NCBI GenBank assembly: GCA_903874275.1
Contig: CAIQRS010000109.1
Coordinates: 62,001 to 126,000, forward strand
Direction of reading: 5' to 3'
Origin: an uncultured Anaeromyxobacter sp.
GTDB taxonomy: Bacteria; Myxococcota; Myxococcia; Myxococcales; Anaeromyxobacteraceae
Length of the DNA: 64,000 nt
Below, piece after piece: positions 1-64,000 of the stretch. Made by a program: the position numbers and the translations under genes. Below the pieces are notes generated by a model, which did not search any database, was not told the DNA's origin, and saw only the letters and a program-made list of their open reading frames with translations. Positions within the stretch are counted from its first letter, which is position 1. Each line of letters begins with the position of its first letter.

Positions 1-2
1 GG

Positions 3-491
3 GCGTTCACCTCGGGGAAGGTCTTCCTGAAGAGCGACGGGACCCCCTGGCGCCCCATCATCCACATCGAGGACATCGCCCGGGCCTTCCTGACGGTCCT
101 CGCTGCGCCCGCCGACCTGGTGCGCGGCCAGGCGTTCAACGTCGGCCGCGACGATCAGAACTTCCGGATCTCCGAGATCGCGGAGATCGTGCGCGACACC
201 GTCCCGGGGTGCGAGATCGCCTTCGCGGCGGACGCCGGGCCCGACAAGCGGAACTACCGGGCCAGCTTCGCCAAGATCGCGAAGGTCCTGCCCGGGTTCC
301 AGCCGCAGTGGGACGCGCGCAAGGGGGCGAAGCAGCTCCTGGAAGCCTACCGGACCATCGGCCTCGTCCAGGACGACTTCGAGGGGCCGAGGTACCGGCG
401 GATCGATCAGCTCAAGCAGTTGAAGGCCGAAGGACTTCTTGCCGAGGACCTGCGCTGGCGAGGCGCCCCGCCGTCCCCGAAGTCTCCCTAG
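3..491 (+). CDS. NAD-dependent epimerase/dehydratase, C-terminal part
   Basis: The 5' end lies outside the window; an open frame runs from base 3 to a TAG. The translated start contains RPIIHIEDIARAF, the substrate-side motif (R-P-x-x-H-V/I-D/E-D) that follows the catalytic YxxxK in extended short-chain dehydrogenases, then AFNVG and a helical C-terminus ending PSPKSP. This is known of NDP-sugar epimerases and dehydratases; the catalytic and NAD-binding parts cannot be seen. It is the first visible gene of a plus-strand operon with a C-methyltransferase and a CDP-sugar pyrophosphorylase, so a role in making a modified deoxysugar nucleotide is likely. Which sugar, and whether it is a dehydratase, epimerase or reductase, cannot be told from this fragment. 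Confidence 0.85.
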   Translation, partial: AFTSGKVFLKSDGTPWRPIIHIEDIARAFLTVLAAPADLVRGQAFNVGRDDQNFRISEIAEIVRDTVPGCEIAFAADAGPDKRNYRASFAKIAKVLPGFQPQWDARKGAKQLLEAYRTIGLVQDDFEGPRYRRIDQLKQLKAEGLLAEDLRWRGAPPSPKSP

Positions 492-518
492 CGTCGCCAT
501 CCATCTCGAGGCCCGTCC

Positions 519-1772
519 GTGACCACCGCAGAGCCGATCTCCGATGCTGTCTGCATGTCCTGCGAAGCACCGCTCACGAGCCTCTTCGTGGACCTGGGCA
601 TGTCGCCCCTCTGCGAGAGCTACGTGTCCCGGGAGAACCTGAACCGGGTCGAGCCGTTCTACCCGCTGCGGGTGTACGTCTGCGATCGCTGCTTCCTCGT
701 CCAGCTCGAGGAGTACGTGAGCCCCGAGTCGATCTTCAAGGAGTACGCCTACTTCTCCTCGTACGCGGACAGCTGGGTCGAGCACATGCGGCGCTACGCC
801 GACATGATCACCGATCGTCTCGGGCTCGGACCGTCGAGCTTCGTCGTCGAGGTCGCGAGCAACGACGGATACCTCCTCCAGCACTTCGTGCGGAAGGGCA
901 TCCCGGTCCTTGGAATCGAGCCCGCGGAGAACGTGGCCAAGGTCGCCGTGGACAAGGGAATCCCCACCCTGGTGAAGTTCTTCGGGGAGGAGACCGCCCG
1001 GGAGCTCGTCCATGCGGGGCGGAAGGCGGACCTGATCTGCGGGGCCAACGTGCTCGCCCAGGTTCCTCGCCTTCGAGACTTCGTGAAGGGGCTCGAGGTG
1101 CTCCTGGCCCCCGACGGAGTCGTCACGATCGAGTTTCCCCACCTCGCCCGCCTCATGGAGGGGAACCAGTTCGACACCATCTACCACGAGCACTTCTCCT
1201 ACTTCTCCCTGTACGCCGCGGAGAAGGTCTTCGCCGACCACGGGCTGGCCGTGTTCGACGTGGAGGAGCTGTCCACGCATGGCGGGTCGCTCCGCGTCTA
1301 CGCTTGCCACGCAGGCAATGCCGGTCGCCCGGAGACCGATCGCCTGAGGCAGCTGCGGCGCTCGGAGGAGCAGGCCGGAGTCGCCCGGATCGAGACCTAC
1401 CGGCACTTCGCCGGCCAGGTCCAGGAAACCAAGCGCAACCTGCTCGAGTTTCTGATCGGCGCCAAGCGCGCGGGGAAGCGCATCGTGGGGTACGGCGCGC
1501 CCGGCAAGGGGAACACGCTCCTCAATTACTGCGGGATCGGGACCGACTTCCTGGAGTTCACGGTGGATCGGAGCCCCTACAAGCAGGGGAAGTTCCTTCC
1601 CGGCACCCACATCCCCATCCTCCACCCGGACCGGATCCGGGAGGCCCGTCCCGACTACGTGCTCATCCTTCCCTGGAATTTCAAGGATGAGATCGTGGCG
1701 CAGATGGCGTTCATCCGGGAGTGGGGCGGAAAGTTCGTGGTGCCCATTCCAGGAGTCCGCGTCCTTGACTAG
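519..1772 (+). CDS. NDP-sugar C-methyltransferase family protein
   Basis: This 417-aa protein starts with GTG 27 bases after the previous stop. Its N-terminus has a zinc-binding cysteine set, CMSCEAP near residue 12 and CDRC near residue 55, as in the Methyltransf_13 domain. Next comes a Rossmann SAM-binding domain with VVEVASNDGYLLQHF near residue 110 and EFPHL/YHEHFSYFS near 205-225. The C-terminal third has GYGAPGKGNTLLNY, the Methyltransf_14-type domain. This three-part layout is that of enzymes such as TylC3 that add a C-methyl group to a keto-sugar nucleotide. The neighbouring cytidylyltransferase suggests a CDP-linked substrate, which is inference. Its stop overlaps the TTG start proposed for the next gene. 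Confidence 0.85.
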   Translation: MTTAEPISDAVCMSCEAPLTSLFVDLGMSPLCESYVSRENLNRVEPFYPLRVYVCDRCFLVQLEEYVSPESIFKEYAYFSSYADSWVEHMRRYADMITDRLGLGPSSFVVEVASNDGYLLQHFVRKGIPVLGIEPAENVAKVAVDKGIPTLVKFFGEETARELVHAGRKADLICGANVLAQVPRLRDFVKGLEVLLAPDGVVTIEFPHLARLMEGNQFDTIYHEHFSYFSLYAAEKVFADHGLAVFDVEELSTHGGSLRVYACHAGNAGRPETDRLRQLRRSEEQAGVARIETYRHFAGQVQETKRNLLEFLIGAKRAGKRIVGYGAPGKGNTLLNYCGIGTDFLEFTVDRSPYKQGKFLPGTHIPILHPDRIREARPDYVLILPWNFKDEIVAQMAFIREWGGKFVVPIPGVRVLD

Positions 1773-3153
1773 GCGTCACGAGGGGCGGAGCGACGCACCA
1801 CCTCTCCGGGACGCGCTGGTCGCGTTCGACCCGGTCCGTACGGGCGACGAGATGCACGCCTGGGTGAGTCGCCTGTTTCCGCTCTGCCGGAGCATCACCG
1901 GCGATGGGCTCCGGGAATCCCTGAGGCAGCTGGGGGAGCTGGCGCCCGTCACGCTGACCGAGGTGCCGTCGGGCACGAACGTGTTCGACTGGAAGGTCCC
2001 GCTGGAGTGGAACGTCCGGAAGGCCTTCGTTGCCGACGCGACCGGCCGGCGGGTCATCGACCTCGAGCGCTCCAGCCTGCACGTGGTCGGGTACAGCATC
2101 CCGGTCCGGCGCCGAATGACGCTCGAGGAACTCCGCCCCCACCTGCATTCCATTCCGTCCCACCCGGAGTGGATCCCGTACCGGACCTCCTACTACGAGG
2201 AGAGCTGGGGCTTCTGCCTCTCCCAGTCCACGCTCGACGCGATGACCCCCGGGGACTACGACGTGGTCATCGACTCCACGCTGGCGCCCGGGAGCATGAC
2301 GCTCGGCGAGTGCGTGCTGCCCGGTGAGACCGGCGACGAGGTCCTGGTCTCCGCGCACTCTTGCCACCCCTCGCTCGCCAACGACAACCTGTCGGCCATG
2401 GTGGTGGCGGCATTCCTGGCGCGCACCCTCGGCCAGGTCCGGCGGCGCTTCACGTACCGGTTCCTCTTCGCTCCGGGGACCATCGGAGCCATCGCCTGGC
2501 TCGCGCTCAATCCGGGCCCCCGCAGGGGGGTTCGTGCAGGTCTGTCCGTCTCCTGCCTCGGAGATGCCGAGCCTCTCACGTATCACCGGACCCGGCAGGG
2601 CGACTCGGAGCTCGACCGCATCGCCGAGGTGGTTCTCCAGCGACGACCCGGTGGGTGCAGGGTTCTCGACTTTGCTCCCTACGGGGACGAGCGGCAGTTC
2701 TGCTCTCCGGGGATCGACATGCCGGTCGGGGTCCTGACGCGGTCCGGCCACGGGGCCAGCGAGAAGCAGCACACCTCGGCCGACGACCTCGGGCTGGTGC
2801 TCCCTTCCTGCCTCTCGGACTCCCTTCTGGCCGCGCTGGAGGCGGTCCACGCCCTCGAGGCGAACGCGCTCGTCTCCAGCCTGGGCCCCGGGTGCGAACC
2901 ACAGCTGGGACGGCGTGGCGTGTACCGCGACCTGGCGATGCGTCCGTCGAAGAGGCTGCTCGAGTCGGCGCTGCCGTGGCTCATGAGCCTCGGCGACGGG
3001 AAGCATTCGCTCGTCGACATCGCCCGACGCTCCTCGATTCCTTTCGCGGTCGTCGAGGAGGCGGCCCGGGTCCTGGAGGGACAGGCGCTGCTCCGGCTCG
3101 ACGAGATTTCCGCCGCACGCTCCGGTGCGGCTTCGGTGGGGGGTGTGCAATGA
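1765..3153 (+). CDS. DUF4910/M28-like zinc peptidase-fold protein
   Basis: The protein (462 aa from the TTG at 1765) has the family hallmark FPLCRSITGDG near its start, ANDNLS with a preceding SAHSCHP, APGTIGAI, and KQHTSADDL. These are the histidine and acidic positions of the M28 aminopeptidase-like fold found in DUF4910 proteins. Members often sit in surface-polysaccharide clusters, and their substrate is not known to me. The start is uncertain: the TTG overlaps the previous stop, while an ATG at 1852 would give MHAWVSRLFPLCRSITG, equally compatible with the family. It ends in an ATGA overlap with the cytidylyltransferase gene, so the two are translationally coupled. A role in modifying the sugar or an amide on it is speculative. 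Confidence 0.75.
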   Translation: MTRRHEGRSDAPPLRDALVAFDPVRTGDEMHAWVSRLFPLCRSITGDGLRESLRQLGELAPVTLTEVPSGTNVFDWKVPLEWNVRKAFVADATGRRVIDLERSSLHVVGYSIPVRRRMTLEELRPHLHSIPSHPEWIPYRTSYYEESWGFCLSQSTLDAMTPGDYDVVIDSTLAPGSMTLGECVLPGETGDEVLVSAHSCHPSLANDNLSAMVVAAFLARTLGQVRRRFTYRFLFAPGTIGAIAWLALNPGPRRGVRAGLSVSCLGDAEPLTYHRTRQGDSELDRIAEVVLQRRPGGCRVLDFAPYGDERQFCSPGIDMPVGVLTRSGHGASEKQHTSADDLGLVLPSCLSDSLLAALEAVHALEANALVSSLGPGCEPQLGRRGVYRDLAMRPSKRLLESALPWLMSLGDGKHSLVDIARRSSIPFAVVEEAARVLEGQALLRLDEISAARSGAASVGGVQ

Positions 3154-3944
3154 AGGTCGTGCTCTTCTGCGGTGGACTGGGAACCCGGCTGCGCGAGTAC
3201 ACCGGGGAAATCCCCAAGCCGATGGTGAAGATTGGGCCACGGCCCATCCTCTGGCACCTGATGAAGTACTACGCGCACTTCGGCCACAAGGACTTCGTCC
3301 TGTGCCTGGGCTACAAGGCCGAGGTCATCAAGCAGTTCTTCCTCCAGTACGAGGAGTGGATCTCCAACGACTTCACCCTCGTCGAGGGGGGCAAGGAGGT
3401 CCGGCTCGAAAATAGCGACATCGCCGACTGGAACATCACCTTCGTGGACACGGGACTTCACGCCAACATCGGTCAGCGGCTGATGGCGGCCCGAAGGTAC
3501 GTGGCAGGGGAGGAGATGTTCCTCGCCAACTACTCCGACGGGCTCACCGACATGCACCTGCCGACCATGATCGAGAAGCTCACGGGCAGCGATGCGGTTG
3601 GCTCGTTCCTGGCCGTGAAGCCGTCCCAGAGCTTCCACCTGGTGGGGATGGAGCCGGACGGCCACGTGCAGTCCATCAAGCCGGTCCGGGAGTCGGACAT
3701 CCTCATCAATGGCGGATACTTCGTGTTCCGCAGCTCCCTCTTCGACTACATGCGCGAGGGAGACGAGCTGGTGGAGGCGCCCTTCGCCCGGCTGATGAAG
3801 GAGCGAAAGCTCCTGGCCCACCGCGGGGAGCGGTTCTGGTGCATGGACACCTTCAAGGAGCAGCAGGAGCTCACCGACATCTACAACTCGGGGTCGGCTC
3901 CCTGGGAGATCTGGAAGTCGAAGCCGGCAGCTGAGCGGAGGTGA
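3150..3944 (+). CDS. rfbF: Glucose-1-phosphate cytidylyltransferase-like nucleotidyltransferase
   Basis: The 264-aa protein begins MKVVLFCGGLGTRLREYTGE, the GGxGTRL nucleotide-binding loop of sugar-phosphate nucleotidyltransferases, followed by PKPMVKIG and PILWHLMKYY as in RfbF. The length agrees with the usual 255-265 aa of glucose-1-phosphate cytidylyltransferases. It would make CDP-glucose from CTP and glucose 1-phosphate, the entry point for CDP-deoxyhexoses, here followed by an epimerase-type enzyme and a C-methyltransferase. The start ATG overlaps the previous TGA by four bases and the stop overlaps the next GTG. The nucleotide preference is inferred from similarity; other sugar-nucleotide pyrophosphorylases share the motifs. 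Confidence 0.78.
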   Translation: MKVVLFCGGLGTRLREYTGEIPKPMVKIGPRPILWHLMKYYAHFGHKDFVLCLGYKAEVIKQFFLQYEEWISNDFTLVEGGKEVRLENSDIADWNITFVDTGLHANIGQRLMAARRYVAGEEMFLANYSDGLTDMHLPTMIEKLTGSDAVGSFLAVKPSQSFHLVGMEPDGHVQSIKPVRESDILINGGYFVFRSSLFDYMREGDELVEAPFARLMKERKLLAHRGERFWCMDTFKEQQELTDIYNSGSAPWEIWKSKPAAERR

Positions 3945-4603
3945 CGGGCATGCTGCCTCTCAGATTCGGAGCCCCCCCGGCGGGCGGATACAGGATCCTC
4001 TGCCTGGGGGCGCACAGCGACGACATCGAGATCGGGTGCTCCGGAACGATCCTCCGCCTCCTCGAGGAGGAGAAGGTCGCCGAGGTCACCTGGGTCGTCC
4101 TGAGCGGAGGGGCGGACCGTGCACGGGAGGCGCGCCGCGGTGCGCGACGGGTGCTGGGGCGCTTCCCGGGAGCGCGGGTCGTCCAGCGCGAGTTCCGGGA
4201 CGGCTTCTTCCCGTACGACGCCGTCCCCGTGAAGGAGTTCTTCGAGGAGCTCAAGCGAAGCGTGGAGCCGGATGTCATCTTCACGCACTACCGGAAGGAC
4301 GCGCACCAGGATCACCGCTACGTGGCCGAGCTCACCCACAGCACCTTCCGGCGGCACCTCGTCCTGGAATACGAGGTCATGAAGACCGACGGGGACCTGG
4401 GAAACCCCCAGGTCTACGTGCCGCTCGGCGCCCGGACGGTCCGGAAGAAGGTGGACATCCTGATGGACTGCTTCGGCTCCCAGAGGAGCCACACCTGGTT
4501 CAGCGAGGACGCGTTCCGGGGACTCATGCGGTTGCGGGGGATCGAGGGGCTGTCCGCGTCCGGTCATGCGGAGGCGTTCCATGCGCGAAGAATCGTCCTC
4601 TGA
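3941..4603 (+). CDS. PIG-L/LmbE-family deacetylase
   Basis: This 220-aa protein has the family's metal site GAHSDDIEIGCSGT at residues 23-36 and a downstream HQDH in THYRKDAHQDHRY. PIG-L proteins are zinc enzymes that remove N-acetyl groups from GlcNAc-containing substrates. Within this operon it may deacetylate the nucleotide sugar or the lipid-linked glycan; that is inference. The GTG start overlaps the preceding TGA (GTGA), with an ATG three codons downstream as the alternative. The 3' end overlaps the flippase gene. The length is typical for the short members of the family. Confidence 0.85.
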   Translation: MTGMLPLRFGAPPAGGYRILCLGAHSDDIEIGCSGTILRLLEEEKVAEVTWVVLSGGADRAREARRGARRVLGRFPGARVVQREFRDGFFPYDAVPVKEFFEELKRSVEPDVIFTHYRKDAHQDHRYVAELTHSTFRRHLVLEYEVMKTDGDLGNPQVYVPLGARTVRKKVDILMDCFGSQRSHTWFSEDAFRGLMRLRGIEGLSASGHAEAFHARRIVL

Positions 4604-6065
4604 GGGGAGCGGCGCCTCCGTCCGGGCGCCCGCCATCCGGGGCTCGGTCTGGACGCTGGGCGGCTATGCCTTCTCCCAGGTCTTCCGCCTCGGGAGCAGC
4701 ATCATCCTGGCGAGGTTGCTGTTCCCTGCCGTGTTCGGGGAGGTGGCGCTGGTCTACACGGTCTTCACGGCCCTCCAGCTCTTTTCCGACGTCGGGATCG
4801 GGCCGGCGATCATCCAGCATCCCCGAGGAGACGAGCAGAGGTTTCTGAACACGGCGTGGACCGTGGGCGTGCTGCGCGGCGCCCTGCTCTGGCTGGCGTC
4901 CTGGGCCGTGGCCTTCCCGATGGCGTGGGCCTACGACCAGCCGAACCTGGCCTGGCTGATCCCCGCCGCTGGGCTGGGAGCGGTCTTCAACGGCTTCGAG
5001 TCGACTTCCCTGGACCTCGCCCGCCGTCACCTCCGGCTGGAGCGGCTCACCGTGATGGAGGTTCTGGCCCAGGTCACCGGGTCGGTCGCCACCATCGCGC
5101 TGGCCTTCCTGTTCCGGTCGGCTTTCGGCCCCCAGGACTCCAGGGCCGTCTGGGCGATCGTGATCGGCGGCCTGGTGAACTGGCTGGTCCGGCTCGTGTT
5201 CACGCACATCGCCATGCCTGCGCCGCCGCTTCGTTTCGAACTGGACCGGGAGTCGGTCCGAGACCTGTACCACTTCGGTCGCTGGATCTTCCTCGCGACC
5301 CTGCTGACCTTCCTGGCGGGCCCCTCTGACCGGCTCATATTCGGTAAGATGATCCCGCTCGGCCTCCTCGGCGTTTACGGGATCGCTGCGAACCTCGCCC
5401 AGCTCCCGACTGAGGCCGTCAGTAGGCTCGGTTCCGCGGTCGTGTTCCCCGCGTTGAGCCGGGTGGCCGAGCGCGAAGACTTCCGGCAACTCTTCCACCG
5501 GATTCGGCTTCCGCTCGTAGTCGGGGGTGCGATGCTGGTCACCGGGGTGATCGCGGCGGGCCCGTTCCTGGTGAAGATCCTCTACGACTCGCGCTACGCG
5601 GATGCAGGGTGGATCCTTCAGTACCTGGGGGTGATGTCCTGGTTCCAGATCCTCGAGAGCGTGAACGGGGCGGCGCTTCTAGCGAAAGGGCGCTCCGACT
5701 GGACCGCCGCTGGAAACGCATCGAAGCTGATCGGAATGTGCCTGTTCATTCCGCTCGGCTTCTATCTGCGCGGGTTTCCGGGCGCGCTGGGCGGCATCGT
5801 TCTGTCGGAGGGCCTCCGATATGCGGCCTCGGCGTTCGGACTTTTGCGCCAGGGAATACCGGTGACGGGGCGGGACACCGCGCTCTCCGTGGGGATCGGC
5901 GGCGTCGCCATGATGGGGTTCTGGTCCGGGACGCGCGTGGGCGACCACTTCCACTCTGCCGTCGCGGGATTCCTCGTGGCCGGGTCCATCTCCACCGTGC
6001 CCTGGGGTCTCCTGGGGCTCCGTTACTGGAGGCCCGGATTCATCGGTAGGGCCGCGAGGGGATGA
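4581..6065 (+). CDS. Wzx-type polysaccharide flippase (MOP superfamily)
   Basis: The protein (494 aa from ATG 4581; an ATG at 4566 is possible) is strongly hydrophobic with about a dozen membrane helices. Its N-terminal signature, VWTLGGYAFSQVFRLGSSII followed by ARLLFPAVFGEVALVYT, is that of PST/Wzx-like oligosaccharide translocases. The middle has GPSDRLIFGKMIPLGLLGVY, common in the RfbX family. It would flip an undecaprenyl-linked repeat unit across the inner membrane. The gene overlaps the end of the PIG-L gene and closes the plus-strand sugar operon. It converges on the Wzz-like gene, as expected of a Wzx/Wzy-dependent locus. Confidence 0.88.
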   Translation: MREESSSEGSGASVRAPAIRGSVWTLGGYAFSQVFRLGSSIILARLLFPAVFGEVALVYTVFTALQLFSDVGIGPAIIQHPRGDEQRFLNTAWTVGVLRGALLWLASWAVAFPMAWAYDQPNLAWLIPAAGLGAVFNGFESTSLDLARRHLRLERLTVMEVLAQVTGSVATIALAFLFRSAFGPQDSRAVWAIVIGGLVNWLVRLVFTHIAMPAPPLRFELDRESVRDLYHFGRWIFLATLLTFLAGPSDRLIFGKMIPLGLLGVYGIAANLAQLPTEAVSRLGSAVVFPALSRVAEREDFRQLFHRIRLPLVVGGAMLVTGVIAAGPFLVKILYDSRYADAGWILQYLGVMSWFQILESVNGAALLAKGRSDWTAAGNASKLIGMCLFIPLGFYLRGFPGALGGIVLSEGLRYAASAFGLLRQGIPVTGRDTALSVGIGGVAMMGFWSGTRVGDHFHSAVAGFLVAGSISTVPWGLLGLRYWRPGFIGRAARG

Positions 6066-6088
6066 TGGATTCCCCGTGGATCGGCCAC

Positions 6089-6109
6089 CAGGCTGGTTCG
6101 GTGAGCCTG
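6089..6109. terminator. Weak hairpin between convergent genes
   Basis: CAGGCT and AGCCTG can pair around a 9-base loop in the 78-bp gap between the flippase and the opposing chain-length gene. There is no T-rich run after it on either strand, so intrinsic termination is only a possibility. Confidence 0.25.
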
Positions 6110-6143
6110 ATTCAAAGGGGTTAGGGCTCAAGTCAGGGGAGTG

Positions 6144-7511
6144 TCACCGGTCCCGCAAGTCGGCGATGATCGGGACGCCGAGGCCTCGCTCGATCTGCCA
6201 CCGTTCCAGCAAGCGCCCGGAGCGCCAGTCCACCGCGGCCGATACCAGGAACGCGAACACCAGGGAGGCGATCCCCCCGAGTCCAAAGACCTTGAAGGGA
6301 TTTGGGCTGACCGGCTTCTTCGACACCTGGGCGGGCCGGATGATCTTGTAGCGGTGCTTGAAGGCAGCGCGTGCGGTATCGAGCTCGACCTGCGCGCTGT
6401 TGAGGGACTCCGCGATCTGCTGGTACCGGGAACGTGCCTCGCGGACGCGCTCGCTCTGGTCGATGGCAGACTGGAGATTTTCCGCAGGGGGCCTCTGGTC
6501 GACCTGGAAGATCACCTGTCCCTCACTCCCACCCACGCGCTCTCGCGCCAGGCGTGCCTGGTATTCCCCCCGAAGCTTTCCTTCCTCCTCGCGAAGGGCC
6601 GTGATCTGCGGCGAATCGCGGTTGAGGGCCGCGATGTCGAGCCGAAGGTTGGCCATCTCAGGGTGAGCCTCGGCGTACACTGCTCGCCGAGCGTCGTACT
6701 GCGCCTGCAATTCGGACAGGCGACGCCGGCGAAACTCCTCCACGTCGTTGATGGCCCGCTCCTTCGCATCGAGCATGGACCTGAGTCGCGCAAGGTCCTC
6801 GCTCGTCTGTCGGGGCAGGGGCGGACTGGAGCGGGAGGTCGTCTGTGGCCGGGAATAGCGATTCGCGTCCTGCTGGAGCCCCCGCCGGGTCTCGTCCGTT
6901 GCCTTCGCCAGGGCGTCGGAGGCGGCCGCCGCCCGCCCCTGTAAGGTGGAGATGGCATCGTCCAGGGCGGTCACGTCCAGGACGTGGCGTGCCTCGAGGA
7001 AGTTCTGGAGCGCTCCCTCTACGATTCGATAGGCCTGCTGGGGGTTTGGCCAGTCGATCTGGATCGCGATGGTGACCTCTCCGACATCCACCTTCAGGCG
7101 CCGGTCGAGGATATCGACGAGGTCGTCGACCGGGTCCCCGCCTGTGGACGGTGCATTGCCAAGGGTTGCGGCCGCCGAACGCAGCCGGTCGAGCAGGTCA
7201 CCCTGCGGAGGCACCTCCAGCATCCCGGCCTGCTGGATCAGGTCCAGGAGGTTCTCCCGTCTGTGGATGATCTCGGAGGCCGCCCGGGTCGGCTGGTCCT
7301 CCGCCACGTTCGACCGGACGATCGAAGGGAGGGATTGCTGGCGCTGGGCGAGGATCCTCGTCTCGGCGCGGTATTGGGGAGTCTTCGACCAGTAGTAACC
7401 GGCGAGGACGGCGACGCAGGCAACGAAGACGAAGAGGGTCAAGCCTTTGCGGCGCCGGGCCGCACGGAGCGCGAAGAGGAGGTAGTCGCCAGGTAGCGGC
7501 GTGGCTGCCAT
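6144..7511 (-). CDS. Wzz/GNVR-type polysaccharide chain-length (co-polymerase) protein
   Basis: From the ATG at 7511 the protein has 455 aa. An N-terminal membrane helix after RRRKG (FVFVACVAVLAGYYW) is followed by KTPQYRAETRILA, a periplasmic part with long helical coiled-coil stretches, and a C-terminal helix (GLGGIASLVFAFLVSAAVDW). The pattern APFK-like ..KIIRPAQVSKKPVSPNPF before the last helix is the proline-rich PCP motif. Such proteins control polymer length with Wzy or Wza. There is no cytoplasmic ATPase domain, so any partner kinase must be separate. A GTG at 7574, preceded by an AGGAT ribosome-site-like stretch, would add 21 residues. It is read towards the flippase gene. Confidence 0.85.
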   Translation of the reverse strand: MAATPLPGDYLLFALRAARRRKGLTLFVFVACVAVLAGYYWSKTPQYRAETRILAQRQQSLPSIVRSNVAEDQPTRAASEIIHRRENLLDLIQQAGMLEVPPQGDLLDRLRSAAATLGNAPSTGGDPVDDLVDILDRRLKVDVGEVTIAIQIDWPNPQQAYRIVEGALQNFLEARHVLDVTALDDAISTLQGRAAAASDALAKATDETRRGLQQDANRYSRPQTTSRSSPPLPRQTSEDLARLRSMLDAKERAINDVEEFRRRRLSELQAQYDARRAVYAEAHPEMANLRLDIAALNRDSPQITALREEEGKLRGEYQARLARERVGGSEGQVIFQVDQRPPAENLQSAIDQSERVREARSRYQQIAESLNSAQVELDTARAAFKHRYKIIRPAQVSKKPVSPNPFKVFGLGGIASLVFAFLVSAAVDWRSGRLLERWQIERGLGVPIIADLRDR

Positions 7512-7629
7512 GTCCTGGGCGCCTCGGTCGGTGGAATCGAGGTCGAACGGGTCGGGGGAGTGTCTGGCAGCCACGGCGAGCCATCCTATCTGGACGCTCC
7601 GTTTCTGGCGAGAACGACGCCGACTGGAA

Positions 7630-8877
7630 CTATGGGGCGGGATCGACGGGCCGCCCGGGCCAGGCGGGAGCGGAGCGGGGCGCGACGGACCGAAAAAGTG
7701 CCTGCAGTCGCTTGGCCTCGTGGGCGGCGTCGTGCCGTTCGGCAACGGTCGCAGCGCCCGCGCGTCCCATGGCCTCGAGCCTGTCCGGCGAGGTCTCGAG
7801 CGCCTGGCGCATGGCGACCGCCAGGGCCTCGGCCGATCCCACGGGAACGAGCCAGCCATTCACACCGGCCTCGACGAGTTCCGGGATCCCGGAGATGGCG
7901 GTGGCGATGGCCGGCCGGCCCAGGGCGAGCGACTCCATCAGGACCACGGGGAGCCCCTCCGACAGGCTGGGAAGCACCATGGCGCGGGAGTCGAGGATGG
8001 CCCTGCGGACCTGCTCGGTGTCGAGCCACCCGGCGAGCCGTACCCGGTCCTGCAGGCCCCTCTCCTCGATCATCCTCACGACCTGGGACCGGTAGGGCCC
8101 ATCTCCTGCCAGGACGATCTCGAATGGAATCCCCTCCGCGGCGAGGAGCGCGGCGGCGTCCAGGAGGAAGGCATGGCCCTTGAGCCGGACGAGCCTGGCC
8201 ACGCAGACAAGTCGCGGTTCTGCGGGCAGCGGAGTCGGCACCGCGCGGAGGAGGTCCTCGCTCAAGCCACATCGGACGACCTGGATCTTGGGCCAGTCCT
8301 CGTCGCGGGCGAGTTTGTACAGCTGGGCCCGCCCGAAGCCGCTGACGGCCACGACGAAGGCCGCGCGATGAATCTTCTCGGTCAGGGCCAGGAGGTGAGG
8401 CTTCTCCAGTTCCGAGCCGTGGACGGTGAAGCTGAAGGGGGGGCCGCCGAGGGTCGAGCACAGCGCCGCCACCGCCGCGGGGTTCGTGCCGAAGTGGGCG
8501 TGCAGGTGCTCGACGCGGTCGCGCCGGAGCCAGCCCCGGAGGACAGCCGCCTCGGCCAGGTAGGCAAAGTGGCGCAGGAGGCCGCGGTCCGATCGCCAGC
8601 CCATCCGGAACGCCAGGGAGATCGCCCTCGCCAGCGCAACCGGATGGGTCAGCGCGAGCAGGATCACCGCCCCGAGGTGGCGGGCGAAGCCGGCATCCAG
8701 GACCACCCGTGTCCTCGCCAGTTCGCGGCGGTCTGCCTCGTTGACCAGTTCCTCGTCCAGCGGCCTGAGGCTGAAGCGCAGCACCTCGTCGCCGGCAGCC
8801 TCGACCGCCTCGATCTCCCGGCGGATGAAGCTGTGGCTGGTTCGTGGATACAGGTTGATGAGGTAGGCAATCTTCAC
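7630..8877 (-). CDS. Glycosyltransferase family 4
   Basis: The 415-aa protein begins MKIAYLINLYPRTSHSFIRR, typical of GT4 N-domains, with HLHAHFGTNPA near residue 127 and FTVHGSELEKPH in the acceptor half. The C-terminal domain carries CVARLVRLKGHAFLL and the EX7E-type region PSLSEGLPVVLMESLALGRP. It has a retaining GT-B fold and would add a sugar to the growing lipid-linked unit on the cytoplasmic face. It lies upstream of the chain-length gene on the same strand with a 118-bp gap. The donor and acceptor cannot be deduced. Confidence 0.88.
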   Translation of the reverse strand: MKIAYLINLYPRTSHSFIRREIEAVEAAGDEVLRFSLRPLDEELVNEADRRELARTRVVLDAGFARHLGAVILLALTHPVALARAISLAFRMGWRSDRGLLRHFAYLAEAAVLRGWLRRDRVEHLHAHFGTNPAAVAALCSTLGGPPFSFTVHGSELEKPHLLALTEKIHRAAFVVAVSGFGRAQLYKLARDEDWPKIQVVRCGLSEDLLRAVPTPLPAEPRLVCVARLVRLKGHAFLLDAAALLAAEGIPFEIVLAGDGPYRSQVVRMIEERGLQDRVRLAGWLDTEQVRRAILDSRAMVLPSLSEGLPVVLMESLALGRPAIATAISGIPELVEAGVNGWLVPVGSAEALAVAMRQALETSPDRLEAMGRAGAATVAERHDAAHEAKRLQALFRSVAPRSAPAWPGRPVDPAP

Positions 8878-8913
8878 TCGGGTCGCTCCATCCGTCCTCT
8901 CGCGAGGCCCTTC

Positions 8914-10647
8914 CTACGGTTCGTGTCGGGCGCGAGCGAAGCGGCTCACGAGCTTTCGGATCTCCGCGAGGAACAGGGAGGGCACGAATAGGACGCGCTG
9001 CCCGTCGACGAGCGTCCGATGGCCAACCTTGGAGAGCGTGTGCATCCCGGCAGGGTATGGTCCGCCCGCGTCGGGATTCACGCGAACCGAGACCTCCTCG
9101 CTGAACTCGGTCGGGGAAAGGGACGTCACGTGGTTGATGACCACGGCGCAGCCGTAGCCTTCCGAGCCGTCCTGCGCAGGCCGGTACAGGCTTCCGTTGT
9201 GTACGAAAGGCGTGCCTCCTGGCCGACTGCCTCGCACGTCCGTTTTGAGGGGATTGGCGGAATGCTGCTCCCAGGGGCCCTTGAGTGAAGAAGCGTACAT
9301 CGCGCGCAACTGGACCTCGTCTGACTCTCCTTTCGTCCCGTAGAACATCCACCAGCGATCCTGATGGTGGACCACCGAAGCATCAAGTGCTGCCACTCCA
9401 CTCATCAGGGTCGCCACTCGCTCCCAACGCGCAGGGAACTCCGCGGCCTTGAATAGAGCTACTTCCTGGGCCATCCCGGTCTCCGGGATGCAGTAGATCT
9501 CGCCATCGTCCTCGATGAGGAACGGGTAGGAGGCATGGACCGGTAGGTCGAGAATCCCTCGCCGGATCCTTGGAGCGTGCCCCGGTTCCACGTCGATGGC
9601 TACCAGCCTTCCAACCTGCTCCGAGTGGAAGAGTTCCTCGGCCAATATGGTCAACTTCTCGCCGCGTTGAATGCCGAAGGGGTCAGCCAAGAACCGGCCC
9701 CGCTCGCCCAAGGGAGCCCACCGGATCGTGGGCCTGAAGCCCGGGTCGAGAAAGGCGTGGATGGGATGGTCAACCACCCCAACGCACCACTGCCGATGAC
9801 GGAACAGCCACCCGACGCCGTCCTTGACCTTCTCGAGTGCCACACGCCCAAGGAAACGGACCATGTGACCGTTGGTCGGAGTTCGGAAGATCGGAGCGGT
9901 GGTCTTCGACGGAGGGTCGGAGACGTACTGACCTTTGCCCGCAATGACGTCACGGCACACACGCGCGGGCAGGTCGGTACTCCCCCGAAGTGCACGGTCT
10001 CTGCTGCGCGGGTAGGACTTGCGAATCGTCTGAAAGTAGGACCGCTTCAAGACGATGCCGTTGTCCAGCCCATCCGTCAGCCTCTGAAGAGTGACTCCCG
10101 ATACCGGGTCGCCGTGAGCGACCTCCCAGAAGCAAGCTGGCATACCCCGGTACTTGTCCAAGTCCCCGTGATGGTATGACCAGACGCCAAGTCGCGCGGC
10201 GGCAAGAATGTCGCCTCGGATGATGTTGAAAGCAAATCGAAGAATGAAGTCCAGTCCGAAGCTGCGAATGGTGTCGACGTCCGTCGGCGAGAAGTACTGC
10301 GAGTACTTGCCTCGTCTTTCGGCAAGGCACTTGATGGTCGGTACTCCGACCAACTCTCGCTCGAGGTCTCTCCGGTCTTCCGCAGGAATTCGTCCCCTCA
10401 CGCAGGTCCGCTGGTAGAGCCGCCATAGCAAGGTAGGCGACCTCATCTGGTCGACCAACGAGAGCCGGGCAGGTCGAGACTCCCCTTCGGCGTCGATGAT
10501 CAGGAGAGCTGGGCGCACACCTTCGAGGGCCAGAAGCTGCTCAATCGCCCGCGCCTGCCAGGCCGTGAAACCGCTCCCGTTGCACATGATCCCAAAACGA
10601 AGTCCGGCTGGGCGAGGGCGGAGGTCAGACGTTTGAAGGTCGTTCAT
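8914..10647 (-). CDS. Formyltransferase-like / GIPC-transferase N-domain fusion protein
   Basis: This 577-aa protein appears to have two parts. Residues about 15-270 resemble the formyltransferase fold, with FGIMCNGSGFTAWQARAIEQ, LDFILRFAFNIIRGDIL, a YHHGDLDKYRGMPACFWEV stretch (the usual HGS-LP-YRG motif) and GVTLQRLTDGLDNG. Residues about 300-560 resemble the five-bladed-propeller domain of glucosamine inositolphosphorylceramide transferase-like proteins, with LADPFGIQ, ILAEE, ASYPFLIEDDGEIYCIPET and DRWWMFYGT. Fusions of this type occur in polysaccharide clusters, and their exact reaction is not known to me. Base composition looks lower in GC than the neighbours, suggesting transfer. Start is ATG. 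Confidence 0.72.
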   Translation of the reverse strand: MNDLQTSDLRPRPAGLRFGIMCNGSGFTAWQARAIEQLLALEGVRPALLIIDAEGESRPARLSLVDQMRSPTLLWRLYQRTCVRGRIPAEDRRDLERELVGVPTIKCLAERRGKYSQYFSPTDVDTIRSFGLDFILRFAFNIIRGDILAAARLGVWSYHHGDLDKYRGMPACFWEVAHGDPVSGVTLQRLTDGLDNGIVLKRSYFQTIRKSYPRSRDRALRGSTDLPARVCRDVIAGKGQYVSDPPSKTTAPIFRTPTNGHMVRFLGRVALEKVKDGVGWLFRHRQWCVGVVDHPIHAFLDPGFRPTIRWAPLGERGRFLADPFGIQRGEKLTILAEELFHSEQVGRLVAIDVEPGHAPRIRRGILDLPVHASYPFLIEDDGEIYCIPETGMAQEVALFKAAEFPARWERVATLMSGVAALDASVVHHQDRWWMFYGTKGESDEVQLRAMYASSLKGPWEQHSANPLKTDVRGSRPGGTPFVHNGSLYRPAQDGSEGYGCAVVINHVTSLSPTEFSEEVSVRVNPDAGGPYPAGMHTLSKVGHRTLVDGQRVLFVPSLFLAEIRKLVSRFARARHEP

Positions 10648-10710
10648 CGAAGGGAGTCCGTCATGCCGGAGAATTGCCTGGACCGCGACGGGTGCGCAAG
10701 CAGGCCATTT

Positions 10711-11691
10711 TCAGCCAGTCCGCCAGTCTACGACGGCCCTTTGCTTTCTCAGCGCGAACTGGATCTGGCCGACCACCTGGGGGAACTTCGCAAGCGTGAG
10801 GAAGAAGGACTGGATGCGAGCGTCCCGAGAGGAGCGCCCATCGCGTCTCTCTCGGGCATACAGGCGGGACGCATGAAGCGGGTACATAGCAAGGAGCAGG
10901 AGGCTGCGCCCCCTGGTGGGCCAGGCGAGGAGCACTGCCGCCATCGGAAGAAGGGCTCCCCAGAGCAGGATTCTCTGGTTCTCCCGCCTCCACGGACAGT
11001 CAACGGCCGTGCCGTGAAGCGCCGTCAGTTCTGCATAGGCCCATCCCGAACGCAGGGCGCGGCGCCACCACTGCGAAAACTGGGTCATGGCGGCATCGTG
11101 AACGACCATTTCGTTCGCAGCCCGACGGATCTTTCTTCCACTGCGGCGCAGGCGCAGGCAGAGTTCTCCTTCCTCCCCGCCGATGAGCGTCTGCAAGAAC
11201 CCTCCTGCCTCACGGAATGCAGCCACGCGGTAGAGTGCGTTCCCGCCGCAGGCGTTCGTCTCACCTGGGGGCGAATCCCACTCCAAGTCGCAAAGACGAT
11301 TGTAGACAGAACCCTCGCGGTTCCGTTCGCGAACTCGCCCGCAAACAGCGGCCACTTCGGGAAAGGTCCCGAGCAGTCCGACGCCCGTGGATAGCCATTC
11401 GGGGTGCATCACGCAGTCCGCGTCGACGAACTGGACGAATTCCGCCGCCGGCGCGATTGCGACGGCCCTCTCCAACCCCTCGTTCCTGGCCCGAGCGGCG
11501 GTGAATGGCTTGCTCCGATCGAGTTCCAGCACGGCCGCGCCCGCACGGCGGGCCGTGTCCGGGCTTCCATCGGTCGAGCCCGAATCGACGTAGACAACCG
11601 CTGCCCCTTGCCCCAGGACGGAGGAGAGGCATGGCCCGAGACGGGCGCCTTCGTTTCGACCAATCGCGACGATGACGATGCGGGGATCCAC
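10711..11691 (-). CDS. Glycosyltransferase family 2 with C-terminal membrane segment
   Basis: From GTG 11691 the protein has 326 aa and opens with VDPRIVIVAIGRNEGARL, the GT-A nucleotide-binding strand. It continues with YVDSGSTDGSP and EFVQFVDADCVMHPEWL, which holds the DxD metal motif, and the later acceptor-side region LIGGEEGELCLRLRRSG. A hydrophobic stretch near residue 255 (LLWGALLPMAAVLLAWPTRG) suggests membrane association. It would transfer a sugar from a nucleotide donor during repeat-unit assembly. The open frame continues far upstream, but that extension lacks homologous character and the GT-A motif sets the start close to 11691. Confidence 0.83.
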   Translation of the reverse strand: MDPRIVIVAIGRNEGARLGPCLSSVLGQGAAVVYVDSGSTDGSPDTARRAGAAVLELDRSKPFTAARARNEGLERAVAIAPAAEFVQFVDADCVMHPEWLSTGVGLLGTFPEVAAVCGRVRERNREGSVYNRLCDLEWDSPPGETNACGGNALYRVAAFREAGGFLQTLIGGEEGELCLRLRRSGRKIRRAANEMVVHDAAMTQFSQWWRRALRSGWAYAELTALHGTAVDCPWRRENQRILLWGALLPMAAVLLAWPTRGRSLLLLAMYPLHASRLYARERRDGRSSRDARIQSFFLTLAKFPQVVGQIQFALRKQRAVVDWRTG

Positions 11692-11769
11692 CTCGCCCGA
11701 GTGTACTTCGCGGGGCGCCGGGCCCCAATATTCTCCTTGCCCAGTCGGGCAGGCGCGGGCGCCCTCCGA

Positions 11770-11956
11770 CAGTGCGCTGCTTGACCGTGTTGGCCTCGAG
11801 GTACAGGTCGATGTCGACGGCTTCGCCGGCGGCGCCGAGGACGGTCGGCAGCGCGCTGCCGCTGACGAGGAGCATGCGGTCGCGGCGGCCCGGATCGGCG
11901 ATGCGGGTGTCCGAGAGACCCGTGCCGGATGTGGCCGGACCATGGCCCGCGACCAT
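11770..11956 (-). other. Possible remnant of a nucleotidyltransferase-like coding sequence
   Basis: In the minus-strand frame read from 11956 the codons show the strong third-position G/C bias of real genes here, unlike the flanking sequence. The peptide contains LLVSGSA and then, 13 residues after GS, DIDLYLEAN, which fits the hG[GS]x(9-13)DhDh signature of minimal nucleotidyltransferases. There is no clear start codon context, the homologous length would be larger, and the frame runs on into the overlapping GT2 start. It may be a decayed gene; the match is short and could be chance. Confidence 0.25.
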
Positions 11957-12376
11957 CGACGCCGCAGGTGCATCCGGCGGTCTTCAGTGGTGCCTGGATC
12001 GGGTAGGCCCCCCCCCGTTTTCGGCCACGGACAGCCCCGCCCCATCAGGGGCGAGCCGCTGTTCACTTCACGGTCCGCGCCTACCACGCAAAAACGAGCG
12101 GCGGCTCGCCTTGTCAGCCAACCGCCTGGTTTTCGGCATTTTTGTCGGCAGCCCCGGACGGCTTGAAGCGTCGACCCAACCGTGCCAATACTCCAAAGGC
12201 GGCTTCGCAGGTCGCGCCACTCGTTGCCCCGGCATCGGCCGCCACCCCCTTGAAGGGGCACTCGAACCCACTCAGATCTTCGTGGGCCAGCGCGCCCAGA
12301 TTCTGTGACCGCGGTCACCGGCTCCTGGGAGTCGACACTTCGGTTTGCTGGGAGTACCAACGGACGGAGCACAGAC
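11957..12376. other. Intergenic stretch between divergent GT2 genes
   Basis: No convincing gene is seen here. It holds a run of nine C at 12008-12016, a mixed-composition stretch that is lower in GC than the genes around it, and a 14-bp palindrome near its right end (listed separately). It probably carries the promoter of the plus-strand GT2 gene and perhaps that of the leftward genes. Confidence 0.5.
12305..12318. promoter_or_regulatory. 14-bp perfect palindrome, candidate operator
   Basis: GTGACCGCGGTCAC is a perfect inverted repeat lying 58 bases before the ATG of the plus-strand GT2 gene. Its position and symmetry fit a dimeric regulator site. No regulator gene is adjacent, so the assignment is only by form. 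Confidence 0.35.
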
Positions 12377-13360
12377 ATGGACCCTCAGCGCCGCTACCTC
12401 CTCGTCTCGCCCTGCCGAGACGAGGCGAAGTTCGTCCGCCGAACGCTCGACAGCGTGGCGGCGCAGTCGGTCCTGCCCGCGCTCTGGATCGTTGTGGACG
12501 ACGGGTCGACCGACGAGACGCCGCGCATCCTGGAAGAGTACGCGCGCCGGCTCCCCTTCCTGCGCGTGGTGCGGCGCACCGACCGGGGCCGCCGCAACGT
12601 GGGCCCGGGAGTGATCGAGGCCTTCTACCAGGGCATCGAGGGCGTCGAGCTGGCGGACTACGACTTCGTCTGCAAGCTCGACGTCGACCTGGACCTGCCG
12701 CCCCGCTACTTCGAGCTGCTCATGCTCCGCATGGAGGCCGAGCCGCGCCTGGGGACGTGCTCGGGCAAGCCGTGGTTCACACACCCCGACACCGGGGCGC
12801 TGGTCCCCGAGACCTGCGGCGACGAGATGTCGCTGGGCGCGTCCAAGTTCTACCGGGTCCGCTGCTTCCAGGAGATCGGTGGCTTTGTCCGCCAGGTGAT
12901 GTGGGACGGAATCGACTGCCACCGCGCCCGCATGCTCGGCTGGATCGCCGAGGCCTCGAACGACGAGGCGTTGCGGTTCCTGCACCTGCGCCCCATGGGC
13001 TCCAGCCAGAAGGGCGGCATCTGGGCTGGGCGTGTCCGCACCGGATTCGGCCAGTACTTCATGGGCACCTCGCCCGCGTACTTCCTCGCCAGCGCCCTCT
13101 ACCGGCTGCCCAAGCACCCGGTCCTCACCGGTAGCGCGGCGATGCTGTGGGGGTACTTCTCGAGCGCGGTCAAGCGGATCCCGCGCTACGGTGACGCGGA
13201 GTTCCGCCGTTTCCTGCGCCGGTACCAGTGGGCGTGTCTCTTCACCGGCAAGGCGGCGGCGACCCGCCGGGTCACGGCCGAGCGGGCGGCGGTGTGGCGG
13301 GCGGCGCACCCCGAAGCGGTGGCGCAAGGAGTCGACGGTGGGCGACGCGGAACGGGCTGA
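12377..13360 (+). CDS. Glycosyltransferase family 2
   Basis: The 327-aa protein starts MDPQRRYLLVSPCRDEAKF and has IVVDDGSTDETPRIL and DFVCKLDVDLDLPPRYF, the metal-binding acidic motif. These are followed by SLGASKFYRVRCFQEIGGFV and a conserved C-terminal region with FRRFLRRYQWACLFTGK. The ATG at 12377 follows GGAG at 12366-12369. It is the complete relative of the shortened gene at 20726-21259, which helps define what is missing there. It would act on the cytoplasmic side during repeat-unit assembly. Its 3' end overlaps the GTG start of the GT26 gene by 23 bases, so it heads a coupled plus-strand operon. Confidence 0.87.
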   Translation: MDPQRRYLLVSPCRDEAKFVRRTLDSVAAQSVLPALWIVVDDGSTDETPRILEEYARRLPFLRVVRRTDRGRRNVGPGVIEAFYQGIEGVELADYDFVCKLDVDLDLPPRYFELLMLRMEAEPRLGTCSGKPWFTHPDTGALVPETCGDEMSLGASKFYRVRCFQEIGGFVRQVMWDGIDCHRARMLGWIAEASNDEALRFLHLRPMGSSQKGGIWAGRVRTGFGQYFMGTSPAYFLASALYRLPKHPVLTGSAAMLWGYFSSAVKRIPRYGDAEFRRFLRRYQWACLFTGKAAATRRVTAERAAVWRAAHPEAVAQGVDGGRRGTG

Positions 13361-14120
13361 GCTGCTCGGGCTGACCTTTGACGGGGTGACGATGGACGCC
13401 GCCGTGGCGCGGTGCATGGCGTGGTGCGCCGGGCCGCGCGCCCCGCGCGTCGTCATCACCGCCAACGCCTCGCACCTGTGCATGATGCGGCGCGACCCGC
13501 CGCTCCGGGCGGCCTGCCAGGCCGGCGACCTGGTGGTGGCCGACGGCATGTCGGTGGTCTGGGCCCTCCGGCTGGCCGGCGTGCGGGTGCCGGAGCGTGT
13601 GGCCGGGGTGGACCTGATGGCTCGGCTCCTGGAGGCCGGCGCTGCGCGAGGCCTGCGTGTCTACTTCCTGGGCGCTCGCCGCGAGGTGGTGACGCGGCTG
13701 GCCGAGGACTGCGCCACCAGGTACCCAGGGCTGGTGGTCGCCGGCTTCCGCGACGGCTACTTCCCGGCCGCCGATCACGAGGCGGTCGCCGAGGAGGTCC
13801 GGCGCCACGCGCCCCACCTGCTCTTCGTCGGGATGCCCTCCCCGTTCAAGGAGACCTGGTGCGAGCGCTTCCGTCAGCGGCTCGACGTGCCGGTCATGGT
13901 GGGCGTTGGCGGGAGCTTCGACGTGCTGGCCGGGTACGTCCGCCGCGCGCCGCGCTGGGTGCAGTCCATCGGGATGGAGTGGTTCTGGCGGCTCATGATG
14001 GAGCCGCGCAAGCTCTGGAGGCGGTACCTCACAACCAACGGCGAGTTCCTCTGGCTGGCGGGGCGCGAGGCGCTGGCCCGGCGGCTGGGCCGGCTCGAGG
14101 ACAGGGGGAGCACTCGATGA
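13338..14120 (+). CDS. WecG/TagA/CpsF-family glycosyltransferase (GT26)
   Basis: The 260-aa protein shows the GT26 marks: ITANASHLCMMRRDPPLR, VVADGMSVVWALRLAG, RVAGVDLM, YFLGARREVV and the C-terminal GVGGSFDVLAGYVRRAPRWV and GMEWFWRLMMEPRKLWRRYL. These enzymes typically transfer ManNAc or its uronic acid form from UDP to a lipid-linked GlcNAc. The UDP-GlcNAc 2-epimerase gene immediately downstream makes UDP-ManNAc, so the two fit one step. The GTG at 13338 is chosen because AAGGAG lies seven bases upstream and because homologues begin at this point. The stop overlaps the next ATG (ATGA). Confidence 0.9.
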   Translation: MGDAERAELLGLTFDGVTMDAAVARCMAWCAGPRAPRVVITANASHLCMMRRDPPLRAACQAGDLVVADGMSVVWALRLAGVRVPERVAGVDLMARLLEAGAARGLRVYFLGARREVVTRLAEDCATRYPGLVVAGFRDGYFPAADHEAVAEEVRRHAPHLLFVGMPSPFKETWCERFRQRLDVPVMVGVGGSFDVLAGYVRRAPRWVQSIGMEWFWRLMMEPRKLWRRYLTTNGEFLWLAGREALARRLGRLEDRGSTR

Positions 14121-15334
14121 CGATGGGCGGGGCGGCGACGGAACGGACCATCCTCGTCTTCATGGGCACGCGGCCTGAGGCCATCAAGCTGGCCCCGGTG
14201 GTGGCGGCGCTGCGGGGGGCGGGGGACTTCGACTGCAAAGTGGTCGCCACCGGCCAGCACCGGGAAATGTTCCGGCAGGTGGCCGAGCAGTTCGGCTTCG
14301 GCGTGGACGCCGACCTGGACGTCATGCAGCCCAACCAGTCCCTGGCCCGCCTGACGGCGAGGCTGATGGAGGGCATCGACGGCTGGCTGGAGACGGCCCG
14401 GCCCGACATGGCGCTGGTGCAGGGCGACACCACCACCGTGCTGGTGGCGGCGCTCGCCTGCTTCTATCGCCGCATCCCCATCGGCCACGTCGAGGCCGGC
14501 CTGCGGACGGGCAACATCTGGTCCCCGTTCCCCGAGGAGGTGAACCGGAGGCTGGCCACGCCGCTGGTGGCCCTCCATTTCGCGCCGACGGAGTCGGCGC
14601 GCGAGGCCCTCCGCCGCGAGGCCGTCCCGGAGGAGTCCATCGTCGTGACCGGCAACACGGTGATCGACGCGCTCCGCATTGAGGTCGAGGTGCAGCAGCG
14701 CTCCGCGGCGGTGCGGGCGGAGGTCGAGCAGGCGGTGGCGGCCATCCTCGGGCCGGGCTGGAACGGCGGGCCGTTCGTGCTCGTCACCGGCCACCGCCGC
14801 GAGAACTTCGGCGAGGGGATCGAGCAGATCTGCGCGGCCATCTCGACCCTGGCGCGCCGCTTCCCCGACCACCGCTTCGTCTACCCCGTCCACCTCAACC
14901 CGAACGTCTCGGTGCACGTGAACCGGCTGCTTGGCGAGCTGCCGAACGTGCGGCTCGTCCCGCCCCAGGGATACCGGACCTTCGTGGCCCTGATGGCGCG
15001 CTGTCGCCTGGTGCTCACCGACTCGGGCGGCGTGCAGGAGGAGGCGCCCTCGCTCGGGAAGCCGGTCCTGGTCATGCGCGACACCACCGAGCGACCCGAG
15101 GGCGTCGAGTCCGGGACGGCGCTCCTCACCGGGCCCAAGGCCGACGCCATCGTGGCGCACGCCACCAGGCTTCTCACCGACGCGGCGGCCTACCGGGCCA
15201 TGGCCACCGCGCGCAATCCCTACGGCGACGGGTTCGCGGCAGGCCGGATCCTGGAGCGCATCCGCCGCTACTTCAGGGAGCGGGAGGTGTCGTCCCGGCC
15301 TGCGGGATCGACGGATCCTCGAACGGACCGGTGA
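14117..15334 (+). CDS. wecB: UDP-N-acetylglucosamine 2-epimerase (non-hydrolysing)
   Basis: This 405-aa protein carries the family motifs FMGTRPEAIKLAPVV near residue 15, ATGQHREMF, VQGDTTTVL, HVEAGLRTGNIWSPFPEEVN, VTGHRRENFG and TDSGGVQEEAPSLGKPVL. It interconverts UDP-GlcNAc and UDP-ManNAc, supplying the likely donor for the GT26 enzyme encoded just before it. Length is slightly above the usual 375-385 aa because of an extended C-terminal tail. It starts in an ATGA overlap with the GT26 stop, so stoichiometric expression is likely. Function is well supported by motifs. Confidence 0.93.
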   Translation: MTMGGAATERTILVFMGTRPEAIKLAPVVAALRGAGDFDCKVVATGQHREMFRQVAEQFGFGVDADLDVMQPNQSLARLTARLMEGIDGWLETARPDMALVQGDTTTVLVAALACFYRRIPIGHVEAGLRTGNIWSPFPEEVNRRLATPLVALHFAPTESAREALRREAVPEESIVVTGNTVIDALRIEVEVQQRSAAVRAEVEQAVAAILGPGWNGGPFVLVTGHRRENFGEGIEQICAAISTLARRFPDHRFVYPVHLNPNVSVHVNRLLGELPNVRLVPPQGYRTFVALMARCRLVLTDSGGVQEEAPSLGKPVLVMRDTTERPEGVESGTALLTGPKADAIVAHATRLLTDAAAYRAMATARNPYGDGFAAGRILERIRRYFREREVSSRPAGSTDPRTDR

Positions 15335-15371
15335 CTCCCGGGCGGGCTTGGTCAAAGCGGGCGACACCGCT

Positions 15372-15390
15372 CCAATCACTTTCAGATTGG
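15372..15390. repeat. Short inverted repeat after wecB
   Basis: CCAATC and GATTGG flank seven bases in the 206-bp gap between wecB and the deacetylase gene. It could form a hairpin or be a regulator site; no T-run follows it. Confidence 0.25.
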
Positions 15391-15540
15391 GGGACGAGAA
15401 TGCATCCTGGACACGGGGATCCGGGCGTGGTCTCGTCCCCATCCCTTCGGAGACGAGGGTCGTGGCGCCGGACGATTGTCGAGGATGGGCCGGCCCAGCC
15501 ATTGCGGGGCGCCCGGGAATTGAGAGAGTCTGGTCTCGGA

Positions 15541-16575
15541 ATGAACGCCTTGCGCCAGTTCTGGACCCGACGTCACGAGGTCGTGGACGCGATGGCGTAC
15601 TGGTCCGGGGCCGGAGTGGCGTACGAGGCTGCGGCCGGCTCCGAGGGCGCGATCATCCTCATGTACCACAGCATCGCCGGCGAGGATGCGGAGCGCTACA
15701 TCGACCCGGCGAACCGGCTCACACCGGGGCTGTTCGACCAGCAGATGGCATTTCTTCGGGAGAGCCGCCGGGTGGTCTCCCTCTCCGCGCTGGTGGAGCG
15801 ACTGGAGCGCGGGGAGGCTCCCCTTCCGCGCTCGGTCTGCATCACCTTCGACGACGGCTATCTCGACAACCTCACGGTTGCCGCCCCCATCCTGGAGCGC
15901 CACGGGCTGGAGGCTACCCTCTACCTCGCCACCGGGTACATCGACTCGGCCGAGGCGCAATGGTCGGACGCGCTTCACGCAGCGCTGTCTGGGCGGACGC
16001 GCCAGCGTCTCCATCTGCCGACGCTCGGGCTGGCAGGCCTGAGCCTGGGCACCCAGAACGGATTCGAATCCGCGAGGAAGCTGCTTCACCGCCATCTGCT
16101 TGAGGCCCATCGCGAAGAGCGCACGTCGTGCCTCGCGGACGTGGTGGAACAGCTGGCGCCCGAGGGACGCCCGCCGCGCCTGACCATGAACTGGGGCGAC
16201 GTTCGGCAGCTTCGCAGGCGCTACCCCTTCATCGAGCTCGGCGGCCATACCCTCGACCACGTGGACCTCCGGAAGCACGGGGGCGCCTTCGCGAAGGCAC
16301 AGGTGGCGGCGAGTGCCGAGGACATCCGGAGGGAGACCGGGGAGACCGCCAGGCACTTCTCCTTCCCGTATGGGCGGTGGTCCGCGGAGGTGCGAGAGGC
16401 GGTGGCCGCATCGGGATGGCGCTCCGCGGTCGGCGCCGGCCTCCGCGTGCGGATCGATCTCGAGAGCGACCGGTTCGCCATGCCGCGGGTCGAGGCACCG
16501 AGGTCCATGACCGGGCTGCGATTCCGGACCAGTGGCGCGTATCCGGGCTTCCTGGAGATGATGGGGCTCCGCTGA
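15541..16575 (+). CDS. Polysaccharide deacetylase family protein (NodB-like)
   Basis: The protein from ATG 15541 has 344 aa. It contains ILMYHSIAGEDAERYIDP, then SVCITFDDGYLDNLTVAAPI, the NodB motif with the metal-binding acidic pair, and GGHTLDHVDLRKH, the H-(S/T)-xxxH metal site. FSFPYGRWSAEVREAV supplies the later conserved strand. Carbohydrate esterase family 4 enzymes remove N- or O-acetyl groups from polymers. A longer open frame reaches back to 15331, but the added residues are arginine-rich and unlike the family, so the internal ATG is preferred. No clear signal peptide is present, so the site of action is open. Confidence 0.85.
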   Translation: MNALRQFWTRRHEVVDAMAYWSGAGVAYEAAAGSEGAIILMYHSIAGEDAERYIDPANRLTPGLFDQQMAFLRESRRVVSLSALVERLERGEAPLPRSVCITFDDGYLDNLTVAAPILERHGLEATLYLATGYIDSAEAQWSDALHAALSGRTRQRLHLPTLGLAGLSLGTQNGFESARKLLHRHLLEAHREERTSCLADVVEQLAPEGRPPRLTMNWGDVRQLRRRYPFIELGGHTLDHVDLRKHGGAFAKAQVAASAEDIRRETGETARHFSFPYGRWSAEVREAVAASGWRSAVGAGLRVRIDLESDRFAMPRVEAPRSMTGLRFRTSGAYPGFLEMMGLR

Positions 16576-16576
16576 C

Positions 16577-17509
16577 ATGAGCACCTCCCCTCTCACTTCA
16601 CGGCTCGTCACTGCCGTCGTCGTCACGTACCAGTCGGCACGAACCATCCGTCCGGCGCTCGAGGCCCTGCGGCGCAGCCACGACGCCGGACTGGTCGACC
16701 TGGTCGTCGTCGACAACGGAAGCACCGACGGCACCGTGGAGATCCTGCAACAGGAAGCGCCCTGGGCCAGGCTCGTGCTGACCGGACGCAACAACGGATT
16801 CGGGCGCGGGTGTAACCTTGGCTTCGCGGACGTGGGTACGCCGTTCTCGCTGTTCGTAAACCCGGATGCCGTCGTGGAGCCGGACGCGGTCCGTGCCATG
16901 CTCACCTTCCTGAAGGAGAACGAGAAGGCTGGAATCGTCGGCCCGGCGATCCTCGAGGGCGACGGCAGCGGGGCCGAGCAACTCCAGATGGCGGGCGCGC
17001 GCCCGACGCCGGGCTCGGTGGTTCGGGCGGCCACGCCGCTCCTCAGGCACCGGGCACTGGCCTTTCCAATCGTACCGGGGTCGCCACCAGTTCGTACGGA
17101 GTGGGTGTGCGGCGCGGTCCTCATGATCCGTTCTGGCCTCATGAGGCAACTCGGCGGCTTCGACCCGCGGTTCTTCCTGTACTGGGAGGAGATGGATCTC
17201 TGCCGGCGCGCCGAGGCCTCCGGGTTCGAAACGTGGGCGGTCGGCGCGGCGGTGGCGTCCCACGTCGGTGGCGCGAGTTCTGCCTCCGACGACTCCCGCG
17301 TCGGCGGGTGCATCGCCGAGCACTACTACCAGAGCCGCTATCACTACATGACGAAGCACCACGGGTGGTTGGCAGCCACGGGGGCCGAGCTGGCGGAGTA
17401 CGGGCTGCTCCTGGCGAGAACCTTCGTCGATGGCATCCGCGGACGCGGTCTCCAGCGCATGGGTCCCCGTCGCCGATCCAGGCTCCTGAGCCTGCCGGAG
17501 CGCAGCTGA
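16577..17509 (+). CDS. Glycosyltransferase family 2 (rhamnosyltransferase-like)
   Basis: This 310-aa protein begins two bases after the deacetylase stop. It has TAVVVTYQSARTIRPALEA, LVVVDNGSTDGTVEIL, RNNGFGRGCNLG, and SLFVNPDAVVEPDAV with the metal-binding aspartate region. The later FFLYWEEMDLCRRAEASGF matches the ED..LC.R pattern of rhamnosyltransferase-type GT2 proteins. It is predicted to act on the cytoplasmic face in repeat-unit assembly. Donor specificity cannot be read from the sequence. Confidence 0.87.
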   Translation: MSTSPLTSRLVTAVVVTYQSARTIRPALEALRRSHDAGLVDLVVVDNGSTDGTVEILQQEAPWARLVLTGRNNGFGRGCNLGFADVGTPFSLFVNPDAVVEPDAVRAMLTFLKENEKAGIVGPAILEGDGSGAEQLQMAGARPTPGSVVRAATPLLRHRALAFPIVPGSPPVRTEWVCGAVLMIRSGLMRQLGGFDPRFFLYWEEMDLCRRAEASGFETWAVGAAVASHVGGASSASDDSRVGGCIAEHYYQSRYHYMTKHHGWLAATGAELAEYGLLLARTFVDGIRGRGLQRMGPRRRSRLLSLPERS

Positions 17510-17510
17510 G

Positions 17511-18590
17511 ATGAGCATCACCTACAAAGTCATCGGCACGCGCGATTTGGGTGACTCCCTCCTCCAGGCGTGGCGTGGGATCCTGTCGCGACGGGACGAC
17601 CTCCAGAGTCCCTGCTTCTCTCCCGAGTTCACGCGTGCGATTGGCGACGTGCGCGACGACGTGCGCCTGGCCGTCATCGAGGATGGAGGGCGCCCGGTCG
17701 GGTTCTTCCCGTACCAGCGCAGGTGGACGCGAACGGGGGTCCCGGTCGGTGGGCCGCTGTCCGATTTCCACGGCGTGGTAGCCGAGCCGGGTGCCGAATG
17801 GGACCTCGACGCGCTGATGCGCGCCGCTGGGCTGGACGTGTGGACCTTCGATCACCTGGTGGGGGAGGAGTCGAGATTTCTTCCCCATCTCCGGGCGCGG
17901 GCCGGGTCTCCCCGGATCGACCTGGGCGCGGGCTACGAGGACTACGCTCGGCGTCGGAAGGAGGCGGGGTCGGAGTACATCGGGAAGACCGAGGGGCTGG
18001 CCCGGAAGATGGGGCGCGAGGTCGGACCGCTCACCTTCTCGCTCCACGAGGTTGGCGAGGAGCCGTTTCAGCGAATGATCGCCTGGAAGCGAGACCAGTA
18101 CCGGCAGGCGGGGATACAAGACGTGTTCGGCGTGGAGTGGACGTCGGAGTTGCTCCGCCGGATCCTCGGGATCCGGACGCCCGAGTTCGCGGGGCTGTGC
18201 TCCGTCCTTCGTGCCGGGGACCACCCGGTGGCCATCCACGTGGGCATGCGTTCACGGGAGGTCTTCCACTACTGGTTCCCAGCCTACGACCCTTCCTTCG
18301 GGAAGTACTCGACAGGCATCATTCTGCTCCTTCGGATGGCCGAAGCCCTGGCCGGCCAGGGAGTCCGGACGATCGATCTCGGCAAGGGCGACTCCCAGTA
18401 CAAGCAACGCCTCATGACCGGTGAGCTGGAACTGCTGGAAGGGACCTTCACACGCCCGTCCCTCGCGGCGACGGCGCTCCGGTGGCGAGGATTCGCGGAA
18501 GCGAGTGCATCACGGGGCGGCGCCGGAGCGGCCCTCCGGTTGCCGCTGCGGGCTCTCCGCCGGGTCGAGCGGGGCCGACGGTTCCGCTGA
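17511..18590 (+). CDS. GNAT/FemAB-like acyltransferase (CelD/BcsL type)
   Basis: The 359-aa protein has a C-terminal GNAT-like half with IHVGMRSREVFHYWFPAYDP and YSTGIILLLRMAEALAGQGV followed by IDLGKGDSQYKQRLM. This matches Acetyltransf_6 proteins that occur with exopolysaccharide and cellulose genes. The N-terminal half is less conserved and contains GFFPYQR. It may acylate the polysaccharide or its precursor; the acyl donor is unknown. It starts one base after the preceding stop. Its last 81 bases overlap, tail to tail, the gene on the other strand. Confidence 0.78.
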   Translation: MSITYKVIGTRDLGDSLLQAWRGILSRRDDLQSPCFSPEFTRAIGDVRDDVRLAVIEDGGRPVGFFPYQRRWTRTGVPVGGPLSDFHGVVAEPGAEWDLDALMRAAGLDVWTFDHLVGEESRFLPHLRARAGSPRIDLGAGYEDYARRRKEAGSEYIGKTEGLARKMGREVGPLTFSLHEVGEEPFQRMIAWKRDQYRQAGIQDVFGVEWTSELLRRILGIRTPEFAGLCSVLRAGDHPVAIHVGMRSREVFHYWFPAYDPSFGKYSTGIILLLRMAEALAGQGVRTIDLGKGDSQYKQRLMTGELELLEGTFTRPSLAATALRWRGFAEASASRGGAGAALRLPLRALRRVERGRRFR

Positions 18591-20729
18591 CGAGGCGCCT
18601 CGAGGCCGTTCGATGAGGTAGTGGAGCGTGCGGGGCCGAAGTCGGATGAGGCTGGCGTCGCCCTGGTGGGCGGCACCGTCGCCATCGAGGGGGGTCACGC
18701 GCAGTTGCGAAGCGTCCGGCCGCCGGAATCGAACCGTTCCCGAGATCTCCCGGATCATCCACGGGTCATGGCCGAGATCCAGGATCTCCCAGCGACCGTT
18801 CCCGCCCGGGCCGACGGCGAATCCTGAGGGGACCTCCTCCGACATGACCTGGAGGAGAATACGCGCAGACCGTTCCAGCGGCTGGTCGTCGAGGGACACG
18901 GCGAGGACGTGCAACTGTTCGAGTTCGGTCCGGATCTCCAGGTCGCGGGTCTCGATCGGCCCTCGACCGCCCAGCGCGCCGCTGGCGCCCTGGGCCCGTT
19001 CCGAGTCGACCTGGAGAATCCCGCGCCGGTAGTCGAGCTCGACTTCTCCCGTCGCGCTGGTGATCGTTTCCTGGTGCCTACGCGCGGCTCTGATCTCGCT
19101 CGTGTCGGTAGATCCTTGCCCTTCCACGAAGGTCACGTCCGCCCGCCCGACCAGGCGGCCGAGAGGGTCGACGTCCCGAGCGAGGCTCGGCCCGTTCACA
19201 TCGAGCGCCATCAGTGTCTCGCGGCCGAGACGGAGGCCGGCCAGCCGCTCGCCGTTCGCTACGAGCCCGCGGCGGAAGAGCACCGACGCAGCTGGGAACT
19301 GACCCAGCATCGCAGGGGACGCCAGCGTCCAGGGCTGCTGCACGTCGGGGCGCGGGCTGGTGCTCCAGCGGCAGCCGTCGAGCGCGAAGTGGACGATGGC
19401 GTCCTCGTGCTGGAGCGCGCCGAACACGGCGAGGGAGACGGGACCCTCGGAACGATGGGCGGCAGGCCGCTCCCAGCTGACCTCCGAGAGCATGGATGGC
19501 TTGCCTTCGAAGTGGGTCGTCGCGCTGGGATGGAGGGGTACCCCTGGCGCCCTGGGCTCCCCGGTCTCCAGCCGTAACGAGACCGGGTCCTCGAACGCCT
19601 GGCCCACCCGGAGGGCCCAGGCGGCGTCCGGTCCCGCGCGGTTGACCCCGGCGTAAGCGTGGCGATCGGTGAAGTCGCCGACCATGTAAGTCAGCGCCTC
19701 TAGCGGATCGAGCAGCTCCGGGCTCGCGGTCTTCCAGTTGGAGGTGCCGATGACTCCCCGGAAGCCAAGGCTGCGGAGGTAAGCATAGGTCTCGGCGTAG
19801 AACGACGCCTGAAGCCCGACGAGAAACCGGACGGTCTCGAGGTCGCGTGCGGTTCGCTCCCGCAGGATCCGGTAGATGGGTCGGACGGCCATCCGGCCCG
19901 CAACCAGGTCGTCGCCGTCGGCGGGCCGCGATCGCCAGGTCTCCAGCGCGGCCCCGAGGCTGGGGTGCCGCGCCAGCAGCCAGTCGCCGAACCGCTTCTC
20001 CAGTCTCTGGCGTATCGGAGCAGGGAGCCGGGCCGGATCGAAGGTCCAGAACAGCAAGGAGTCCTCGTTCTGGATCTCGACAGCGGCGACCGCGGGCTCG
20101 TCCACGAGCCGTCGCCCGGTCCTGGCGCTCGGTGAAAGGAGAAGGGTCCTCCACCACTCGCGATAGTGCGCCTGGAAGTCGGGGTCGAGGAACAGGGCGG
20201 CGACCGGTCTCGTATTCCCATCGTATCCCCGGAGCCAGGGCGTTTCAGGTTTGGGTCGAAGCCAGTTCCAGTAGTAGATGGATAGGTGGGAGTAGATCCC
20301 CTCGGCCTTCAGCGCCTCGACCATCGCGATCGTCTTCTGGACCCGGGCCTCGTCCAGGTTTCCGGCCTCGTCGTAGATCGGTCCGTGGAAGCGGGCCAGG
20401 TTGACTCCGTGACGTGCGAGCATGCGCGCGCACTCCGGGACTTCCGCCAACTCGATCCGGGAGGGAATCACGTTGACGCCCCAGAAGCGGACGGGTTCGG
20501 AGGCCGGCCCGAGGACGAAGCTGCCATCCTTCACGCCGACGAATCCGTTCTCGCCAGCGACCGCCTCGTTGAGATGCCGCAGGTCGACGAGGTCGGGCCC
20601 ATCCACGGGAAGCCACCTGCCGTTCGCAGGACCCGGTTCAGGACGAAGCTGTTGGCCGAGCCAGAAGGTCGCAGCGAGGCCACCGCCTGCCAGGCCGACT
20701 ACGAGCAGGTGCAGTGCGCGCAGCTTCAC
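18510..20729 (-). CDS. Putative membrane-anchored glycoside hydrolase (clan GH-A-like)
   Basis: From GTG 20729 the protein has 739 aa. It starts with a signal anchor (ALHLLVVGLAGGGLAATFWL) and continues with FWGVNVIP, an ARHGVNLARFHGP strand and SIYYWNWLRPK. VAAVEIQNEDSLLFW fits the Asn-Glu acid/base position of clan GH-A barrels. The C-terminal third is beta-rich. I cannot assign a GH family with certainty. In this context it may trim or release polysaccharide outside the inner membrane. The GTG overlaps the stop of the upstream GT2 relic (GTGA), so it depends on that frame for coupled translation. Its 3' end overlaps the acyltransferase gene. Confidence 0.68.
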   Translation of the reverse strand: MKLRALHLLVVGLAGGGLAATFWLGQQLRPEPGPANGRWLPVDGPDLVDLRHLNEAVAGENGFVGVKDGSFVLGPASEPVRFWGVNVIPSRIELAEVPECARMLARHGVNLARFHGPIYDEAGNLDEARVQKTIAMVEALKAEGIYSHLSIYYWNWLRPKPETPWLRGYDGNTRPVAALFLDPDFQAHYREWWRTLLLSPSARTGRRLVDEPAVAAVEIQNEDSLLFWTFDPARLPAPIRQRLEKRFGDWLLARHPSLGAALETWRSRPADGDDLVAGRMAVRPIYRILRERTARDLETVRFLVGLQASFYAETYAYLRSLGFRGVIGTSNWKTASPELLDPLEALTYMVGDFTDRHAYAGVNRAGPDAAWALRVGQAFEDPVSLRLETGEPRAPGVPLHPSATTHFEGKPSMLSEVSWERPAAHRSEGPVSLAVFGALQHEDAIVHFALDGCRWSTSPRPDVQQPWTLASPAMLGQFPAASVLFRRGLVANGERLAGLRLGRETLMALDVNGPSLARDVDPLGRLVGRADVTFVEGQGSTDTSEIRAARRHQETITSATGEVELDYRRGILQVDSERAQGASGALGGRGPIETRDLEIRTELEQLHVLAVSLDDQPLERSARILLQVMSEEVPSGFAVGPGGNGRWEILDLGHDPWMIREISGTVRFRRPDASQLRVTPLDGDGAAHQGDASLIRLRPRTLHYLIERPRGASSAEPSAPLDPAESPQRQPEGRSGAAP

Positions 20730-21259
20730 GTGGCGTCGAGATCGGGGCGGGGGGCGTTGGTGCCGGCGGGTGTGCGCAGCGGGGCCCACTCTCCAGCCTG
20801 GCGGGCCTCGAGCTCGGAAGTGGCTCGCGCCTTGCCGCGCAGGAGGCAATCCCACATGAGCTCCTGGACGAATCCGCCGATCTGCCGGAAGCAGGCCGAC
20901 CGGTAGAACTTGCTCGCACCAACGGAGTTCTCGTCCCAGATCTTCTCGGAGATCAGGCCTGGGCTCGCGACCAGCGGGAAGTCCACCGGCTCCATGGGAA
21001 CGCCAGGGGCGAAGAAGTACGGCTTTTCGGAGCAACTCCCCATCCGCGGCTCCGTCTCGACCCGATCCATGAGCGTCGAGAAGTAGCGGGGCGGAAGGTG
21101 AAGGTCGAGGTCGGGCTTGCAGAGGTAGTCGAATCCGTTGTCCACGATGACCCGCAGCGCCGGCGGCTCGGACTGCCTGGTCACGGAGTCGAGAGTTCGG
21201 CGGGCGAAGGCCGCCTCGTTGCGACAGGGCGTGATGATGCAGCAGCGTCGGGAGTTCAT
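20726..21259 (-). pseudogene. GT2 gene relic with two in-frame deletions
   Basis: The 177-aa frame from ATG 21259 aligns along its length with the 327-aa GT2 encoded at 12377-13360, but two blocks are absent. IVDN is followed directly by GFDYLCKPDLDLHLPPRYF, so about 50 residues holding DGSTDE and the next helices are lost. MWD is followed directly by CLLRGKARATSELEARQAGE, so about 109 residues of the acceptor side are lost, while the C-terminal tail is kept. The protein probably cannot work as a normal GT-A enzyme. The frame is nevertheless intact and its stop overlaps the start of the hydrolase gene (GTGA). An assembly fault is an alternative explanation. Confidence 0.7.
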
Positions 21260-21496
21260 GTGGTTGGGCGGGATTCGAGCGCAGACCCGCTCGGCAGGGA
21301 GACCTTTTCGTGGGGGATGCGATCGAGAGCAAGCAGGAAGGGAACGCCTGTCGAGGCGCGCCGGGCGTGCAAGCGGTGCGGGCCCCGAAGGCGCCTGATT
21401 GCGGCACGGCCGCTCGTCGCCTGCAATCAAGCCAGCCAAGCCCTTAGACGTCATGAAGGCGGGAACCAGGCATGGGGGGGCGCCACGACGGCCAAT

Positions 21497-22753
21497 TCAC
21501 TCACGTCTGGGTACTTCCCTGGGCTCGGGGTCTTCAGAGCTATTTGCCGCAGCCAGTACTGAGCGCAGTGCTTCCCCAAAGCTGAATGTCTTGTCGAAGA
21601 ATCGCTCGCCCACCAATGCACAAGCCTCATGACTACGGCGATAATACGCTGGGTCGTCGGCCATCCTCTCGACGGCAGCCTGGTAGGCATCGATGTCATC
21701 TACTGGGACCTTCACGGCCGCTCCGCCCAGGTAATGGACTGCGGGACAGACGTCAGACGTGATCACGGGTCTCCCTGCCAGTACCGCCTCGACGGCCACC
21801 ATATTGAATCCCTCCATGAATTCACTCGTGGTGGGGACGATGACGACGTGGGACCGCGAATAGATAGATCGCAGTTCGTTGAACATGCAGTATCCATGAA
21901 TCCGAATGTGACTTGTGAGGTCGCCATCCCTCACCAGTCCTCGCAATTCCTCCAAGGCTCCTCCGCTCCCGCAGACGTCTATCTCGATATGTCGCCTCGC
22001 CTCCTTGAATCGCCTGGCCAGCTCGACGAGGTCGAAGACACCCTTCACGCGCTCGACCCTTCCAGCGAACACGACCCGAAATGGGCTGGTCTGGGGTGGG
22101 GGCAGTTGAGCGAATCGGTCCCTCCGATAGAGGGGGAGGTACTCCAGTATCGGGCGGGGATTCCCGCCCGCGCATTCGACCAATTGACGTGAAATGTCAC
22201 ACGACATGCTAAGAAGCGCCATGGAGTGTCTGCTCAGTATTGGCCTATCGAGGCGACAACTCAGCCGCAAAATGCTTTTCATCGGACGGAATTGGGGCCA
22301 CAGAACGCAGGAAAAATCTGCCACGAGGCGAATGCGCGCAACTCGAAGGAGCCAAAGCAGAAAAAGTGGCCCGCCGTCTCCGACAATCATCACGTCAGCG
22401 CGATAACGGACCGCCATGCCGATCAGTCGCAACAAGTACCACTGCTGACCAAGGTGATAGCGGAGCCCCGACCTGCTTGCCCAGTCGGGCCTTGGGACGT
22501 TAGCCACGGTTATCTGATCGTTGGAAAGCCGGTCGGCTCGTTCATTCCTTCCAACAACAAGGGCGTCGAGGCCCAAGTCGCGGCAAACATCAAAAAACTG
22601 CCCGGAGAATGAAACCGACATCTGGCTCGGGTCATCTCGACCCGCCATCCAGTGTCGAAAGGTCTCAACTACGTCTCCAGGGCCAGCGGCGAAGAACACC
22701 CGTGCACGCTTCGGGTTGGCAAGCGAGCGGTGGCGAGTCCTGTTGGCGTTCAT
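21497..22753 (-). CDS. Glycosyltransferase family 4
   Basis: The protein from ATG 22753 has 418 aa. The C-terminal GT-B domain carries RVVFAGRVERVKGVFDLVEL, DVCGSGGALEELRG and TSEFMEGFNMVAVEAVLAGRPV, the EX7E motif of retaining GT4 enzymes. The N-terminal half has VFFAAGPGDVVETF and VMIVGDGGPLF. Base composition and codon choice look less GC-rich than most of the window (for example many A/T third positions around 22200-22400), suggesting recent acquisition. It would add one sugar of the repeat unit. An extended frame upstream to 22828 lacks family character. Confidence 0.85.
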   Translation of the reverse strand: MNANRTRHRSLANPKRARVFFAAGPGDVVETFRHWMAGRDDPSQMSVSFSGQFFDVCRDLGLDALVVGRNERADRLSNDQITVANVPRPDWASRSGLRYHLGQQWYLLRLIGMAVRYRADVMIVGDGGPLFLLWLLRVARIRLVADFSCVLWPQFRPMKSILRLSCRLDRPILSRHSMALLSMSCDISRQLVECAGGNPRPILEYLPLYRRDRFAQLPPPQTSPFRVVFAGRVERVKGVFDLVELARRFKEARRHIEIDVCGSGGALEELRGLVRDGDLTSHIRIHGYCMFNELRSIYSRSHVVIVPTTSEFMEGFNMVAVEAVLAGRPVITSDVCPAVHYLGGAAVKVPVDDIDAYQAAVERMADDPAYYRRSHEACALVGERFFDKTFSFGEALRSVLAAANSSEDPEPREVPRRE

Positions 22754-23022
22754 TTGGTACCTATTCAGTTCGATTCTGCCCGGGGGGCGGGTTCTACTCA
22801 GTTGCCTACCCCGCGGGGACGCGCCCACCAGGATTGGCCCCAGCCTGCCTCGCCCCGAGGCGAGGCCATCGAGAAGTATTGCAACCCTTCCCCTCGGTGA
22901 ACAGGGTGTCGGCGATCAATACCCGCGAGGGGGCGTCCGAGGAGAGCAGGCAGACTGGGAACTCCCCTCCCCGGAAGCGTTGGACCGGTTCCCGTCCGGT
23001 GTGCAGGGGTGGCCCACCCTGG

Positions 23023-24903
23023 TCAGCGTTCCACCGCACCGACGGCGGGTGGGTTGGGGCGTGTATTCAGGTTGAGATCGCTGACCGGTGCCCTGGCAGC
23101 GCTTCCTGCCCCGTTGAGCGGCGAGCCGGCCTGTGGCGTGAAGTCGTAACCTGCTGGATTCGTATAGAACGGGTTTGCGGTGATGTGGGTCGTGGCGTCG
23201 TACGTAGTACCCCACGATCCTCCATAGCAGGCGTTGTTGCCCACGAATGCGTAGCTGGCCGAAGGACGAGGAGTGACGAAGCAAGTCCCTCCCGTTCCGC
23301 CGAAGAAGACCGAATTGTTCGCTATGACCCAGTTCGTGCCCTCATTGAGCTGACCAATCACGATTCCCTCGGACCCGGACGTGGTACCGGCAGGAAAATA
23401 GACGGTGTTGTTTCGCACCGTGCCGCCGCTCGCCGCGGGCTCACCCATTGATGTGCGGGCAGCGTACTCTGGCGAAACAATTCCTCGACCTGACTGCGAC
23501 ATCACGACCACGTTGTTCTCGATGATGGAATCCGTGTTCTGACTGATCATGATTCCCAGGTTCCCGCCGTTGAAAACCTGATTCCGCCGGATCGTGGTGT
23601 TGCGATACCAGCCAGCGGAATCATAGATTCCGTTATCAATCGAAATGCCCCAGCACCCGGGACCGGCCTGCGCCCCGCCGTCCACGATGTTGTTCTCGAT
23701 GTTGAGGTTGGTCTGTTGCCCGTGAACCACCAGGACGCTTCCCAGGCAGGGCCAAGTTGAGTAGCGAATCTCGTTGTTGATGAACGAGAAGCTCTTGATT
23801 TCCCCGGGTCCGTCCGCATCGGTTGAACCGCTCAAGTAGACCGAGTGGTCCCGGTTGTTGGAGGCCCCGTTGTTGTCCAGGAAGTTCGAGTCGAAGGATC
23901 CGCCGTCCGCACCCCCAAGCCAGGCATCGCCCCCGCTATCAAGGATACGGTTCCCGACAGCATGGACGCGCTTGGGAGCCCCGCTGCTGGTGTATTGCAT
24001 GTCAAAGGCGAGATCCCAGCCCGTCATGGTGTTGTTGCAGACAAAGTAGTCGGTGTGGTCGCCCCACAGCCACAGAGCCCATCCAGCGGTCCCGTTTCCT
24101 CGCAGATCGAGGTTCAGAATCCGCACGCCTTCGTCATGCGTGCTGCGCGAGAACGACAGCAGGTTCCCGGTCGTAGCCGACACAATCGGCTTTGCCGTTC
24201 CGCCCCAGCTAGGCGCGTAGTCGCGAAGGTCGCAGGTGGTCGTGTTGGCAGCGACCCTCGGGTTGGCGGTAGCCCGACAGTTCGTATTCTGGAGAACGGA
24301 CCCAGTACCCGTCCATGAGCCCCCCTTACAGAGAGCCACGGTTCCACCAGCGGCCATCGAGTTGAAGGTTGCCGTGATTGCCGACCACGACCGCTTCGGA
24401 GCCGCTGCACTGGTGCCCGCACTAGAATCGTTGCCAGCCAAGCATCCGGTCTGTGCTCCTGCCGCACAGTCGCAGAAGTAGGTGGTGACACCTGTAGAGC
24501 GGACCGGCATGGCCGCGCAGGCCGCAGACGCAGCAGCGTAGAACGCAGCCGGTGTTCCCGCTGCGACCACCTGGACGGTTGCCGAGGCGGTCACTCCGCC
24601 AACAGTGGCCTGGATGGCATAGGCTCCCGGAGTGGCAGGGGCGGTGTACAGACCCGTACTGGAAATCGTGCCGCCGGTGGCAGACCACTGGACGCCCGTG
24701 ACGAGGGCCGTCGGGAAATACGGGCGGACCATCAGACTCGTGCCAGCTATGACCGTAATCGTCGTAGAGCCCGCCAGAATGGTCTGTGCTGAAGGGGGTC
24801 GGCGCTGTGGAGCCGCGAAAGCAGCGGAGCACGCAAAGAGCGCAATGAGGCCGACGACGGCCTGACAACCGATTCCAAGGCTTACCATCTTCCGACCTGG
24901 CAT
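23023..24903 (-). CDS. Secreted right-handed beta-helix protein with Ig-like domain
   Basis: This 626-aa protein has an N-terminal signal peptide (GCQAVVGLIALFACSAAFAA). A short Ig-like domain at about residues 40-110 (TITVIAGTSLMV ... GLYTAPATPGAYAI) is of the same type as in the two lipoproteins downstream. A long region from about 190 to 600 shows beta-helix rungs rich in NN and N-x-x, such as NNEIRYS, IENNIVDGG, IRRNQVFNGG, IENNVVVM and VRNNTVYF. Such folds occur in polysaccharide lyases, epimerases and adhesins. No catalytic set can be assigned. GC content is visibly lower than in housekeeping genes of the window. It may bind or trim the exported polymer. Confidence 0.75.
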   Translation of the reverse strand: MPGRKMVSLGIGCQAVVGLIALFACSAAFAAPQRRPPSAQTILAGSTTITVIAGTSLMVRPYFPTALVTGVQWSATGGTISSTGLYTAPATPGAYAIQATVGGVTASATVQVVAAGTPAAFYAAASAACAAMPVRSTGVTTYFCDCAAGAQTGCLAGNDSSAGTSAAAPKRSWSAITATFNSMAAGGTVALCKGGSWTGTGSVLQNTNCRATANPRVAANTTTCDLRDYAPSWGGTAKPIVSATTGNLLSFSRSTHDEGVRILNLDLRGNGTAGWALWLWGDHTDYFVCNNTMTGWDLAFDMQYTSSGAPKRVHAVGNRILDSGGDAWLGGADGGSFDSNFLDNNGASNNRDHSVYLSGSTDADGPGEIKSFSFINNEIRYSTWPCLGSVLVVHGQQTNLNIENNIVDGGAQAGPGCWGISIDNGIYDSAGWYRNTTIRRNQVFNGGNLGIMISQNTDSIIENNVVVMSQSGRGIVSPEYAARTSMGEPAASGGTVRNNTVYFPAGTTSGSEGIVIGQLNEGTNWVIANNSVFFGGTGGTCFVTPRPSASYAFVGNNACYGGSWGTTYDATTHITANPFYTNPAGYDFTPQAGSPLNGAGSAARAPVSDLNLNTRPNPPAVGAVER

Positions 24904-25156
24904 TGGGTTCTCACTCTTTCAGGACCAAAGATCCAGCGACGTTGAACCACGGGTGCCCTTCCTGAGCCTAGAACAAGGGTCGCCATGACGCAATGCGACG
25001 AAGCGGTACCTTTCCCGACAGGTTTGACCGAGCCGAGTGGCAGGTCCCCATTGGGGTCAATTCGGACTCACGGTGAAGGGCCTCGGGCCTGTGCACGCCA
25101 TTGGTGAAGCACGAAACCTCCCCGGTCTGCCTTGCAGGGCCGGTGGCCGCTTCGGT

Positions 25157-26554
25157 CTAGGTTCCGCCCGCGGCGACCCGGGGCGTCGAAGGGGAGACCC
25201 CTCTGGATGCCTTGCGCCGGGCCAGCGGTGACCCCTTCGGTCCGGTCTTCTGGCGACTCAGGACCAGGCCTGTCAGGCCACCGACCATCACCGTGAAGAT
25301 TGGGTTCACCATCGCGTTGGGAACGCTGTCCGCCGCCCAGAGGAGGACGGCGACCGCGAGAGCCGCCGCCGGTGCGAGCCGTGGATCGGACCAGTTCCAC
25401 GCGGGGAACCTGCGAAGGAACATGACGACAGGCAACATGAACGTCAGGCCGAGGGCAGCCAACCCCAGGAGTCCGGTCCTGCCCAGGGCAACGATCCACA
25501 GTCCGTCAGTCGTGGTGACGATTCGGCCCGACTCGTCGTAGACGTGATTGCGCCCCCATCGGCCCCAGCCGAGAACCGGTCTCTGCAGCGCCTTCTCGAT
25601 GAGTAGGTTCTCGTTCCGGACGCGGAACTGGAAGGAATCGGCACGCTCGAGGCTGATGGCATCGGACACGATGTCAACGAGCTGGTCGGGCTGCCACCCT
25701 GCGGTGCGGGAAATGCAGTAGGCGCCAGGCAGTACCAGCAAGACGACCACCATTGCGGAGGTCCTGAGCAGGCGAGTCGACTCGAGAGCCAGGATGCCGG
25801 CAACGAGCAGGAACTGGGCGCCCGCAGAGCGCAGCAGCACCGAGGTGATGCCCAGGGCGACGACGTACCAGCCGAGGGGCACGCCCAGCAACCGGGCCGG
25901 GCTGCGGCTGCGCCACATCCAGTAAGCGACCAGGGTGGCGGAGACCATGAACAGGGCCAGCATGAGGCCGTGCATCATGAACACGGTGGGACGGTAGCCG
26001 CCGCCCCGCAGCGCCTGGACGAACTGGAAGGTCGCGAATCCGTATGTCCAGCTGTGGAGGTTGGGACTCATCCGGATCTCGAAGAGGCAGAACGGCACAT
26101 AGGCGACTCCCGCGACGACGAGCGCCTTGGCGAGCTCGCGAAGGGACGGGGGGTCTCCAAAGTACGCGCGCCCAAGCACGTAGGGGACGCCGTAGGCGGT
26201 AACGCCGGCCATCGTGGCGCTGACCACCTCGTTCAGGTCCATGTCGTTGGAGAGCGCGGTCGCGAGCGGGACCAGGGAGAGCACGGCCACGGGAAGGTCG
26301 AGCAGTCGCAAGCGAACCCGTCGCACGGCGCTCGAGTCGAAAAGCAAGCTGGCAGCCAGGATGACCCCGCAGACGAACCCCTCCTTCGTGCGCAGTGGGG
26401 AGATGACGTACACGCCGGCTGCAGGGAGGAAGAGCCACCCGGTCATCAAGGAGAGCAGCACTGCCTTGCGCGGTGGGAACGCCGCAAAGCAGGCCAAAGT
26501 AGCCGGGATGAAGGCACCCATGACCACGTATGCGAGCGCATTGGGCTCCTCCAC
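25157..26554 (-). CDS. O-antigen ligase/Wzy-like membrane protein
   Basis: The 465-aa protein (GTG 26554) has about ten to twelve hydrophobic helices, for example ALAYVVMGAFIPATLACFAA and LLDLPVAVLSLVPLATAL. A large periplasmic-type loop before the last helices contains NENLLIEKALQRPVLGWGRWG and IVTTTDGLWIVALGRTGLLG. The GWG(x)xxN-like loop followed by D-x-x-(W/Y)-x-x-x-L-G-x-x-G is the usual pattern of the Wzy_C/O-antigen ligase family. In this locus it is the best candidate for the polymerase joining repeat units. Ligase activity is the main alternative. The start has no strong ribosome site, so a few residues are uncertain. Confidence 0.78.
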   Translation of the reverse strand: MEEPNALAYVVMGAFIPATLACFAAFPPRKAVLLSLMTGWLFLPAAGVYVISPLRTKEGFVCGVILAASLLFDSSAVRRVRLRLLDLPVAVLSLVPLATALSNDMDLNEVVSATMAGVTAYGVPYVLGRAYFGDPPSLRELAKALVVAGVAYVPFCLFEIRMSPNLHSWTYGFATFQFVQALRGGGYRPTVFMMHGLMLALFMVSATLVAYWMWRSRSPARLLGVPLGWYVVALGITSVLLRSAGAQFLLVAGILALESTRLLRTSAMVVVLLVLPGAYCISRTAGWQPDQLVDIVSDAISLERADSFQFRVRNENLLIEKALQRPVLGWGRWGRNHVYDESGRIVTTTDGLWIVALGRTGLLGLAALGLTFMLPVVMFLRRFPAWNWSDPRLAPAAALAVAVLLWAADSVPNAMVNPIFTVMVGGLTGLVLSRQKTGPKGSPLARRKASRGVSPSTPRVAAGGT

Positions 26555-26750
26555 GGGGGCAACTCTAGCAGGTGGGTCGAGGGGCTGCGACGCGCGCCGA
26601 GGGCGGCGGTGCGCGCACGGATGCGATGCAATGGTTTGATGGAGTCGACGAGTCGACGCCCCCCCGCACGGGTACAGCAAAAAGCGCTTAGGGGAAGGCC
26701 GATGCTGATGATAGAAATTGGAAATTCAACGCATTCACTTGGGGGCGAGC

Positions 26751-28334
26751 ATGAAGCGATCCATGGTGGTCCTGGCATTGTTCGTCGGCGCCTGCGGCTC
26801 TGCCCGAACGGAAAGTCCACCCAAGGCCGCGGCCCCGACCTTCGTCGAACTGGCGACGTTTTCCGGTGCGGTGGACCCGGTCAGCGGTGTCATGAGCATC
26901 CAGACGACGCCTAGCCCAGGGGTCAAGGCAGTTCCGTCAGTGACGTTGGTCGTCCCGGAGCCGAGCGGGGCTACCCTTTCCAACAACCCCGGGGGCCCGA
27001 CATGGACGAACACGACGGGCCACTGCAACAACCCCGCAGTGGCGAGCACTGGAGGGAGGGTGCGGGTCACGCTGGGCACCACGGACTACCCAGACTCGGG
27101 CAACACCTTCTTGACCGGGGTCTACGCCCAGATCACCAGCATGTCCCGTACCGGGAGCGAGAGCTGCAACAGCGTGCCCCCTCCGCCCGGTCTCACGGGC
27201 GACCCTGGCCTCGGGCTGTGGGACTTCCCGGGGGCCATCGCGAACGGTAACCGCGAGGCCACGTCGGACTGGTCGTTCGGGAGCCCGACCTTTTCCCGGT
27301 TCACGTTCAGCGGCCGAATCCTGGCCCAGGAGTTCAACATCTTCTCGGTCACGCCGGCCGGCTCCGAGCCCTTCATCCCCTCCTCGACGGCGACGCAGCG
27401 GTACAACACCACCATCGTCTTCGTCGGGTCGAACGCGGTGTACGCGAACAAGGATGCCGGCCTGACCTTCGTCGCCAGCGATGGAGCTGCCACGCCCGTG
27501 AACACCCTTCCGGCCAACGCGACGTCGCTCTCCTACGATGCCACCAGCGGTTTCATCTGGTTCACGACGAGCACGGCGGTGGGATGCGCATCCAGCAACG
27601 GGCTAACGGTCAGGAGCACGCCCTGGACCGGGGCGGGAGAGCCCAGGGCGATCGTGGCGGATCCGATCGTCCACACCCGGGCATGGTTCGTGGATTCCGA
27701 CCCGACCACCCCCAAGGTCGGAAGCGTCACGTGCACGGCGGGTCCGGGTGCCGCGACCCTGGGCGCGTCCTTCACGCCGGGGCAACCTGCCGACGTCGAT
27801 CGTGTCCCCTCGTTCGTCGCCGTCGGAACCGACGGTGGGTGGCCGGGGTTCCTCTACGTGACGAACCCGACCGTTTCCAAAGTCTTCGTGCACGCCGCGG
27901 ACGGGACCTACGACCACACGTGGTCGTTTGCAGCCGGGAGTTGCAGCAAGTTGATGAACATCATCGACGGCCCCGGCGGGAACCTTTGGCTCACCTCGCC
28001 GACTACCGGTGAGATCTGCAAATTGACGCCTGGCAGCACCGGGTTCATGACCTCCATGGGAAATGTTTCCGCCCCCCAGCAGACTGGGCCGATGGCCGTC
28101 GATTCCCTGGGAAACCTCTGGGCAATCTGGGGAACCGGCTCTGCCACTGCGAAGGTGGTTCGGATGGACGGTGTCTCGGAGGCTTTCACGGGATACTCGC
28201 TGGCGCCCAGCGCCTTCTCGACGACCACCTACAGCCTTGCGAGCGGTGGCGGAGCAATCTGGGCCACCAGCGTGGACTCCAATGCGTACCCCGGCTCCGG
28301 GGTTCGCCGGCTCGTCCTCCCGACATGGCCGTGA
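26751..28334 (+). CDS. Lipoprotein with NHL/Vgb-like beta-propeller
   Basis: The protein (527 aa from ATG 26751) has a lipoprotein signal with lipobox LFVGAC, Cys15 being the lipidation site. The second half has propeller-like repeats: NIIDGPGGNLWLTSPTTGEI and then MAVDSLGNLWAIWGTGSATA, matching the GxxGNLW blades of virginiamycin-lyase-like and NHL proteins. An earlier part contains Thr/Gly-rich beta sequence. It is probably anchored on a membrane facing the periplasm or surface. The start is supported by GGGGGCGAG upstream. It lies beside export genes and may bind polysaccharide; no enzyme function is claimed. Confidence 0.7.
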   Translation: MKRSMVVLALFVGACGSARTESPPKAAAPTFVELATFSGAVDPVSGVMSIQTTPSPGVKAVPSVTLVVPEPSGATLSNNPGGPTWTNTTGHCNNPAVASTGGRVRVTLGTTDYPDSGNTFLTGVYAQITSMSRTGSESCNSVPPPPGLTGDPGLGLWDFPGAIANGNREATSDWSFGSPTFSRFTFSGRILAQEFNIFSVTPAGSEPFIPSSTATQRYNTTIVFVGSNAVYANKDAGLTFVASDGAATPVNTLPANATSLSYDATSGFIWFTTSTAVGCASSNGLTVRSTPWTGAGEPRAIVADPIVHTRAWFVDSDPTTPKVGSVTCTAGPGAATLGASFTPGQPADVDRVPSFVAVGTDGGWPGFLYVTNPTVSKVFVHAADGTYDHTWSFAAGSCSKLMNIIDGPGGNLWLTSPTTGEICKLTPGSTGFMTSMGNVSAPQQTGPMAVDSLGNLWAIWGTGSATAKVVRMDGVSEAFTGYSLAPSAFSTTTYSLASGGGAIWATSVDSNAYPGSGVRRLVLPTWP

Positions 28335-28389
28335 GTCCATCGCGCGGCGACGGTCATATCAATTCTGGCATGAGGCGGGGGTGACGAAC

Positions 28390-28557
28390 ATGGTTTCCAA
28401 GGCAACGAAGGGCGACTCGAAGGATGTGCGAACGGGGGAGCCTGCCCAGCCGGCGCGCCGTCCCTACCTGCCCCCCCGTCTCGTCAAGAAGCGGGCGGTG
28501 TCCAGGGCCACGCTGTTCACGGGAAGTGGTCCGGACACCGGAGGCGTGGTGGGTTGA
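28390..28557 (+). CDS. Small peptide with lasso-type RiPP leader motif
   Basis: This 55-aa frame (ATG 28390; GTG 28381 would add three residues) has a basic, hydrophilic N-terminus, then YLPPRLVKKRAVSRAT, then FTGSGPDTGGVVG to the stop. The spacing Y-x2-P-x-L-x9-T is that of lasso-peptide leaders; the glycine usually found four residues after the leucine is arginine here. If the leader ended two residues after the motif start of Thr, the remaining core would be 13 residues with an Asp at position 7. No B, C or transporter gene of a lasso cluster is nearby. Peptides of this type are also found beside polysaccharide genes without known products. Coding status is likely but unproven. Confidence 0.55.
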   Translation: MVSKATKGDSKDVRTGEPAQPARRPYLPPRLVKKRAVSRATLFTGSGPDTGGVVG

Positions 28558-28564
28558 CGGAGAT

Positions 28565-28584
28565 GCCCGACCTGGGCGTCGGGC
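28565..28584. terminator. Hairpin after the small peptide gene
   Basis: GCCCGAC and GTCGGGC form a seven-base-pair stem (eight with the flanking T-A) around a six-base loop, eight bases after the stop of the small peptide. It lies between convergent genes. The T-run is poor, so rho-independent action is only likely, not certain. Confidence 0.5.
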
Positions 28585-28633
28585 AAGACCTTCGGACAAC
28601 GGCGGCGCCCCCGATTGCGGCGACGTCTGCCCG

Positions 28634-29962
28634 TCAGAGCGCGGTCTTGTCCCGCAGAGCGAGGGAGAAATAGGTCGTCCACTGGCGGAACGAACCCCCG
28701 GCCGCGTTGGCGCCAGCGAACTGGGACTGGGAGAATCCTCCCGCGGAAAGAACCAGGAACGGCACGGGTGCATAGCTCGCCGACGCACCGACGACGCCGT
28801 ACGACTCCGGGGCCAGGGTCGAGTGTGGGGCCAGCGCGACCGACACCGAGGCGCCCACCTGCCAGGCCTGGCTGGGGCGCCAGTCCAGGAGCGCGCGCAA
28901 GACCGCCCGCTGGTACGCGGCCATCAGGTAGGTATCGACGTAAGGTGAAAGCGAGCCCTCCAGGGCGACGTGCAGGGGGTGCAGCGCGTCCTGCTTGTAG
29001 TCCAGGCGCAGGCTGGCCACGGGGAAGAAGTGCCCCGCGGCGGTCAGGCTCTCGACGTCGCGATTCGAAAGCCCAGCCCCCGCCGTGAAGGTCGTTTCCA
29101 GTGCGGTGGTCCAGGACTGCTTCCAGCTTTCCGTGAGGGTTGAAAGGATGATCGAGAAGTTGCCCGCCATCATCCAGTCCTGCGCCGCCACCGCTGTGGT
29201 GAGAACGGAGGTGCGCGAGGCGTCCCAGGCGAGGGATGCGTCCGCCAGGGGTCCCCAGGTTCGAGGCTGATTGGCCTGGCCCACCTCTCCCGTGCCCCCG
29301 ACGTCGAAGTAGCCCCCGGAGAGGCGCATGTGGAGGCGATGAAGGAGCACGCCGTCGATCCGGAATTGGGTGTCGATTCCGACGTACGGGTAGGTCAGGA
29401 ATGACCGCACCGGATTCAGGACGGGGGGTGGTGGTCCTGCGCCTCCCGGTGTGGAGGCCGGGACGAGTTGTGAGTAGTCGCCCACGACGAACACCCCGAG
29501 CGCGGTCAGGGCCCAGAGGGGATCGACTCGCAGTTCAGCGCGAAGCGTGGCGCGGTTCAGCACCGCCAGGCTGGCGCCACCCACGTTGAATGGCACGGTG
29601 AGCCGCGGTGCGTAGCCGAGCGACAGCGTGACGCTCGGGCTTCCGATCACGAGCGCGATCCCCGGCGTCAACTCGACGTCCGTTCCCCATGTCGTCGCGG
29701 AATCGGAGGCGCTGAGGGTCTGGGCCCGGAGCTCGGAGAGCAGCGCCACATCGAGGAAGACGCCCCGGGAGACACCGGAAGGCATCCCGACCGATGGCAT
29801 GTAGGGCACGCCGGGCTCGCCAGAGATGTCCTCCGAATCCTTGGCCGCCTCCGGAGGGGATGACTCGGAAGCCGTCGGGCCATCGCCGGGAGGGCGCTCG
29901 CGTGGGGAGTCGGCCTGCCCGAAGGCAAGGACGAGGAACGCGGCGGCCACGGTGGAGACCAA
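28634..29962 (-). CDS. Outer-membrane beta-barrel-like protein
   Basis: The 442-aa protein begins with a hydrophobic leader (MVSTVAAAFLVLAFGQADSP) and then a Pro/Ser-rich linker. The rest is a succession of amphipathic beta-strands, such as ITLSLGYAPRLTVPF-type and VALEGSLSPYVDTYLMAAYQ, ending YFSLALRDKTAL with alternating hydrophobic residues. This is typical of barrel proteins in exopolysaccharide loci, which may act with the Wza-type export protein encoded immediately upstream. I recognise no named family. The start is a TTG two bases after the upstream stop; GTG 29953 is the alternative. Confidence 0.6.
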   Translation of the reverse strand: MVSTVAAAFLVLAFGQADSPRERPPGDGPTASESSPPEAAKDSEDISGEPGVPYMPSVGMPSGVSRGVFLDVALLSELRAQTLSASDSATTWGTDVELTPGIALVIGSPSVTLSLGYAPRLTVPFNVGGASLAVLNRATLRAELRVDPLWALTALGVFVVGDYSQLVPASTPGGAGPPPPVLNPVRSFLTYPYVGIDTQFRIDGVLLHRLHMRLSGGYFDVGGTGEVGQANQPRTWGPLADASLAWDASRTSVLTTAVAAQDWMMAGNFSIILSTLTESWKQSWTTALETTFTAGAGLSNRDVESLTAAGHFFPVASLRLDYKQDALHPLHVALEGSLSPYVDTYLMAAYQRAVLRALLDWRPSQAWQVGASVSVALAPHSTLAPESYGVVGASASYAPVPFLVLSAGGFSQSQFAGANAAGGSFRQWTTYFSLALRDKTAL

Positions 29963-29964
29963 GG

Positions 29965-30582
29965 CTATTCGACCACGACCACATCACCGCCCTGGAGGCG
30001 GAAGGCGGTCGCGCGTCCCTCGATCTGCGTAAGCGCCGAATAGGTGAACCGGATTCGCTGGGCGCTGCTCCCGTCCTGGCTCTGGCGGATCACCATGATC
30101 CGATCCTTGTCCGCGAAGGGCGTTGGGCCACCGGAGATGGCGAGGGCCTGGAGGACGCCCGATCCCGATTCGAGGTGGTAGTTGCCCGGCCGCGTCACCT
30201 CGCCGACGACCGCCACCACGAGCGATCGAGGTTCCTCCAGCACCACGGTCACCACGGGATTGACGATGAACTCCTTGAGCCGGGACTGGATCCGTGCTGC
30301 CAGCGCCGTCGGTGTCGAACCGGATGCCTCGACGTCGTTGACGAAGGGAAGGGAGACCTTGCCGTCAGGCCGTACCTTCGCCTTCGTCGTGATGGAGTCC
30401 TGGTTCCAGACGCGAATGCTGATGGTGTCTCCGGCCTGGAGCACGTAGTCGCGCGTGGTGGGGAGCGGAGAGGGTTCGATCGAGTCGATGGGAACGGAGT
30501 TCCCCGCGGTCTTGCATCCGGCAGCCCCGAAGAGGAACAGCATCCCTGCGGCGAGTCGACCCAACACGCTGGTGGCCTTCAC
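29965..30582 (-). CDS. Wza-type polysaccharide export lipoprotein (SLBB)
   Basis: From GTG 30582 the protein has 205 aa. A lipobox LFGAAGC places the lipidated Cys at residue 23. It is followed by DYVLQAGDTISIRVWNQ, the Poly_export motif, and KVRPDGKVSLPFVNDVEASG. An SLBB-type domain has VVAVVGEVTRPGNYHLE and LQALAISGGPTPFADKD. Such proteins form the periplasmic or outer-membrane export channel for capsule or EPS. An AGGAGG ribosome site sits about six bases before the GTG and fixes the start. It is shorter than Wza of E. coli (about 380 aa), like the short OPX proteins of other delta-proteobacteria. It is two bases upstream of the barrel protein gene. Confidence 0.88.
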   Translation of the reverse strand: MKATSVLGRLAAGMLFLFGAAGCKTAGNSVPIDSIEPSPLPTTRDYVLQAGDTISIRVWNQDSITTKAKVRPDGKVSLPFVNDVEASGSTPTALAARIQSRLKEFIVNPVVTVVLEEPRSLVVAVVGEVTRPGNYHLESGSGVLQALAISGGPTPFADKDRIMVIRQSQDGSSAQRIRFTYSALTQIEGRATAFRLQGGDVVVVE

Positions 30583-30698
30583 CGAGTCCTCCTGGAAAAT
30601 TCGAAGAATCCCCGACCGTTGATGCAGCCAACGCCCCAGGTGGGTTGAATACCATGTTCGGAGGGACGCGTGCGCAGGAGCCCGGACGATCGTCCAAG

Positions 30699-31148
30699 TC
30701 AAGCCAACTCGGACGCTGTCACCGATCCCAGCACCCGGTTGGGTCCCACCATTTCGACGGTACTTGCCAGGGCATCGAGGTCCATGGCCGCGACCCTCAC
30801 GACCAGCAGTACGGCGTCCACACCCTGAACCAGGTGCACGCCGGAGAGGCTTCGGATGAGGGAGTCGACCACGATCACCGCACGGCCCCTTCCCATGTTG
30901 GCCGCGAGTTGGCCCGCCAGTCGCTTCCCGTCCGCGACATTCACTCCACGAGCATCGACGAAGTGTATCGCCAGGTTCGACTCGGCGATCGTCGACTGCA
31001 GGACAGCGACGACCTGCTTCACGGAGACCGCAGGGTCGGTTGGCACCACGGCAAGTGAATTCCAGTCGCAGCGGAGCAGGGCCGCCCACATCTCCTCGAG
31101 GTCCTTCCGGCCCTGCTGGAGAACGGATCCGCAAGAATCATCGGGCAT
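30699..31148 (-). CDS. CpsD/BY-kinase-fold-like protein lacking the P-loop
   Basis: This 149-aa protein has W-x2-L-x3-DWNSLAVVPTDPAVSVKQVV at the place where ParA/CpsD proteins have their Walker A strand and loop, but with no GK(S/T). The C-terminal part retains AVIVVDSLIRSLSGVHLVQG, VDAVLLVVR and a final VGPNRVLGSVTA, which correspond to the D-x-P-P strand, the LVVR strand and the ILGxVxN end of BY-kinases. It is paralogous to the divergent gene at 31247. It may be an adaptor or regulator for the kinase-less Wzz protein in this locus. The match is weak overall and the function unknown. The start is ATG. Confidence 0.5.
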   Translation of the reverse strand: MPDDSCGSVLQQGRKDLEEMWAALLRCDWNSLAVVPTDPAVSVKQVVAVLQSTIAESNLAIHFVDARGVNVADGKRLAGQLAANMGRGRAVIVVDSLIRSLSGVHLVQGVDAVLLVVRVAAMDLDALASTVEMVGPNRVLGSVTASELA

Positions 31149-31246
31149 CGGTCACTCAGGAAGATCGTCCTCGGGGGCAAAGTCTTGACGGACCGGCGGC
31201 TCGCTTCGGGGGTAGAATGCCTGATCTCTCCGCTGGAGGCGAGACC
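31149..31246. promoter_or_regulatory. Divergent promoter region of the CpsD-like pair
   Basis: This 98-bp gap separates two divergent genes. A TTGACG lies at 31185-31190 and a TAGAAT at 31213-31218, but their spacing of 22 is longer than usual. GGAGG at 31235-31239 is the likely ribosome site for the GTG at 31247. No repeat or operator was recognised. Confidence 0.4.
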
Positions 31247-31753
31247 GTGGGCATGGAAGGACACAAGACGGGGACAGAGTTGGTCGTTCGGACGGACGCG
31301 TCGGGGCCCCGACGGGACCGGGCCCTCCAGGTCCACTATCAGGGGCTCTGGTTCACCCTGGCCCGGTCGAACTGGAGTTCGCTCGTCCTGGTGCCCGCGG
31401 ACGAGGGTGACTCCGCTGCTGGAGTCGCCACTGCGCTGGCCGACGTAGGCCGAAGGCTCCGCACCACTCCGGTGACGTTCCTTGTGATGGCCGGGGCGAT
31501 CGACTACGCCTCGGCCGGGAAGTTCGTGATGGCCGTGGCCGGGAAGGATGCCCAGGCAGGTGGTGGGCCTCCGACCTCGCGGGTCATCGTCGCCGTTCCG
31601 CCGGTCACGGTCGAGCCACTCGCGCTCGCGGTCACGTACGCAGCCGACGCCGTGGCGATCTGCATTCGCCGAGGGAGCACCCGCCGCGACGCAGCGGCCC
31701 GTACGATCGAGCTCGTCGGCCGAGATCGAATCCTCGGCTGCGTCCTCAGCTGA
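31247..31753 (+). CDS. CpsD/BY-kinase-fold-like protein lacking the P-loop (paralogue)
   Basis: The protein from GTG 31247 has 168 aa. WFTLARSNWSSLVLVPADEG replaces the Walker A region, as in the divergent neighbour. VIVAVPPVTVEPLALAVTYA, DAVAICIRRGSTRRDAAART and IELVGRDRILGCVLS match the later strands of a BY-kinase domain. The start is chosen by GGAGG seven bases upstream; a further upstream ATG at 31217 lacks this site. The two genes share about the same order of conserved blocks and so likely arose by duplication and inversion. Loss of the P-loop implies no ATPase activity. Function in chain-length control is inferred from the context only. Confidence 0.5.
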   Translation: MGMEGHKTGTELVVRTDASGPRRDRALQVHYQGLWFTLARSNWSSLVLVPADEGDSAAGVATALADVGRRLRTTPVTFLVMAGAIDYASAGKFVMAVAGKDAQAGGGPPTSRVIVAVPPVTVEPLALAVTYAADAVAICIRRGSTRRDAAARTIELVGRDRILGCVLS

Positions 31754-31787
31754 GCCACGGGCCGGTCCAGGAGGCGCTGGGCGAAAT

Positions 31788-31822
31788 CATCGGCGGCGCC
31801 GGGTTGCCCGACGCCGCCGATG
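31788..31822. terminator. Strong hairpin between convergent genes
   Basis: An 11-base-pair stem (CATCGGCGGCG with CGCCGCCGATG) encloses a further CGGG/CCCG pairing. It stands in the 97-bp gap between the CpsD-like gene and the Ig-repeat lipoprotein gene. On the minus strand it is followed by GATTTCGC, a modest T-rich stretch. It is a good bidirectional terminator candidate. Confidence 0.6.
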
Positions 31823-31850
31823 CGCGATCCAGGGTGGACGAAGATGATCG

Positions 31851-33338
31851 CTACTGGGCGGCGAACGTCCCGCACGTGGTGCTGACCATGGCCGAGAATG
31901 CCAGGGTTCCGTTTGCCTGCAGCGACCCGCTGCCTGGGGTGACCGCCACCGAGAGCACCTTTTCCGCCCCGACCGTGATGACGCCCTGAGCGGTCTTCGT
32001 GCCGTCGGCAAGGCTCGTGGCCACGACGTGGAAGGTACCGGCGGTCTGCGGCGCCGTGTAGGTGGCGCCTGCGAACGATCCACCACCTGCCTCGACGACC
32101 GACCAGGTCACCCCGGTGTTGCTGGCGTTCGTCACCGTCGCAGTGAACGTCTGCGTCCTGCACGCATCGAGCGTAGCGGTCGTCGGGCTGATTGCGATCG
32201 TGACCGGCAGGGCCGTCACGGTGACGGTCGCGGTGGCCTTCTTCGTGCCGTCGGCGACGCTGGTGGCGGTGACGACGTAGGTGCCGGCGGTGGCCGGGGC
32301 GACGTAGACGCCGGTGGTGGCGCCGATGGTCCCCGATCCCGCGGGAACCGACCAGGTCGCCGCCGTGGACTGGCCCGAGGTCGTCCCGCTGACGGTGGCG
32401 CTGAAGGTGACGGTGCCGCCCGTCAGGATGGAGGAGGTCGCCGGCGTGACGCTCACGGCGATGACCGGCGCAGCCGTCACCGTGACGGTCGCCGTCGCGG
32501 TCCCGGACGGCGTGGCGACGGTCGTCGCGGTGATCACGTAGGTGCCGGGGGTCGCCGGGGCCACGTAGACGCCGGTGGAGGCGCCGATGGAGCCGGCCCC
32601 CGCGGGCACCGACCAGGTCACGGAAGTGGATTCGCCGGCCGTCGTACCCGTGACGGTCGCGCTGAACGTGGTCGTGCCGCCCGTGAACAGGGAGGCCGAG
32701 GCCGGCGTCACGGTGGCCAGGTGGGGAGGCGGCGGCGTCACGGTGACCGTGGCCGTTCCGGACTTGGTAACGTCTGCGACGCTGGTCGCCACCACGGTGC
32801 AGGTCGCGCCCGCGTTGGGCGCCGTGTACTCACCCGAAGCGGAGACCGACCCGCAATCCGCTCCCCCCTGCACCGACCACGTGACCGTCCGCGTGGTCGT
32901 CCCGGTCACTGCCGCTGCGAATGACCGGGCCTCGGTGGCGGGTACGGTGGCGGTTGCGGGATCGACCGCAACCGTCACGCCGGCCCCCTTCTTCACCCGC
33001 ACCACGCTCGTGCCCGTGCTCGTCCTGGAGGTCGTGCTCACGGCCCGGACGTGGAACGTTCCCTCGATCGCCGGCGCCGTGTAGAGGCCAGTCGCGTCGA
33101 CCGTTCCGCCGTTCTCCTCGGCCACCGCCCATGCCACCGAACCATCGGCGGTGCCGGTCACCTGAGCGCCGAACTTGATGGTGGCACTGGGCTCGATGTC
33201 CGCCTCCGTCGGAGTTGTCGCCACGACGACCGCCTGCCCGGCTGGAGGGGTATCGCTGGACGTGTCGGGGGATGACCCTCCGCACGCGGCGGTGAACAGG
33301 GCAGCTAGGGAGAGAGAGAGAAGAGTCTGGCGGTTCAT
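31851..33338 (-). CDS. Ig-like repeat lipoprotein (large)
   Basis: The 495-aa protein has a lipobox LFTAAC with Cys19, then a Ser/Asp/Pro linker and five Ig-like domains of roughly 80-90 residues, each with the pattern TFSATVTGT ... TWSVP ... GVYVAPATPGTYVITAT. The third and fourth are close copies with a period of 87 residues. The last about 30 residues begin a sixth repeat and stop abruptly at CGTFAAQ. Such bacterial Big-type domains serve in adhesion or binding of surface polymers. The start is supported by GGAGGG before the ATG. It is divergent to gltB and may belong functionally with the EPS locus. A C-terminus with near-identical form occurs in the lipoprotein at 40249. Confidence 0.82.
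   Translation of the reverse strand: MNRQTLLSLSLAALFTAACGGSSPDTSSDTPPAGQAVVVATTPTEADIEPSATIKFGAQVTGTADGSVAWAVAEENGGTVDATGLYTAPAIEGTFHVRAVSTTSRTSTGTSVVRVKKGAGVTVAVDPATATVPATEARSFAAAVTGTTTRTVTWSVQGGADCGSVSASGEYTAPNAGATCTVVATSVADVTKSGTATVTVTPPPPHLATVTPASASLFTGGTTTFSATVTGTTAGESTSVTWSVPAGAGSIGASTGVYVAPATPGTYVITATTVATPSGTATATVTVTAAPVIAVSVTPATSSILTGGTVTFSATVSGTTSGQSTAATWSVPAGSGTIGATTGVYVAPATAGTYVVTATSVADGTKKATATVTVTALPVTIAISPTTATLDACRTQTFTATVTNASNTGVTWSVVEAGGGSFAGATYTAPQTAGTFHVVATSLADGTKTAQGVITVGAEKVLSVAVTPGSGSLQANGTLAFSAMVSTTCGTFAAQ
32270..32800. repeat. Tandem 261-bp repeats coding for Ig-like domains
   Basis: Two adjacent units within the lipoprotein gene share long nearly identical stretches, for example both read GTAGGTGCCGG followed by a CACGTAGACGCC-type block. 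Matching points lie at about 32281 and 32542, a period of 261 bp or 87 codons. Unequal crossing-over here could change the number of domains. Confidence 0.7.
33310..33321. repeat. (GA)6 dinucleotide run in signal-peptide codons
   Basis: GA is repeated six times inside codons 6-10 of the Ig-repeat lipoprotein. A change of one unit would shift the frame just after the start. It may be only a codon-use coincidence of Ser-Leu runs. Confidence 0.35.
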
Positions 33339-33420
33339 TTTTACTACCCTCCGGTCGGCATCGCGTGATTTCGTCGCCGGCCCCCTCCCCGAGTGACGAA
33401 TCCCCCAAGGACAAGGTATG

Positions 33421-33465
33421 GCCTCTTGCGTTACGGCGTAAGGCCCTGAAGAGGCACGGTTTTTT
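33421..33465 (+). terminator. Terminator-like hairpin with T6 upstream of gltB
   Basis: GCCTCTT and AAGAGGC pair around a 21-base loop that contains a smaller TTAC/GTAA stem. Four bases later come six T. This is intrinsic-terminator form on the plus strand. As no plus-strand gene precedes it, it may sit in a leader RNA of gltB, stop antisense transcription towards gltB, or protect it. The stem is short and the T-run is set off by four bases. Confidence 0.4.
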
Positions 33466-33618
33466 GCCTTCACCGCCTCACAGAGGGATACACGTCCGGG
33501 CCCCGCCCACATTCACCTTAAGTGTGTGCATCCGGGGGCGATCCGCCGCCGTGGCGCCCCGGGGCAGGCGCGAGGCCCACGCCCTCCTCCGAAGGACCCG
33601 ATCCGGCTCCATCCACCC

Positions 33619-33648
33619 TTGACCCGCTGCGTCGCGATCGACGAAACT
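33619..33648 (+). promoter_or_regulatory. Possible sigma-70-type promoter of gltB
   Basis: TTGACC at 33619-33624 and GAAACT at 33643-33648 are separated by 18 bases, about 128 bases before the gltB ATG. The -35 is good and the -10 poor. No other better pair was seen in this gap. Confidence 0.3.
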
Positions 33649-33775
33649 TCGCGGTTCGCCTCGCGGCATGAGGGCCACGCGACGAGGGTTTTCAGAAGGG
33701 CCGGGAACCAGTGCGGGTGCGGGCCCGGTTCCCGGAACGGTGTGCGTGTCCCGCGGCGGAAGGACGACAGGGAAG

Positions 33776-36700
33776 ATGACGACGGGGCTACCGGAGAAGC
33801 AGGGACTCTACGACCCGGCCAACGAGCACGACGCCTGTGGCTTCGGCTTCGTGGTGGACATCGCTGGGCGGAAGTCCCACGCCATCGTACAGCAGGCGCT
33901 CCAGGTGCTCGTCAACCTCGAGCACCGCGGCGCCGCCGGCGCCGAGAAGAACACCGGCGACGGCGCCGGCATCCTGCTCCAGAACCCCGACGCCTTCCTC
34001 CGCAAGGAGGCCACCAGGCTCTCCATCGCTCTGCCGCGCCCCGGCCGCTACGCCGCAGGCATGGTCTTCCTGCCCGCCGACGCCCCCAGCCGCGCCGCCT
34101 GCGAGAGAAAGCTCGAGGACGCCGTCCGTGCCGAGGGGCAGCTCGTCCTGGGCTGGCGCGACGTCCCCTGGGACTCGTCCACGCTGGGTGACATGGCCAA
34201 GTCCAGCCAGCCGGTCATCCGCCAGCTCCTGGTGGGCGCCGGCGCGGTGGCCGACGACGTGATGGCCTTCGAGCGCAAGCTCTACGTGATCCGGCGCATG
34301 GCCAAGAAGTCCATCCTCCGCTCCAACATCCCCGGGCGGCGCGAGTTCTACGTGGCGAGCCTCTCCTGCCGCACCGTCGTCTACAAGGGCATGCTGAACG
34401 CCGGCCAGCTCCGCGAGTTCTACCCCGACCTGTCGGATCCGGAGATGGCGTCGGCCATCGCCATGGTGCACTCCCGCTTCTCCACCAACACCTTCCCGTC
34501 CTGGTCGCGCGCCCACCCGTACCGGTTCATCTCCCACAACGGCGAGATCAACACGCTGCGCGGCAACATCAACTGGATGCACGCGCGCCAGAGCCAGATG
34601 GCGTCGAAGCTCTTCGGCGAGGATCTCAAGAAGGTCCTCACCGTCGTGGACACCGAAGGCTCCGACTCGGCCATGTTCGACAACGTGCTCGAGCTCCTGC
34701 ACCTCTCGGGGCGCTCGCTCCCGCACGCCATGATGATGATGGTCCCCGAGCCCTGGGCCAAGCACGAGTCGATGAGCCCGGAGAAGAAGGCCTTCTACGA
34801 GTTCCATTCCTGCCTGATGGAGCCCTGGGACGGTCCGGCCTCCATCGCCTTCACCGACGGCGAGATCGTGGGCGCCACCCTGGACCGCAACGGCCTGCGG
34901 CCGGCCCGCTACTACGTCACCCACGACGGCCTGGTGGTCATGGCCTCCGAGGTGGGCGTGCTCGACATCCCGGTCGAGAACGTGAAGCAGAAGGGGCGGC
35001 TGCAGCCGGGGCGCATGTTCCTCGTGGACACCCGCGAGAAGCGCATCGTCCCCGACGACGAGCTGAAGCAGCGCGTCGCCTCGGCCGAGCCCTACGCCGC
35101 GTGGTTGAAGGAGTACCTTGTCAAGCTCGAGGACCTGCCGGCGCCCCCCTCGGTGCACCTGCCGGATCACGAGACCGTGCTGCGCCGCCAGGAAACTTAT
35201 GGCTACACCGCCGAGGATCTGAAGACGATCATCAACCCCATGGCCACCACCGGCGGCGAGCCGCTCGGCTCCATGGGCACCGACACGCCGCTGGCGGTCC
35301 TCTCCGAGAAGCCGCAGCTCCTCTACGGCTACTTCAAGCAGCTCTTCGCCCAGGTGACCAACCCTCCCGTGGACGCCATCCGCGAGGAGATCATCATGGG
35401 GATCGAGACCGCGGTCGGACCCGAGGGCAACATGCTCGAGCCCACCCCGGAGGCCTGCCGGCAGCTGGAAGTGCCCACGCCCGTCCTCACCAACGAGGAC
35501 CTGGAGCGGTTGCGGGCGCTCGACGGCGGCCCCCGCAGCCGGGGGTTCCGGTCCATCACCATCCCGGCCCTCTTCCCCGTCGCCGACGGCGGCGCCGGCC
35601 TGCGCCGGTCCATCGAGGTCATGCAGGTGCAGGCGTCCGAGGCCATCGCCGAGGGGCACAACCTGCTCATCATCTCCGACCGCGGCCATGACGAGTGGGA
35701 CGCGCCCATCCCGGCGCTGCTCGCGGTCTCGGCGGTGCACCACCACCTGCTCCGCGAGGGCACGCGCACCCGGGTGGGCATCGTGGTCGAGTCGGGCGAG
35801 CCCCGCGAGGTGCACCACTTCGCCATGCTCATCGGCTACGGCGCCAGCGCCGTGAACCCGTATCTCGCCTTCGAGACCATCGACGACCAGGTTCGCCAGG
35901 GGCTCATCCCCGGGCCGGCCGCCAAGGCCGAGAAGAGGTACATCAAGGCCGTCAACAAGGGGATCTCGAAGGTCATCTCCAAGATGGGGATCTCCACCAT
36001 CCAGAGCTACCACGGCGCCCAGGTCTTCGAGGCGGTGGGGCTGAACCAGGACTTCATCGACGAGTACTTCACCTGGACCTCGAGCCGCATCGGCGGGGTG
36101 GGCATCGACGTGGTGGCCCGCGAGGTGAAGGAGCGCCACTACCGTGCCTACCCGCCGCGCGCCATCCGCCACACCACGCTGGGCACCGGGGGGCAGTACC
36201 AGTTCCGCGCCGACGGCGAGTACCACCTCTTCAACCCGGAGACGGTGCACCGGCTCCAGCACGCCTGCAGGACCGGAAGCTACGCGGCCTACAAGGAGTA
36301 CGCCGCGCTGGTGAACAACCAGTCGAAGACCATCTGCACGCTGCGCGGCCTCATGGACTTCCGGCCCGGCGCCCGGCCGGTGCCGCTCGCCGAGGTCGAG
36401 TCGGTGGAAGCCATCCTCCGGCGCTTCAAGACCGGCGCCATGAGCTACGGCTCCATCTCCAAGGAGGCGCACGAGTCGCTGGCCGTTGCGATGAACCGCA
36501 TCGGCGGCAAGTCCAACACCGGCGAGGGTGGGGAGGACCCGGCCCGCTTCCAGCCCATGCCAAACGGGGACTCGAAGAACAGCGCCATCAAGCAGGTGGC
36601 CTCGGCCCGCTTCGGCGTCACCAGCGAATACCTGGTGCAGGCCAAGGAGCTGCAGATCAAGGTCGCCCAGGGTGCCAAGCCCGGCGAGGGCGGGCAGCTC

Positions 36701-38380
36701 CCCGGCCACAAGGTCTATCCGTGGATCGCCAAGGTCCGCCACTCCACCCCGGGTGTGGGGCTCATCTCCCCCCCGCCCCACCACGACATCTACTCCATCG
36801 AGGACCTGGCCCAGCTGATCCACGACCTCAAGAACGCCAACCGTGGCGCGCGGGTCTCGGTGAAGCTGGTGGCCGAGGTGGGGGTCGGGACCATCGCCGC
36901 CGGCGTGGCCAAGGCCCACGCCGACGTGATCCTCATCTCCGGCTACGACGGGGGGACGGGCGCCTCGCCGCTCACCTCCATCAAGCACGCCGGCATCCCC
37001 TGGGAACTCGGTCTCGCCGAGGCCCACCAAGTCCTGCTCCTCAACAACCTGCGCTCCCGGGTCACCGTGGAGGCCGACGGCCAGCTCAAGACCGGCCGTG
37101 ACGTGGCGGTGGCCGCGCTGCTCGGCGCCGAGGAGTTCGGTTTCGCCACCGCGCCGCTGGTGGTCCTGGGCTGCATCATGATGCGGGTCTGCCACCTCAA
37201 CACCTGCCCGGTCGGCGTCGCCACGCAGGACCCGGAGCTCCGCAAGCGCTTCACCGGCGACCCGGCGCACGTGGTGAACTTCATGCGCTTCGTGGCCACC
37301 GAGCTGCGCGAGTACATGGCCGAGCTGGGGTTCCGCACCATCGACGAGATGGTGGGCCACCCGGAGCGGCTGGAGATGCGCCGCGCCGTGGACCACTGGA
37401 AGGCCCGGAACCTCGACTTCTCCCGCATCCTCTTCCAGCCCCGGGTGCCCAAGGAGTGGTCGCGCACCTGCCAGATCGCCCAGGACCACGGCATCGATCA
37501 GTCGCTCGACGTGACGAAGCTCCTCGATCTGTGCCGCCCGGCCGTCGAGCACGGGAAGAGGGTCGAGGCGGTCGTCCCCATCCGCAACGTGAACCGGGTC
37601 GTCGGCACGATCACTGGCAGTGAAGTGACGCGTCGCTGGGGTCCCGAGGGGCTCCCCGACGACACCATCCGGCTCACCTTCCAGGGCTCGGCCGGGCAGA
37701 GCTTCGGCGCCTTCATCCCTCCCGGGATGACGCTCGTGCTCGAGGGGGACGCCAACGACTACATCGGCAAGGGGCTCTCGGGCGGGCGCATCGTGGTCCG
37801 GCCCCCGGCGGGAGCCACCTTCGTCGCCGAGGAGAACGTCATCATCGGCAACGTGGCCTTCTACGGGGCCACCGCCGGAGAGGCCTTCATCCGCGGCGTG
37901 GCCGGCGAGCGCTTCTGCGTCCGCAACTCCGGCGCCACCGCGGTGGTCGAGGGGGTGGGCGACCACGGCTGCGAGTACATGACCGGCGGCACGGTGGTGG
38001 TGCTCGGAAGGACCGGGCGCAACTTCGCGGCGGGCATGTCGGGCGGCATCGCCTACGTGCTCGACGAGGGCGGCGCCCTCGGGAAGGTGCTCAACCGGGA
38101 GATGGTCGATTCGGAGCCGCTCTCCGACCGGGCCGAGATCGCGGCGCTGCGCTCCCTCGTCGAGCGCCACGTCGGGCTCACCGGCTCGGCGCTTGGCCAG
38201 CGCTTGCTCGACTCCTGGCCGGAGGCCGCCGCCCGTTTCGCGCGGGTGGTGCCCAACGACTACCGGCGGGTGCTGGAGGCCCAGGCCCGCATGCGGGCCA
38301 GGGGGCTCTCGCCCGCCGAGGCGGAGATGGCGGCGTTCGAGGAGAACGCGCGGGACGAAGCGCGCGTCGGGGGCAACTGA
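33776..38380 (+). CDS. gltB: Glutamate synthase (NADPH) large subunit
   Basis: The 1534-aa protein has the standard GltB order. The N-terminal class II glutaminase domain has EHDACGFGF with Cys21, which becomes the N-terminal nucleophile after propeptide removal. A central domain is followed by the FMN-binding synthase domain, with [44 protein letters not shown] and [12 protein letters not shown]. Cysteines 1133, 1139 and 1144 (C-x5-C-x4-C) hold the 3Fe-4S cluster. The C-terminal GXGXG beta-helix domain includes GGTVVVLG. It makes glutamate from glutamine and 2-oxoglutarate. The internal ATG 33776 is chosen because the residues before it are unlike the family. Two bases separate it from gltD. 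Confidence 0.97.
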
Positions 38381-38382
38381 CG

Positions 38383-39873
38383 ATGGGCAAGCCTACGGGA
38401 TTCATGGAGTACGAGCGGGAACCGGCCCACGACCGGGCCCCCGCGGAGCGCGTCAAGGACTGGAACGAGTTCCACCCCCCGGTCCCCGACGAGACGCTGC
38501 GCATCCAGGGGGCGCGCTGCATGGACTGCGGGCTTCCCTTCTGCCACACCGGCAAGCTCATCGCCGGGATGGCCTCCGGGTGCCCCATCAACAACCTCAT
38601 CCCCGAGTGGAACGACCTGGTGTACAAGGGGCAGTGGCAGGAGGCGCTCATCCGCCTCCAGAAGACCAACAACTTCGCCGAGTTCACCGGGCGTGTCTGC
38701 CCGGCCCCCTGCGAGGGCTCCTGCACGGTGGGGATGAACGGCGACGCCGTCACCATCAAGTCCATCGAGGTCTCCATCATCGACCGGGCCTTCGCCGAGG
38801 GGTGGGTGAAGCCCGACCGTCCGCAGACCCGCACCGGCTTCAAGGTGGCGGTCATCGGCAGCGGCCCGGCGGGCCTGGCCTGCGCCGCCCAGCTGAACCG
38901 CGCCGGCCACCTGGTGACCGTCTTCGAGCGCGCCGACCGGGTGGGAGGCCTGCTCATGTACGGCATCCCCAACATGAAGCTCGACAAGGGGATCGTGCAG
39001 CGGCGCGTGAACTTGATGGCCGACTCCGGCATCCGCTTCATCACCGGCACCGAGGTGGGCACGCACATCCCCGTGCGCCGCATCCTGAACGACTACGACG
39101 CGGCGGTGCTCTGCATCGGGGCCACCAAGGCGCGCGACCTGTCGGTGGACGGCCGCAGCCTCCATGGCATCCACCTGGCCATGGACTTCCTCTCGAAGAA
39201 CACCCGCAGCCTGCTCGACTCCGGGCTCGGCGACGGGCGCTACATCAGCGCCGCCGGCCGCGACGTGGTGGTCATCGGCGGCGGCGACACCGGCACCGAC
39301 TGCGTGGGGACCTCGATCCGGCACGGCGCCCGCAGCGTCACCCAGTTCGAGATCCTCCCCCAGTCGCCCGCGCGGCGCGCCGCCGACAACCCGTGGCCCC
39401 AGTGGCCCAGGATCCACCGGACCGACTACGGGCAGGAGGAGGCCGCCGCCCTCTTCGGCAAGGACCCGCGCATCTTCGGCATCTCCACCAAGAAGTTCGT
39501 GGGAGACGCCCAGGGGCGCGTGAAGGAGCTGCACACCGTCCGCGTCGAGTGGGTGAAGGACGCCGAGGGGCGCTTCGGACCGAAGGAGATCCCCGGCTCC
39601 GAGCAGGTGGTGAAGGCCGACCTGGTGCTGCTCGCGCTGGGGTTCACCGGCCCGGAGCGGACCGGCGCAGTCGCCGAGCTGGGCGTCAAGCTCGACGAGC
39701 GGGGCAACGTGTGGACGGACGACGAGAAGTCCACCAGCGTTCCCGGGGTCTTCGCCGCGGGCGACGCGTCGCGGGGGCAGTCGCTCGTGGTCTGGGCAAT
39801 CCAGGAGGGGAGGCGGGCGGCGCGAGGCGTCGATCGGTTCCTCATGCAGGGCGAGAGCTACCTGCCGGGGTAG
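38383..39873 (+). CDS. gltD: Glutamate synthase (NADPH) small subunit
   Basis: The 496-aa protein is a typical GltD flavoprotein. The N-terminal Fe-S part has RCMDCGLPFC (Cys46, 49, 54), CPINNLIPEWN, and VCPAPCEGSC. The FAD-binding domain has VAVIGSGPAGLACAAQLNRA, VGGLLMYGIPNMKL, and the NADPH-binding part VVVIGGGDTGTDC. GVFAAGDASRGQSLVVWAI marks the C-terminal FAD contact. It passes electrons from NADPH to GltB. The gene starts two bases after the gltB stop, so the pair is an operon. Length is close to the usual 470-490 aa. Nothing unusual is seen. Confidence 0.97.
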   Translation: MGKPTGFMEYEREPAHDRAPAERVKDWNEFHPPVPDETLRIQGARCMDCGLPFCHTGKLIAGMASGCPINNLIPEWNDLVYKGQWQEALIRLQKTNNFAEFTGRVCPAPCEGSCTVGMNGDAVTIKSIEVSIIDRAFAEGWVKPDRPQTRTGFKVAVIGSGPAGLACAAQLNRAGHLVTVFERADRVGGLLMYGIPNMKLDKGIVQRRVNLMADSGIRFITGTEVGTHIPVRRILNDYDAAVLCIGATKARDLSVDGRSLHGIHLAMDFLSKNTRSLLDSGLGDGRYISAAGRDVVVIGGGDTGTDCVGTSIRHGARSVTQFEILPQSPARRAADNPWPQWPRIHRTDYGQEEAAALFGKDPRIFGISTKKFVGDAQGRVKELHTVRVEWVKDAEGRFGPKEIPGSEQVVKADLVLLALGFTGPERTGAVAELGVKLDERGNVWTDDEKSTSVPGVFAAGDASRGQSLVVWAIQEGRRAARGVDRFLMQGESYLPG

Positions 39874-39929
39874 GTGCCCGGACGCCCCAGTGAAATATCC
39901 AGCCGTGCGGCGCGTAGGGAAGGGGGACC

Positions 39930-40127
39930 ATGGCCCGATTCCTCCTGTTCCTTCTGCTGCTCGCCCTCTGCTGGCCGCTGGCGCTCTTCGCGCTCGTGCT
40001 CTGGCCGATCGTCTGGCTCGTCTCGATCCCCCTCAGGATCCTGGGGATCGCGTTCGAGGGGGTATTTGCGCTCCTGCGCGCGGTGGTCATGCTCCCGGCG
40101 CGGGTGCTCGGGGGCGGAAGGGCGTAG
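39930..40127 (+). CDS. Small hydrophobic membrane protein (65 aa)
   Basis: The sequence starts MARFLLFLLLLALCWPLALF and carries two hydrophobic helices separated by WPIVWLVSIPLRILG. An AGGGGG stretch precedes the ATG by two to eight bases. It follows gltD after 56 bases and may be cotranscribed. Small membrane proteins of this kind are common in myxobacteria; I recognise no family and claim no function. Codon use is typical for the window, which supports it as a gene. Confidence 0.6.
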   Translation: MARFLLFLLLLALCWPLALFALVLWPIVWLVSIPLRILGIAFEGVFALLRAVVMLPARVLGGGRA

Positions 40128-40128
40128 G

Positions 40129-40142
40129 GGGCTTCGGAGCCC
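40129..40142 (+). terminator. Short hairpin after the small membrane protein
   Basis: GGGCT-TCGG-AGCCC forms a five-base-pair stem directly after the stop. No T-run follows, and the pairing is short. It lies between convergent genes. Confidence 0.25.
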
Positions 40143-40248
40143 GGGAGCCTGAAGGGACTCGTCCAGGTGCGTGAACGATCGGTGCCGCAGCCGTGCCGTA
40201 TCCGAAAGGACCGTCTCGTACCGGGCCTTCAGCGCGGGCCCGGGCGGC

Positions 40249-40722
40249 CTACCGCGCCGCGAAGGTTCCGCAACTGGTCGTCACCATGGCCGAGAGGGCG
40301 AGCGTTCCATTCACGAGCGCGTACCCGCTCCCCGGGGTGATCGTCACAGAAACCACCTTCTCCGGCCCGACCGTCACGGCGCTTGCGATCGACTTCGTGG
40401 CATCGGCCGAGCTCGTCGCGACGACGTGGTATGTGCCCGCAGTCGAAGGTGCCGTGTAGACCCCCCCACCCGTGATGGCCCCGCCAGCAGCGCCCTCCTG
40501 GATCGACCAGACGACGCCCGGGTCGGACGACCCGGTCACCGCGGCGCTGAAGGCACTGGTCTGGCAGGCGTCGAGGACGGTGGACCCTGGGGATAGAGTG
40601 ACCACGATCCCGGTCGGGGCGGCCTGGACCGGACTCGACGGAGCGCTATTGCCGCCGCAGCCCGTGAGGGTCGCGACGAGGAGAAGCAGAACCTGGCTGA
40701 GTGAAGCTCTTCTTGCCGCCAC
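40249..40722 (-). CDS. Ig-like lipoprotein (small)
   Basis: The 157-aa protein starts with GTG 40722, preceded by GGAAGGAG. Its lipobox ATLTGC gives Cys22. One Ig-like domain of about 80 residues has VVWSIQEGAAGGAITGGGVY and TAPSTAGTYHVVATSSADAT. A C-terminal piece of about 30 residues ends LSAMVTTSCGTFAAR, nearly the same as the end of the large Ig lipoprotein at 31851. The order, one complete domain followed by the same broken repeat, suggests a common ancestor with domain loss or gain. It is likely exported and anchored in a membrane. Its role is not known. Confidence 0.72.
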   Translation of the reverse strand: MAARRASLSQVLLLLVATLTGCGGNSAPSSPVQAAPTGIVVTLSPGSTVLDACQTSAFSAAVTGSSDPGVVWSIQEGAAGGAITGGGVYTAPSTAGTYHVVATSSADATKSIASAVTVGPEKVVSVTITPGSGYALVNGTLALSAMVTTSCGTFAAR

Positions 40723-40845
40723 ACGACTCCTTCCCGGGTTGACCGATCATTTCCCACGAACCAGGGGATCTATCTAGACACTTTGGAGTGAGGGGAAATT
40801 GTAGGAAAGGGTATGAAGCCTGGATACTTGGAGCCCGAGGTGCCA

Positions 40846-40857
40846 CTCGATATCGAG
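40846..40857. repeat. 12-bp palindrome CTCGATATCGAG
   Basis: This perfect inverted repeat lies between the MFS gene stop and the start of the small Ig lipoprotein, 124 bases from the latter's GTG. It could be an operator; the sequence is also easily formed by chance. Confidence 0.2.
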
Positions 40858-40871
40858 CACTCCAACGGGGG

Positions 40872-42128
40872 CTACCTCCCCCTCCCGCCACGTCCAGTAC
40901 GACCAGGGACCGACTTCGCATCCCCCGGCCCCCTCACCACAACCGGCAGCAGCACCGCCACCAGGAGCACCCCCGCGGTCACCGGAAGCGCCCCGGCGAA
41001 CGAGCCGGTCCGGTCCTTCACGACGGCCACGAACCCCGGCCCCGCCACCCCCGCCAGGCTCCAGGCCAGCAGCACCCACCCGTAGTTCACGCCCAGGTGG
41101 CGGGTCCCGAACCAGTCCGCCACCAGCGACGGCATGACCCCGAAGCCCCCTCCGTAGCAGAGGAGGACCAGCGCGAAGAGCGGCGCCACCACCCAAATCG
41201 AGTGAAGCCGGCCGACCACCACGAACACCGCCACCTGGAGCAGGTAGATCGCCGCGAAGGCCGCGCGCCGCCCGATCCGGTCGGACACCGCGCCCCAGAG
41301 GAAGCGCCCGACCGCGTTCGCCAGCGCGATGGTGCCGTACACCCCCGCCGCCACGGCCGGCGTGGCCCCGGTCAGCTCCCGCATGATGGGCACGGCGTTG
41401 GAGATGAAGAGGATGCCCGCAGTCACGTTGAGGAGGAGCATGCCGAAGGCCGCCCAGAACTGCGGCGTCCGGACCATCTCGCCCGGAGTGAAGTCCCCAC
41501 CGCCCCCCGCCGCGCCGGCCGTCGCCGGGGACGCCACGGGAGGATTGCGCACCAGCATCGCCCCCGCCCCGCCGAGAAGCGCGAACGCCACCCCGGAGAC
41601 CGTGAAGGCCCGCAGCACCGCTTCGGCCGCAGCCCCGCCCACCGCCGCCCCGCCCGCGAAGGCCGGGAACGACCGGAGCAGGTGCGCGTATCCGAAGGCC
41701 CCCAGCCCGAACCCGCCCACCACGAGCCCGCTGCCCAGCCCCCGCCGGTCGGGGAACCACTTGGTCACGGCCGCCACCGGCGTGACGTAGCCGAGCCCGA
41801 GTCCCAGCCCCCCGAGCACGCCGTAGGTGGCGCAGAGCCATGCAACTCCGAAGGTCGCCGTTCCGACGCCGGCGAGCAGGTTCCCCGCTCCCCAGAGGAG
41901 CGCACCCGTCACCGCCACCGGCCGCGGGCCCACGCGGTCCTGCCAGCGCCCGCCCAGCACCGCCCCCACGCCCAGGAAGAAGATGGCGATGGAGAAGGGC
42001 GCCGTGGCCTGCGCGCTGGTCCACCCGAACGCCGCCTGCAAGGGCTGGGTGAACACACTCCAGGCGTACACCGTCCCCAGGCACGCCATCAGGGCGACGC
42101 CGCCCGCGGCGACGAGCCAGCGGCTCAC
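40872..42128 (-). CDS. MFS transporter, oxalate/formate antiporter-like (OFA)
   Basis: The 418-aa protein has about twelve membrane helices. The N-terminus VSRWLVAAGGVALMACLGTV followed by YAWSVFTQPLQAAFGW is typical of OFA-family carriers. Loop motifs GGRWQDRVGPRP and GAVSDRIGRR mark the cytoplasmic loop 2-3 repeats of the MFS. It likely moves small carboxylates or related anions by exchange. The substrate cannot be seen. The GTG 42128 overlaps the TGA of the upstream helicase gene (GTGA), so the two are coupled, though they have no obvious shared job. Confidence 0.85.
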   Translation of the reverse strand: MSRWLVAAGGVALMACLGTVYAWSVFTQPLQAAFGWTSAQATAPFSIAIFFLGVGAVLGGRWQDRVGPRPVAVTGALLWGAGNLLAGVGTATFGVAWLCATYGVLGGLGLGLGYVTPVAAVTKWFPDRRGLGSGLVVGGFGLGAFGYAHLLRSFPAFAGGAAVGGAAAEAVLRAFTVSGVAFALLGGAGAMLVRNPPVASPATAGAAGGGGDFTPGEMVRTPQFWAAFGMLLLNVTAGILFISNAVPIMRELTGATPAVAAGVYGTIALANAVGRFLWGAVSDRIGRRAAFAAIYLLQVAVFVVVGRLHSIWVVAPLFALVLLCYGGGFGVMPSLVADWFGTRHLGVNYGWVLLAWSLAGVAGPGFVAVVKDRTGSFAGALPVTAGVLLVAVLLPVVVRGPGDAKSVPGRTGRGGRGR

Positions 42129-43777
42129 GGGTGGGGACGCTTCACCGGCTTCGCCTTGGCCTCCCGGGCCATCTCGATGCGCACGCCGGGCATCTTGGGA
42201 TCGGGACGGCGGGCCTTGGCCTCGAACCCGGCCGCGGCGTGGGCCGCGATCTCGAAGCGGGTCTCCCGCGGGAAGATCAGGATCTTGCCGATCTCGGCCC
42301 GGGTGACGTCGCCGCGCCGGCAGAGCAACGGCAGCAGCCACTTGGGATCGGCCTGGCGCTCCCGGCCGATGCCGATGGTGAACCAGACCCCCTCGATGGG
42401 CGCCGTGCGCCTCCCGACGGCCGGCCCCGCGGCGCGGGGAACCTGCCGGGCGGCGCGGGCCGTCTCCGGCAACTCCTCCGCGGCCGGCAAGCGGGCCCGC
42501 TCGCGCCGCAGCAGGGCGGCGGCGACGGACAGGGGCGCGCGGGACTCGAGGAGCCTCCGGGCCGCCTGCAGCTCCTCCTCGGAGGCTTCCCCGGCCAGGG
42601 TGGCCACGTCGGCGGCGAGACGCTCCTCGTCCCGGGCCCGGATCTCGTCGGCGGTGGGCACCGGCAGCCACTCGGCCTTGGCCCCCGCCATCTTGAGCAT
42701 CCGCTCCATCTTGAAGCGCTCGGCCGGGGTGGCCAGGAACACCGCGCGCCCCTTCTTCCCGGCGCGCCCGGTGCGCCCGCTGCGGTGCTGCAGCGCCTGC
42801 GGATCGCGGGGGATGTCGGCGTGGACCACCAGCTCGATGCCGGGCAGGTCGAGGCCGCGTGCGGCCACGTCGGTGGCCACGAGAACCCGCGCCCGCCCGT
42901 CCCGCAGGAGCTTGAGCGCCCTGGTCCTCTCACCCTGGGTGAGATCGCCGGCGATGCCCACCGCCTCGAAGCCCCGCTCGGAGAGGCTGGAGGCCATGTG
43001 GTGGGCCCCCTCGCGGGTGGCGCAGAAGACCAGCGCCCGCGCCGGGTCCTGGGCGCGCAGCACGTTGACGAGCGCGTGCTCCCGCTCCCGCTGGGCCACC
43101 ACGTGGCCGTGGAGCGCGATGTCGGCGTGGGCCTCGCCCGGCGGCGTGGCGGCCACCCGGGCCGCCTCCCGCGTGTACTTCTTGGCCAGCTCGAGGATGG
43201 GGCGGGGGAGGGTGGCCGAGAAGAGCACGGTCCGGCGGTCGCCGGGCGCCGCGCCCAGGATGGCCTCCAGCTCCTCGCGGAAGCCCATGTCGAGCATCTC
43301 GTCGGCCTCGTCGAGCACCAGCGCCCGGACCGCCGAGAGGTCGAGGTTCCTGCGCTCGATGTGGTCGCGCAGCCGGCCCGGCGTGCCCACCACCACGTGG
43401 GTCCCGGCGGCGAGCGCCCGGGCCTCCCGGCGGGGGTCCATGCCCCCGACGGTGGAGACCACCCGACCGCCCGCGTCGCCCAGCAGCCAGGAGAGCTCGC
43501 GCTGCACCTGCACCGCCAGCTCCCGGGTGGGCGCGATGACCAGCGCCAGCGGCGGGCCCGCCTCGCCGAAGGACGGGTCGCCCCCCAGCAGCGTGTCGGC
43601 CAGCAGGAGGCCGAAGGCCACGGTCTTGCCGGAGCCGGTGCGGGACGAGACCAGCAGGTCGCGCCCGGCGAGGGCGGATGCCATCACCTCCCGCTGCACG
43701 GGGGTGGGCTCGTCGTAGCCACGCGTGGCCAGGGAACGCCGGAGTGCGGGGTGGACGTCGAGGGTGGCGAAGCTCAT
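42125..43777 (-). CDS. DEAD-box RNA helicase with DbpA-like C-terminal domain
   Basis: The 550-aa protein has the helicase motifs in order: Q-motif PTPVQREVM, SRTGSGKT (Walker A), PTRELA, TPGRL, DEAD, SAT, ARALVFCATREGAHH, ATDVAARGLD and HRSGRTGRAG. A C-terminal domain with WFTIGIGRERQADPKWLLPL and LCRRGDVTRAEIGKIL followed by FEIA resembles the DbpA RNA-binding domain (PF03880). DbpA-type helicases help assemble the large ribosomal subunit. The extended middle region and basic tail (KPVKRPHP) are usual. It ends in a four-base overlap with the MFS gene. A link to ribosomes is known of the family; the exact target here is not. Confidence 0.92.
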   Translation of the reverse strand: MSFATLDVHPALRRSLATRGYDEPTPVQREVMASALAGRDLLVSSRTGSGKTVAFGLLLADTLLGGDPSFGEAGPPLALVIAPTRELAVQVQRELSWLLGDAGGRVVSTVGGMDPRREARALAAGTHVVVGTPGRLRDHIERRNLDLSAVRALVLDEADEMLDMGFREELEAILGAAPGDRRTVLFSATLPRPILELAKKYTREAARVAATPPGEAHADIALHGHVVAQREREHALVNVLRAQDPARALVFCATREGAHHMASSLSERGFEAVGIAGDLTQGERTRALKLLRDGRARVLVATDVAARGLDLPGIELVVHADIPRDPQALQHRSGRTGRAGKKGRAVFLATPAERFKMERMLKMAGAKAEWLPVPTADEIRARDEERLAADVATLAGEASEEELQAARRLLESRAPLSVAAALLRRERARLPAAEELPETARAARQVPRAAGPAVGRRTAPIEGVWFTIGIGRERQADPKWLLPLLCRRGDVTRAEIGKILIFPRETRFEIAAHAAAGFEAKARRPDPKMPGVRIEMAREAKAKPVKRPHP

Positions 43778-43790
43778 GGCCGGATCTCTA

Positions 43791-45782
<1,992 letters not shown>

Positions 45783-45849
45783 TCGGTTCACACTTCTTCA
45801 CCCAGGATCCTCGTGGAGGCAAGGGGGGGCGCGACTATGATGCGCCCCG

Positions 45850-46554
45850 ATGCCCACCGACCTGGCCCTGAATGCACTCCTCGTAGAGGACGACGCCCGG
45901 CTCGCCACGCTCACCGCCGAGTACCTGGGCGGCCACGGCGTGACGGTGACCTGCATCGGCGACGGGGCGGCCGGCCTCGCGGAGGCCTTCCGCCACCCCT
46001 ACGACGTGGTCCTCCTCGACCTCATGCTCCCGGGCAAGAACGGCCTCGAGGTCTGCCGGGAGCTGCGCGCCCGCTCCGACGTGCCCATCGTCATCCTGAC
46101 CGCCCGCGGCGAGGAGGCCGACCGGGTCATGGGGCTCGATCTCGGCGCCGACGACTACGTGGCCAAACCCTTCTCGCCGCGCGAGCTGCTGGCCCGGGTC
46201 CGGGCGGTGGTCCGCCGCGCCCGCGGCCAGGTAGGACCCTCGGTGAAATCCGTGCAGGTGGGCGACCTGGCACTCGACCCGGGGGCCCGGCGGGCCTCGG
46301 TGAGGGGCCAGGAGATCGTCCTCACCGGCTACGAGTTCTCGCTGCTCTACGCGCTCGCTTCCCGCGCCGGCCGCGTGCTCTCCCGCGAGCAGCTCATCGA
46401 GCTGGCCGGCGGAAGCGCCGACGACGCCTTCGACCGGTCGGTGGACGTCCACGTCTCCCGCCTCCGCCAGAAGCTCGGCGACGACCCCAAGAATCCCAGG
46501 ATGCTGAAGACGGTCCGCGGGTCGGGCTACATGCTCGCCGCCGAGGCGGGATGA
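45850..46554 (+). CDS. OmpR-family response regulator
   Basis: This 234-aa protein has an N-terminal receiver with the acidic patch ALLVEDDARLA and phosphoacceptor Asp57 in VVLLDLMLPGKNGLE. Thr/Lys partners are seen in IVILTARGEEAD and DYVAKPFSPRELLARVRA. The C-terminal winged helix has ILTGYEFSLLYALA-type sequence with RVLSREQLIELAG, DRSVDVHVSRLRQKLGDD and VRGSGYMLA. It is coupled by ATGA with the sensor kinase gene that follows. It is divergent to the ABC-F gene. The signals and targets cannot be read from the sequence. Confidence 0.95.
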   Translation: MPTDLALNALLVEDDARLATLTAEYLGGHGVTVTCIGDGAAGLAEAFRHPYDVVLLDLMLPGKNGLEVCRELRARSDVPIVILTARGEEADRVMGLDLGADDYVAKPFSPRELLARVRAVVRRARGQVGPSVKSVQVGDLALDPGARRASVRGQEIVLTGYEFSLLYALASRAGRVLSREQLIELAGGSADDAFDRSVDVHVSRLRQKLGDDPKNPRMLKTVRGSGYMLAAEAG

Positions 46555-47897
46555 GCCTCCCGCGCATCAAGCATCCGAGCCTCTTCTGGCGGATCTACCT
46601 GGCCGGGCTGGGGTTGCTCGCGGCGGTGGCGCTCGCGAACTTCATCATCAGCACCCTCACCGAGCGCAGCCCGCTGGTGCGCGGGACCGCCCGGCTCACC
46701 CGCTTCGCCGCCGGCCACATCGCCGACCACCCCGACGAGCCGGCCCGCATCGAGGCCGAGCTTCGCCAGATGGCCGACGCCTTCCGCGTGGACATGGCCT
46801 ACCGGCTCGACGACGGGCAGGTGGTGGCCAGCGTGGGCGAGGCGCCCCCGCTCCCCGACGTCCGCCGGGCCAGGCTCGACGAGGGGATCCAGACCTTCAC
46901 CGAGGACGACCGGCCGGTCTGGGCCATGCGCGTCGCCGGCGCCCGGCCCGGCTACCTCCTCGTCGCCGCCGCGCCCCGGTCCGTCCCGGTCGAGCGGGCG
47001 GCTGCCTTCATCTCGGCGTGGCTCGTGGTGCTGGCGCTCGCCTCCTTCCCCCTGGCCCGCGCGCTCGCCCGCCCCATGGAGCGGCTCACCGACGCGGCGC
47101 GCAAGCTCGGCTCGGGCGATCTCTCGGTCCGCTCCGGGGTTCGCCGGGGCGACGAGGTGGGCGAGCTCTCCTCCGCCTTCGACGACATGGCCGGCCGGCT
47201 GCAGGGGCTGGTGCGGGCGGAGCGGCAGCTCCTCGCCGACGTCTCCCATGAGTTGCGGACCCCGCTCGCCCGGATCCGCGTCGCGCTCGACCTCGCCGCC
47301 GAGGGGGACGTGGACCGGGCCCGGAAGTACCTGGAGGAGATCCGCTGCGACCTCCAGGAGCTCGACCAGCTCCTCGGCGACATCCTCACCGCGGCGCGGC
47401 TCGACCAGGCCGGTGGGGGCCGGGGCGAGGTGCCGTTGCGGCTCGAGCAGACCAGGGCCCAGGATCTCGTCGAGCGGGCCGTCGAGCGGTTCCGCCACGC
47501 CCACCCGGGGCGCACGCTCTCCGTCCGCGTCGAGGGGACTCTCCCCGGCCTGGTGGCCGATCCGGTCATGCTCCGGCGGGTGCTGGACAACCTCCTCGAC
47601 AACGCCGTCAAGTACTCGGAGGCGCCGGCCCCGATCGAGCTCCAGGCCACGAGCGACGGGGTCGCCTTCGTGGTCGCCGTCCGTGACCAGGGCATCGGCG
47701 TGGACCCGGAGGACCTGCCGCGCCTCTTCACCCCCTTCTTCCGGACCGACCGCAGCCGGGCCCGGGGCACCGGCGGGGTCGGGCTGGGGCTCGCGCTCGC
47801 CAAGCGGGTCGTCGAGGCCCACGGAGGGAGCATCGAGGTCGAGAGCAAGCCCGGCCTGGGGACGACGGTGCGGTTCCGCGTGCCGGCCGAGGCGTAG
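46551..47897 (+). CDS. Membrane sensor histidine kinase
   Basis: The 448-aa protein has two membrane helices, near residues 10-30 (FWRIYLAGLGLLAAVALANF) and 150-170 (FISAWLVVLALASFPLARAL). These frame a periplasmic sensor of about 120 residues. A HAMP segment follows, with RPMERLTDAARKLGSGDLSV. The HisKA box ADVSHELRTPLARIR has the phosphorylated His233. The ATPase domain has the N-box DNLLDNAVKYSEA, DQGIGVDPED and GVGLGLALAKRVV. It is coupled by a four-base overlap to its response regulator. The short stop-to-stop gap with pruA shows convergent layout. Confidence 0.94.
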   Translation: MSLPRIKHPSLFWRIYLAGLGLLAAVALANFIISTLTERSPLVRGTARLTRFAAGHIADHPDEPARIEAELRQMADAFRVDMAYRLDDGQVVASVGEAPPLPDVRRARLDEGIQTFTEDDRPVWAMRVAGARPGYLLVAAAPRSVPVERAAAFISAWLVVLALASFPLARALARPMERLTDAARKLGSGDLSVRSGVRRGDEVGELSSAFDDMAGRLQGLVRAERQLLADVSHELRTPLARIRVALDLAAEGDVDRARKYLEEIRCDLQELDQLLGDILTAARLDQAGGGRGEVPLRLEQTRAQDLVERAVERFRHAHPGRTLSVRVEGTLPGLVADPVMLRRVLDNLLDNAVKYSEAPAPIELQATSDGVAFVVAVRDQGIGVDPEDLPRLFTPFFRTDRSRARGTGGVGLGLALAKRVVEAHGGSIEVESKPGLGTTVRFRVPAEA

Positions 47898-47907
47898 GCC
47901 CGGGCCT
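47896..47907. terminator. Palindrome between convergent sensor kinase and pruA genes
   Basis: AGGCCCGGGCCT is a 12-base perfect palindrome spanning the nine-base gap between the two stop codons. It could aid termination in both directions; the stem has no loop and no T-run. Confidence 0.25.
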
Positions 47908-49538
47908 CAGGGCTCCGCCTGGTGCGGGTAGCCGACCGAGGTGGGCGGTACCAGATTTTCCTTGATGGCCCGCTGCGAGACCCAGCGCATGAGGTTCGAC
48001 AGGGCGCCGGCCTTGTCGTTCGTGCCGCTGGCGCGCGCGCCGCCGAAGGGCTGCTGCCCGACCACGGCGCCGGTGGGCTTGTCGTTCACGTAGAAGTTGC
48101 CCGCCGCGTTCTCCAGCGCCTTCGCCATGTGGACGACGGCGCGCCGGTCCTGGGCGAAGACCGCCCCGGTCAGGGCGTAGGGCGAGGTGGCGTCGCAGGC
48201 GGCCAGCGTCTCGTCGAGCTTCTCGTCCGGGTAGACGAAGACCGTCAGCACCGGCCCGAAGATCTCCTCCTCCATGAGCTGGGAATGGGGGTTCGTGGTC
48301 TCGACCACGGTGGGGCGGATGAACCAGCCCTCCGACCCGTCGCTCTTCCCGCCCGCGAGGATGCGGGCCTCGGGGGAGTTCCGGGCCACGTCGAGGTATC
48401 CGTTGATGCTCTCGAAGGCGTTCCGGTCGATCACCGCGCCCATGAAGTTCCGGAAGTCGGCCGGGTCGCCCATCTTCAGGGCCTCCACCTCGGCCACGAG
48501 CCGTTCCTTCACCTGCGGCCACAGGCTCCGGGGGACGTAGGCGCGCGAGGCGGCCGAGCACTTCTGCCCCTGGTACTCGAAGGCGCCGCGGACCAGCGCG
48601 GTGACGAGCGCGTCCACCTGCGCCGAGGGGTGGGCGAAGACGAAGTCCTTGCCGCCGGTCTCGCCCACGATGCGCGGGTAGGTCCGGTACGTCGGGAGGT
48701 TCCCGGCGATGGTGCGCCACATCCCCTGGAAGACCGCGGTGGACCCGGTGAAGTGGATGCCGGCGAAGTCGGGGTGGGCCAGCACCGGATCGCCCACGGC
48801 GCGCCCGGCGCCGGGCAGGAAGTTCACCACGCCCGGCGGCAGCCCGGCCTCCTCGAGGAGCTTCAGGACGTGCCAGCCGGAGAGCACCGCCGTGGAGGCG
48901 GGCTTCCAGAGCACGGTGTTCCCCATGATGGCCGGGGCGGTGGGGAGGTTGGCCGCGATGGCGGTGAAGTTGAAGGGGGTCACGGCGAAGACGAATCCCT
49001 CCAGCGGCCGGTGCTCGACGCGGTTCCAGATCCCCGGGGAGGAGACCGGCTGCTGCGCGTAGATCTCGTCGGCGAAGGCCACGTTCCAGCGCCAGAAGTC
49101 GATGGCCTCGCAGGCGCTGTCGATCTCCGCCTGGAAGGCGGTCTTGGACTGACCGAGGACGGTGGCGCCGTTCAGCACCTGGCGCCAGGGTCCGGCCAGC
49201 AGCTCGGCGGCCTTGAGGAAGACGGCGGCGCGGTCGTGCCATGCCATGGCGCCCCACCCGCGCCGGGCCTCGCGGGCTGCCGAGGCGGCCAGCGCCACCT
49301 CCCCGGGCCCGGCCTGGTGGAACCGGGCCAGCACGTGGCCGTGCCGGTGGGGCATGCGCACCTCGGCGATCTTGCCGGTGCGGATCTCCTTGCCGCCCAC
49401 CACCACCGGGATCTCCACCTCGGTGGCGGACATGCGGGCCAGGCTGGCCTTGAGCGCCGCCCTCTCGGGAGATCCCGGGGCGTAGTGGAGGTTCGGCTCG
49501 TTCTTCGGGGGTGGGACGTGGAAGCGTGCGTTGGTCAT
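47907..49538 (-). CDS. pruA: 1-pyrroline-5-carboxylate dehydrogenase
   Basis: The 543-aa aldehyde dehydrogenase starts MTNARFHVPPPKNEPNLHYA, which is the family's N-terminal form. Diagnostic motifs are AVTPFNFTAIAANLP, NTVLWKPAS, GIHFTGSTAVFQGMW, VGETGGKDFVFAHP and the Cys327 nucleophile in YQGQKCSAASRAYVP. The C-terminal EEEIFGPVLTVFVYPD and GQQPFGGARASGTNDKAG also match group-I P5C dehydrogenases. It oxidises glutamate semialdehyde to glutamate, the second step of proline catabolism, with NAD. Proline dehydrogenase is not seen in the window. The internal ATG is chosen because a longer frame has no family likeness before it. Confidence 0.95.
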   Translation of the reverse strand: MTNARFHVPPPKNEPNLHYAPGSPERAALKASLARMSATEVEIPVVVGGKEIRTGKIAEVRMPHRHGHVLARFHQAGPGEVALAASAAREARRGWGAMAWHDRAAVFLKAAELLAGPWRQVLNGATVLGQSKTAFQAEIDSACEAIDFWRWNVAFADEIYAQQPVSSPGIWNRVEHRPLEGFVFAVTPFNFTAIAANLPTAPAIMGNTVLWKPASTAVLSGWHVLKLLEEAGLPPGVVNFLPGAGRAVGDPVLAHPDFAGIHFTGSTAVFQGMWRTIAGNLPTYRTYPRIVGETGGKDFVFAHPSAQVDALVTALVRGAFEYQGQKCSAASRAYVPRSLWPQVKERLVAEVEALKMGDPADFRNFMGAVIDRNAFESINGYLDVARNSPEARILAGGKSDGSEGWFIRPTVVETTNPHSQLMEEEIFGPVLTVFVYPDEKLDETLAACDATSPYALTGAVFAQDRRAVVHMAKALENAAGNFYVNDKPTGAVVGQQPFGGARASGTNDKAGALSNLMRWVSQRAIKENLVPPTSVGYPHQAEP

Positions 49539-49650
49539 GGGCCCTCGGGTGGCGATCGAGGATAACTCCGAAGCGGGGAAAAGGGACTGGTTGCGGGAAC
49601 CACGGCGGGCCAGGGCACGCCCCGTACGGCGCGACGTCATCCCTCGTCGC

Positions 49651-49670
49651 TGGTACACCATGGTACACCA
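49651..49670. repeat. Exact 10-bp tandem repeat
   Basis: TGGTACACCA is present twice in direct succession. The spacing of one helical turn could place two protein sites on one face of DNA. It could also be a scar of an insertion or integration event. Confidence 0.45.
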
Positions 49671-49812
49671 CGGGTGAACAAGTCCAGGTGGGTGTCCCTT
49701 CCCCGGCCGGGCCGTCTCCAGCCATTCCAGGAACTGGCTCGACACCGTGATGGAACGCGACACGGATGTCGCGGTTCAGCCATGTGAACCCCTCCTTGGA
49801 GTGAGCGGGGAC

Positions 49813-49835
49813 GGCGAGAGATCTCGAACCTCGCC
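49813..49835 (-). other. tRNA T-arm-like stem-loop, probable remnant
   Basis: GGCGAG and CTCGCC pair around an 11-base loop; on the minus strand the loop reads GTTCGAGATCT, like the conserved T-loop of tRNAs. No acceptor stem partner, anticodon arm or D-arm can be drawn upstream. It may be the 3' end of a tRNA left by an integration event. Confidence 0.25.
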
Positions 49836-49957
49836 AGACGCGCTGAAGTCCCATGGACGGTGTTTGGGCAGAGCCGGCACTTCGTCATATCCTTCCCCCC
49901 CCCACCGGGCCGCCGGCCGCACCAGGCCCGCCCCCCATTCCGAGAGGACCTCGCACC

Positions 49958-50239
49958 ATGACGAAGACCCGCATCCTCGCCGCCGTCGCCGCCATCGCCT
50001 TCGCCACCAGCGCCCTCGCCTACCAGGTGACCGGCGAGGTCCTGGACGTCACCCCGACCACCATCACGGTCAAGGCCACCGGCGGGAAGAACAAGGGGGA
50101 GAAGTTCGAGATGAGCCGCGGCGCCGACACCAAGGTGACCGGCGACCTCAAGAAGGGCTCGAACGTCACGGTGGAGTACGGGATCGCCGCGAAGTCGGTC
50201 GAGGTGAAGGCCGACAAGGCGGCCAAGGCGAAGAAGTAG
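49958..50239 (+). CDS. Small exported protein with beta-barrel-like fold
   Basis: The 93-aa protein has a signal peptide, MTKTRILAAVAAIAFATSAL followed by AYQ, then VTGEVLDVTPTTITVKATGG and VTGDLKKGSNVTVEYG, a pattern of short beta-strands as in OB-like folds of DUF5666 type. The lysine-rich tail AKKAK-like end is unusual. GAGAGGACC precedes the ATG. It is probably periplasmic, and I do not know its function. It is convergent with the sigma-54 regulator gene, 13 bases from it. Confidence 0.65.
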   Translation: MTKTRILAAVAAIAFATSALAYQVTGEVLDVTPTTITVKATGGKNKGEKFEMSRGADTKVTGDLKKGSNVTVEYGIAAKSVEVKADKAAKAKK

Positions 50240-50252
50240 CCCGCCCCCCGCG

Positions 50253-51628
<1,376 letters not shown>

Positions 51629-51632
<4 letters not shown>

Positions 51633-52942
51633 GCGGCCACCCCGGTGGCGGCGCCGGAAGGGAGGCTGAGCTCGGCCCGCAGGCCGCCGCCCTCGCGGGG
51701 GGCGAGGCGAAGCTCTCCCCCGTGCTGGCGCGCGATGGTGCGGGCCACGGTGAGCCCCAGGCCCGACCCGCCCGCCTTGGTGGTGACCCCGGGCTCGAAG
51801 ACACGGCCGGAGAGGGCCGGGTCGAGCCCCGGGCCGCGGTCGAGCACAGAGAGTCGCGCCGTCTCCGCGCCGTCCTGGACCTCGATGAGCACGAGGTTCC
51901 CGGGAGGGCTGGCGTCGAGCGCGTTCTGGACCAGGTTGATGAGGACCTGCTTCACCTTGCGTGGATCGCAGCGGGCCCGCCCCCCGCCGTGCACCTCGAC
52001 CTCCACGCCCCGGTCGCGGGCCATGCCCTCGTGGAGCATGGCCACCTCGCGGGCGATGGCGCCCACGTCGGCGCTCCCCAGCGCCAGCGGCACCAGCGGA
52101 CGCGAGAAGTTGAGGAACTCGTCGAGGATGGACTGGAGACGGTCCACCTCGCGCCGCAGCACCGAGAGCCGCTCGGCCGAGCGCGGGTCTGCGACGGCCG
52201 GGGCGAGCAGGGCCGCCAGCCCCTTCACGCTGGCCAGGGGATTCTTCAGCTCGTGGGCGATCTCGGCGGAGAGCGCGGAGAGCTCCGCCTCCCGCTCCTG
52301 CCATGCGCGGAGCGAGTCCTCCTGGGCCGTGAGTGCGCGCCGGACCATCCCGTCGAAGGTCTTGCGGATGACCCGCCCCAGGCCGGCGCCGCCCACCAGC
52401 AGGAAGGTGACGATGCCCCAGTCCACCAGGACGGAGAGGCGCGAGGCCTGGCCCAGGGCCGGCAACGCCACCGGGGTCCCGCTGGCCAGCCCCAGCAGGG
52501 CGAAGCCGGCCGCGGTCAGCACCTGGAATCCGGTCAGGGCGAAGATGGCCGGGGGCTCGAGGAAGAAGCCGAAGGTGATGGCCAGCACCGGCAGCACGAA
52601 GACCACCGGGCTCCCCAGGCCGCCCGTGCCGAGCGCGATGCAGGCCGTGCCCAGGGCCGCGACGCCCAGGTTGAGCCAGATGGAGAGCCGCTCGATTCCC
52701 AGGCGCCGGGCCCGGACCGCCTCGACGGCGAAGAACGCGAAGGCGAGCACGGCGACCACGCCCACGAGCCAGGTGCGCCACGGACGCGGGTCGGTCCAGG
52801 CCAGCGCGATGGCGAGCGTCATCACGATGGGGACGAAGAACAGCCGGATCCCGACGGCCCGTCCGAAGAGCCGATTCAACTCCTGCCGCTGGATCTCGGC
52901 GAAGCCGTGGGGAGGGCCGGTCATCCAGTCGGTCTCTATCAC
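51629..52942 (-). CDS. Membrane sensor histidine kinase (NtrB-like)
   Basis: The 437-aa protein has six hydrophobic helices in its first 190 residues, such as LFFVPIVMTLAIALAW and WLVGVVAVLAFAFFAVEAV. The kinase part has SAEIAHELKNPLASVKG with His230, the N-box QVLINLVQNALDASP, DRGPGLDPALSG and GGSGLGLTVARTIAR. This is typical of kinases paired with NtrC-type regulators. It lacks a large outer loop and may sense within the membrane. The GTG start overlaps the TolC-like stop (GTGA), and its stop overlaps the regulator's TTG. Confidence 0.93.
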
Positions 52943-54279
52943 GGGGAGCGCCCGACGGCCCGGTCGAGCGCGGCGAGCGACCCGCCCAGGCGCGAGCTGG
53001 CGTTGGCGACCTGGACCTCCGAGAGGAAGAGCAGCTCGTTCGCCGAGAGCACGTCGAGGCTGGAGGTGACCCCCTCTCCGAAGCCGCGCCGCGCCGAGGC
53101 GGCCGCCTCCGAGGCGGTGTTATTCTCCTGCTGCGCGAGCGCCAGTCTCTGCCGCGCCACCTCGACGTCGCGCGCGGCGTTCTGGACCTCCTGGAGGATC
53201 TGCAGCCGGGTCCCGGTCTCGGCGGCGCGGGCCTCGCTGGCCTGGGCCGAGGCCTGGTCGGCCTTCCCGTACCGGAAGCCGCCGTCGTAGAGGGTCCAGG
53301 TGAGATCCACGGAGACGCGCCACCCCTGCCGGTCGCCGGTGGGGTAGGGCACCGTCTGCGCCATCCCGCTGCCCGAGGCCGAGATCTGCGGGGCGATGCG
53401 CCAGAGCGCGGCGCTGGCCTGCTTCTCGTAGGAGCGGATCACGGCGGCCTGGGCGCGCAGTTCCGGGCGGGCGTCGAGCGCCTGGCGGGACAGGTCGGCC
53501 ACGTCGTAGACGGAAGGGCTGGGCAGGGGGGGCATGGCGATGAGCACGGGATCGGGCCGCCCGAGCAGCACGCCCACGGCGATGCGCGCGCGCGACCGCT
53601 CGGAGCGGGCGGCCACGAGGTCGCTCTCCCGCCGCGTCGCCGCGGTGTCGGCCTGGAGCACGGTGAGCGGGGCCGCGGTCCCCACCTTGACCTGACGGCG
53701 CGCGCTCTCGGCCTGGGACCGTGCGTTCACGAGGGCGCGCTCGGAGGCCGCGACCACCTCGTCGCCGGCCCAGGCGGCCCAGGCGCTCTGGAGGAGCGCC
53801 GTTCGGACCGTGAGGCGGGTGGCGTCGCTGGCCGCCGCCGCCGCGAGCGCGGCGTCGCGCGACGCCGACAGCGAGAACCAGGCATCGGGCACGACGAGCG
53901 GAACGCGGAGGGCGCCGCTCACCTGCCAGGCGTCGAGCGGCTGGATGTAGATCGGCTCGAAGGTGGTGGGGGTGATCGGGCGCAGGAAGACCGCCTCGGC
54001 GTTGTTGTGGAAGTAGCCCCCTCCGGCCTGCAGGGTGGGGAGCAGCGGCGCCGCCGCCTGCCGAACCACGCCCAGGGCCGCTGCGGCACGGGCGCGGGCC
54101 TCCTCCAGGGTCGGGTTCTGCCGGTCGATCTCGGCGAGCGCCTCGGGGAGGCTCATCGCCACCACCTGCGGCATCCCCCTCAACCGGGAGAGGTCGGGCG
54201 CCGGGACCGCGGCGGGCGGTGCTTCCCCGGACGGGGCGGTGGCGGCGAGTGCGGCAAGGATGGCGACGATCGCGTTCAT
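52939..54279 (-). CDS. TolC-like outer-membrane efflux protein
   Basis: The protein from ATG 54279 has 446 aa. A signal peptide (MNAIVAILAALAATAPSGEA) is followed by MSLPEALAEIDRQNPTLEEA, the start of the first OEP repeat. The coiled-coil helices have SAWAAWAGDEVVAASERALV, and the second repeat has LDARPELRAQAAVI and TLYDGGFRYGKADQASAQ. It would form the outer-membrane channel of an RND- or ABC-type exporter. The pump genes diverge from it across 268 bp, making a shared promoter region likely. An AGGGGA precedes the ATG. It is the first gene of a three-gene operon with the two-component pair. Confidence 0.92.
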   Translation of the reverse strand: MNAIVAILAALAATAPSGEAPPAAVPAPDLSRLRGMPQVVAMSLPEALAEIDRQNPTLEEARARAAAALGVVRQAAAPLLPTLQAGGGYFHNNAEAVFLRPITPTTFEPIYIQPLDAWQVSGALRVPLVVPDAWFSLSASRDAALAAAAASDATRLTVRTALLQSAWAAWAGDEVVAASERALVNARSQAESARRQVKVGTAAPLTVLQADTAATRRESDLVAARSERSRARIAVGVLLGRPDPVLIAMPPLPSPSVYDVADLSRQALDARPELRAQAAVIRSYEKQASAALWRIAPQISASGSGMAQTVPYPTGDRQGWRVSVDLTWTLYDGGFRYGKADQASAQASEARAAETGTRLQILQEVQNAARDVEVARQRLALAQQENNTASEAAASARRGFGEGVTSSLDVLSANELLFLSEVQVANASSRLGGSLAALDRAVGRSP

Positions 54280-54547
54280 GGTGTTCCCCTGGGGCGCAGC
54301 GCCCCTCCCGGAAGGCAGCAAGGAAGATGCCGTCGGGGCCGGGGGCGTCGTTGCGCGGGTTCGGGAGACGGCGCGCGCCCCGGGATGTACGCTCCGCCGA
54401 ACGAGGTGTCGGAAGTCCTTACAGGCGAGGCGATGGCGCTCCCACCGCAGCGCAGAATCGCTGTCCGGATCGAGGGGAGCTGGACGGCACGCTCCTGGCA
54501 ACTGGAGCCCCGGGCCCGCCGGATCCCTGCGGGCGAGGAGTCGCCGC
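54280..54547. promoter_or_regulatory. Divergent promoter region of the export module
   Basis: This 268-bp gap lies between the TolC-like gene and the HlyD-like gene. The left part contains the ribosome site of the TolC gene, the right part GCGAGGAG before the HlyD ATG. I see no clear -24/-12 element or palindrome. It is the expected place for the sigma-54 regulator to act, if it controls these genes. Confidence 0.45.
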
Positions 54548-55585
54548 ATGCGCCGCATCGTCACCGTGGTCGTCATCGTCGTCGTCGCACTGGTCGCCCT
54601 GCTCGGGGTGCGCCTCTGGGTGCAGGCGGCGGCGCGCAACGCCCCGCCCGGGGGCTCGGGAGAGATCGAGGGGACGAGCATCGACCTCTCCGCCCGGGTG
54701 ACCGCCCGGGTGGCCGCGCTCAAGGCCACCAAGGGACTGCTGGTGAAGGCCGGCGACGTGCTCGTGGAGCTCGACTGCTCCGACCAGGCGGCGGCGCTCG
54801 CCGAGGCCGAGGCGCGACTCGCCGCCTCCCGTGCGCAGGCCCTCGGGGCCGCGACCACGGTCGACGCCTCCCGTCGGACCCGGGAGGCCGCGTCGGCCTC
54901 CCAGGAGGCGGCCAGGGCCCAGGCCGACGCGCTGGCGGCGCAGCGGGACATGGCCCGGCGGGAAGCCGCCCGCCTCGAGGCCATTCCCGAGGACGTCTCC
55001 CTCTCGGCCCGCGACCGCGCCCGGTCCGCCGCCGAGCAACTCGGTCAGCAGGCCGCGGCCGCCCAGTCCCAGGCCCGCGCCAGCGCCGAGCAGGCCCAGG
55101 CCGCCGCGCTCACCACCCAGGCCTCCGGCGCCCAGGCCACGTCGAGCGCGGCCACGGTGAAGGCTTCGGAGGAGACGGTCCGGCGCAGCCGGCTGCTGGC
55201 CGACGAGTGCGTGGTGAGGGCCCCGCGCGACGCCATGCTGGAGGACCTGCCCCACGAGGTGGGCGAGCTGGTCCCCGCCGGGCAGCCCCTGGCGCGGCTG
55301 GTGGACATCGGGGAGGTGAAGGCCACCTTCTACCTGCCCAATGCCGAGGTGGGCGCGGCGCGGCCGGGTAGGCTGGCCGTGGTGGTGGCCGACGCCTATC
55401 CGGATCGCAAGTTCGAGGGCACGGTGACCTCCGTGTCGGCCAAGGCCGAATTCACTCCGCGCAACATCCAGACCCGCACCGACCGCGATCGGCTCGTCTA
55501 CCCGGTCGAGGTCCGCTTGAAGAACCCCGACGGTGCGCTGCGCCCGGGGATGCCGGTGCAGGTCACCTTGCCCCGGGAGCGGTGA
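54548..55585 (+). CDS. HlyD-type membrane-fusion adaptor (YbhG-like)
   Basis: The 345-aa protein begins with an anchor (MRRIVTVVVIVVVALVALLG). The biotinyl-lipoyl part has GTSIDLSARVTARVAALKAT and ATKGLLVKAGDVLVELD, followed by a long alanine-rich coiled-coil of about 140 residues. The second lipoyl half has ECVVRAPRDAMLEDL and GELVPAGQPLARLVD, then the beta-barrel domain. It would link the ABC pump in the inner membrane to the TolC-like channel. It is the first of five genes read together; the gap to the ATPase gene is four bases. Gene order matches the YbhGFSR pump of enterobacteria. Confidence 0.9.
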   Translation: MRRIVTVVVIVVVALVALLGVRLWVQAAARNAPPGGSGEIEGTSIDLSARVTARVAALKATKGLLVKAGDVLVELDCSDQAAALAEAEARLAASRAQALGAATTVDASRRTREAASASQEAARAQADALAAQRDMARREAARLEAIPEDVSLSARDRARSAAEQLGQQAAAAQSQARASAEQAQAAALTTQASGAQATSSAATVKASEETVRRSRLLADECVVRAPRDAMLEDLPHEVGELVPAGQPLARLVDIGEVKATFYLPNAEVGAARPGRLAVVVADAYPDRKFEGTVTSVSAKAEFTPRNIQTRTDRDRLVYPVEVRLKNPDGALRPGMPVQVTLPRER

Positions 55586-55589
55586 ATCC

Positions 55590-56501
55590 ATGGGAGCCGC
55601 CCTCGAGGCGCGCCGGATGGAGAAGCGCTTCGGCGACGTCGAGGCGCTCGCCGGCATGAGCTTCGCGGTGCAGGCCGGGGAGCTCTACGGCCTCGTCGGG
55701 CCCGACGGCGCCGGGAAGACCACCGCCATCCGCGCCCTGGCCGGCCTCCTCGACCTCGACTCCGGAGAGGCCCGGGTCCTCGACATGGACCCGCGCTCGG
55801 GCGGTGCGGTTCGCGAGGCGCTCGGGCTCCTGCCCCAGCAGTACAGCCTCTACCGGGATCTCACCGTGATGGAGAACCTGACCTTTTACTCCCGGCTCTA
55901 CGTCCTCCCGCGCGACGTCTTCCGCCGCCGGGCCGAGCGGCTGCTGGCCATCACGCGGCTCGACCGCTTCACCGACCGGCGCGCCGACCAGCTCTCCGGT
56001 GGCATGTACAAGAAGCTGGCGCTGGCGGCGGCCCTCCTCCACGAGCCCAGGGTCCTGCTCCTCGACGAGCCCACCAACGGCGTGGATCCCGTCTCGCGCC
56101 GGGAGCTGTGGGCGCTCCTCCACGAGTTCGTGCAGGGCGGGATGGCGGTGCTGGTCTCCACGCCGTACATGGACGAGGCGGAGCGCTGCGACCGGGTCGG
56201 CCTCGCCTACCGGGGGCGGTTGCTCCTCGAGGGCGAGCCGGGGGCCCTGCTGGCCGGGTTCGACGAGGAGGCCTACGAGATCGCCGGAGGCGACCGCGAC
56301 CGGGTCGAGGCGGTCCTGGAGGCGCTGCCCGCGGTCCGGTCCGTGTCGCCGGCCGGCTCCCGCCTGCGCGTGGATCTCCTGGCCGGGGGGCGCGCGGGCG
56401 TGGCCGCGGCGCTCGCGCCGCTCGGCGCCGAGCTTCGCCCGGTGGCGCCGAGCTTCGAGGACCTGTTCCTGTCGCGCCTGCAGGGGGAGCACGCCGCGTG
56501 A
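55590..56501 (+). CDS. ABC transporter ATPase (like first half of YbhF)
   Basis: The 303-aa protein has Walker A GPDGAGKTTAIRAL, Q-loop LPQQYSLYRDLTVMENLTFY, signature LSGGMYKKLALAAALL and Walker B VLLLDEPTNGVDP followed by the H-loop region STPYMDEAE; the switch His is replaced here by Pro-Tyr context (no H directly at the usual STH position). The GPDGAGKTT form, with Asp in place of Asn, is as in the N-terminal half of YbhF. The start is ATG 55590. It ends in a GTGA overlap with the second ATPase gene. It likely forms a heterodimer with that protein. Confidence 0.9.
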   Translation: MGAALEARRMEKRFGDVEALAGMSFAVQAGELYGLVGPDGAGKTTAIRALAGLLDLDSGEARVLDMDPRSGGAVREALGLLPQQYSLYRDLTVMENLTFYSRLYVLPRDVFRRRAERLLAITRLDRFTDRRADQLSGGMYKKLALAAALLHEPRVLLLDEPTNGVDPVSRRELWALLHEFVQGGMAVLVSTPYMDEAERCDRVGLAYRGRLLLEGEPGALLAGFDEEAYEIAGGDRDRVEAVLEALPAVRSVSPAGSRLRVDLLAGGRAGVAAALAPLGAELRPVAPSFEDLFLSRLQGEHAA

Positions 56502-57460
56502 ACCCCGCCCACTCCATCGAGGCCGAGCGCCTCTCCCGCCGCTTCGGGAGCTTCCTGGCGGTGGACGACGTCTCCTTCCACGTGGAGAAGGGGGAGATCT
56601 TCGGATACCTGGGCGCGAACGGCGCCGGCAAGTCCACCACCATCCGCATGCTCATCGGCCTGCTCACCCCCTCGAGCGGCCGGGCCTCGGTGGCCGGCCA
56701 CGACGTGGCGAGCGACCCGGAGGGCGTCAAGGCGGCCATCGGCTACATGTCGCAGAAGTTCTCGCTCTACCTCGACCTCCCGGTGGAGGAGAACCTGCGC
56801 TTCTTCGGGGGCGCCTACGGACTCTGGGGAAAGGACCTCCAGCGGCGCGCCGACGAGGTCCTCGAGCTCACCGGCCTCGCCGAGCACCGCAAGGCCATCA
56901 CCGGCGCGCTGCCCGGCGGCATCCGGCAGCGGCTCGCGCTGGGGAGCGCGGTCCTTCACCGCCCGTCCATCGTCTTCCTCGACGAGCCCACCGCCGGCGT
57001 CGATCCCGAGGCCCGCCGGTCGTTCTGGAGGCTCATCCGCGACCTGTCCCGGGGGGGCACGACGGTCTTCGTCACCACCCACTACCTCGACGAGGCCGAG
57101 TACTGCCGCCGGATCGGTCTCATGGTGGATGGCCGGCTGGTGGCCCTCGACACCCCGGCCGAGCTGAAGCGGACCTGGGTTCCCGATCGCGTCCTGCTGG
57201 TTCGCGGCCGGAACCTCACGGCCGGGGCGGCGGCCCTCCGCGCCCGCCCTGGGGTCCGGGCTGCCGAGCCCTTCGGCGCCGGGCTCCACCTGCGCGTGGA
57301 TCCGGCGGCCTGGGACGGCGCGGCCGTGCGGACCGTCCTCGAGGCGAGCGGCGGGGAGGGCGTCTCGGTGGAGGTGGCCGAGCCGACGCTCGAGGACGTG
57401 TTCCTGGCGGTGGTGGGGCGCGGCGCAGAGGCGCAGGCCGCGCAGGAGGTTGCGCCGTGA
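56498..57460 (+). CDS. ABC transporter ATPase (like second half of YbhF)
   Basis: The 320-aa protein has Walker A GANGAGKSTTIRML, Q-loop MSQKFSLYLDLPVEENLRFF, signature LPGGIRQRLALGSAVL, Walker B IVFLDEPTAGVDP and switch His in VTTHYLDEAEYC. The PGG rather than SGG signature matches the C-terminal half of YbhF. The C-terminal about 80 residues are a regulatory extension ending in the ..SVEVAEPTLEDVFLAV motif of DrrA-like ATPases. In enterobacteria the two ATPases are one fused protein; here they are two overlapping genes. GTG is the start. Confidence 0.9.
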   Translation: MNPAHSIEAERLSRRFGSFLAVDDVSFHVEKGEIFGYLGANGAGKSTTIRMLIGLLTPSSGRASVAGHDVASDPEGVKAAIGYMSQKFSLYLDLPVEENLRFFGGAYGLWGKDLQRRADEVLELTGLAEHRKAITGALPGGIRQRLALGSAVLHRPSIVFLDEPTAGVDPEARRSFWRLIRDLSRGGTTVFVTTHYLDEAEYCRRIGLMVDGRLVALDTPAELKRTWVPDRVLLVRGRNLTAGAAALRARPGVRAAEPFGAGLHLRVDPAAWDGAAVRTVLEASGGEGVSVEVAEPTLEDVFLAVVGRGAEAQAAQEVAP

Positions 57461-58599
57461 CGCTGGCCGGAAGCCGGGCGGGGCGGTTCCTGGCCCGCGT
57501 GGGCGCCATCGCCTGGAAGGAGATCCTGCACATCCGGCGCGACCCCCGGACCCTCCTGCTCGCGCTCGCCATGCCGGTGGTGATGCTGCTCCTCTTCGGC
57601 TACGGGGTGAGCTTCGACGTGGACCGGATCCGGCTGGCCGTCTCCGACCAGGACCGCACCGAGGCCTCGCGCCGGCTGGCCCAGGCCTTCACCGAGAACC
57701 ACGAGTTCGATCCGGTGGGCGGCGACGACGCCGACGACGCCGACACGATTTTCCGCCGCCACCGGGCGCAGGCCATCCTGGTCATCCCCCGGGGCTACGA
57801 GAAGGACCTGGCGCGCGGCGGACCGGCGCGGGCCCAACTGCTCCTCGACGCCGCCGACGCGGTCACCGCCGGCCAGGTGCTCAACAAGGCGGACGCCATC
57901 GCCCTCTCCGAGAGCCGACGGATGGCGTCGGCCCCGGGCATCTCCGCCGCTCCTTCCCTCCAGGTGAAGGTCTCGTCCCGCTACAACCCGGAGGCCCGCT
58001 CGGCGGTCTTCATCGTGCCCGGACTGGCGGCCTACCTCATGGCCATCAGCGCGGTCCTGCTCACCGCGCTCACCGTGGCCGGCGAGTGGGAGCGGGGCTC
58101 CATGGAGCAGCTCTTCGCCTCTCCGGTGAGCCGGCTCGAGATCGTGCTGGGCAAGCTCTTCCCCTACCTGGTGGTCGGCCTCATCCAGCTGCTGCTCGTC
58201 CTGGGGGTCGGGACCAACGTGTTCGACGTGCCCATCCTGGGAAGCCCGCTCCTCGTCATCCTGGCCGGGGTGCTCTTCCTGGCCGGGATGCTGGGCCAGG
58301 GACTCCTCATCTCGGTGCTGGCGAAGAACCAGCTGGTGGCCACCCAGGCCGGCAGCCTGTCGTCCCTGCTCCCCTCGCTGCTCCTCTCCGGCATGCTCGT
58401 CCCCATCGACAACATGCCGGCGGTGCTGCGGCTGATCTCGCGGATCGTGCCCGCCCGCTACATGGTGGACGCGCTCCGGCAGATCCTGCTCAAGGGAAAC
58501 GGGTTCGCGCAGGTCTGGCCCGACCTGCTCGCCATGCTGGTCTTCGCGGTGGCGATCGTGGCGCTGGCCACGGCCCGCTTCAAGAGGAGGATCGCGTGA
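57457..58599 (+). CDS. ABC-2 type permease (YbhS-like)
   Basis: The 380-aa protein has an N-terminal helix after WKEILHIRRDPRTLLLALAM, a large periplasmic loop from about residue 45 to 175, and five more helices in the C-terminal half. IVPGLAAYLMAISAVLLTAL and ERGSMEQLFASPVSRLEIVL are diagnostic for ABC2_membrane_3 permeases. LLLSGMLVPIDNMPAVLRLI and RYMVDALRQILLKGNGF also match YbhS. The GTG start has AGGAGG about seven bases upstream and overlaps the previous stop. With the next gene it forms the membrane heterodimer of the pump. Confidence 0.92.
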   Translation: MTLAGSRAGRFLARVGAIAWKEILHIRRDPRTLLLALAMPVVMLLLFGYGVSFDVDRIRLAVSDQDRTEASRRLAQAFTENHEFDPVGGDDADDADTIFRRHRAQAILVIPRGYEKDLARGGPARAQLLLDAADAVTAGQVLNKADAIALSESRRMASAPGISAAPSLQVKVSSRYNPEARSAVFIVPGLAAYLMAISAVLLTALTVAGEWERGSMEQLFASPVSRLEIVLGKLFPYLVVGLIQLLLVLGVGTNVFDVPILGSPLLVILAGVLFLAGMLGQGLLISVLAKNQLVATQAGSLSSLLPSLLLSGMLVPIDNMPAVLRLISRIVPARYMVDALRQILLKGNGFAQVWPDLLAMLVFAVAIVALATARFKRRIA

Positions 58600-59747
58600 A
58601 CGCGGAGCGGCGCCCGGCCCGGGCATGGATCCAGTACGCAGCGGTGGTGCGGAAGGAGGTCCTCCAGACGCTCCGGGACCGGCGCGTCATGTTCATGCTG
58701 ATCTTCGCGCCGTTCCTGCAGACGCTGGTCCTGGGCTTCGCGGTGGACTTCGAGGTGGACCGGGTTCCCACCGTGGTCGCCGATCAGGACCGCAGCCCGG
58801 AGAGCCGGAGCCACCTGCGCCGGGTGCTCGCCGACGGCACGCTGCACTTCGCCGGTGGAGCGGACAGCGCCGAGCAGGGCGCCGCCGCGCTCGATCGCGG
58901 TGCGGCGGCGGTGGTGCTGGTCATCCCGCCCCGCTTCGGCTCCGACGTGGCGGCCGGGCGTCCGGCCGAGGTCCAGGTGATCCTCGACGGGACCGACCCC
59001 AACCGGTCCAACGTCGCCGCCGGCGCGGTCTCTCGCTACTTCGGCGAGGAGTCCCTGCGGCGTGCCGGCGAGCGCGCCCGGGCGGCCGGAATGGCCCCTC
59101 CGGCCCGCATCGAGGTCGTGCCCCGGCTCTACTACAACCCCGGGCTGAAGAGCGCGCCCTACATCGTGCCCGGCATCGCGGCGATGCTGCTCGTCGTCGT
59201 CACCACCCTGGTCACCGCCATGGGGCTGGCGCGCGAGCGGGAGCAGGGCACCCTCGAGCAGGTGGCGGTGACGCCCGTCCCGGCATCGGTGCTGCTGGCG
59301 GCCAAGATGACCCCCTTCGTCTTCATCGGCTTCTTCGACGTGCTGCTCCTCGTCACCGTCGGAACCTGGGTCTTCGGCGTCCCGCTGAGGGGGAACCTGG
59401 CGGTGATGGCGCTCGCGACGCTGCTCTACCTGCTCTCCACCCTGGGGGTGGGGCTGCTCATCTCGACCATCTCGGCGAACCAGCAGCAGGCCTTCCTGGG
59501 CGGCTTCCTCTTCACGCTGCCGGCCATGCTGCTCTCCGGGATCATGACTCCCGTCGACTCGATGCCCCGCTGGATGCAGTGGCTGACCTACGCCAACCCG
59601 CTGCGCTACTTCCAGGAGATCGCCCGCTCCAACCTCCTCAAGGGAGGGGGCTTCGCCGACCTCTGGCCCCAGCTGGTGGCGCTGGCGCTCTTCGGCACGG
59701 CCATCTTCGGGCTGGCCGCGGCGCGCTTTCGCAAGCGGACCGGGTAG
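58596..59747 (+). CDS. ABC-2 type permease (YbhR-like)
   Basis: The 383-aa protein is the partner of the preceding permease. It has RKEVLQTLRDRRVMFMLIFA, a large outer loop, and IVPGIAAMLLVVVTTLVTAM with EREQGTLEQVAVTPVPASVL as family marks. LLSGIMTPVDSMPRWMQWLT and YFQEIARSNLLKGGGFADLW follow. The GTG start overlaps the previous TGA. It ends the pump operon and stops five bases from the stop of the opposing lipoprotein gene. Substrate is unknown; YbhGFSR pumps are linked to drug and cation efflux. Confidence 0.92.
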   Translation: MNAERRPARAWIQYAAVVRKEVLQTLRDRRVMFMLIFAPFLQTLVLGFAVDFEVDRVPTVVADQDRSPESRSHLRRVLADGTLHFAGGADSAEQGAAALDRGAAAVVLVIPPRFGSDVAAGRPAEVQVILDGTDPNRSNVAAGAVSRYFGEESLRRAGERARAAGMAPPARIEVVPRLYYNPGLKSAPYIVPGIAAMLLVVVTTLVTAMGLAREREQGTLEQVAVTPVPASVLLAAKMTPFVFIGFFDVLLLVTVGTWVFGVPLRGNLAVMALATLLYLLSTLGVGLLISTISANQQQAFLGGFLFTLPAMLLSGIMTPVDSMPRWMQWLTYANPLRYFQEIARSNLLKGGGFADLWPQLVALALFGTAIFGLAAARFRKRTG

Positions 59748-59752
59748 GCGCT

Positions 59753-60262
59753 TCACCCCCGCGGCGGGTGGCGCCAGACGTTGGCCACCGGGTCGCACGA
59801 CGTCGGGCCGGACGCGTCGTAGCCGGTCCGCCCGATCAGGGTCTCGACCAGCACGGCGAAGTCCATCCAGCGCGGGTCGTCGTGGCCGGCATCGCCGATC
59901 ACCGCGTGCCCGACCTCGTGGACGAGCACGGTCGCCTCCACGCAGGAGATGGTCCGGCCGGCGTCCTGGGTGGTGACGCGGATGTCCCCGTCGAAGCAGC
60001 CCGTCGAGGGGCCGTTGCTCCCGCACTCCACGTGGGCCGCCCCCTCGAAGACGATGGCGGAGCCGGCCAGGTCGGACCAGGAGCCGCCCCAGTAGTCCAG
60101 GGCGGACTGGAGCGTGCTCTCGACCCGGGCCGGGAAGTCCGCGCTCCGGGTGAAGGCCGCGTCGGTCCGGACCGTCACCGTCGTGTCCCGGACCTGGAAG
60201 CCCTCCGTGAGCCCCCCGCAGGCCGGGAGCCCGAGCAGCGCGATCGCCAGCCATTGCCTCAT
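59753..60262 (-). CDS. Putative metalloprotease-like lipoprotein
   Basis: The 169-aa protein starts MRQWLAIALLGLPACGG, with a lipobox LLGLPAC and Cys15. A helix with VEATVLVHEVGHAVIGDAGH supplies HExxH plus a third His eight residues on, as in zinc proteases, though the spacing is not that of classic metzincins (HExxHxxGxxH). The rest has no recognised domain; several cysteines may form bridges outside the cytoplasm. It may be a small peptidase or a degenerate one. It is convergent with the pump operon and lies in the same direction as the amidase gene. Confidence 0.55.
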   Translation of the reverse strand: MRQWLAIALLGLPACGGLTEGFQVRDTTVTVRTDAAFTRSADFPARVESTLQSALDYWGGSWSDLAGSAIVFEGAAHVECGSNGPSTGCFDGDIRVTTQDAGRTISCVEATVLVHEVGHAVIGDAGHDDPRWMDFAVLVETLIGRTGYDASGPTSCDPVANVWRHPPRG

Positions 60263-60395
60263 GGTGAAACCGTACGGCACGGCGGGGGACCCGGATAGAC
60301 GCACTTCCGGGCGACGCAGCCGCGGGCGACGCGAGGCCGCGCGTCACCGGCGCGCGTGTCCCGCGGTCACGGTGCAGCCGAGGATGGAACGGCCT

Positions 60396-61211
60396 TCAGA
60401 GCCGCCGGTGCTTGAGGGACGGCAGTTCCTGGCGGGCCCGCTCCAGGCGCGCCCGGTCGAATCGGGCCACGCAGACCCCCTCGCCATCCGGGCAGCGCGC
60501 CAGCACGGTCCCCCAGGGGTCCACGATCATGGCGTTTCCATAAGTAAGCCGGTTGGCCGAGTGGCGCCCCACCTGGGCGGGGGCCACCACGTAGGAGAGG
60601 TTCTCGATGGCCCGGGCCCGGATCAGCACCTCCCAGTGGTCCTTGCCGGTGAAGAGGGTGAAGGCCGCCGGGATGAAGACCACCTCCGCGCCCAGGCCGG
60701 AGAGCTGCCGGTAGAGCTCCGGGAAGCGCAGGTCGTAGCAGACGGTGAGGCCGATGCGCCCGAGCGGCGTGGGGGCCAGCACCACCTTGTCCCCGGGTAT
60801 CACCGTCTCGCTCTCGGCGTAGCGCGCGCCGTCCGGGATGTTCACGTCGAAGAGGTGGATCTTGCGGTAGGCCGCGGCGAGCGAGCCGTCGTCGGAGACG
60901 AGCACGCTGGTGTTGGCGGTCCTCCCCGGCTGGTCCACCTTCTCGGCCACCGAGCCGGCGACGATCCAGATCCGGCGCGCCCGCGCCACCTCGCGGATGG
61001 CGCCGAGCGTGGGCCCCTCGAGCGGCTCGGCCGTGGCGATGCGTTCCTCGTCCCGCCCCATGAAGGCGAAGTTCTCCGGGAGGCCGACGAGCTTCGCGCC
61101 CAGGTCGGCGGCCTCGTTGACGAGCCGGATCGCGGTGGCCAGGTTGCGGGCCCGGTCCGCGGTGGAGGTCATCTGCACGGCACCCAGGAGGTACGTCGCA
61201 GGAGGGGGCAT
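60396..61211 (-). CDS. Carbon-nitrogen hydrolase (Nit2/omega-amidase-like)
   Basis: The 271-aa protein has the nitrilase-superfamily triad: Glu46 in GLPENFAFMG, Lys117 in YRKIHLFDVN and Cys158 in TVCYDLRFPE. GARYAESETVIPGDK and the C-terminal ENLSYVVAPAQVGRH and GNAMIVDPWG match the Nit1/Nit2 branch. Such enzymes cleave amides of small acids such as deaminated glutathione or 2-oxoglutaramate. Length and motifs are ordinary. The gene is divergent from the HTH regulator across 44 bases. Confidence 0.92.
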   Translation of the reverse strand: MPPPATYLLGAVQMTSTADRARNLATAIRLVNEAADLGAKLVGLPENFAFMGRDEERIATAEPLEGPTLGAIREVARARRIWIVAGSVAEKVDQPGRTANTSVLVSDDGSLAAAYRKIHLFDVNIPDGARYAESETVIPGDKVVLAPTPLGRIGLTVCYDLRFPELYRQLSGLGAEVVFIPAAFTLFTGKDHWEVLIRARAIENLSYVVAPAQVGRHSANRLTYGNAMIVDPWGTVLARCPDGEGVCVARFDRARLERARQELPSLKHRRL

Positions 61212-61255
61212 GGACTTTCCTTACCACGGTCTGGTGTATGCTCCGCAGCCTCCCG

Positions 61256-61837
61256 ATGCGCAGGTTCTACACCACATTCGAGGCCGCCCACGTCCTCGGC
61301 GTCTCCCTGCCGACCGTCGTGAACTGGATCAAGGCGCGCCGGCTCAAGGCCCACCGGACGCCCGGCGGCCATCGCCGGATCGCGCGCGAGGAGCTCGCGT
61401 CCTTCATGTCGCGCCACGGCATGCCCATGCCGGCCGACCTGGCCGACGCGGTGGACGCGCGCCGGAAGGCGCTCGTGGTCGGTGAGGCCGGAGCGGCGGT
61501 GGACCACGTGGTCCTGCAGCTGCAGGAGGCGGGGATCGTCGCCCACCCCTCCGGCCCGGGATTCGCCGCGGGCCTGGCCGCGGCCCGCTTCTCGCCCGAC
61601 CTGGTCGTGCTGGTCGATCCTCCCGCCGACGGCGGCGACACGCTGGCCGGCCTGCGCGGCGATCCCGGCCTGGCCTCGGTGCCGGTGGTGGCCGCCGCCA
61701 GGGCCGAGCACGTCCAGGGGCTGCGGGCTGCGGGGGTCGAGCTGGTGCTCGCCTCCCCCATCCCCGACGGAGCGCTGGCCGCCGCGGCCGCGCAGGCGGT
61801 CGCCGCGGCTGCCGCCACGCCCCGGCGCCGCTCGTAG
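61256..61837 (+). CDS. HTH (MerR/excisionase-like) regulator with receiver-like domain
   Basis: The 193-aa protein (ATG 61256; ATG 61238 is an alternative) begins with RRFYTTFEAAHVLGVSLPTV and continues with VNWIKARRLKAHRTPGGHRR, the winged-helix form seen in MerR- and excisionase-type DNA-binding domains. Residues about 75-185 are receiver-like, with ALVVGEAGAAVDHVVLQLQE and LVVLVDPPADGGDTLAGL in the acceptor region; the normal acidic pocket near the start of strand 1 (DD) is lost. It may bind DNA constitutively. Similar HTH-receiver proteins occur in delta-proteobacteria. The target is unknown. Confidence 0.8.
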   Translation: MRRFYTTFEAAHVLGVSLPTVVNWIKARRLKAHRTPGGHRRIAREELASFMSRHGMPMPADLADAVDARRKALVVGEAGAAVDHVVLQLQEAGIVAHPSGPGFAAGLAAARFSPDLVVLVDPPADGGDTLAGLRGDPGLASVPVVAAARAEHVQGLRAAGVELVLASPIPDGALAAAAAQAVAAAAATPRRRS

Positions 61838-61869
61838 CGCGCCCCCGGTCCCGCCGCTAGGATCCTGCC

Positions 61870-63636
61870 TTGTCCCGCCTCCCTCTCCTCGCGATCCTGG
61901 TCGCGGTCGCCGCGGCGCCGGCACGGGGTGCGCCACCACCGGCGGCCCCCCGGGTCTCGGCGCGCGCCTACACCGCCTACCTCCGCGGCCGGCTCGCCGA
62001 GCAGCAGAGCGACTGGCGGTCGGCGCTCGACTCCTACCGCGCGGCGGTCCTCGCCGACCCCTCCGGGCCCGCCCTCCGCGTCTCCCTCGCCGAGGCCCGT
62101 GCCCGCACCGGGGACCTCCCCGGCGCGGAGACGGAGGCCCGCAAGGCCATCGAGCTCGATCCCGCCGGGCCCGCCGCCGCCGAGGCCTGGCTCATCCTGG
62201 GCAAGACCGCCACCATCGCGCGCCGACCCGCCGACGCAGAGCGCGCGCTGCGCTCCGCCGTCGAGGCCCAGACGGCGCTCGCCGCCAGGGCCCCGCCCGG
62301 ACAGGCGGCCGTGGACCCCGACCCCTTCCGGCTGCTCGCCCAGGCCAGGCTCGACGCCGGGGACGGGCCGGGGGCCGAGGCCGTCCTCGGGGAGCTCGCC
62401 CGGTTCCTGCCCGCCGAGGGGGCCGGGGCGCTGCGCGACCTGGGACGGGTCCTCGCCGACCAGAAGCAGCTCGACCGCGCCGCGGTGCTCTACCGGAGGG
62501 CGGTGGCCATCGAACGGCGGGACACCGAGGCATGGCGTCGCCTGGCCGAGCTGGAGGAGTCGCGGCGGAGGTACGAGGAGGCCCGGAAGGCCTGGGAAGG
62601 GCTCGTCCGGCAGGACCCCGACGACCCCGAGGGGCTGGTCGCGCTGGGGCGCCTCTCGCTGCGCTCCGGAAACTCCGACGCGGCGCGGGCCTACTTCGGG
62701 CAGGCCGTCCACGTGGCGCCCCACGAGGTGGAGGTCCGGATGCGGGTGGCCTTCGCCTGGCTCGACGCGCGCAGGCCGGCCGACGCCATCATGGTGGTGG
62801 ACGAGGGGCTCAGGACCTCGGTGGACGGGCGGCTGCTCTACGCCAGGGGGCTCGCGCTGCGGGAGGAGCGGCGATGGGTCGAGGCGGCGGCCGCCTTCGG
62901 CGCCGTGGCCTCGGGGGATCCCGACCTCGACGTGGCGGCCATCGCCGCCCGTGCCTCGGTGCTCGCTCAGTCGGGCAAGGCGGCCGCCGGGCTCTCGCTC
63001 CTCGACGCGGCCCTCGCCGAGCGCCCCGGGGACGCGCGCCTGGTCACGGCCCGCGCCCACGTCCTCGAGCGGGCCGGACGGGCCTCCGAGGCGGTGAGCT
63101 ACCTCCAGGAGCAGCTCCGGCTGCAGCCGCGCAACGAGCGGCTCCTCTTCTCCCTGGGCGTGGCCCAGGACCGGGCCGGCGACCGCCCGGGCGCCATCGC
63201 CACCATGCGCAGGCTCATCGAGGAGTCGCCCGACAACGCCGACGCCATGAACTTCGTGGGGTACAGCCTGGCCGAGAAGGGGGAGCGGCTCGACGAGGCC
63301 GAGGTGCTCGTCACCCGCGCGCTCGAGATCGAGCCGGACAACGGCTCCTTCCTCGACTCGCTGGGATGGATCCAGTTCCGGCGCGGCGACGCAGCCGGCG
63401 CCGTCGTCACCCTCGAGAAGGCCGAGGCCCTCTCCGGGCCCGAGCCCACCATCCTCGAGCACCTGGGGGACGCCTACCGGCGCACCCGGAGGGACGCCGA
63501 TGCGGCGCGGGCCTGGCGCCGGGCCATCCAGGCCCTCGACGACGGGGCCGAGGCCGACGTGCCGGAGCAGCGGGCCGCCATCGAGAAGAAGCTTCGCGAA
63601 CTGCCCGGCGGCGACGTCCGCCCGGCCCGGAGGTGA
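61870..63636 (+). CDS. Exported TPR-repeat protein
   Basis: The 588-aa protein starts with TTG 61870 and a signal peptide (MSRLPLLAILVAVAAAPARG). From residue 30 to the end it is built of TPR units: YTAYLRGRLAEQQSDWRSAL, DLGRVLADQKQLDRAAVLYR, LVALGRLSLRSGNSDAARAY, FSLGVAQDRAGDRPGAIATM and FLDSLGWIQFRRGDAAGAVV. Such proteins act as scaffolds in the periplasm. The downstream hydrolase gene overlaps its stop (GTGA), implying a shared transcript. An AGGAT lies before the TTG. No other domain is seen. Confidence 0.88.
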   Translation: MSRLPLLAILVAVAAAPARGAPPPAAPRVSARAYTAYLRGRLAEQQSDWRSALDSYRAAVLADPSGPALRVSLAEARARTGDLPGAETEARKAIELDPAGPAAAEAWLILGKTATIARRPADAERALRSAVEAQTALAARAPPGQAAVDPDPFRLLAQARLDAGDGPGAEAVLGELARFLPAEGAGALRDLGRVLADQKQLDRAAVLYRRAVAIERRDTEAWRRLAELEESRRRYEEARKAWEGLVRQDPDDPEGLVALGRLSLRSGNSDAARAYFGQAVHVAPHEVEVRMRVAFAWLDARRPADAIMVVDEGLRTSVDGRLLYARGLALREERRWVEAAAAFGAVASGDPDLDVAAIAARASVLAQSGKAAAGLSLLDAALAERPGDARLVTARAHVLERAGRASEAVSYLQEQLRLQPRNERLLFSLGVAQDRAGDRPGAIATMRRLIEESPDNADAMNFVGYSLAEKGERLDEAEVLVTRALEIEPDNGSFLDSLGWIQFRRGDAAGAVVTLEKAEALSGPEPTILEHLGDAYRRTRRDADAARAWRRAIQALDDGAEADVPEQRAAIEKKLRELPGGDVRPARR

Positions 63637-64000
63637 ACGTGGCCGTCCCCGTCTTTCCCGGCGCCGACCTGGCGCTCCACACCCGGGGCGCCGTGCGCGC
63701 GCCGGGTGGCCCCGACATCCACTGGGAGCGCTACACGCCTCCCGGGCCGCGCTCCACCGTCCTCGTCCTCCACGGGGCCGGCGACCACCTGGGGCGCTAC
63801 GCCGGCGTCACCGACGCGCTGGTGCGGGCCGGCCACGAGGTGGCGTTGCTCGACTTCCGGGGGCACGGCCGCTCGGGCGGCAAGCGCTGGTACGTGGACC
63901 GCTTCGAGGACTACCTGGCCGACCTCGACGCCTTCGCCGCCCAGGTGCGGTCGGAGTCCGCCGGCAGGAAGATCTTCGTGGTGGCCCACAGCCAGGGCGG
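63633..64000 (+). CDS. Alpha/beta hydrolase, N-terminal part (monoacylglycerol lipase-like)
   Basis: The gene starts with GTG 63633, overlapping the TPR protein's TGA, and runs off the window. About 122 codons are present. They include VLVLHGAGDHLGRYAGV, the HG oxyanion strand, and LLDFRGHGRSGGKRWYVDRF, as in monoacylglycerol lipases and lysophospholipases. The last residues, VVAHSQGG, are the start of the nucleophile elbow G-x-S-x-G with His in the first place. The remaining catalytic Asp and His lie outside. Function as a lipase or esterase is inferred from these marks. Confidence 0.85.
   Translation, partial: MNVAVPVFPGADLALHTRGAVRAPGGPDIHWERYTPPGPRSTVLVLHGAGDHLGRYAGVTDALVRAGHEVALLDFRGHGRSGGKRWYVDRFEDYLADLDAFAAQVRSESAGRKIFVVAHSQG

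Follow-up and report, generated by a model that had tools for sequence, protein, structure and literature searches.

Dispersed peptides with lasso-type leaders form a lipoprotein-paired family in Anaeromyxobacter relatives and are probably matured in trans

Introduction

The leader motif YxxPxL of lasso peptide precursors lies at positions −17 to −12, and nearly all reported precursors have a Thr at position −2 (PMC10368454). Certain lasso clusters also encode a kinase together with a nucleotidyltransferase; examples are bsf of Bradymonas sediminis (PMC10368454) and the paeninodin and pseudomycoidin clusters (PMC8498205), and a His/Walker Lys/Asp-Asp motif has been reported for lasso kinases (PMC9266682). 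The RRE-Finder survey describes lasso-like RREs that lie beside radical SAM enzymes without a lasso cyclase (PMC7470986). The peptide analyzed here is encoded in a window (the whole stretch of 64,000 nucleotides that was analyzed) on contig C109 of an Anaeromyxobacter genome of 285 contigs that is 98.9% complete (G000). The original prediction described an orphan lasso-leader-like peptide and offered two readings of it, a RiPP-like precursor made elsewhere or a peptide of the adjacent polysaccharide export locus.

Results

A conserved peptide family

The 55-aa frame in the window shows the predicted Y-x2-P-x-L-x9-T spacing (Table 1). In YLPPRLVKKRAVSRAT the pattern reads Y0-P3-L5-T15, with Arg where the leader Gly would stand, as had been noted, and because these positions equal the published −17 to −12 and Thr −2 (PMC10368454), the leader is lasso-type by its sequence. 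The motif by itself is weak evidence for the window peptide, being only mildly improbable, since the exact pattern Y..P.L.{9}T occurs once in the six frames of the window and on average 0.25 times in first-order simulated windows. The N-terminal part of the window copy is not conserved, its codon score is neutral, no enzyme genes lie near it, and the hairpin that follows its stop codon does not stand out clearly from shuffled sequences (z −1.4). In NCBIfam and Pfam scans no family covered the peptide; the NCBIfam precursor profiles, which had been suggested as a check, gave no match up to an E value of 10.

Table 1. Positions of the peptide gene, its predicted parts and the partner lipoprotein in the window
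Feature	Position	Strand	Remarks
Partner lipoprotein with lipobox	26751..28334	+	3' end 55 nt upstream of the peptide gene; C-terminal NHL/Vgb-like beta-propeller
Common N-terminal lipoprotein domain, window instance	26751..27326		
55-aa precursor-like peptide gene, orphan family copy	28390..28557	+	Encodes MVSKATKGDSKDVRTGEPAQPARRPYLPPRLVKKRAVSRATLFTGSGPDTGGVVG
Lasso-type RRE-binding leader motif (predicted)	28465..28512	+	YLPPRLVKKRAVSRAT; Y-17, P-14, L-12, T-2; spacing seen directly
Predicted core	28516..28554	+	FTGSGPDTGGVVG; cleavage two residues past Thr, placed by the lasso T(-2) rule

What raises the window motif above chance is a family of paralogues. A protein search of the same genome returned five further copies at E values of 5e-15 to 1e-12 and a sixth at 5e-5, and a DNA search returned five relatives with 77 to 86% matches. 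Forty related genomes were searched as well, and G001 contributed five copies, G003 two and G022 one, so that the family has 7 members in the window's own genome and 15 over the four genomes, all Anaeromyxobacter relatives. A profile search of 145 genomes from the order turned up no further confident member outside these four. One weak match, in G104 (E 4e-4), was rejected as chance; it falls in a frame of 300 aa that adjoins other genes or runs antisense to them, and it has no GG core.

The 15 copies can be aligned across the whole core and give the consensus Y-x-P-P-R-[IL]-x9-T-L-F-[TS]-G. Invariant in all of them are M1, Y26, P28, P29, R30, K33, R35, R39, A40, T41, L42, F43, G45, G51 and G52. 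Homologues in related genomes, which the original prediction had proposed to collect, therefore keep the Y, P and T of the motif, with I at the leader position of L in most copies. Core position 7 (D49) is D in some copies and N or S in others, and it is lost in the copy on C25.

Across 18 conserved codons pN/pS is 0.19, a figure biased down somewhat on the pN side by gathering the copies by similarity; differences by codon position number 235/143/616 and are mostly at third positions. Judged from these codons, the peptide family is under purifying selection. Synonymous differences from the window copy amount to 0.3 to 0.6 per site, so the copies are not recent duplicates. Taken together, the conserved family, the low pN/pS and the old divergence point to a window frame that is very probably translated.

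Pairing with lipoprotein genes

In gene calls made with a purpose-built codon model, whose boundaries are approximate, fourteen of the 15 copies have a lipoprotein gene on the same strand no more than 60 nt away. Ten copies precede the lipoprotein start at a near-constant gap of 49 to 51 nt; for the window, C122 and G022 copies the lipoprotein comes first and the peptide after. The lipoproteins have in common an N-terminal domain of ~190 aa that is absent from Pfam, and they differ in their C-terminal parts, which are NHL/Vgb-like propellers, RCC1 repeats or Ig-like domains. For the window lipoprotein, a model from a six-row alignment (pLDDT 60) resembles two kinds of PDB entry, streptogramin B lyase and NHL propellers; the single-sequence model has a pLDDT of 35 and the propeller is readable only with six rows. 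Confidence in the model is moderate. The streptogramin B lyase-like fold match is common to NHL propellers in general.

The N-terminal domain occurs at 11, 6, 3 and 1 places in the four peptide genomes and at one place in G051, where no peptide was seen. Over five genomes of the order it has 22 instances, joined to several kinds of repeat or propeller domain that are unrelated to one another. An AraC-type regulator-like gene adjoins three of the peptide-lipoprotein pairs (L037:15166-16191, L042:6268-7308 and L046:6944-7897), the first recognized by the Pfam Arabinose_bd domain and the other two by sequence likeness.

This pairing bears on the suggestion that the peptide belongs to the export locus and serves polysaccharide export, given its place beside Wza. 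A Wza-type gene (Poly_export/SLBB) does lie 1.4 kb from the window peptide, and the C25 locus also carries sugar-polymer-like genes. However, most copies (C10, C116, C122, C178 and G022) are away from export genes, and the beta-barrel-like and Wza genes adjacent to the window peptide are on the opposite strand. Across otherwise unrelated neighborhoods the constant neighbor is the lipoprotein family, not Wza/Wzz. We consider a role in export highly improbable.

Candidate maturation genes elsewhere in the genome

Lasso-B2-type matches above the cut-off lie on contigs C10, C178 and C25 of the window's own genome and not on C109, and the earlier statement that neither a lasso B protein nor a cyclase is nearby holds. 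On C178 a peptide copy is followed by genes for a lipoprotein, a radical SAM protein (PF04055, 66 bits), a B2-PqqD fusion, an NTP_transf_5 nucleotidyltransferase (127 bits) and an HprK-like protein. In the fusion, a B2 part (NF033537, 53.9 bits against a cut-off of 33) is joined to PqqD (PF05402), with the RRE C-terminal to B2; Cys, His and Asp candidates are retained, and the only PDB matches of the PqqD part are the lasso RREs TbiB1 and TfuB1. G022 has enzymes of the C178 type, in identical order, beside its peptide copy. The C25 peptide copy is surrounded by a pair of radical SAM genes, another B2-PqqD fusion and genes for an NTP_transf_5 and an HprK-like protein. On C10, PqqD and B2 are encoded separately, and these genes and one for an HprK-like protein lie 6 to 10 kb from two peptide copies. 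These C10 genes (L037:4203-5882) run consecutively as HprK-like, PqqD and lasso B2, without a cyclase or a recognizable precursor of their own.

The radical SAM protein has a CxxxCxxC motif and conserved C-terminal cysteines, and its nearest PDB entries are PqqE and SkfB. It matches the ScmF, mycofactocin maturase and PqqE profiles, all far below the curated cut-offs, and falls in no named NCBIfam maturase family. Most copies of the HprK-like kinase keep the His, the Walker Lys and the Asp-Asp.

Co-occurrence across genomes

Among 145 genomes of the order, radical SAM matches and confident peptide matches occur in exactly G000, G001, G003 and G022, and so do matches to the B2-PqqD profile, which in G003 cover the PqqD part only. 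Lasso B2 matches single out the same four of the 24 genomes in the family. Other members of G022's genus have neither the peptide nor the radical SAM protein nor B2-PqqD, and a search of the phylum for distant homologues of the fusion gave two weak PqqD matches only. Because three of the four genomes belong to one genus, the co-occurrence does not represent four independent events and counts for fewer than it looks. Contamination is argued against by C126 of G003, which has the same gene surroundings as the C178 locus. In the place of the C178 run, C126 carries no more than a WecA-like gene and a PqqD gene that stands alone (L094:8217-9984); loss or replacement of a cassette there is possible.

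The peptide therefore keeps company with distant lasso B2 and RRE genes, one of the associations that had been proposed for checking, and not with Wza/Wzz or, in its own genome, with a lasso cyclase. Of the two roles first offered, a RiPP-like precursor made elsewhere is the one that gains support, from the family, from the enzymes encoded in trans (C178, C25 and C10) and from co-occurrence in four genomes.

A different possibility is that the dispersed copies are unmatured, as relics of duplicated peptide-lipoprotein units or as short leader frames with a regulatory effect on the lipoprotein gene. The ten copies placed 49 to 51 nt before lipoprotein starts would suit such frames, and most copies have no enzymes nearby. 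Neither a relic nor a mere coupling frame would keep a pN/pS of 0.19 on the peptide, however, and the window, C122 and G022 copies come after the lipoprotein gene; the co-occurrence of the peptide with radical SAM and RRE genes also speaks against it. We judge this explanation unlikely.

Search for a lasso cyclase

No lasso cyclase (PF00733/NF033535) was detectable in the window's own genome, which gave short PP-loop matches to PF00733 only. These comprise one on C26 and six that we read, from their sequences, as QueC, MnmA, LarE, NadE, a ThiI-like protein and TilS. G001 likewise gave one short match. As a positive control, the same search detected the lasso cyclase of G003.

If the peptide were a true lasso, with a macrolactam between F1 and Asp7, its cyclase would have to have been missed by the assembly or to have diverged beyond recognition. 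The leader, B2, RRE, kinase and nucleotidyltransferase are indeed the lasso tool set, and the relative G003 has a canonical lasso locus with a cyclase. Against this stand the short matches in G000 and G001, from a search that did find the G003 enzyme, and the D, N or S at core position 7, which does not fit the proposal of an Asp ring acceptor there. A true lasso is, in our estimate, quite improbable, and with no cyclase detected, the mature product is probably not a lasso.

Three other loci in the related genomes carry lasso-type genes. The G003 lasso locus (L142:736-4500, contig C64) encodes an HprK-like kinase, a lasso cyclase, a PqqD-like protein and B2 and looks conventional; no precursor was identified in it. 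On C195 of the same genome (L143:3-3692), lasso-B2-type, AMP-binding and ketoreductase domains share one frame of >1,200 aa, which a PqqD-like gene adjoins. In G001 (C68, L145 at about 10890, minus strand), a lasso-like precursor frame that contains YESPSIERSEVAHETKAGLPVGLD lies beside PqqD, B2 and nucleotidyltransferase genes, and no cyclase was seen in the surrounding stretch.

Discussion

Set against what defines a lasso peptide, the family has the YxxPxL leader with Thr at −2, and it has an RRE (B1) and a B2 peptidase in trans, fused on C178 and C25 and separate on C10. It has no detectable macrolactam cyclase in the window's own genome, no conserved Asp/Glu at core position 7 to 9 and no match to a curated NCBIfam precursor profile. 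A lasso-like first stage of the pathway fits these results; the label of lasso peptide does not. In the C178 and G022 runs the precursor is encoded with a radical SAM protein and an RRE, as in radical SAM RiPPs. The likely explanation, in our view, is a RiPP-like precursor matured in trans by a lasso-type RRE/peptidase and a radical SAM protein, for use with the lipoproteins. The leader, YxPPR[IL]...T-2, would be bound by the lasso-type PqqD/RRE fused to the lasso-B2-type cysteine peptidase, the radical SAM protein with its extra C-terminal cysteines would modify the core, and the B2 part would cut after T-L. The HprK-like kinase and the nucleotidyltransferase belong to kinds that phosphorylate and decorate certain lasso peptides; here their target may be a Thr/Ser of F-[TS]-G-S-G-P. 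Because the scattered copies nearly all adjoin one lipoprotein family, the most likely role of the mature peptide is to act together with the partner lipoproteins, or upon them, at the cell surface. One point against this explanation is the near-invariance of the core, which would be unusual in a RiPP with antimicrobial activity.

More tentatively, the family may be a distinct RiPP class in which lasso-type recognition and leader removal are kept and radical SAM chemistry replaces cyclization. In this class a near-invariant core would come from numerous dispersed genes, and each gene would serve a single surface lipoprotein, to which the peptide would be a ligand, a cofactor or a covalent partner. 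If so, a radical SAM enzyme can take the place of the lasso cyclase downstream of the lasso leader-RRE-B2 module, and lasso-leader matches should not be taken as lasso peptides. A core that hardly varies among numerous loci with a separate lipoprotein each would point to a cellular role and not to warfare. Genome mining limited to gene neighborhoods would overlook precursors that sit alone.

The lasso clusters with a kinase and a nucleotidyltransferase are similar in their YxxPxL leader, T −2, lasso-type RRE, B2, HprK-like kinase and nucleotidyltransferase. Unlike them, the family described here has a radical SAM protein instead of a cyclase (C), an RRE that is C-terminal and not N-terminal to B2, dispersed precursors paired with lipoproteins, and a core whose acidic residue is not conserved. 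In SynChlorMet (TIGR04248-04251), GeoRSP, PQQ and mycofactocin, too, a PqqD-type partner accompanies the radical SAM protein, and SynChlorMet also has an HprK-like protein, but the radical SAM protein here scores far below the curated cut-offs of these systems. To our knowledge, neither a lasso B2 nor a lasso-type leader is a defining feature of any of the four. In the open-access literature we found no report of the gene set of B2 fusion, precursor family and lipoprotein pairing. The cases in the RRE-Finder survey differ in that the RREs are discrete and lack the peptidase and cyclase that would be required, and the available portion of that text describes no precursor family or lipoprotein pairing (PMC7470986). 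A lasso-like RRE with a radical SAM enzyme and no cyclase is nevertheless not without precedent, since that survey had already noticed such RREs (PMC7470986).
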